Source: a virus
Virus record (IMG/VR): IMGVR_UViG_3300020428_000078
Location: 1-25,008 of that record
Length of the DNA: 25,008 nucleotides
Direction: 5' to 3' (one strand)
The notes under the pieces were generated by a model that made no database searches, was not told the origin of the DNA, and saw only the letters and a program-made list of their open reading frames with translations. The position numbers and the translations under genes were made by a program. This document shows positions 1-25,008 of this stretch, piece by piece (positions within the stretch are counted from its first letter, which is position 1; the number at the start of each line of letters is the position of its first letter).

Positions 1-274
1 ATCGTTCTGGTTTTACTTCTATGAGATATTCACCGCCAATAGTCTTGAGATAGAAGTCAACAATGTAACGATGTATTCGGTTATCAATAGGAGATCGATA
101 TGGAAGAACAATTTCTTCTGACGCCCATTCTAATACATCATTATTTAAGTCGCACCAATTCATAAATTTTACTTCATATCCAGAGCGATAGATAATCTTA
201 TGTACATTACCCCTATATTTCTCTGGATTTTTAGGATTAAATTTTCCTTGATGTAGTTCTTTTGTATAAGTCAT
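1..274 (-). CDS. 4: gp4-like head completion nuclease, N-terminal part
   Basis: Reading the complement leftward from an ATG at 274 gives 91 codons with no stop before the window edge, so only the N-terminal part is present. Seen: a GKFNPKNPEKYRGN start, IIYRSGYEVKFMNW, EWASEEIVLPYRSPIDNRIH, then VDFYLKT and EYLIEVKPER. These match my memory of the T4 gp4 head-completion family, which acts after DNA packaging to ready the filled head for tail joining. The VDFY (Asp73) and E-V-K (86-88) motifs, with Glu34 upstream, fit a PD-(D/E)xK or TnsA-like nuclease core; that catalytic reading is inference. It is the only - strand gene. A late box at 313-320 on the same strand would give a leader of about 33 nt. 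No clear Shine-Dalgarno is visible. Confidence 0.82.
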   Translation of the reverse strand, partial: MTYTKELHQGKFNPKNPEKYRGNVHKIIYRSGYEVKFMNWCDLNNDVLEWASEEIVLPYRSPIDNRIHRYIVDFYLKTIGGEYLIEVKPER

Positions 275-281
275 ATAAATA
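274..281 (+). promoter_or_regulatory. T4-type late promoter before the tail tube cap gene
   Basis: An exact TATAAATA. By T4 late-promoter geometry (box at about -13 to -6) transcription would start near 287, giving a 37-nt leader to the ATG at 324. The box overlaps the start codon of the divergent gp4-like gene. A degenerate GATAAATA follows at 283-290. Confidence 0.7.
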
Positions 282-312
282 AGATAAATAAGAAATCATT
301 ACAATTCATAGG

Positions 313-320
313 TATTTATA
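313..320 (-). promoter_or_regulatory. T4-type late promoter for the gp4-like gene
   Basis: TATTTATA on the + strand is an exact TATAAATA on the - strand. The predicted start is near 307, running left into the gp4-like gene whose ATG is at 274. It faces the + strand late box at 274-281, so the two predicted transcripts overlap at their 5' ends (about 287-307). Confidence 0.6.
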
Positions 321-323
321 CTA

Positions 324-1694
324 ATGTCAAATACAGTCTCAAAAACAGAGAAAGATCAAGCGACTTCTGCTGACCCAAAAAATAAAAAAGGAAAAGTTGC
401 TGATAGAGGAGGAGAATTGTATTTGTCATTCCCGCAAGAAGTCATGAGCGGAGAAGATGATAAATCAGAAAGATTTCCACACTCTATTCTTTTTACTTTG
501 TTAATCAGAGAAAAAGGAAAATCTTCTGGTAGATTGAGAGAAGGATTAAATCCAGGAAATTCTGGAGTAGAAGTTACTAATTCAGGCTCAACATTATCTG
601 CGGAAAAGGGTGGTACAAATGCTGTCTTGAAAACTGCTGGTACTTTAGTGGGTGCTGGTACTGCTGCCGTGATTGGTAAGAAAGCGATTAATGCTGTTAC
701 AGGTGGTAGTGTTATAGGTACAGCCGCGACAGCCCTTGGAGTTGGTGCAGGAGCCTTGGCATTCACTAATGATGAAGTTGGTGGTAATGTTTCTAATGCA
801 TTGGGCAAAATAGAAGAATTTGTGAAGAAGTCAGGTGAATTCTTATTTCCTACTGATACAGTATTAAAGACTGGAAAAGTCATGCGACTATATGTTCCTC
901 AAGCACCGCAAGAAGTGTTTGGTGCTAGTTGGTCTGAAACAGAATTAGGAACACTACTTGGGGCAGCCAACTCTGGTGCTCTTGGTCAGACTTTTTCAGA
1001 AACAATAGATAATTTTAAAAACGCAATAGCAAACCGTAATCCTGGCATGCTCGGTAATGATGCAGGTGCAGAATTTGTGGGAAGAAAACTAGCAGGAATA
1101 TCTGCTGTTACACAAGCGTTAGGATTTAATTTTAATTTGAATGCCGCTATTGAACTCAATACAGGTAAAGTGCCTAATCCATATAAAGAACAATTATTCA
1201 AATCAATGAACTTTAGAAAGTTTGCATATCAATTTGTGTTTGCTCCTAAAAATCCATATGAGATGGCTCAAGCATATAAGATTATGGATGTTTTCAGAAG
1301 ACACATGCATCCAGAGAAAGACGATAGTGGATTGTTCTTTCATTATCCTTCATTGTTTCAAATTGAATATCAGTATAAAGGAAAGGCTAATCAGTTCTTA
1401 ACGAAGATCGCAGACTGTGCCCTGACGAATATGAGCATTGATTACGGTGCAAATTCCACATTAACGACAGTGAAGGATACTTCTGGTGCACCAACAGAAA
1501 TAAAAATGACTCTACAGTTTCAAGAACTCAGATTGCTTGATCGTGCATTTTTCGAGAATTGGGGACCAGACGCAGTTAAATGGGCACAAGAAGCAGAAGG
1601 TTTAACTCCAGTAGATACGGATGATGACATCTCCGAGAACGAAAAAGAGGAAAAAGATCGTAAAGCAAATGAAGGCTCACAGGTCAACCCATAG
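324..1694 (+). CDS. 48: Baseplate tail tube cap protein (gp48/gp54 family)
   Basis: 456 residues. In T4, gp48 and gp54 sit on top of the central hub and start polymerisation of the tail tube. The family signature is in the second half: MNFRKFAYQFVFAPKNPYEM at 295-314, then FRRHMHPE (324-331), FFHYPSLFQIEYQYKG (338-353) and QFQELRLLDRAFFENW (398-413). The N-terminal SFPQEV/RFPHSILFTLLIRE region also fits. It is longer than the T4 proteins (about 320-364 aa). Residues 98-150 hold a Gly/Ala-rich hydrophobic segment with glycine-zipper spacing, and the tail (430-456) is acidic. It is first in the + strand block, with only a weak AGG (310-312) as ribosome site. gp48 and gp54 are paralogous, so the choice between them is uncertain; gp53 next door mildly favours either. 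Confidence 0.83.
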   Translation: MSNTVSKTEKDQATSADPKNKKGKVADRGGELYLSFPQEVMSGEDDKSERFPHSILFTLLIREKGKSSGRLREGLNPGNSGVEVTNSGSTLSAEKGGTNAVLKTAGTLVGAGTAAVIGKKAINAVTGGSVIGTAATALGVGAGALAFTNDEVGGNVSNALGKIEEFVKKSGEFLFPTDTVLKTGKVMRLYVPQAPQEVFGASWSETELGTLLGAANSGALGQTFSETIDNFKNAIANRNPGMLGNDAGAEFVGRKLAGISAVTQALGFNFNLNAAIELNTGKVPNPYKEQLFKSMNFRKFAYQFVFAPKNPYEMAQAYKIMDVFRRHMHPEKDDSGLFFHYPSLFQIEYQYKGKANQFLTKIADCALTNMSIDYGANSTLTTVKDTSGAPTEIKMTLQFQELRLLDRAFFENWGPDAVKWAQEAEGLTPVDTDDDISENEKEEKDRKANEGSQVNP

Positions 1695-1703
1695 GAGAGA
1701 AGA

Positions 1704-2210
1704 ATGTTTTTTAAAATGTTTCCAAGAATGGCATATGAAATAGAAGGAGAGTATCTAAACTATCCAGATATTTTTAGGCGTGTTGGAACAAATGATGCGT
1801 TTAAAAAGTTCATATATCTTGATAGATATCACATAGATGATGGAGAAAGAATCGAAGAAGTTGCTAATGCTATTTACGGAAGTCCTGAGTATCATTGGGT
1901 AATTGTAATAACTAATGATATAGTTGATCCTATACATGAATGGCCATTGTCTACTACTGATCTCATCAAATATTGTCAAAAGAAGTATGGAACAAATGGA
2001 CTGTATACTGTACATCATTATGAGTTTAATGACGCTTCTGGTATTACTGTAGATTACGATGCTACTAAACTTTCAGCGGGTACAATTAAATCAATATCTA
2101 ATTTTGATTATGAAGTTAAGTTAAACGAAGCGAAAAGAAGTATTAAACTTTTAAAAAAGCAGTACTTGACAGAGTTCGTAAATCAATTTAAACAATCTGT
2201 GAGAAAGTAA
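1704..2210 (+). CDS. 53: Baseplate wedge subunit gp53
   Basis: 168 residues, close to T4 gp53 (about 196 aa). In T4, gp53 clamps neighbouring wedges to each other and to the hub. The N-terminus (MFFKMFPRMAYE), the block YLDRYHIDDGERIEEVANAI (38-57) and SPEYHWVIVITNDIVDP (60-76), followed by HEWPLS, are the pattern I recognise for this family; its fold is LysM-like in T4. The start is supported by AGGAG about 5 nt upstream (ccataggagagaagaatg). The stop codon directly abuts the next ATG (TAAATG), so translation is probably coupled to the hub gene. It lies between the tail tube cap and hub genes, as expected for a baseplate block. Confidence 0.87.
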   Translation: MFFKMFPRMAYEIEGEYLNYPDIFRRVGTNDAFKKFIYLDRYHIDDGERIEEVANAIYGSPEYHWVIVITNDIVDPIHEWPLSTTDLIKYCQKKYGTNGLYTVHHYEFNDASGITVDYDATKLSAGTIKSISNFDYEVKLNEAKRSIKLLKKQYLTEFVNQFKQSVRK

Positions 2211-3644
2211 ATGGCGGGTGAAGGCCAACACAAAGATAAAGCCGAAGCAGTTGGCGCAGTAAATATTGAAGAAATATACATTCGTACTGCGGACAAAAAC
2301 TATTTTGATCTTTCCAACTATGTTCAGAATATTTTAATATATGAAAATATCGGTCAATCATGCCTTACCGGTAGCATAGGAATTGCAGATTCATCTAACT
2401 TTCTCGGTAAATTAAATCTTAAAGGTAAAGAAATAATTACCATGAAGATTAAATCTCCTTTTCTGCAAGACGGCGATGACATTCATAGGTCGTTTGTAGC
2501 ATATTCTATTAGCGATAGAATTCAACAGGATGATAGACAACAATTCATGAAAATAAATTTTATTTCCATGGAAGGAGCAAAAGATATATCTACTAGATTA
2601 TCTAGAAAGTTTTCTGGTCCAACTGATACAATAGCACAAGAAGTATTTAATCAGTATGTACAAGAACCAAGAATATATGATAAAGAAGGTAATCCGACAG
2701 GCCCCGTCACACCTCTTCTTATTGGTGGAACACCACATAAAACAAATAACTTTGCGTTTGTTGCTAATAATTGGTCTGCCATTGAAACATTAAATTTTGT
2801 TGCTAAGAACTCAGAACCAGCAGATGTTGACAGCAAACAAGTTCTACCAAATTGTTTATTTTTTGAAACAAGAACCGGATTTTATTTTGGAACACTAACC
2901 GATTATATTTTAGGGCAGAAAAGAAAAAATTTAATTTATAATGAATATAATTTTATACCAGCGTTAGATCAATCATTTGCTCAGAATGAAGAAAGGCTTA
3001 CATATGGAAGTTACAATTATGTAAGTCATTTTGTATCAAACCAATATCAGGTGCCCTCTTCTTCTAATTTTGATGAGCATTTTAATGAATTAAAAAATCA
3101 AAGAACTGGTTACTATGGAACGCATACTATTGGTATTGATATGGTCAATAGACTGAACTATCAAATGATATTCGATTATGTTGGCAATCTAGAAGATGCA
3201 AATCCAAATAATAGGGTAAATAAAAAGTGGGAAGATTTTGCTCATGTAACCGACCACAAACCATTCGCAGAAACTCCCATTTATAATCCTAGAGCATTAC
3301 AAAGAGTAAAAGTAGGAGCATCTAATTTATTTGACTCCGATGAATTCGGTTATGATATGGCATATTTTGAGAGAATTTCATTGAGACCAACTGCTATCGC
3401 TGAACAGAAGAGATTAAAAGTTGTGATCGAAGTTCCCGGTATGACTGATGTACAAGTGGGATATTTAGTGCGACTTAATTATCCTAGTGTAGGAGAAAAA
3501 CTAACGGGTGACAGTTCACAAGACACTTTAGATCCAGATGTATCTGGACTATACACTATATCAGGAATAATACACAACATATCCGCACAGCAACATAGTA
3601 TGAAACTTGAGTTGGTAAGAGACTCTTTTGGAGACGATAGATGA
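2211..3644 (+). CDS. gp27-like baseplate central hub protein
   Basis: 477 residues. I identify it by N-terminal pattern and position. DLSNYVQNILIYENIGQS (33-50) followed by GSIGIADSSNFLGKLNLKGK is typical of gp27/GpD-type hub domains, which form the trimeric ring joining spike to tail tube. The C-terminal part (KVVIEVPGMTDVQVGYLVRL, then SGLYTISGIIHNI and MKLELVRDSFG) resembles the end of such hub proteins, where a β-barrel meets the tube. It is followed with a 4-nt overlap by the gp5-like spike gene, its expected binding partner. T4 gp27 is about 391 aa, so this one is larger. Homologues in marine T4-like phages are often annotated only as structural protein or VrlC. The hub role is inferred from context plus pattern; exact orthology to gp27 is unproven. 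Confidence 0.68.
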   Translation: MAGEGQHKDKAEAVGAVNIEEIYIRTADKNYFDLSNYVQNILIYENIGQSCLTGSIGIADSSNFLGKLNLKGKEIITMKIKSPFLQDGDDIHRSFVAYSISDRIQQDDRQQFMKINFISMEGAKDISTRLSRKFSGPTDTIAQEVFNQYVQEPRIYDKEGNPTGPVTPLLIGGTPHKTNNFAFVANNWSAIETLNFVAKNSEPADVDSKQVLPNCLFFETRTGFYFGTLTDYILGQKRKNLIYNEYNFIPALDQSFAQNEERLTYGSYNYVSHFVSNQYQVPSSSNFDEHFNELKNQRTGYYGTHTIGIDMVNRLNYQMIFDYVGNLEDANPNNRVNKKWEDFAHVTDHKPFAETPIYNPRALQRVKVGASNLFDSDEFGYDMAYFERISLRPTAIAEQKRLKVVIEVPGMTDVQVGYLVRLNYPSVGEKLTGDSSQDTLDPDVSGLYTISGIIHNISAQQHSMKLELVRDSFGDDR

Positions 3645-5479
3645 TGCAGAAATATCCAGAATTTGCTTGGTGGCAAGGTATTGTTGAAAGCAGAAACGAT
3701 CCAGATAAACTGGGAAGATACCAAGTTCGTATTTTTGGTTATCATAGCCGCGATAGAACTGTATTGCCCACAGAAGATTTGCCATGGTCAATCCCCATGC
3801 AACCTGTAACTTCAGCCGCAATTTCAGGAGTAGGTAATTCACCTACGGGTCTCGTAGAAGGATCGGCTGTTATTGGATTCTTTGCAGATGGTGGTGCTGA
3901 CGGACAGATTCCAGTAATCATGGGATCATTTGGTGCTATGACAATGTTACCATCTAATGAGAATGGTCCCATCAAGTTTGATAGAACGACTGTTGGATTC
4001 TACGATAAGAGTGAAATATTTCCTAGAAACAAATCAAAACCTTTTGAGAAAGCAGTATTAGAAGATGTAGAGACTGATAATCCTGACTATGTTGAAGGTG
4101 GAGATGTAGAAAAAACTATTACCACTAAAGTAAAAGATGTTGAAGATCAAGGTTATAATAGTCTAGACGAACCAGATTCTCCTAGGCTTGCTAGAGGAGG
4201 TAAATGGGCTGAACAACATTTCTCTTTGAAATCAAAGAGAGCGAACAGAATAGGAAAGCAAGACGGATTAAACGATGAGCAGATGGATGCCGAGTATAAA
4301 GGTATACCTAAAGCGACTGCTCCAACTTCATCGATTTATACAACAGAAGAACCGAGTTTAACACATCCTGGTATGCCTGCTACGCCAAAACCCAAGTACA
4401 CAGAAGAGTACTGGGAAGAACCGCTACCACAGGGAGTTGCAGAATCAGCAACACAATATCCGTACAATCATGTAAGAGAATCAGAGAGCGGGCATGTCTT
4501 TGAAGTTGATGACACACCAGGCGCTGAAAGAATTCATCAATATCACAAGTCTGGTTCTTATGAAGAAATCATAGCAGATGGTTCTAGGTCAGTAAAAATT
4601 GTTGGTAAAGATTATGAAATTGTAGTATCAGATAAGCATATACTTGTCCAAGGAGATTGGAATATTACTGTTGATGGTGATTATAATCTAAATGTTTTGG
4701 GTAACAAGTATGAAGATATTAATGGTCATTTATTTACTGCTGTCAGAGGAAACGCTGTAACTAAGATACAGGGTAATGAAACAAAAGAGGTAATGACTGA
4801 TCAATCATTATTAGTAGTTGGAAATAAATGGGAAACTATACAGGCTAATCAGGGAACAGGACAAGTTGTTTTAAGAATTAACGGCTTATATACTAGAAGC
4901 ATCTCAGAACAAATAGACCTCTATAAATTTGGTAAAGTTGAAGAGATTATGGGAGACTATAAAATAATAGTAAGTCCCGCAGTAGGATTACATCCAAGAA
5001 AAGGTCCACCAAATCCAGCAACGGGTGCACCTGTTGGTCGACCAGAAATTCCGGGTATAACTAATTATGGTTCTTTCAAAGTAAAAACTGTAGGTGATAT
5101 AGAATTTGGCACATCAAAGTTGCCAATAGGAACTACTTTTCCTACAATATCTATGCAGTCTGCTTATATTACTTCAACTGCATTATTAGGACATATAGAA
5201 AGCGTTGGTATTATACCTCAACCCATGATAGCACCGGGTATGCCGATGGGCAAGTGGACTCAAGTCGATGCGATAGGAATTATGGAATTAGTATTTGCTG
5301 GAAAGATAGATCGTGTCGCTATGGCAGGACCTATCAATGATATAGCCCCAACAATTACCAATATTGGCTTCGCAAAGCATACCACTGCTTCTCCATCAAT
5401 ATCTAGACATGCCGGAAAGATCACAGATAATGGTGGTGGAATGATAAGTATGAACGCTGGTATTATTAAGTTAAATTAG
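3641..5479 (+). CDS. 5: gp5/VgrG-like central spike protein, no lysozyme domain
   Basis: 612 residues. Residues 1-105 look like the gp5/VgrG OB fold: FAWWQGIVESRNDPDKLGRY, then YQVRIFGYHSRD, LPWSIPMQP and GSAVIGFFADGGADGQIPVI. Residues 106-270 are a charged, Pro-rich linker. Residues 280-400 look like the VgrG-type β-helix: SGHVFEVDDTPGAERIHQYH, then short strands such as VQGDWNITVDGDYNLNVLGN. The C-terminal 200 residues are Gly/Ile-rich. In T4 gp5 a lysozyme domain lies between the OB fold and the helix; nothing here resembles it. The protein should form the membrane-puncturing trimer on the hub. The start overlaps the previous stop (ATGA); ATG codons at 3641 and 3644 are both possible. PAAR, two genes on, would cap the tip. 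Confidence 0.83.
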   Translation: MMQKYPEFAWWQGIVESRNDPDKLGRYQVRIFGYHSRDRTVLPTEDLPWSIPMQPVTSAAISGVGNSPTGLVEGSAVIGFFADGGADGQIPVIMGSFGAMTMLPSNENGPIKFDRTTVGFYDKSEIFPRNKSKPFEKAVLEDVETDNPDYVEGGDVEKTITTKVKDVEDQGYNSLDEPDSPRLARGGKWAEQHFSLKSKRANRIGKQDGLNDEQMDAEYKGIPKATAPTSSIYTTEEPSLTHPGMPATPKPKYTEEYWEEPLPQGVAESATQYPYNHVRESESGHVFEVDDTPGAERIHQYHKSGSYEEIIADGSRSVKIVGKDYEIVVSDKHILVQGDWNITVDGDYNLNVLGNKYEDINGHLFTAVRGNAVTKIQGNETKEVMTDQSLLVVGNKWETIQANQGTGQVVLRINGLYTRSISEQIDLYKFGKVEEIMGDYKIIVSPAVGLHPRKGPPNPATGAPVGRPEIPGITNYGSFKVKTVGDIEFGTSKLPIGTTFPTISMQSAYITSTALLGHIESVGIIPQPMIAPGMPMGKWTQVDAIGIMELVFAGKIDRVAMAGPINDIAPTITNIGFAKHTTASPSISRHAGKITDNGGGMISMNAGIIKLN

Positions 5480-5488
5480 GAGTAACTG

Positions 5489-6241
5489 ATGGATTGTCAA
5501 TTTGGAGCACTGGGAGATTTAGCAGAAAATATAGGTGGATTCCTAGATGAAATTGATGGTGTTATAAACAAAGTACAGAATAAGATCAATCAAATTCCTG
5601 CTTTAATTGATGCTGAATTAGCAAAACATATTGCTGATATAAAGCAGAAGTTAGAAGAAGAATTTCCATTGTTGACAGATTTAGGTCAATTAAAATTGGC
5701 GTTACCAGAAGAAATAAAGCAACTAGCAAATTTGGCTCAAGATGGTATTGCATTTGCAAATGAATTTGACAAACTAAAAGAAAAGTATAAAGATGTTGAT
5801 GTTGAACTACTGAAAGACCCTAGAAATATAGTCGATCTTTTAAAAGGTTTAGAAGGTGATCTTAATAGATTGTGCGATATGGTTCCTACAATGAAAGAAG
5901 TTGAAGTTAAAGAATGTGATCCTGATGTGACTGTGACTGAAACAGTAGCGAATCCAAATTTCGGTTTACCAGAAGAGCCAGAATTTGTTACAACAACTGC
6001 TACTACTCCAGGCGAGTGTAGAATGGTAAAACAAAAACAACTGAGAGGTAGAGGCAATAGTGAGTTTGCTGACAACATGAAAGTCAATATTGAAGCAAAA
6101 GCACTATTGAAGAAAGAAGGAAGAAAAGCGGCTTTCAAAGATTTAAAAAACTTATTATTAAGTTTTGAGTATCCAGACGAACCCGGTTCTGGTAGAGGAC
6201 TAGGCGATGCTATGGATGGTGCTAAATACGGTATTAATTAA
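5489..6241 (+). CDS. Unrecognised helical protein in the baseplate hub operon
   Basis: 250 residues, family not recognised. Residues 8-125 are rich in Leu, Ile, Lys and Glu with heptad-like spacing (for example IADIKQKLEEEFPLLTDLGQ), suggesting long helices or coiled coil. Residues 128-180 are different: three Cys (129, 143, 177) among acidic and Thr/Pro-rich sequence (VTVTETVANPNFGLPEEPEF). The end (180-250) is basic (KQKQLRGRG, LLKKEGRKAAFKDLKNLL), then Gly-rich. No signal peptide or membrane segment is seen. AGGAG at 5478-5482, overlapping the previous stop, supports the start. Its place between spike and gp25 fits a hub-associated or assembly protein, as gp26/gp28/gp29-type genes occupy comparable positions in T4, but no similarity to these was seen. 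Function is unknown. Confidence 0.75.
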   Translation: MDCQFGALGDLAENIGGFLDEIDGVINKVQNKINQIPALIDAELAKHIADIKQKLEEEFPLLTDLGQLKLALPEEIKQLANLAQDGIAFANEFDKLKEKYKDVDVELLKDPRNIVDLLKGLEGDLNRLCDMVPTMKEVEVKECDPDVTVTETVANPNFGLPEEPEFVTTTATTPGECRMVKQKQLRGRGNSEFADNMKVNIEAKALLKKEGRKAAFKDLKNLLLSFEYPDEPGSGRGLGDAMDGAKYGIN

Positions 6242-6251
6242 TAAGAATTAT

Positions 6252-6259
6252 TATAAATA
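6252..6259 (+). promoter_or_regulatory. T4-type late promoter before gp25
   Basis: An exact TATAAATA followed by G in the 23-bp gap before gp25. T4 geometry puts the transcription start at about 6265, the A of the gp25 start codon, so this promoter would give a leaderless gp25 message. No Shine-Dalgarno is visible in the gap. It could also feed the PAAR and gp6 genes. Confidence 0.68.
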
Positions 6260-6264
6260 GTCAA

Positions 6265-6666
6265 ATGGCAATTACTACTAAAGCAACACGCATCTATAAA
6301 GACATTGATTTGTCTTTTACTAAAAATGCTGTCTCTAATGATATAGGCAGAAAGGTAGATGTGGGCGCTGTAAAACAGGGTATGAAGAACATCATCTATA
6401 CTTCTATAGGTGAAAGACTTTTTAATCCTGGCTTCGGTTCTCAATTAAGAGAAATGTTATTTGAACCAGTTGATGCCGCAAGTGCAAGTGTTATTAATAA
6501 CTTGATAACTCAATGTCTAGAAAATTATGAAAAAAGAGTAGCGATTAGTAGAGTAGATGTCAAAGCAAATGCACTAGAAGATGGATATAATGTAACCGTA
6601 ATTTTTAGTATTCTTGGAATAGCAGATAAACAGAGATTAGAAATAGTTTTAGAGAGATTAAGATAA
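6265..6666 (+). CDS. 25: Baseplate wedge subunit gp25 (GPW/gp25 family)
   Basis: 133 residues, the same size as T4 gp25 (132 aa). In T4-like phages and in type VI secretion (TssE), gp25 clips onto the gp6 dimer in the wedge and contributes to sheath attachment. The family core GERLFNPGFGSQLREMLFEP is at 49-68, preceded by the usual helix GAVKQGMKNIIYTSI and followed by AISRVDVKAN and RLEIVLERLR at the end. The ATG at 6265 has no visible Shine-Dalgarno, but the N-terminus (ATRIYKDIDLSF) matches the family, so the start is likely right. The stop overlaps the PAAR start (TAATG), and gp6 follows, giving the conserved 25-PAAR-6 cluster. Confidence 0.92.
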   Translation: MAITTKATRIYKDIDLSFTKNAVSNDIGRKVDVGAVKQGMKNIIYTSIGERLFNPGFGSQLREMLFEPVDAASASVINNLITQCLENYEKRVAISRVDVKANALEDGYNVTVIFSILGIADKQRLEIVLERLR

Positions 6667-6926
6667 TGCCCAATGTAGCAATTAATGGTAATCTTGCAGG
6701 AGGAGCCACGACAGGATTAACAACTACTGTAATAGTAAACGGTCAAAGAGTGGTGTGTATAGGATCAGTAGTTGCTTCTCATGGATCTTCGCCACATGCT
6801 GCCGCCACAATAGTAGAAGGTAATACGGGTAGAGTATTCATGAACGGTAAAATTCCTTCTGTGACTGGCAATAAAGCAAGTTGTGCCCACGCTTTGGTTG
6901 GCACTAGCAATGTAACGATAGGATAA
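6666..6926 (+). CDS. 5.4: PAAR-repeat spike tip protein (gp5.4-like)
   Basis: 86 residues, typical PAAR size. PAAR proteins form a small cone on the end of the gp5/VgrG β-helix, with a bound metal ion at the sharp tip. Seen: TTTVIVNGQRVVCIGS (19-34), SHGSSPH (38-44), EGNTGRVFMNGKIPSVTGNK (51-70) and SCAHA (72-76). His39, His44, Cys73 and His75 are the likely metal ligands, by analogy to the three-His-plus-Cys site of other PAAR proteins; the exact set is inference. It is translationally coupled to gp25 by a TAATG overlap and lies 5 bp before gp6. No effector extension is present, so it is a plain tip. Confidence 0.88.
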   Translation: MPNVAINGNLAGGATTGLTTTVIVNGQRVVCIGSVVASHGSSPHAAATIVEGNTGRVFMNGKIPSVTGNKASCAHALVGTSNVTIG

Positions 6927-6931
6927 AATAA

Positions 6932-8848
6932 ATGGCAATCAAAAATGTAACAGAATTAGACTTTGATACTATCAAAACAAATCTAAAAGCACACATGCAG
7001 AATCAAGAAGAGTTTACAGATTATAACTTTGATGCATCTGGCTTGGCTGTTATTCTAGATTTGCTTGCATATAATACACATTATAATGCTGTTATGGCAC
7101 ATATGGTGGCCAATGAGGCGTTTATAGATTCTGCTGTAAAAAGAAATTCCGTTGTCTCTATCGGAAAGACTATGGGTTATACTCCCAGATCGGCTAGAAG
7201 TGCTAAAGCAACAATCGATCTAACAGTTACGCCTGCTACCACATACACTTCAAATACTTTAGTTATTGGAAGAAACACGCAATTTACTTCATCTGTGAAT
7301 GGAGTAGGTTATAGTTTTTATCCGAGTCAAGATTATACTGCTACTAAAATGACAAACTCAAGTGGTGTAGGGCAATTTGTATTTACTAGTATGGAGTTAA
7401 TAGAAGGCACGAGGACAGAAACTTCTGAAATAATAAGCACAAACAATACATCTGGTCCTATTATTTTACCGAATGAAAATGTCGATACTACTACTCTTAG
7501 AGCAAGAGTCAAAGAAAATTCAGCATCTTCATCAACAACTACCTATAATGTTTCTGATACTATTATCGCTGTTGATAATACATCTAAGGTATTTTATGTA
7601 GATGAAAGCGTATCAGGATTTTATCAAGTATCGTTTGGAGACGGTACACTAGGTGTTAAGTTAGTTGCAGATAATGTTGTAACTATTGATTATATTATAA
7701 GTTCTGGTCCTGTTGCTAATGGAGCATCTCGATTTAATATTCCCGTGCAAATAACAGGTGCAGGAGAAACAGTTGTTGGTAGTGTTACCGCTGAAGCCGC
7801 GGGCGGTGCATTTAGAGAAGACACAGACTCTATTAGATATAATGCACCAAGATTTAATGCTACTAAGAATCGAGCAATTACATTTACTGATTATGAGACA
7901 TTGATAAGATCAGCAAATCCAAATGTTAAGTCTGTTACCGTTTGGGGTGGAGAAGATAATGATCCGCCTATCTACGGAAAAGTATTCGTATCATTACAAC
8001 CAAAAACAGGTCTTGTTATAACAGAACAAGAAAAACAAAATTTACTTGATACGACAATAAAGCCAAGACAGCCGATCACGATGCTTACTGAGTTTGTTGA
8101 ACCAGAATTCACTTTCTTGGGATTAAATATATCTGCTACTTATGACAATAAGATAACCACTCTTTCTAGTGATGCTATAAAAGCGTTGATAATTGCTGAA
8201 GCGGAAAATTATTTCAATACAAATCTAAACATGTTGAAAAAGAATTTTTACTATTCGGTTCTTACAAAAAGATTGGGCGCACTTTCAGATTCTATTATCG
8301 GAATAAACATGGAACTTAGATTGCAGAAACGACTGGAAGTAGGCACAAATGTTGCAACTAGATATCAACCGAACTTTCACAATAAGATTATGCCAAATTC
8401 ATTGAGAACAAATCATTTTCAGGCTACTGTAAATAATGCATCATATAAAGTTAGTATTATTGATAAACCAGCGTCTACTGTTGTTGCGCCACAATATAGC
8501 GGAACAGGAACATTACAACTGAAAGATGTTTCTGCCGATACTATCATAAATGAAAATATAGGTACTATCGATTATGATACTGGAAAGTTAGATGTTACGA
8601 GTTTAATAATAAGTGAAATTACAGGAACAGCAAATACAATACTTCATTTCAATGTAACTCCACACGAAAGTTCAAAGAATGTTTCTTCTGACTTATTAAT
8701 AAGACAGCAAAGCGATACAACTTATGCAGTAACACAAAAAGCCGCTAGAAATAATGTAATAAATCTAGATCAAAATTCTGCCGATACTGCTAATAATATC
8801 ATGGCAGGAGTAAATGTAACAATGATTGCAAGGACACTTGACTCCTAA
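6932..8848 (+). CDS. 6: Baseplate wedge subunit gp6
   Basis: 638 residues, close to T4 gp6 (660 aa). gp6 dimers make the continuous inner ring of the baseplate and link neighbouring wedges. The N-terminal signature DYNFDASGLAVILDLLAYN (30-48) and the following HYNAVMAHMVANEAFIDSA helix are diagnostic. FREDTDSIRYNAPRFNATKN, then AITFTDYETLI in mid-protein, mark the baseplate_J-like domain shared with gp6/P2 gpJ. No obvious Shine-Dalgarno precedes the ATG (ggataaaataaatgg), so translation probably depends on coupling to PAAR, 5 bp upstream. The stop overlaps the next start (TAATG). Nothing looks truncated. Confidence 0.91.
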   Translation: MAIKNVTELDFDTIKTNLKAHMQNQEEFTDYNFDASGLAVILDLLAYNTHYNAVMAHMVANEAFIDSAVKRNSVVSIGKTMGYTPRSARSAKATIDLTVTPATTYTSNTLVIGRNTQFTSSVNGVGYSFYPSQDYTATKMTNSSGVGQFVFTSMELIEGTRTETSEIISTNNTSGPIILPNENVDTTTLRARVKENSASSSTTTYNVSDTIIAVDNTSKVFYVDESVSGFYQVSFGDGTLGVKLVADNVVTIDYIISSGPVANGASRFNIPVQITGAGETVVGSVTAEAAGGAFREDTDSIRYNAPRFNATKNRAITFTDYETLIRSANPNVKSVTVWGGEDNDPPIYGKVFVSLQPKTGLVITEQEKQNLLDTTIKPRQPITMLTEFVEPEFTFLGLNISATYDNKITTLSSDAIKALIIAEAENYFNTNLNMLKKNFYYSVLTKRLGALSDSIIGINMELRLQKRLEVGTNVATRYQPNFHNKIMPNSLRTNHFQATVNNASYKVSIIDKPASTVVAPQYSGTGTLQLKDVSADTIINENIGTIDYDTGKLDVTSLIISEITGTANTILHFNVTPHESSKNVSSDLLIRQQSDTTYAVTQKAARNNVINLDQNSADTANNIMAGVNVTMIARTLDS

Positions 8849-11800
8849 TGAGTACAGACGCACCAAGATTTAAGAGATTTATAAAGACTGTAAACATCAC
8901 TAGTGGTGGGTCTGGTTATTTCGGGAATGCTTCCGAATATATTCTTATACCTGCGCCTAATACCACAGATGTAAATGATACATCTTTACAAGCGACTGCT
9001 ACTGTAACATTTTTAAGTGGCGCAGTAAGTGCCATCACTATTACTGAACCGGGTGATGGTTACGCTAGTCCAGTAACTCCAGTCTTACAGGGTTCTCCAA
9101 GTGCTATTAGTAATATTAGTACAGTAGATCCAAACAGGGATGCTGGAACATATACTAGTCTGATGGCTGATAGTTCAGACTTTAATGGTTCTGGCGCAGT
9201 TGTAACATTTACTGTAGATAGCACTGGTGCGGTAACTGCTCAAAGCGTTCAATATGGAACTGGCCAAAATTATCGTGAAGGAGAAAAGATCACAATAAAT
9301 CCTATCACCTTCGGTGGTCAGGCTGATCATGATCCAGTTGTCTTTCAAGTAACGCATATTGGCGGTGGTTCTGGTGCAACATTCTCTACAGAAGTGGATT
9401 ATATTGCCAAAGCATCTGACTTCTATGTTGATAATAAATCATGGGCAGTAGAACATCAAATTCCAGAATGGATTGCAGAAGATAATCCACTATTCACTAA
9501 GTTTTTTGAATATTACTACGATTTTCTTGATCGTAACACATCAACAGGAATTGGTCCATCAAATATATTAGATACATTTTTAGATCGATATAATGTTGAT
9601 TTTAAAGATTCTGATGAAGTAACAACTACAAATTTTTTAGAAACTTTTTTAGCAGATTATGGAAAAGATTTTCCTCAGACTGCAACAATTAACAATGAAC
9701 TGCTTGTCAAAAATCTTCAAGAGTTTTATACAACAAAAGGATCATATAGAGCGATTGAGTTATTATTTAGGATGCTCTATAATGAGAAAGCAACGGTCAA
9801 ACCAACATCTGAGTTTGTATTACGGGCTTCGGATGGAGTGTGGGATGAAGAATATGTTGTAAGAGTGGTAGACAATAACGCTACATTTGAAAGATTTAAT
9901 ATTACGGAATACAATCCAGAAAGTTTTCAAGGACAGCAAGTAGATGTTCATTATAAGACATCAACTGGCTCTGTAACTTCTAATACGATAATTCAAACTA
10001 GTGTTGATCGTGTTAAGACTATTGCATACACTTCTCCACAGGTTTATGAATTAACTTTAAATCTTAAAAGAAATACAACAATCGAGGGTCCAGGTAGTTC
10101 TGATACTTATACGGCTGTTATTGGTGGTAAATTCGGCAATGTTTCTGATATTGGTGCCGCAGATGGTTCAAGAACTGCTGGCACTTACACTATCGGTACT
10201 AGCGATTACACTACTGATTCTGTTGCTGGTACAGGTGCCACATTTAGTATTGTTGTAAACGGAAGCGGTGCGGCTGCTGTAACTGTTACGGCAGTAGGAA
10301 CAAATTATGCACCAGGAGAAACAATTACTGTTGCTGATGCAAAGTTGGGAAGTGGTGGAGGAGCCGCTTTAACTTTTAAAGTTGGCACAATCACAGAAGG
10401 TTATATAAGATCAATAACTATTGATACTGCTGGTTTAGGATATGTTGCTAATCCTCCGTTGACTATACGAGAAGATGCCACTGATACGATTACAACACAA
10501 GCAGTCGCAAGTACTAGAATAACTTCTGGTGCCATCACTAGTGTAGTTATTGATACTGCTGGTTTAGGCTATAATAAAGTTCCGACAGTAACATCAAATA
10601 ATTTTCCAATTTTTTCTTTTGTCTCTTTAAGAGATGAAGACCCAGATGAACTTGCTTCTAGAAAAGCAACTATATTAAGAGTATTAACTGGCGCAAGTGT
10701 AAAAGCAAATTCGCATGCCACAGATGGTGGTTTTAGAGCGGGACAAGTATATCAGATAGACGAAGCCGCGGCAGCCTTTGCTGGTTATGCAATAGATTAT
10801 TTTGCTGAAGATTATACACTAACAGGTATTTCAAATAAAGGATTCTTGCGAATCAAAGCGATTGATGCAAATAAGAATCCTAAATCTTTTGATGTTATAT
10901 CAGTTGGTTCTGGTTATACCGCAGAACAGTTCGATATTAATATTACTTCTCCAAATGGAGAAACTTCAACTCTAACATGTACGACAGGACACAGTACAAC
11001 ATATCCTGGTGTGCATGAAACTAGTGCTGGCTTCTTATCTGATATCAATAGAGTACAAGATAATGATCGATATCAGAGTTATGCGTATGATATTGAAACT
11101 AGCAGGTCGAAAAAAGAATGGGGAGATTTTGTAAAACGAGCCGCACACCCTGCTGGTATGAAAATGGGAAGTGCCTTATTGATAGAACAGGAAGTTGACT
11201 TTGCTACCGCGTTCTCTGTAACTACCGATGTTACACTCTTCACAGTTATACCTGATATCGAAGAAGTATTGGTACAAGACGCAGTTGCTTTAGATATTGA
11301 GATCGTATTAACAGTAGAAGCGTTCTCAGTAAGCGATGCCGCTCCAACATTTGAGGTAACAACTACCGCTTCTGACTCAGCGATAGCCAGTGATGAAGGT
11401 GCTTTATACGCAACGGATTACTTCTTAACTCCGGGTGATTACGCAGTAGATGACATGCCAATTCTTGATTTCCAGAAATTCTTAACAGAATACTCAACTG
11501 GTGAATACGCATTAGATTACTTCTTACACGATGGTGGTAGATATACACTTCTTATCGATGATGATGCGTTAGAAGACAATGCAGGCGAAGTGTATGTAGT
11601 AGATGATGCTATAAACATATTCGATATTGGCACCACTCTTGCGGATAGTGTTGAGATAGACGATACAACAATTATTGTATCTCTTGTATACTTTAGAACT
11701 TCCACTGACTCTGTTGATACCGCAGATTCTATTAATCTATTAGATATAGGAATTGGTGCAACAGATCAACCAGTAACCGCAGATGTAATTAACTTATTCG

Positions 11801-12255
11801 ATGTAGAATTGGTTGCAACTGATGGTGCAGAAACCGCAGATGTAATTAACTTATTCGATGTAACTGTAGTGTACACCGATTCTTCAAATGTTCAAGATGC
11901 ACCAGAACTTGAAATAGAAATAATATCTGTAGATACAAACGATGTACAAGATGTTGCAGTATTAGAAGTAGAATTCCCATTAGCAGACGGAGCAGAAACT
12001 GCCGATACATTATCAATAGAACCGCAACTAGTAGGAACAGATACAGTAAATACACAAGATGCTGTAAACAATTTTGATGTTACTACGGTTGCAGAAGATG
12101 GACCACAGACTGGTGAATTAGTTGTCAGGAGTCCAGGTATAAATAGTACAGATAGTGCCGATATTGCTGATTCTGGATCTGCATCTAGTCAGTCATATGC
12201 GGCAGGAGATTATTTTTTAGAAGATTATGTTGCTGATACGGTGGTTAACTTCTAA
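8848..12255 (+). CDS. Large gp7-position baseplate protein with acidic C-terminal repeats
   Basis: 1135 residues, between gp6 and gp8 as gp7 is in T4 (1032 aa). The recognised core is EHQIPEWIAEDNPLFTKFFE (202-221), then LLVKNLQEFYTTKGSYRAIE (285-304) with LLFRMLYNEKATVKP. A second block, YQSYAYDIETSRSKKEWGDF (742-761) then VKRAAHPAGM, is common in large baseplate proteins of marine T4-like phages. Gly-rich GSGY/GLGY units occur around residues 20, 70, 485, 530, 573 and 688. Residues 781-1135 contain about 76 Asp/Glu but only four Lys/Arg, and include 19-residue repeats. A DYFL motif recurs at 857, 890 and 1121, with DYFA at 650. Start overlaps the gp6 stop (TAATG). A wedge-organising role is inferred from position; direct similarity to T4 gp7 is not evident by eye. 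Confidence 0.65.
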   Translation: MSTDAPRFKRFIKTVNITSGGSGYFGNASEYILIPAPNTTDVNDTSLQATATVTFLSGAVSAITITEPGDGYASPVTPVLQGSPSAISNISTVDPNRDAGTYTSLMADSSDFNGSGAVVTFTVDSTGAVTAQSVQYGTGQNYREGEKITINPITFGGQADHDPVVFQVTHIGGGSGATFSTEVDYIAKASDFYVDNKSWAVEHQIPEWIAEDNPLFTKFFEYYYDFLDRNTSTGIGPSNILDTFLDRYNVDFKDSDEVTTTNFLETFLADYGKDFPQTATINNELLVKNLQEFYTTKGSYRAIELLFRMLYNEKATVKPTSEFVLRASDGVWDEEYVVRVVDNNATFERFNITEYNPESFQGQQVDVHYKTSTGSVTSNTIIQTSVDRVKTIAYTSPQVYELTLNLKRNTTIEGPGSSDTYTAVIGGKFGNVSDIGAADGSRTAGTYTIGTSDYTTDSVAGTGATFSIVVNGSGAAAVTVTAVGTNYAPGETITVADAKLGSGGGAALTFKVGTITEGYIRSITIDTAGLGYVANPPLTIREDATDTITTQAVASTRITSGAITSVVIDTAGLGYNKVPTVTSNNFPIFSFVSLRDEDPDELASRKATILRVLTGASVKANSHATDGGFRAGQVYQIDEAAAAFAGYAIDYFAEDYTLTGISNKGFLRIKAIDANKNPKSFDVISVGSGYTAEQFDINITSPNGETSTLTCTTGHSTTYPGVHETSAGFLSDINRVQDNDRYQSYAYDIETSRSKKEWGDFVKRAAHPAGMKMGSALLIEQEVDFATAFSVTTDVTLFTVIPDIEEVLVQDAVALDIEIVLTVEAFSVSDAAPTFEVTTTASDSAIASDEGALYATDYFLTPGDYAVDDMPILDFQKFLTEYSTGEYALDYFLHDGGRYTLLIDDDALEDNAGEVYVVDDAINIFDIGTTLADSVEIDDTTIIVSLVYFRTSTDSVDTADSINLLDIGIGATDQPVTADVINLFDVELVATDGAETADVINLFDVTVVYTDSSNVQDAPELEIEIISVDTNDVQDVAVLEVEFPLADGAETADTLSIEPQLVGTDTVNTQDAVNNFDVTTVAEDGPQTGELVVRSPGINSTDSADIADSGSASSQSYAAGDYFLEDYVADTVVNF
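11704..12093 (+). repeat. Tandem 17-19-residue acidic repeats in the gp7-position protein
   Basis: Residues 953-1082 split into seven consecutive units of 19,19,19,19,18,17,19 residues. The consensus is close to TDxxxTADxINLFDVxxxA. Units 2 and 3 share an exact 31-bp DNA identity (11775-11805 and 11832-11862), offset by 57 bp, indicating recent tandem duplication. Degenerate relatives extend upstream to about residue 805 and down to about 1108. The regular alternation suggests stacked β-turns, perhaps with bound cations; that is inference. Confidence 0.85.
12138..12145 (+). promoter_or_regulatory. Possible intragenic late promoter box
   Basis: An exact TATAAATA followed by G, inside the last 120 bp of the gp7-position gene (codons for Gly-Ile-Asn-Ser). 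The start would be near 12151, giving a leader of about 165 nt to the gene at 12316. A better placed box lies at 12263, so this one could be chance. Confidence 0.35.
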
Positions 12256-12262
12256 AAACTAT

Positions 12263-12270
12263 TATAAATA
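12263..12270 (+). promoter_or_regulatory. T4-type late promoter before the small virion gene
   Basis: An exact TATAAATA in the 60-bp gap between the gp7-position gene and the gene at 12316. The start would be near 12276, giving a 40-nt leader that ends in a good ribosome site (AGGAG at 12302-12306). The rest of the gap is AT-rich and holds nothing else that I can see. Confidence 0.72.
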
Positions 12271-12315
12271 ACCTATTAATAACACATTTGTTAAATTTTC
12301 CAGGAGAAAAAAATA

Positions 12316-12765
12316 ATGATTAGCGAATCTATATTAAGTGCAAAGGGTGATGTCCAACTCGATTTATTCGATGCAGACGGAAACCTAAAAGAAACCCAAG
12401 AGATCAAGAATGTCGTAGTGACTGTTGGTCTTGGATATATCGCATCTCGTATGAAAGATGCATCCGCAACCGCAATGTCACATATGGCAGTCGGTTCTGG
12501 CAATACAGCCGCAGCCGCTGGTAACACAACACTCGAAACAGAACTTGGTCGTGTTGCTTTAACATCAACCACAGTTTCAACTAACACAGTTCAGTATATC
12601 GGGGATTTCCCTGCTGGTACTGGTACTGGTGCAGTAGTAGAGGCTGGGGTTCTAAATGCAAGTTCAGGCGGAACTTTGTTGTGTCGAACAGTATTTTCTG
12701 TTGTGAACAAAGGGGCGTCAGATACTTTGAAGGTAACTTGGACCATCACAGTTTCAGACTCCTAA
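12316..12765 (+). CDS. Small virion structural protein, widespread phage type
   Basis: 149 residues. The layout is familiar from many tailed phages and prophages: an N-terminal DVQLDLFDADGNLKE (12-26), VVVTVGLGYIASRMKDASAT (33-52), MSHMAVGSG (54-62), ELGRVALTSTTVS (76-88), a Thr/Gly turn region, then LCRTVFSVVNKGASDTLKVT (121-140). Such proteins are usually annotated only as structural or tail protein, and the strand-rich pattern fits a β-sandwich decorating the tail or baseplate. It has its own late promoter (12263) and a strong ribosome site. All three Arg codons are CGT/CGA, whereas neighbours favour AGA, and GC is higher than around it, which hints at acquisition from another phage. Its last codons form one arm of a hairpin reaching into the gp8 ribosome site. 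Confidence 0.72.
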   Translation: MISESILSAKGDVQLDLFDADGNLKETQEIKNVVVTVGLGYIASRMKDASATAMSHMAVGSGNTAAAAGNTTLETELGRVALTSTTVSTNTVQYIGDFPAGTGTGAVVEAGVLNASSGGTLLCRTVFSVVNKGASDTLKVTWTITVSDS

Positions 12766-12779
12766 TAGTTAAGGAGTCT
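12756..12779 (+). promoter_or_regulatory. RNA hairpin hiding the gp8 ribosome binding site
   Basis: AGACTCCT (12756-12763) and AGGAGTCT (12772-12779) are perfect complements around an 8-nt loop, AATAGTTA. The 3' arm contains the AGGAG of the gp8 ribosome site, 7 nt before the GTG start. The 5' arm overlaps the stop region of the upstream gene, so terminating ribosomes would open the stem. No U-run follows, so it is not a standard terminator. Translational coupling is inference. Confidence 0.55.
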
Positions 12780-12783
12780 TACG

Positions 12784-14388
12784 GTGGCGTTATTACTTAG
12801 GGATCAAGCCCGAGTTCAGCAAGCAAGGTCATTTTATAGAGATGTCTATAATACAAATGACTACTTTTATATGTTTGTCTCTCGGGCGACACCTTGGGCT
12901 GATGAAACCAGCCCTGATACCCCAGTGGACAATAGGACCCAGATGGCTGATGTCAGACGGCAAATGCTCTTTGCAAAAAGAGTACAGGGTTCTAATGTCG
13001 CTCTTTTAGCAAAGAGAATTAACTGGGTATCTGGAACAGTCTATGATACCTATGATGATAACTATTCATCTACATATAAGTCCAATTCTGGTGCTTCAAA
13101 TCTTGTAGATGCAAATTTCTATGTATTAACAGATAATTTTAATGTATATAAATGCATAGACAATAATAGCAATGCTCAAAGCACAGTAAAGCCTACCACG
13201 ACTGGAACAGATATTGTAACTCTAAGTGACGGTTACAAATGGAAATTTATGCTTACAGTAGGAGCCGCAGACAGAACGCTGTTTCTCACAGACAACTTTA
13301 TTCCTATAAGAAAAGTTTCTGGATCAGGACAACCAGCATTTGATGTTAATGGAGAATTAGATTCGCTATCTATTACTTCTGGAGGTTCTGGATATTCTAG
13401 TGCGCCTACTGTAGTTATAAGTGGAGATGGTACAGGTGCCGCGGCAACTGCTACTATTTCAGGTGGGGCTGTTAATACATTGACCATCACATCTGTTGGT
13501 TCTGGCTATTCATTTGCATATGTTGAATTTAGTGGCGGTAGTCCTTCTACAGCCGCAACTGCAACTGCTAGTCTAGGTTCAACTGAAGCCGCATCTGCTC
13601 AACAATCTGTAGAGTCTACAGCGATTTCTGGAAGCATAGACAAGATTATTGTGACAGCACAAGGAGCAGACTATATTGCAGGAGATGCTCTTGTTGCGAT
13701 TAGTGGCGATGGTACTGGTGCTACTGCATCACCAACGATAAACTCTGCTGGAAATATCACGGGCGTAACTATAAGTGCTCCTGGAACTAATTATACATTC
13801 GCTGATATTTCCATCACACAAACTACTGGCACGGGCGCAAGTGCAACATTTAGAGCGATTATAAGTCCAGAGAACGGACATGGTGCTAATGCACAGAAAG
13901 AACTTTTCGCTAAAAACATAGGAATGACCGTATCATTTGAGAATACGAATGAAGATTTAATTTTAGGTAATGAATTCAGACAAGTAGGTGTATATAAAAA
14001 TCCTTATCAGTTTGCTAGTAGTAGTGCATTGTTTACTACAGGTATTGGTACACCCTGTCATGTTATAGGAGTTTCTAATCCAACTCAATATAATTTAGAT
14101 GACATAGTAACAACTACTGAAGGAGGAAAATTCAGAGTAATACAAAAGATAGACTCTAATGCTGATGGTACTATCGATAAAGTATATTTACAACAAATAA
14201 TTGGTGGTATATCAGCATCGTCAACTATTAAAAATGTTACAACAGCCGTTGAAGGTTTGACTATAAATAGTGCAACGAATCCAGAAATTGATCCACATAG
14301 TGGCGATTTGTTGTATGTCGATAATAGAAGACCTGTCGTTAGAGACAGCGATCAAACCGAAACAATTAAAGTTGTATTCAAATTTTAG
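12784..14388 (+). CDS. 8: Baseplate wedge subunit gp8 with an inserted repeat module
   Basis: 534 residues against 334 in T4. gp8 forms dimers on the outer wedge and contacts gp7, gp10 and gp6. Recognised family blocks are YFYMFVSRATPWADETSPDT (27-46), MLFAKRV, WVSGTVYDTYDDNY (81-94), FYVLTDNFNVYKCIDNN (112-128), TLSDGYKWKFMLTV (146-159), FRQVGVYKNPYQF (398-410) and the end LLYVDNRRPVVRDSDQTE (509-526). Residues about 190-358 are an insertion of Gly-Ser-Gly-Tyr units, which accounts for the extra length. The start is GTG; MALLLRDQARVQQA fits the family start, and AAGGAG (12771-12776) lies 7 nt upstream within a hairpin. The first 200 bp are markedly richer in GC (60-base lines up to about 55%) than the rest of the gene. 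Confidence 0.88.
   Translation: MALLLRDQARVQQARSFYRDVYNTNDYFYMFVSRATPWADETSPDTPVDNRTQMADVRRQMLFAKRVQGSNVALLAKRINWVSGTVYDTYDDNYSSTYKSNSGASNLVDANFYVLTDNFNVYKCIDNNSNAQSTVKPTTTGTDIVTLSDGYKWKFMLTVGAADRTLFLTDNFIPIRKVSGSGQPAFDVNGELDSLSITSGGSGYSSAPTVVISGDGTGAAATATISGGAVNTLTITSVGSGYSFAYVEFSGGSPSTAATATASLGSTEAASAQQSVESTAISGSIDKIIVTAQGADYIAGDALVAISGDGTGATASPTINSAGNITGVTISAPGTNYTFADISITQTTGTGASATFRAIISPENGHGANAQKELFAKNIGMTVSFENTNEDLILGNEFRQVGVYKNPYQFASSSALFTTGIGTPCHVIGVSNPTQYNLDDIVTTTEGGKFRVIQKIDSNADGTIDKVYLQQIIGGISASSTIKNVTTAVEGLTINSATNPEIDPHSGDLLYVDNRRPVVRDSDQTETIKVVFKF
13351..13857 (+). repeat. Gly-Ser-Gly-Tyr repeat module inserted in gp8
   Basis: Codes for residues 190-358 of the gp8 protein. Units have the form ITSGGSGYSSAPTVVISGDG, then an Ala/Thr-rich strand, and recur with GSGYSFAYVEFSGG, GADYIAGDALVAISGDG and GTNYTFADISITQ. 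SGDGTGA occurs twice (213-219 and 307-313). Related units occur in the gp7-position protein and near the C-terminus of the 2414-residue protein (residues about 2184-2300). The conserved gp8 sequence resumes on both sides, so this is an insertion. Confidence 0.8.
14262..14269 (+). promoter_or_regulatory. Possible intragenic late promoter for the DUF4815 gene
   Basis: An exact TATAAATA followed by G, inside the last 130 bp of gp8 (codons for Thr-Ile-Asn-Ser). The start would be near 14275, giving a leader of about 124 nt to the ATG at 14399. No other late box lies between the gp8 start and the large gene. Confidence 0.45.
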
Positions 14389-14398
14389 GAAATAAGAA

Positions 14399-17300
14399 AT
14401 GGCACTCGATTTAAATGTATCCCCATATTACGATGATTACAATTCATCTAAACAATTCGATCAGATTTTATTTAAACCTGGTGTCGCTGTTCAGGCGCGT
14501 GAACTTACGCAGTTACAAACATACTTGCATAAAGCGATTGGAAACCATGCCGGATTTAATATTACTGAAGGAACAAGAGTCACTGGTGGTGAAGGAAGTA
14601 TATTAAGAAAGCCATACATTAAGATTAATGATGTTGATGCTTCAGCCGCTGCCGTATCTAATAGCACACTTGCAAATTATGTAGGCGATACTATTACAGG
14701 TAGCGTAACAGGCATACAAGCAAAGATTCTTTCTGCTTACACTGGTAGTGATGGAGATGTTTACGCCAAGAAAACATTCTATCTTAGATATATCGGTGGT
14801 AATACACAAGGAACAAGTGCTGGAGAATTGAATGGTAGTTCTATTCACTTTGATCCAGGCGAAACTCTTACTGTTACTTCAGCGGATTCTGGTAGAAATG
14901 GTGACACATTTGTTGTTGATGCAAGTGTTGACTCCACCGGAAACGATATATCAAAAAACTTTTACGGCTACGGACTTTTCTTTGCTATCGCAGAAGGAGT
15001 TTTCTTTCTCAAAGGCAGATTCGTAAATCACCTTAGACAAGAAGTCCTTGTTGACAAATACAATCCACTTGCGAGTTCATTTGTTGGACTTACTGTAACA
15101 GAAGAAGTTGTAGATTCTGATGATGATACTACTTTGTTGGATCCTGCGGCTGGTTCTTATAACTTTAATGCTCCTGGTGCTGATCGATATAAAATATCAA
15201 CTACTATTGGAATAAAATCATTAACAGCCGATGCGACTGAAGATTTTATTGTAACTGATAAAATTGTTGAAGGTGGTTACAATCAGAAACTGCCTGATGG
15301 CATGAAACAATTAGCAGATTTAGGAAAGATTTTTGCTCAAAGAACACATGAGGAATCTGGCAACTATGTTGTAAGACCATTTACTTTAAGCGTACAAGAG
15401 CATTTAAAAGTTGGCGCAAACGGTGGTAGATATACTGCCGCTACTAGTCCTGTCGGCTCTGCAACGAAATTAGTTGCTAATATAGGTGCCGGAACCGCAT
15501 ATGTAAGCGGTTACAGATATGAGTTTGCAACTCCTACTCCATTGTCTTTTGATAAAGGAAATGATACACGAACCGTTGAGAATAGCATTACTTCAACTGC
15601 AACGGGTCAGTATGTAACAGTTGATGAGATGGCAGGAAATTGGAGTATATCAGATGGTGCTATTATTCAGATATATGATGGAAGTGCTACCTCTGGTATA
15701 GGTAAACAAGCAATAACAAACAATACTCATGGTACTACAGCAAAGCCTGTTGATACTTCAATTATAGGACAAGCGAGAGTTAAGTACATAGAGAAAGTTG
15801 GTACTGGCGCAGTCGGTGGAGCAAAATCACAATACCGCTTATATCTCTATGATATTAAAGTTAATACTGGATCATTCGATACTGCAAGAGGATTTGTATA
15901 TGGATCTGGTAACGATAAAGGAATATGTGATATAGTTCTAGAGCCAGGAAAGAATTCAACTGGACAACAGTTTACAGGTAGTACCTCGTATAGCCTTGGA
16001 ACATTACTAGTACATGGCAATAATTATTACCAAGTAGTTGCCGCTGGTACATCTCACGCTTCTACTAAGCCCACACATACAAATGGTATTACAGCAAATG
16101 GTACTGCCGAACTTGCTTATGTAGGATCTCCTATCGCAGTTCTCAAAGAACAAGACAAAGGAAGACTTTTATTTCCTGCACCATTTACTTCACCTAAAAC
16201 ATTGGCTGCGGCTGGTGGAGGATCATACGATACTAGTTATCAATACCAAGAAGAGTTTGATGTCAGTATTGATGCCGCTGGACAGTTTACTATTGGAGTA
16301 ACTTCTCCATTGACTTTCCCATACGGAGTGTCAATGACACAAACAGTATGTGATAGCAATTTTTATATGGTGTTGACTGGTGCTGGATTAACAATTAACG
16401 GCACCGCATATCCTCAAGGAGCAGTAGTTCCTTTAACAGCGGCTATGTTCACTTCAGTTAGTTCTAGTTCAATCGCTATAGATTTGGGAACTGTTAGTGG
16501 TACTGGTAACGCTAAGTTAAAAGTTAATGTTGCAAATACAGATTCAGTTCCCGTTACTAAAGCATTGAATACTGGTGTTTATGTTAAAATAGATACTTCA
16601 TCTAATTTAGGTGGTGCTACCGGACCTTGGAACTTAGGAATTCCAGATTGCTTTAAGATAGAAGAAGTTTATGTTGATTCTTCTGCTTATGTGACTACTG
16701 GAACTAATCTGCAAGATAAGTTCAGAATAAGAACGGGTCAAACTGATTCTTTATATAAACAAGATTCTTTAGAAAAGTTAGTTGATGCTGGAATAGATAC
16801 TAATAACAAGTATATCACAGTTAAGTTATCTTGCTTTGTTCCTAACTATACAACATCAAATGGAACATACTTTGCAGTCAATTCATATCCTATAGATGAT
16901 ACTGGTGCTAGTGGTATATACACTTGGCAAGTTCCCGTGTACAGACGAGGGGACATGACAATCGATTTAAAAAATGCGATAGATTTTAGACCGCAAGTTA
17001 AAGCGACTGCTAGTGTTACAGCGACAACTATAGGTGCCGCCACAGAAAATCCACAATTAACACATCAATTAAATATTCCTGCTAATGGTGGTATGACTGG
17101 ATTGCAGAATCCTAATCCTGTTCAGAATTTTACTACAGACATAGAGTTTTATCTCGGTCGTCTAGATAAAATTGTTCTTACTGAATCTGGAGAATTTATT
17201 GTAATTAAAGGTATTCCTAGTCTTAACCCCATAGGACCAGTTGCTCCAGCAGGAACGATGACTGTTGCAGAAATGAAAATACCTCCATTTCCTAGTGTTG

Positions 17301-20300
17301 CTCCTAATATAGCATATGCAATAAAAAATCCTTATATTGGAGTTAAAACTAGAGTAGAACAACCTAAACGCTATACGATGAATGATATAGCGGCTATAGA
17401 AAAAAGAATTAATCGTCTAGAATATTATACTGCTATTTCTCTTATGGAAAGAGAAGCCGATAGCATGAGTATTATAGACGCAGATGGCAATGACAGATTT
17501 AAAAATGGTATTTTTATTAATACTTTTATTTCACATGCTTTAAGTTCTGTAAGTGATCCTTCATTTAGAGCGGCTATTGATATCAAGCGAAAGCAACTGC
17601 ATCCCGCATTTAAAGAAGAAATGATTGAATTAATGTACAACGATACATTATCGACTACAGTACAACGACATGATAATATTTTAACATTGCCGGTTGCTGA
17701 CATGCACGGCACAGATAAAGTTGGATATTATTCAGCAAATAAAACAAATTGGGATCCTGCACCACATGGTCCAGATGTAAGTAGAGTCTTTAATCGTAAT
17801 CCTATGAGTTCGCATGTTAGAAATACTGCTGGAGAACTTTTGTTTGATTATGTTGGAGATTTGTTAGTTCATCCTAAATCTTCTAACGATTTCACATCGG
17901 AAACTTTGGCAGCAGAACAGATAACAGATACTTCACTTTCACAGTATAGTGCAAGTCTAGCAAATTCTATTACTTCTGCCCAAATTGTCCAAAGTTATGA
18001 CTTTGGATTTGAGACAAGCACTGAAGATGTCAGAACGACTGTTGGTGGTAAACATGAACCTTCAACAACTGATATTGCAGGTACTACTGCCCAATTCTCA
18101 GATTCCGACACTTGGGAAACTTCAGCAAGTGATAGAACTGGTAATAACAGAATGTGGGTTGAAGTAGATGTTGAAACTAAAGGTGATATTAGTGTTACAG
18201 GTCAAGTCAGTTCTGGTGGAACAATAACTACCTCCGGTGAATGGAGTGCTGACTTAGTTCAACAAAAGACCACAACTACAACAACTGCCACTTCAAATAT
18301 ATTACAAGCAACTTCTGGACCAAGTGGTCAAACGGCAGTAATGGATCTGAGCGGAAGACTTAAATCTTTTTCTATTGATGCGTTTATGAGGGCCAAAGAA
18401 ATAATAGTTGTAGGACAAAGATTGAAACCAAATACTCCTATATTCTGTTTTGTTGAAGGAGAACATGCTAGTCATCTTGCCTCTGCGGGCACCCCTTGTG
18501 TTCTTGCACCACTAACAGGATTCTGGAGAGGAATTAGTAACGGTGGTTGGCCAGCGGCTGGCTATGGTGGTCATAATACTGCTACGAAATGGTTCTCACA
18601 GGTAGTTCTACCAACTCCTCAAGAAACATGGCTTGATAAATTACGAGGAACAAATTTAAATGGTCCTGTTGCACACGATAATATCACACAAGGATGCACA
18701 ACTGATGCAGACGGAAACTTCATTGGAGTATTAAAGATACCTGGTGGTAAATTCCCTGTTGGACAAATTACTATTAGACTATGTGATGATAGATTAAACA
18801 GGGCAGTATTGACTACTTCTTCATGCGAAGGAAAGTATTCAGCGTTTGGTTCAACATCTGTTTCTCAAGGATATACAATATCAACTGAACTACCAGCGAT
18901 TAATTTTAACACAGTTCAAGGAGCAACAACAGTAGTAGGAACAAATACCTCTGTGACAGATGTTGGACTTGAAAACGAATCATTAACATTAAACACAACT
19001 GCAACTTCCAGCATCAAAGTAGATTCTTTTGAAGTTGGCGCAACTGCTGATTCACATGTTGAATTGACTGGTGGATTTGATCCTATAGCACAGACATTTA
19101 CTGTACCAACTATGAGATATACTTCTGCTAATGGTATAGTTGTCAGAGAACCTGGTATGTTCTTACAAGAATTGAGAGTATTCTTTAGTACAATATCATC
19201 AACTGATTCTATTACATGTGAGATTAGAGAGACATTGAATGGGTATCCTACGAGAAATGTATTGCCTTATGCCACAGTTACTCTAAATCCTGCTATCAAT
19301 ACTGTAGCAAGATTTACATTAGGACAATATCTTGATAAAGATGGTGCAACGCAAACTGATACTGATCTAATTGGTAGAGATGGATGTCTTACAACTACAA
19401 CTGAAGCATCTAATGGAACAGTTACCCAATTAGATAAACACAGCATCTTTAAGTTTGCTGATCCAATATTCTTAAAAGCGGGTAAAGAGTATGCCTTTGT
19501 TCTAAAACCACAGGGCAATAGCACAGACTACAATGTTTGGTGTTCTAAGTTAGGTGAAAATGTAATCAATACGAAGAGTAGAATTACTGCCGATGAAACT
19601 AACATTGGAGGATTGTTGTTTACTTCTTCTAATAATGGAGCATGGAACGCACATCAAACAGAAGATATAACTTACGAATTAATTAGATGTAAATTTGCGA
19701 ATACTTCTGGTAATGCAGTATTTACAAATAAAGATTTAGACTTTATGACAGTCACAAACTATAGTTCTGGTTTTCCAAAAGCGGGCGATAAATTATACGC
19801 ATTTGATCCAGCAGTCAACGGCGCAGGAAGCGGTTATCAAGATGGTGATATAATAACTCTTGCTACAGTCACAGATAGTAATGGTAATACTGCTACCGGA
19901 ATTAAACTTCAAGTTACCGGACCAGCAAGTCCAGGCGCAATAACAGGAATTAAAGTTTATGATCCTGGTGTAGTCTCTGACGATTTTTCTGGTACATTTA
20001 CCGCTGTTGCACAGTCATCTATCGCATCTGGCACAGGATCAGGTGGAGGAGCATCTGCTGGCTCAGGGTCAAGTGCGACATTTAATTTGACGCTTGCTAG
20101 AGGATTCCTTGATGACATTGATATTGTCAACAACAAGATCAAAGTAAGAACTATTTCTAGTTTCTTTAAGAATCAATCAACTGGTGCAGTTTTGACTCCT
20201 ATAAGTAACTCTAATGTATCAAGAACATATTTTGATGTTACATCAATGGATAATAAACTAATCAATGAAATTAAACCAACAATTTCAATGATAGAACCAC

Positions 20301-21643
20301 CTGGTACGCAACTGTCTGGATCGACTGCAACTACTAATTCAACAGGAGCAAGTGCGGCAAATACTTCTACATTTAGAAGCATTGAGAAACAAACAAGACA
20401 AAATCAGGATGTTGAAAAAGCAATATATTCATATTCAACTGAAGCAAAAGACTTCACTGGTTCAGATAAGAAATCTTTCCGTTATAAAGCGAATTTACAA
20501 GCATTAGGAACAGATAGATTGTCGCCTGTTATTTCATTAACTAGACTTAGTACTTTGGTTAAATCAAATGATATTAATAACGATGCAACTAATGAAACTG
20601 GTAACTTTGGTAATGCTAGATCAGTATTCGTCAACAAGCCAGTCCAACTTAAAGAAGGAATGGAAGCAGAAGATATATTAGTACAATTAGTAGAAAGTCT
20701 ACCTACAGGCGCAGATATTAAAGTGTATGGTAAATTTTTAGCACCAGACGATGATGCTGATTTTGTAGAAGACTTACCTTGGATAGAACTGGCTACAGAT
20801 GATAAGTTTACAGATACTTCAGTAAATGCTAGAAACAGTGGATCATTTATCGATTACGCATATAAGATACCAGCGGCTAATTTAAACACAGATGGACAAT
20901 ACACATATTCAACTGTACGAGTTATTAATCTAACATTAAATGGTGTGAACTCGGTAACTATTACGAATGGTGGTTCTGGATACACATCTGCACCTACTGT
21001 AGCATTTGCCGCACCGACAACTGGTGGAATTCAAGCAACGGGTACTGCTACAATATCGACAGGAGCAGTAACAGGAGTTGTGATCACTAATCCTGGTTCT
21101 AATTACGGAAGTGCGCCAAGTGTTACATTCTCAGGTGGCGGTGGATCAAGTGCCGCAGGTACTGCTGTTTTAACTCAGGGTGGATCTGGTTATACTTCAG
21201 CACCCGAACTTGCATTTAGTACTGGTGATGCTTCAGCACAATCAATTTTAAGTGGTGGGTCAGTAGGAGAAGTTGCTATAACTAATCCTGGTAGAGATTA
21301 TACTTTACTTACACCACCAACAGTAACAGTAGGAACGGCTTGGTCAGGATCCACAGTTTTTGCTACTGGTCAACAAGTAACAAATGATAATGGTAAACTA
21401 TACACATGTTCAACGGGAGGAACTAGTGCAGGTTCAGGTGGACCAACAGGAACTGGCGGTTCTATATCTGATGGCACATGTGTTTGGGCACACGCTGGAA
21501 ATGCCGCAACTGTAGCCGCTACAACAGGAACAGTAAACTTTGTGAAGTACAAGCGATTTGGAATTAAAATTGTAATGCTATCTTCAAATACATCTAATAT
21601 ACCAGTCGCTAAGGAACTAAGAGCGATTGCGTTGATGGCATAA
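14399..21643 (+). CDS. Giant DUF4815-type virion protein
   Basis: 2414 residues, 29% of the window. The N-terminus MALDLNVSPYYDDYNSSKQF then FKPGVAVQARELTQLQ (25-40) is the DUF4815 signature of large virion proteins in marine T4-like phages. Further familiar parts: a YYQVVAAGTS repeat near 540, a helix AAIEKRINRLEYYTAISLME starting at 998 followed by DGNDRFKNGIF, RLKPNTPIF near 1341, a Gly/Trp-rich segment near 1375, DPIAQTFTVP near 1560 and LNGYPTRNVLPYATVTL near 1614. GSGY units occupy about 2184-2300, and the end has a WSGSTVFATGQQVTNDNGKL (about 2314) cell of the type seen in phage fibres. Location after gp8 fits the baseplate periphery (gp9/gp10 zone) or fibre base. A host-contact role is inference. 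Ribosome site: AGGAAA before the ATG. Confidence 0.8.
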   Translation: MALDLNVSPYYDDYNSSKQFDQILFKPGVAVQARELTQLQTYLHKAIGNHAGFNITEGTRVTGGEGSILRKPYIKINDVDASAAAVSNSTLANYVGDTITGSVTGIQAKILSAYTGSDGDVYAKKTFYLRYIGGNTQGTSAGELNGSSIHFDPGETLTVTSADSGRNGDTFVVDASVDSTGNDISKNFYGYGLFFAIAEGVFFLKGRFVNHLRQEVLVDKYNPLASSFVGLTVTEEVVDSDDDTTLLDPAAGSYNFNAPGADRYKISTTIGIKSLTADATEDFIVTDKIVEGGYNQKLPDGMKQLADLGKIFAQRTHEESGNYVVRPFTLSVQEHLKVGANGGRYTAATSPVGSATKLVANIGAGTAYVSGYRYEFATPTPLSFDKGNDTRTVENSITSTATGQYVTVDEMAGNWSISDGAIIQIYDGSATSGIGKQAITNNTHGTTAKPVDTSIIGQARVKYIEKVGTGAVGGAKSQYRLYLYDIKVNTGSFDTARGFVYGSGNDKGICDIVLEPGKNSTGQQFTGSTSYSLGTLLVHGNNYYQVVAAGTSHASTKPTHTNGITANGTAELAYVGSPIAVLKEQDKGRLLFPAPFTSPKTLAAAGGGSYDTSYQYQEEFDVSIDAAGQFTIGVTSPLTFPYGVSMTQTVCDSNFYMVLTGAGLTINGTAYPQGAVVPLTAAMFTSVSSSSIAIDLGTVSGTGNAKLKVNVANTDSVPVTKALNTGVYVKIDTSSNLGGATGPWNLGIPDCFKIEEVYVDSSAYVTTGTNLQDKFRIRTGQTDSLYKQDSLEKLVDAGIDTNNKYITVKLSCFVPNYTTSNGTYFAVNSYPIDDTGASGIYTWQVPVYRRGDMTIDLKNAIDFRPQVKATASVTATTIGAATENPQLTHQLNIPANGGMTGLQNPNPVQNFTTDIEFYLGRLDKIVLTESGEFIVIKGIPSLNPIGPVAPAGTMTVAEMKIPPFPSVAPNIAYAIKNPYIGVKTRVEQPKRYTMNDIAAIEKRINRLEYYTAISLMEREADSMSIIDADGNDRFKNGIFINTFISHALSSVSDPSFRAAIDIKRKQLHPAFKEEMIELMYNDTLSTTVQRHDNILTLPVADMHGTDKVGYYSANKTNWDPAPHGPDVSRVFNRNPMSSHVRNTAGELLFDYVGDLLVHPKSSNDFTSETLAAEQITDTSLSQYSASLANSITSAQIVQSYDFGFETSTEDVRTTVGGKHEPSTTDIAGTTAQFSDSDTWETSASDRTGNNRMWVEVDVETKGDISVTGQVSSGGTITTSGEWSADLVQQKTTTTTTATSNILQATSGPSGQTAVMDLSGRLKSFSIDAFMRAKEIIVVGQRLKPNTPIFCFVEGEHASHLASAGTPCVLAPLTGFWRGISNGGWPAAGYGGHNTATKWFSQVVLPTPQETWLDKLRGTNLNGPVAHDNITQGCTTDADGNFIGVLKIPGGKFPVGQITIRLCDDRLNRAVLTTSSCEGKYSAFGSTSVSQGYTISTELPAINFNTVQGATTVVGTNTSVTDVGLENESLTLNTTATSSIKVDSFEVGATADSHVELTGGFDPIAQTFTVPTMRYTSANGIVVREPGMFLQELRVFFSTISSTDSITCEIRETLNGYPTRNVLPYATVTLNPAINTVARFTLGQYLDKDGATQTDTDLIGRDGCLTTTTEASNGTVTQLDKHSIFKFADPIFLKAGKEYAFVLKPQGNSTDYNVWCSKLGENVINTKSRITADETNIGGLLFTSSNNGAWNAHQTEDITYELIRCKFANTSGNAVFTNKDLDFMTVTNYSSGFPKAGDKLYAFDPAVNGAGSGYQDGDIITLATVTDSNGNTATGIKLQVTGPASPGAITGIKVYDPGVVSDDFSGTFTAVAQSSIASGTGSGGGASAGSGSSATFNLTLARGFLDDIDIVNNKIKVRTISSFFKNQSTGAVLTPISNSNVSRTYFDVTSMDNKLINEIKPTISMIEPPGTQLSGSTATTNSTGASAANTSTFRSIEKQTRQNQDVEKAIYSYSTEAKDFTGSDKKSFRYKANLQALGTDRLSPVISLTRLSTLVKSNDINNDATNETGNFGNARSVFVNKPVQLKEGMEAEDILVQLVESLPTGADIKVYGKFLAPDDDADFVEDLPWIELATDDKFTDTSVNARNSGSFIDYAYKIPAANLNTDGQYTYSTVRVINLTLNGVNSVTITNGGSGYTSAPTVAFAAPTTGGIQATGTATISTGAVTGVVITNPGSNYGSAPSVTFSGGGGSSAAGTAVLTQGGSGYTSAPELAFSTGDASAQSILSGGSVGEVAITNPGRDYTLLTPPTVTVGTAWSGSTVFATGQQVTNDNGKLYTCSTGGTSAGSGGPTGTGGSISDGTCVWAHAGNAATVAATTGTVNFVKYKRFGIKIVMLSSNTSNIPVAKELRAIALMA

Positions 21644-21645
21644 AT

Positions 21646-21852
21646 ATGAGTGGTTATCAAACAGATAAGTATGAAAGAGATAATGAAACGGGTGCGTTAC
21701 TTTCGGTAGATAGGGCTGGATTGCAGGCTTATAAAAACAAAAAAAGGCAAACAATTCAGATTCATGAAATGTCAAACGATATAAATAGTCTGAAGAAAGA
21801 ATTTTCAGAAATTAAATCTGTTTTACAACAATTAGTTCAAAAATTTGAATAG
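21646..21852 (+). CDS. Small coiled-coil protein between virion genes
   Basis: 68 residues. The N-terminal half (YERDNETGALLSVDRAGLQA at 9-28, then YKNKKRQTIQ) resembles short conserved proteins found among structural genes of marine T4-like phages, whose role I do not know. The C-terminal half (INSLKKEFSEIKSVLQQLVQ at 46-65) has heptad-spaced hydrophobics, predicting a coiled coil. The ATG is 2 bp after the stop of the giant gene (TAAATATG), with no clear Shine-Dalgarno, so coupling is likely. The end of the gene carries a late promoter box for the next fibre gene. An oligomeric linker or assembly factor is possible; not established. Confidence 0.68.
   Translation: MSGYQTDKYERDNETGALLSVDRAGLQAYKNKKRQTIQIHEMSNDINSLKKEFSEIKSVLQQLVQKFE
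21780..21787 (+). promoter_or_regulatory. Possible intragenic late promoter for the first fibre gene
   Basis: An exact TATAAATA followed by G, in the end of the 68-residue gene (codons for Asp-Ile-Asn-Ser). The start would be near 21793, giving a 68-nt leader to the fibre ATG at 21861, which has a good ribosome site (AGGAAGAG). Confidence 0.55.
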
Positions 21853-21860
21853 GAAGAGAA

Positions 21861-22706
21861 ATGGCTACAATAACACTTAGATCAACAAAGGGCAGTCCTC
21901 TTACTAATACCGAAGTCGATAATAACTTCACCAATCTTAATAACGACAAATATGAGAGTGGTGATAATATTGCCGCAGGTACCCTAACGGCTACTGGCAA
22001 TTTGACTTTAGGTGTTGCCGCGACTGTATCAGCGGCTGGCTCCGTCCAGGGAGATGCAACTGCAATCACAAAAACTTACAATATCATATCGACAGGAAGT
22101 GCTAATCAGGGAATAAAATTACCTACAGCGGCCGCCGGTCTGGTTATCAATGTATATAACATAACGGGTAATACGATTAAAGTTTATCCAAACACTGGTG
22201 GCACAATAGATGGCGGATCAGCAAATGCTTCTGTCGATCTTGTTACCGCAAATGGTGTAGAATATGTTGGTACTAGTTCAACTGCTTGGAGAGCGGTAGG
22301 TTCTGCTGGTAATAATGTTCAAGACTTCACAGTTAATGGAACTGCTTCATTATTAGGAGACTTGAAATACGGTATTACTGCCGCAGTATCATCTGCTGGT
22401 TCTGCACAGGGTGATGCTACAGCATTAACAGAAACGATAAACATTATCACCACAGTTGGTGGTGCGGCAGAAGGTGTTATTCTTCCGACCGCAGCCGCAG
22501 GATTACATGTAGTTGTTGCAAATACGACTGCTACTAATTGTAAATTATATCCAGCAAGTTCAGATACTATTAATGGTGGAAGTGCCAACGCGGCTGTCAC
22601 ATTACCCGCATATACTACTTGGACATTAACCTGTAAAGATGCAACTGATTGGGTGAAACACCGCGCACTGGCAGTTTATAACTCTAGTGGAACTTTAGTA
22701 AACTAA
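21861..22706 (+). CDS. Tail fibre-like protein with a duplicated domain
   Basis: 281 residues. The N-terminus ITLRSTKGSPLTNTEVDNNF (4-23), then TNLNNDK, is the common attachment motif of many phage tail fibre and appendage proteins. Two similar domains follow, residues 51-144 and 171-264. Each runs AVSxAGSxQGDATAxT, a strand block, LPTAAAGL, an N-x-T stretch, YP, a T-I-x-GGSAN turn and a Trp near the end. The domains are diverged, so the duplication is old. The protein is short for a host-binding fibre and may be a tip or connector. Only one Cys lies in the first 250 residues; no signal peptide or chaperone-like cleavage domain was seen. A late box lies 81 bp upstream and a strong ribosome site precedes the ATG. 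Confidence 0.72.
   Translation: MATITLRSTKGSPLTNTEVDNNFTNLNNDKYESGDNIAAGTLTATGNLTLGVAATVSAAGSVQGDATAITKTYNIISTGSANQGIKLPTAAAGLVINVYNITGNTIKVYPNTGGTIDGGSANASVDLVTANGVEYVGTSSTAWRAVGSAGNNVQDFTVNGTASLLGDLKYGITAAVSSAGSAQGDATALTETINIITTVGGAAEGVILPTAAAGLHVVVANTTATNCKLYPASSDTINGGSANAAVTLPAYTTWTLTCKDATDWVKHRALAVYNSSGTLVN
22011..22652 (+). repeat. Two-copy domain duplication in the fibre-like gene
   Basis: Copy A is 22011-22292 (residues 51-144) and copy B is 22371-22652 (171-264), 360 bp apart. Shared blocks are AGSxQGDATA, LPTAAAGL and IxGGSANA. The copies differ clearly at DNA level, so they are not a recent duplication. Confidence 0.8.
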
Positions 22707-22721
22707 TAAGGGGATTATAAC

Positions 22722-23819
22722 ATGGCAGGTCCATTAACTCTCAAAGCGAGTGCGTTTCCCGCTACTGCTACCACAATGGAAGGCGTAGAAGAACTTACAG
22801 ACGCAGAGATAAAAGATCACATTGCCTATATTATTACAAAAGATTTTGCTGATAATACAGATGGCACCGGGGCTGCGGAATTGATATCAACAACTGGATC
22901 TTTAGCATCTGGTTACACCTCTATAGGTACTTTTACAAACAGAGAAAGAAACGAAGCAGTTGGTACGCATGTAGCCGGCGGAGCAACTACTAATACTACC
23001 TATACTATGGGACAGAAAACAGACGCCGCGAGTGTTTCTACATCAACGAGACCTGTAAGATGGAATGGCTCAAGTGTGGAAGAAGCGTCTGATGCAGAAA
23101 TTGATTCTGAAATTCTAGATAAAGTAATCAACGCTATGGTTACAGAAGATGCAAACACTATTGGTCAGTATCATCTTAATAGTGGTACTCCTAGTGGAGG
23201 CACATGGACTACAAGATACACTATCACCGAAACTCAAGTAGACGGAACAGATGTAGCATATAAAATTTGGCAGAAAACTGCCGCTACTACAGTACCATCA
23301 TCGGATACAAATCGACCTCTTAAAGTAGATACTGATGGCGATTTGCTAGAAATGACTGATGCAGAAATCAGAGATATGACTGATAGATTTAGAAATAGAA
23401 TTCTGAGTGAGGGTCCTGGTAAATATCTATTGAACGCTGGCGCACCAAGTGCAACGGGTACATGGGTTCAGATGGGTATTACAATGACTGATCAGTTAAA
23501 AGATATAACTGATGTATCGTACTCAGGATCATACACTGGTAACTTTTCTGGTACATATTCACAAAACTTTGCTGGTGCTTATGCTGGTTCTTACACAGGA
23601 TCATATACTGGATATTATAATAGATTCTTTGGTGGATATCTGAACGGAGCATACGCTGGCACATATTCAGGATCATATACTGGATATTACACAGGTTACT
23701 ATCAGGGTAACTTTACTGGTACATACTCACAATCTTTCACTGGAAGTTATACTGGTGCTACTGTACAATCTTCTAGTAGTACTCAAGAGACTAAGCAATT
23801 ATTCATAAGGACTGCTTAA
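22722..23819 (+). CDS. Fibre-like virion protein with [Y/F]-x-G-x repeats
   Basis: 365 residues in two parts. Residues 1-262 contain three diverged modules of about 95 residues marked by LTDAEIKDH (25), ASDAEIDSE (122) and MTDAEIRDM (211). Each module has an acidic helix, then LNxGxPSxxGTW and WQKT-type blocks where complete. Residues 267-346 are exactly 20 tetrapeptides of the pattern [Y/F]-x-G-x (for example YSGSYTGNFSGT), with slips at YSQN, YNRF, LNGA and YSQS. The tail ends TQETKQLFIRTA. I have seen similar YxGx repeats in marine phage structural proteins but know of no proven role; a trimeric glycine-rich fibre shaft with stacked aromatics is my inference. The start has AAGGGG about 11 nt upstream (taataaggggattataacatg). 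No late box lies in front, so it is probably co-transcribed with the previous gene. Confidence 0.72.
   Translation: MAGPLTLKASAFPATATTMEGVEELTDAEIKDHIAYIITKDFADNTDGTGAAELISTTGSLASGYTSIGTFTNRERNEAVGTHVAGGATTNTTYTMGQKTDAASVSTSTRPVRWNGSSVEEASDAEIDSEILDKVINAMVTEDANTIGQYHLNSGTPSGGTWTTRYTITETQVDGTDVAYKIWQKTAATTVPSSDTNRPLKVDTDGDLLEMTDAEIRDMTDRFRNRILSEGPGKYLLNAGAPSATGTWVQMGITMTDQLKDITDVSYSGSYTGNFSGTYSQNFAGAYAGSYTGSYTGYYNRFFGGYLNGAYAGTYSGSYTGYYTGYYQGNFTGTYSQSFTGSYTGATVQSSSSTQETKQLFIRTA
23520..23759 (+). repeat. 20 tandem 12-bp (tetrapeptide) repeats
   Basis: Codes for residues 267-346, 20 units of [Y/F]-x-G-x without a break in register. An exact 22-bp identity occurs at 23596-23617 and 23668-23689, offset by 72 bp (six units). 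The series YTGN FSGT YSQN (from 271) and YQGN FTGT YSQS (from 327) is offset by 14 units, implying segmental duplication by slippage or recombination. Confidence 0.93.
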
Positions 23820-23826
23820 TTTTTAC

Positions 23827-23855
23827 TTGACAATGACTTGAAAGTCTGTTATTAT
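23827..23855 (+). promoter_or_regulatory. Sigma70-like promoter
   Basis: TTGACA (23827-23832), a 17-bp spacer, then TATTAT (23850-23855) with a TG one base upstream (extended -10). Transcription would start near 23862, leaving about 22 nt before the ATG at 23884, with GAGGAG at 23872-23877. A short palindrome, GACTTGAAAGTC (23835-23846), sits in the spacer. The rest of the 64-bp gap holds nothing else clear. Confidence 0.72.
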
Positions 23856-23883
23856 ATGATTATTTTATTATGAGGAGTACATT

Positions 23884-24333
23884 ATGGAAGACCTTCCCAA
23901 ATATCGAAACCCAATCTGGATTGATAAGTCTATTCGTTCTCTCAGATGTCAAATCTGGGTAGAAACTTCCGACGGTGCTGACTATGTTGATTGTACTGTA
24001 ACCGCTGGACCAGCAGAAGAAGGTTATGTCAATGAAGACTATGATGCTATCATGGAAACTATTGGCGAAGAGATGGTAGATGAAAATACTGCTGTTTGGG
24101 CAGAAGAAGAACAGAAGAGAAAAGATCGTCATCTACAAGAGCATGAAATTCACAAAAGCAGAATAAAGCAAGAAACTTTATTCAATATGAAATTAGAAGC
24201 ACTTGCTATCCCCGAAATAAAAGAATCTAAAAATAAAGAGATTAAAAAGAAAATTCGGAAAGCAAAAACTTTGATAGAAGTGCAAGCGTATTCTACTATT
24301 TTATTGTTTGATGAATTACCAAATGTCAAGTAG
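23884..24333 (+). CDS. Unrecognised charged protein upstream of the glycosyltransferase
   Basis: 149 residues, family not recognised with confidence. Residues 1-45 look like a small β domain (NPIWIDKSIRSLRCQIWVET, then YVDCTVTAG). Residues 50-75 are acidic (DYDAIMETIGEEMVDEN). Residues 75-135 are dense in Lys, Glu and Arg and probably helical (EEEQKRKDRHLQEHEIHKSR, then KESKNKEIKKKIRKAKTL). The end is hydrophobic (AYSTILLFDEL). The order β domain, acidic segment, helix vaguely recalls tail fibre assembly proteins, but no diagnostic motif was found. It is first in a unit with its own sigma70-like promoter and a strong ribosome site, and its last 11 nt overlap the glycosyltransferase start, so the two are probably made together. 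Confidence 0.7.
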   Translation: MEDLPKYRNPIWIDKSIRSLRCQIWVETSDGADYVDCTVTAGPAEEGYVNEDYDAIMETIGEEMVDENTAVWAEEEQKRKDRHLQEHEIHKSRIKQETLFNMKLEALAIPEIKESKNKEIKKKIRKAKTLIEVQAYSTILLFDELPNVK

Positions 24334-25008
24334 TACAGACAATGGTTACATCTATGTTGCTTCACACAGAAAAGAATATTATTACGCCGCTAAAGAATCA
24401 GCCCAGTCTCTTTTAGATTTTTATCCAGAAGCAAAGATAACTCTCTTTACTCAAGAAGAGTGGGTGGAAGATGAAGATGATGAAATTTTTGATAATGTTA
24501 TAACTGGCATACCCACAAATGTAAGAGCAAAATTGTGGGCATTATCACAAACTCCTTATGATTTAACTCTTTATCTTGATTGTGATACGCACATTCAACA
24601 TGAAGATATAAGCAATGTGTTTGATTTTATAGGAGATAATGATATTATCTTCACTAGAAACAGACCATATAATGCCAAAATAACTAAACTCAATGATCAA
24701 GATGAAATGGTCTATCATTGTGGAATTTTTCTTTACAGAAAAAAAGAAATGGTTTGTATGTTGTTCGATCAGTGGTATGAGAATTATCTCAAACAGATTG
24801 AACCAGATTGGGATCCTAGTCCTTATCCAGAAGCAGTTAAGCCATGGGATACTTTTACTATGTGGTATCTACTAAATAAAACAGTCTACGGAAGATCAGT
24901 GAAGATAGGAGATTTTCCATCACCAGACGCTAGATGGAATTTTGTCTACGGACATTACGAAGAAGAGTTGCAAGGAACAGAGATTGTCATTTTACATTAT
25001 CTTTTAAA
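24323..25008 (+). CDS. Glycosyltransferase (GT-A fold, GT8-like), C-terminus cut by window edge
   Basis: 228 codons from the ATG at 24323 with no stop, so the gene continues past the window. Seen: GYIYVASHRKEYYYAAKESA (7-26), a first β-strand and helix of a Rossmann-like nucleotide-sugar domain; ITLFTQ (38-43); VRAKLWALSQTPYDLTLYLD (66-85), leading into DCD at 85-87, the DxD metal and nucleotide-sugar motif; MVYHCGIFLYRKKE (128-141); and PWDTFTMWYLL (173-183), resembling the acceptor or D-x-x motif of such enzymes. HYLL near the edge may be the conserved C-terminal His. The spacing resembles GT8/glycogenin-type retaining enzymes, but the family is not certain. Donor and acceptor are unknown: phage DNA, virion protein or host surface are all possible. 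It overlaps the previous gene by 11 nt. Confidence 0.78.
   Translation, partial: MSSSTDNGYIYVASHRKEYYYAAKESAQSLLDFYPEAKITLFTQEEWVEDEDDEIFDNVITGIPTNVRAKLWALSQTPYDLTLYLDCDTHIQHEDISNVFDFIGDNDIIFTRNRPYNAKITKLNDQDEMVYHCGIFLYRKKEMVCMLFDQWYENYLKQIEPDWDPSPYPEAVKPWDTFTMWYLLNKTVYGRSVKIGDFPSPDARWNFVYGHYEEELQGTEIVILHYLL

Follow-up and report, generated by a model that had tools for sequence, protein, structure and literature searches.

The C-terminal third of a 365-residue fibre protein encoded in the window (the whole 25,008-nucleotide stretch of viral DNA analysed here) most probably folds as an up-and-down beta needle resembling that of T4 gp37, in which the chain leaves a base as an outgoing strand, reaches a distal tip and returns antiparallel, probably within a six-stranded trimer. 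It is very likely that the chain runs to the tip and then exactly the same distance back, with a bulky side chain opposite a small one. The product had been called a fibre protein in a preliminary description, and the setting of its gene agrees with a protein of fibre type, coded beside baseplate genes: upstream lie T4-like tail and baseplate genes, including that for a gp8-like baseplate wedge protein at 12784-14388, together with other phage tail families. Pfam, PHROGs and PDB sequence searches with the fibre protein returned nothing useful. Searches of IMG/VR recovered many relatives. Their N-terminal domain is conserved, as is the C-terminal strand, which terminates in L[WF][LI]RTA, and the [YF]xGx array between the two varies greatly in length. 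The features of the gene and its immediate surroundings are collected in Table 1.

Table 1. Features of the fibre gene and adjoining sequence, in window coordinates.
Feature	Position	Strand	Basis
Fibre protein gene, 365 aa	22722..23819	+	ORF; about 100 distinct relatives share the layout
N-terminal base domain, aa 1-247; three similar modules (DAEI ... YxL..PxGGTW)	22722..23462	+	Conserved in alignments A1 and A2; pLDDT mostly 80-96
Outgoing-strand base, aa 248-266 (WVQMG...)	23463..23519	+	Begins predicted strand 248-298; pLDDT ~94
Outgoing array half, aa 267-298	23520..23615	+	[YF]xGx lattice; mirror-paired to aa 313-345
Central tip motif YNRFFGGYLNGAY, aa 299-311, centre Y306	23616..23654	+	Exact midpoint (window and 39 non-redundant members); predicted turn 299-310
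Returning array half, aa 312-345	23655..23756	+	Mirror pairs Y267:G345 ... F275:Q337, Q281:F331
C-terminal strand ATVQSSSSTQETKQLFIRTA, aa 346-365, predicted to run back to the base domain	23757..23816	+	Conserved family end (L..RTA); end of predicted strand 311-363, pLDDT 94-95
22-bp direct repeat, copy 1	23596..23617	+	
22-bp direct repeat, copy 2	23668..23689	+	
149-aa gene downstream of the fibre gene; position conserved; candidate fibre chaperone	23884..24333	+	123 related loci; directly downstream in the loci inspected

The array consists of 20 tetrads (aa 267-346; 240 bp at 23520-23759) and, as had been described, keeps a single frame and a single 12-bp register over its whole length. 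The further statement that all 20 units read [YF]xGx holds strictly for 16 of them, YSQN, YNRF, LNGA and YSQS being off pattern; Tyr or Phe occupies position 1 in 19 of the 20 tetrads and Gly position 3 in 17. The 80 residues are made up of Y18 G18 S11 T11 F6 A6 N5 Q3 R1 L1, with His, Pro and acidic residues all absent. The previously noted match of 22 bp at a distance of 72 bp is exact and exceeds the expectation from synonymous-codon shuffles, in which the longest repeat averages 13.9 and 22 bp is reached at P ~0.01; it is a local event, because it is absent from the nearest relative (L001, 93% identical), where the longest repeat is 13. Two features had been overlooked, namely that the central off-pattern units YNRF and LNGA are part of a conserved motif at the array midpoint, and that the array is made of two mirror-matched halves. 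The view of a uniform stack of 20 units thus gives way to one of two antiparallel halves round a central tip, while the idea of an aromatic/glycine shaft unlike collagen or a beta-helix is supported. A collagen-like fibre was rejected as a candidate, since it needs Gly at every third residue and the array has a period of 4 (variants 6, 8 and 10).

The conserved non-repeat motif NRFFGGYLNGAY stands precisely midway along the array, reading NRFFGGYLNG in the window and AADYDGYAGTSY, TLFYSGFAGGTNY and other variants in relatives. With the start of the array taken as the first [YF]xG unit and its end as the G of GxT[ILV], both defined independently of the central motif, the halves measure 39 and 39 residues in the window and 19/19, 35/35, 55/55 and so on up to 281/281 elsewhere. 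Among the 46 non-redundant members in which the motif is matched only once, it is residue-exact in the middle in 39, whose half lengths span 19-281 residues, a fifteen-fold range, and it is off by one in 3 more. When the midpoint is read blind, almost every compact member yields the motif, and for large members the position tends to be in or near a non-repeat segment. The correlation between half lengths is r 0.57; it is reduced by three matches in which the motif was misplaced, all in proteins whose tip domain is large. In very large relatives carrying YxRx and STRT repeats the ungapped mirror score has no preferred register, and the least repetitive segment still tends towards a near-middle position.

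Repeat number had been expected to vary, and it does differ widely among relatives; what the expectation did not include is that both halves change together. Within clusters sharing at least 60% N-terminal identity the half length changed at least 21 times, and the halves stay equal within one residue, although shared ancestry means that neither these length counts nor the pairing counts given below are independent tests. In three pairs of relatives (L044/L041, L045/L149 and L038/L122) each half carries one insertion, and the two lie about equally far from the tip, the insertion points being approximate because repeat alignment is ambiguous by a few units; in L044/L041 the inserts are 22 and 22 residues, with a K hexad in the outgoing half and an S hexad in the returning half. 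It could be argued that the halves are equal merely through one tandem duplication and that no structural pairing exists, a view to which the likeness of the halves in direct order and the fact that the 22-bp direct repeat of the window spans the tip lend some support. Such an origin is extremely unlikely to be the whole account, as the halves remain equal through the length changes just described, the mirror-order K/S pairs of one relative (L042) are perfect (7/7) when those in direct order are not, and the occurrence of Phe opposite Gln is not predicted by it. How two halves of one gene, altered by separate events, remain equal over 19-281 residues is an evolutionary question that these proteins raise.

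The pairing of the halves can be expressed as a mirror rule, under which residue i stands opposite residue (start + end - i). The inner pairs so defined are Y:G, G:Y, F:G, K:S, S:K, F:Q, F:R and F:N, and at the mirror register 1345 of 1449 inner pairs (92.8%) in 39 non-redundant proteins join a big residue to a small one. When the units of the returning half were permuted (1000 trials) the count fell to 825-1006, or 57-69%; sliding the register by 2 left 6-10% and sliding it by 4 left 79-84%. The Lys of the six-residue units is almost always opposite Ser (K:S 65, K:K 0, S:S 0, K:A 2), against permutation means of ~3.7 for K:S and ~3.4 for K:K or S:S, and Phe is found opposite Q, R, N, S or T 73 times, where the null has a mean of 19.5 and a maximum of 31. 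A polar residue replaces the opposite Gly in 75 of 192 cases for Phe versus 16 of 1134 for Tyr (odds ratio 45, non-Gly). Both Gln that replace a lattice Gly in the window sit opposite Phe (F275:Q337 and Q281:F331), and covariation is also seen between close relatives as double changes of K:S to S:K.

These figures bear directly on the possibility of a parallel trimeric shaft, in which three chains would pass once from base to tip as a uniform rod of stacked repeats and the middle motif would be merely a kink. Parallel trimers are common among phage fibre shafts, and the order of hexads is often alike in both halves (direct order K:K 27, S:S 26), so that the arrangement has some appeal; it is nevertheless very unlikely here, since pairing in parallel register brings big and small residues together in no more than 60% of cases, and since it leaves the exactly central motif, the mirror K:S and F:Q pairing and the paired length changes without a reason. 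It would also have the C-terminal strand finish far from the base, whereas AlphaFold2, at high confidence, has that strand lying next to the base strand (aa 248-266). For the antiparallel arrangement it seems likely that the sequence obeys a readable strand-facing code (Y:G, F:Q/N/R/S and K:S) and that its length is determined by insertions that match between the halves, making this a natural length-programmable antiparallel rod whose halves evolve together. A facing code as simple as this may help in the design of rods of chosen length.

Spacing between units is even in 1227 of 1239 cases, the period being 4 with variants of 6, 8 and 10, and even spacing is what an extended strand would show if every Y and G lay on the same face. 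A helical glycine-zipper segment (GxxxG) might be proposed from the Pfam Gly-zipper matches (PF13441) of 15 of 45 relatives, the best with E 1.2e-19. That proposal has almost no chance of being right: the window protein is without a PF13441 match, hexads alter the helical phase yet preserve strand parity, strands appear in both AlphaFold2 runs, and the matches reflect the 4-residue Gly period.

The single-chain AlphaFold2 model obtained with 45 sequences has a mean pLDDT of 83 and contains one continuous antiparallel hairpin, with strands at 248-298 and 311-363 and a turn at 299-310. Values of pLDDT are mostly 80-96 in the base domain and the base of the hairpin, 53-58 in the array and below 50 in the turn. 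The disordered tail that the preliminary description had named as the alternative is not what this model gives, the predicted form being a continuous beta hairpin, though the array itself is modelled with no more than moderate confidence. An earlier run with 10 sequences produced a poor model, yet one with strands; as sole support it was rejected as too weak. Foldseek comparison with the PDB and BFVD gave no significant fold match.

A structural precedent is provided by T4 gp37 D11 (residues 882-1009), with stems at 882-931 and 960-1009, a tip at 932-959, an iron-His core and the inter-subunit contacts G921-F970 and G964-H929 (PMC6957217). When the mirror test was applied to gp37 as a control, the sum 1893 was best among 130 register/parity choices, in agreement with the reported stems and contacts, and placed together H885:G1008, G895:H998, G913:H980, H915:G978, G921:F972, G927:H966 and H929:G964. 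D11 and the window family have in common an up-and-down chain with equal stems (50 residues in gp37) round a central tip, a big residue (H or F in gp37) opposite Gly of the other strand, and a C-terminal strand that comes back to the base domain. They differ in that the window array is without His, and hence without HxH iron layers, that Tyr/Phe is set against Gly in the core of the family and K:S layers occur in relatives, that half lengths range over 19-281 residues, and that the N-terminal domain is a different one. No gp37 or collar-domain homology of the fibre protein was detected as a PDB profile match at E <= 5 or as a Pfam collar match. The family is not classed as a gp37 member because there is no sequence relation and there are no His layers, and by analogy it works like gp37 D11.

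In the proposed architecture the N-terminal domain would serve as the base, from which the chain would exit as a long extended strand (aa 248-298), turn at the distal tip (aa 299-311) and return antiparallel to the base (aa 312-363). Y/F and G would share one face of each strand, which we infer to be the inner face; with halves that are exactly equal and antiparallel, each inner aromatic would therefore stand opposite a Gly on the returning strand (Y267:G345, G269:Y343 and onwards), bulky and small residues interdigitating. If T4 gp37 is a guide, the rod is probably built of three chains, giving six strands round an aromatic/glycine core, and each layer of that core would take three residues of either kind. 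The tip at mid-sequence would be the distal end, and receptor binding is expected there. A fibre in which the hairpin is correct and the assembly is a monomer or dimer is unlikely. The evidence bears on chain topology and not on oligomer state, and the hairpin is already formed in the monomer model; aromatics would, however, be exposed on a lone two-stranded ribbon more than 100 residues long, and T4 gp37, which is the nearest working analogue, forms a trimer whose subunits face one another by the same rule (PMC6957217).

No description of the family was found in the open-access papers searched. The present analysis supplies a likely structure and tip position for an uncharacterised aquatic phage fibre family that sequence and fold searches leave unplaced, and the mirror rule allows the probable host-binding tip to be located, at the midpoint, from sequence alone.

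The bacterial genome contigs scanned contained no relative, and the sole named phage record among the relatives is phage C48C1, whose hypothetical protein WJE88074.1 (Kyanoviridae, 3348 aa) resembles the window protein in an N-terminal region 27% identical, in [YF]xGx arrays and in a matching C-terminal end. Unlike the window protein it is about ten times longer, has mixed YxGx, YxRx and STRT repeats and several inserted non-repeat domains, and gives a simple ungapped mirror score without a preferred register. The same protein (L016:612-10655) has a ~75-residue internal duplication (KTRHRSYLYYSTDTSTNQQFF... at ~2007 and ~2082). Synechococcus phage S-RIM2 YP_007675557.1, with VTGN/LTGN repeats, is likewise a large structural protein with Gly-position tetrads; it differs in having Val/Leu in place of Tyr/Phe, an unrelated N-terminal domain and no mirror pairing signal, and its tetrads and N-terminus ruled out the S-RIM2 matches as relatives. 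Some phages (L052, L058, L066, L068, L078, L085, L092 and L094) carry two neighbouring fibre genes of the array family whose arrays differ in type, the tip being compact in one and the other having a large non-repeat middle.

The 149-residue product encoded downstream of the fibre gene, without a family match, is put forward as a candidate fibre chaperone. The second gene after the fibre gene (window 24308-25008; L001:4603-5301) is conserved in 168 related loci and weakly resembles family 8 glycosyltransferases (PF01501, E 0.017, for the L028 homologue). The next gene, past the window edge (L001:5571-6191, L094:7609-8283), looks, by eye, 2-oxoglutarate/Fe oxygenase-like (motif like GFMGWHxNWxxxGYNILxSY), with no Pfam match. 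A glycosyltransferase and an oxygenase adjoining a Tyr/Thr/Ser-rich fibre could point to fibre modification. Upstream of the fibre gene, window 21861-22706 encodes a 281-residue protein with two similar halves (ATVSAAGSVQGDATAITKT... and AAVSSAGSAQGDATALTET...), present in 149 related loci, and a 57-bp tandem repeat of 2.5 copies at window 11719-11862, inside the ORF at 8848-12255, encodes repeats of the TADVINLFDV type.
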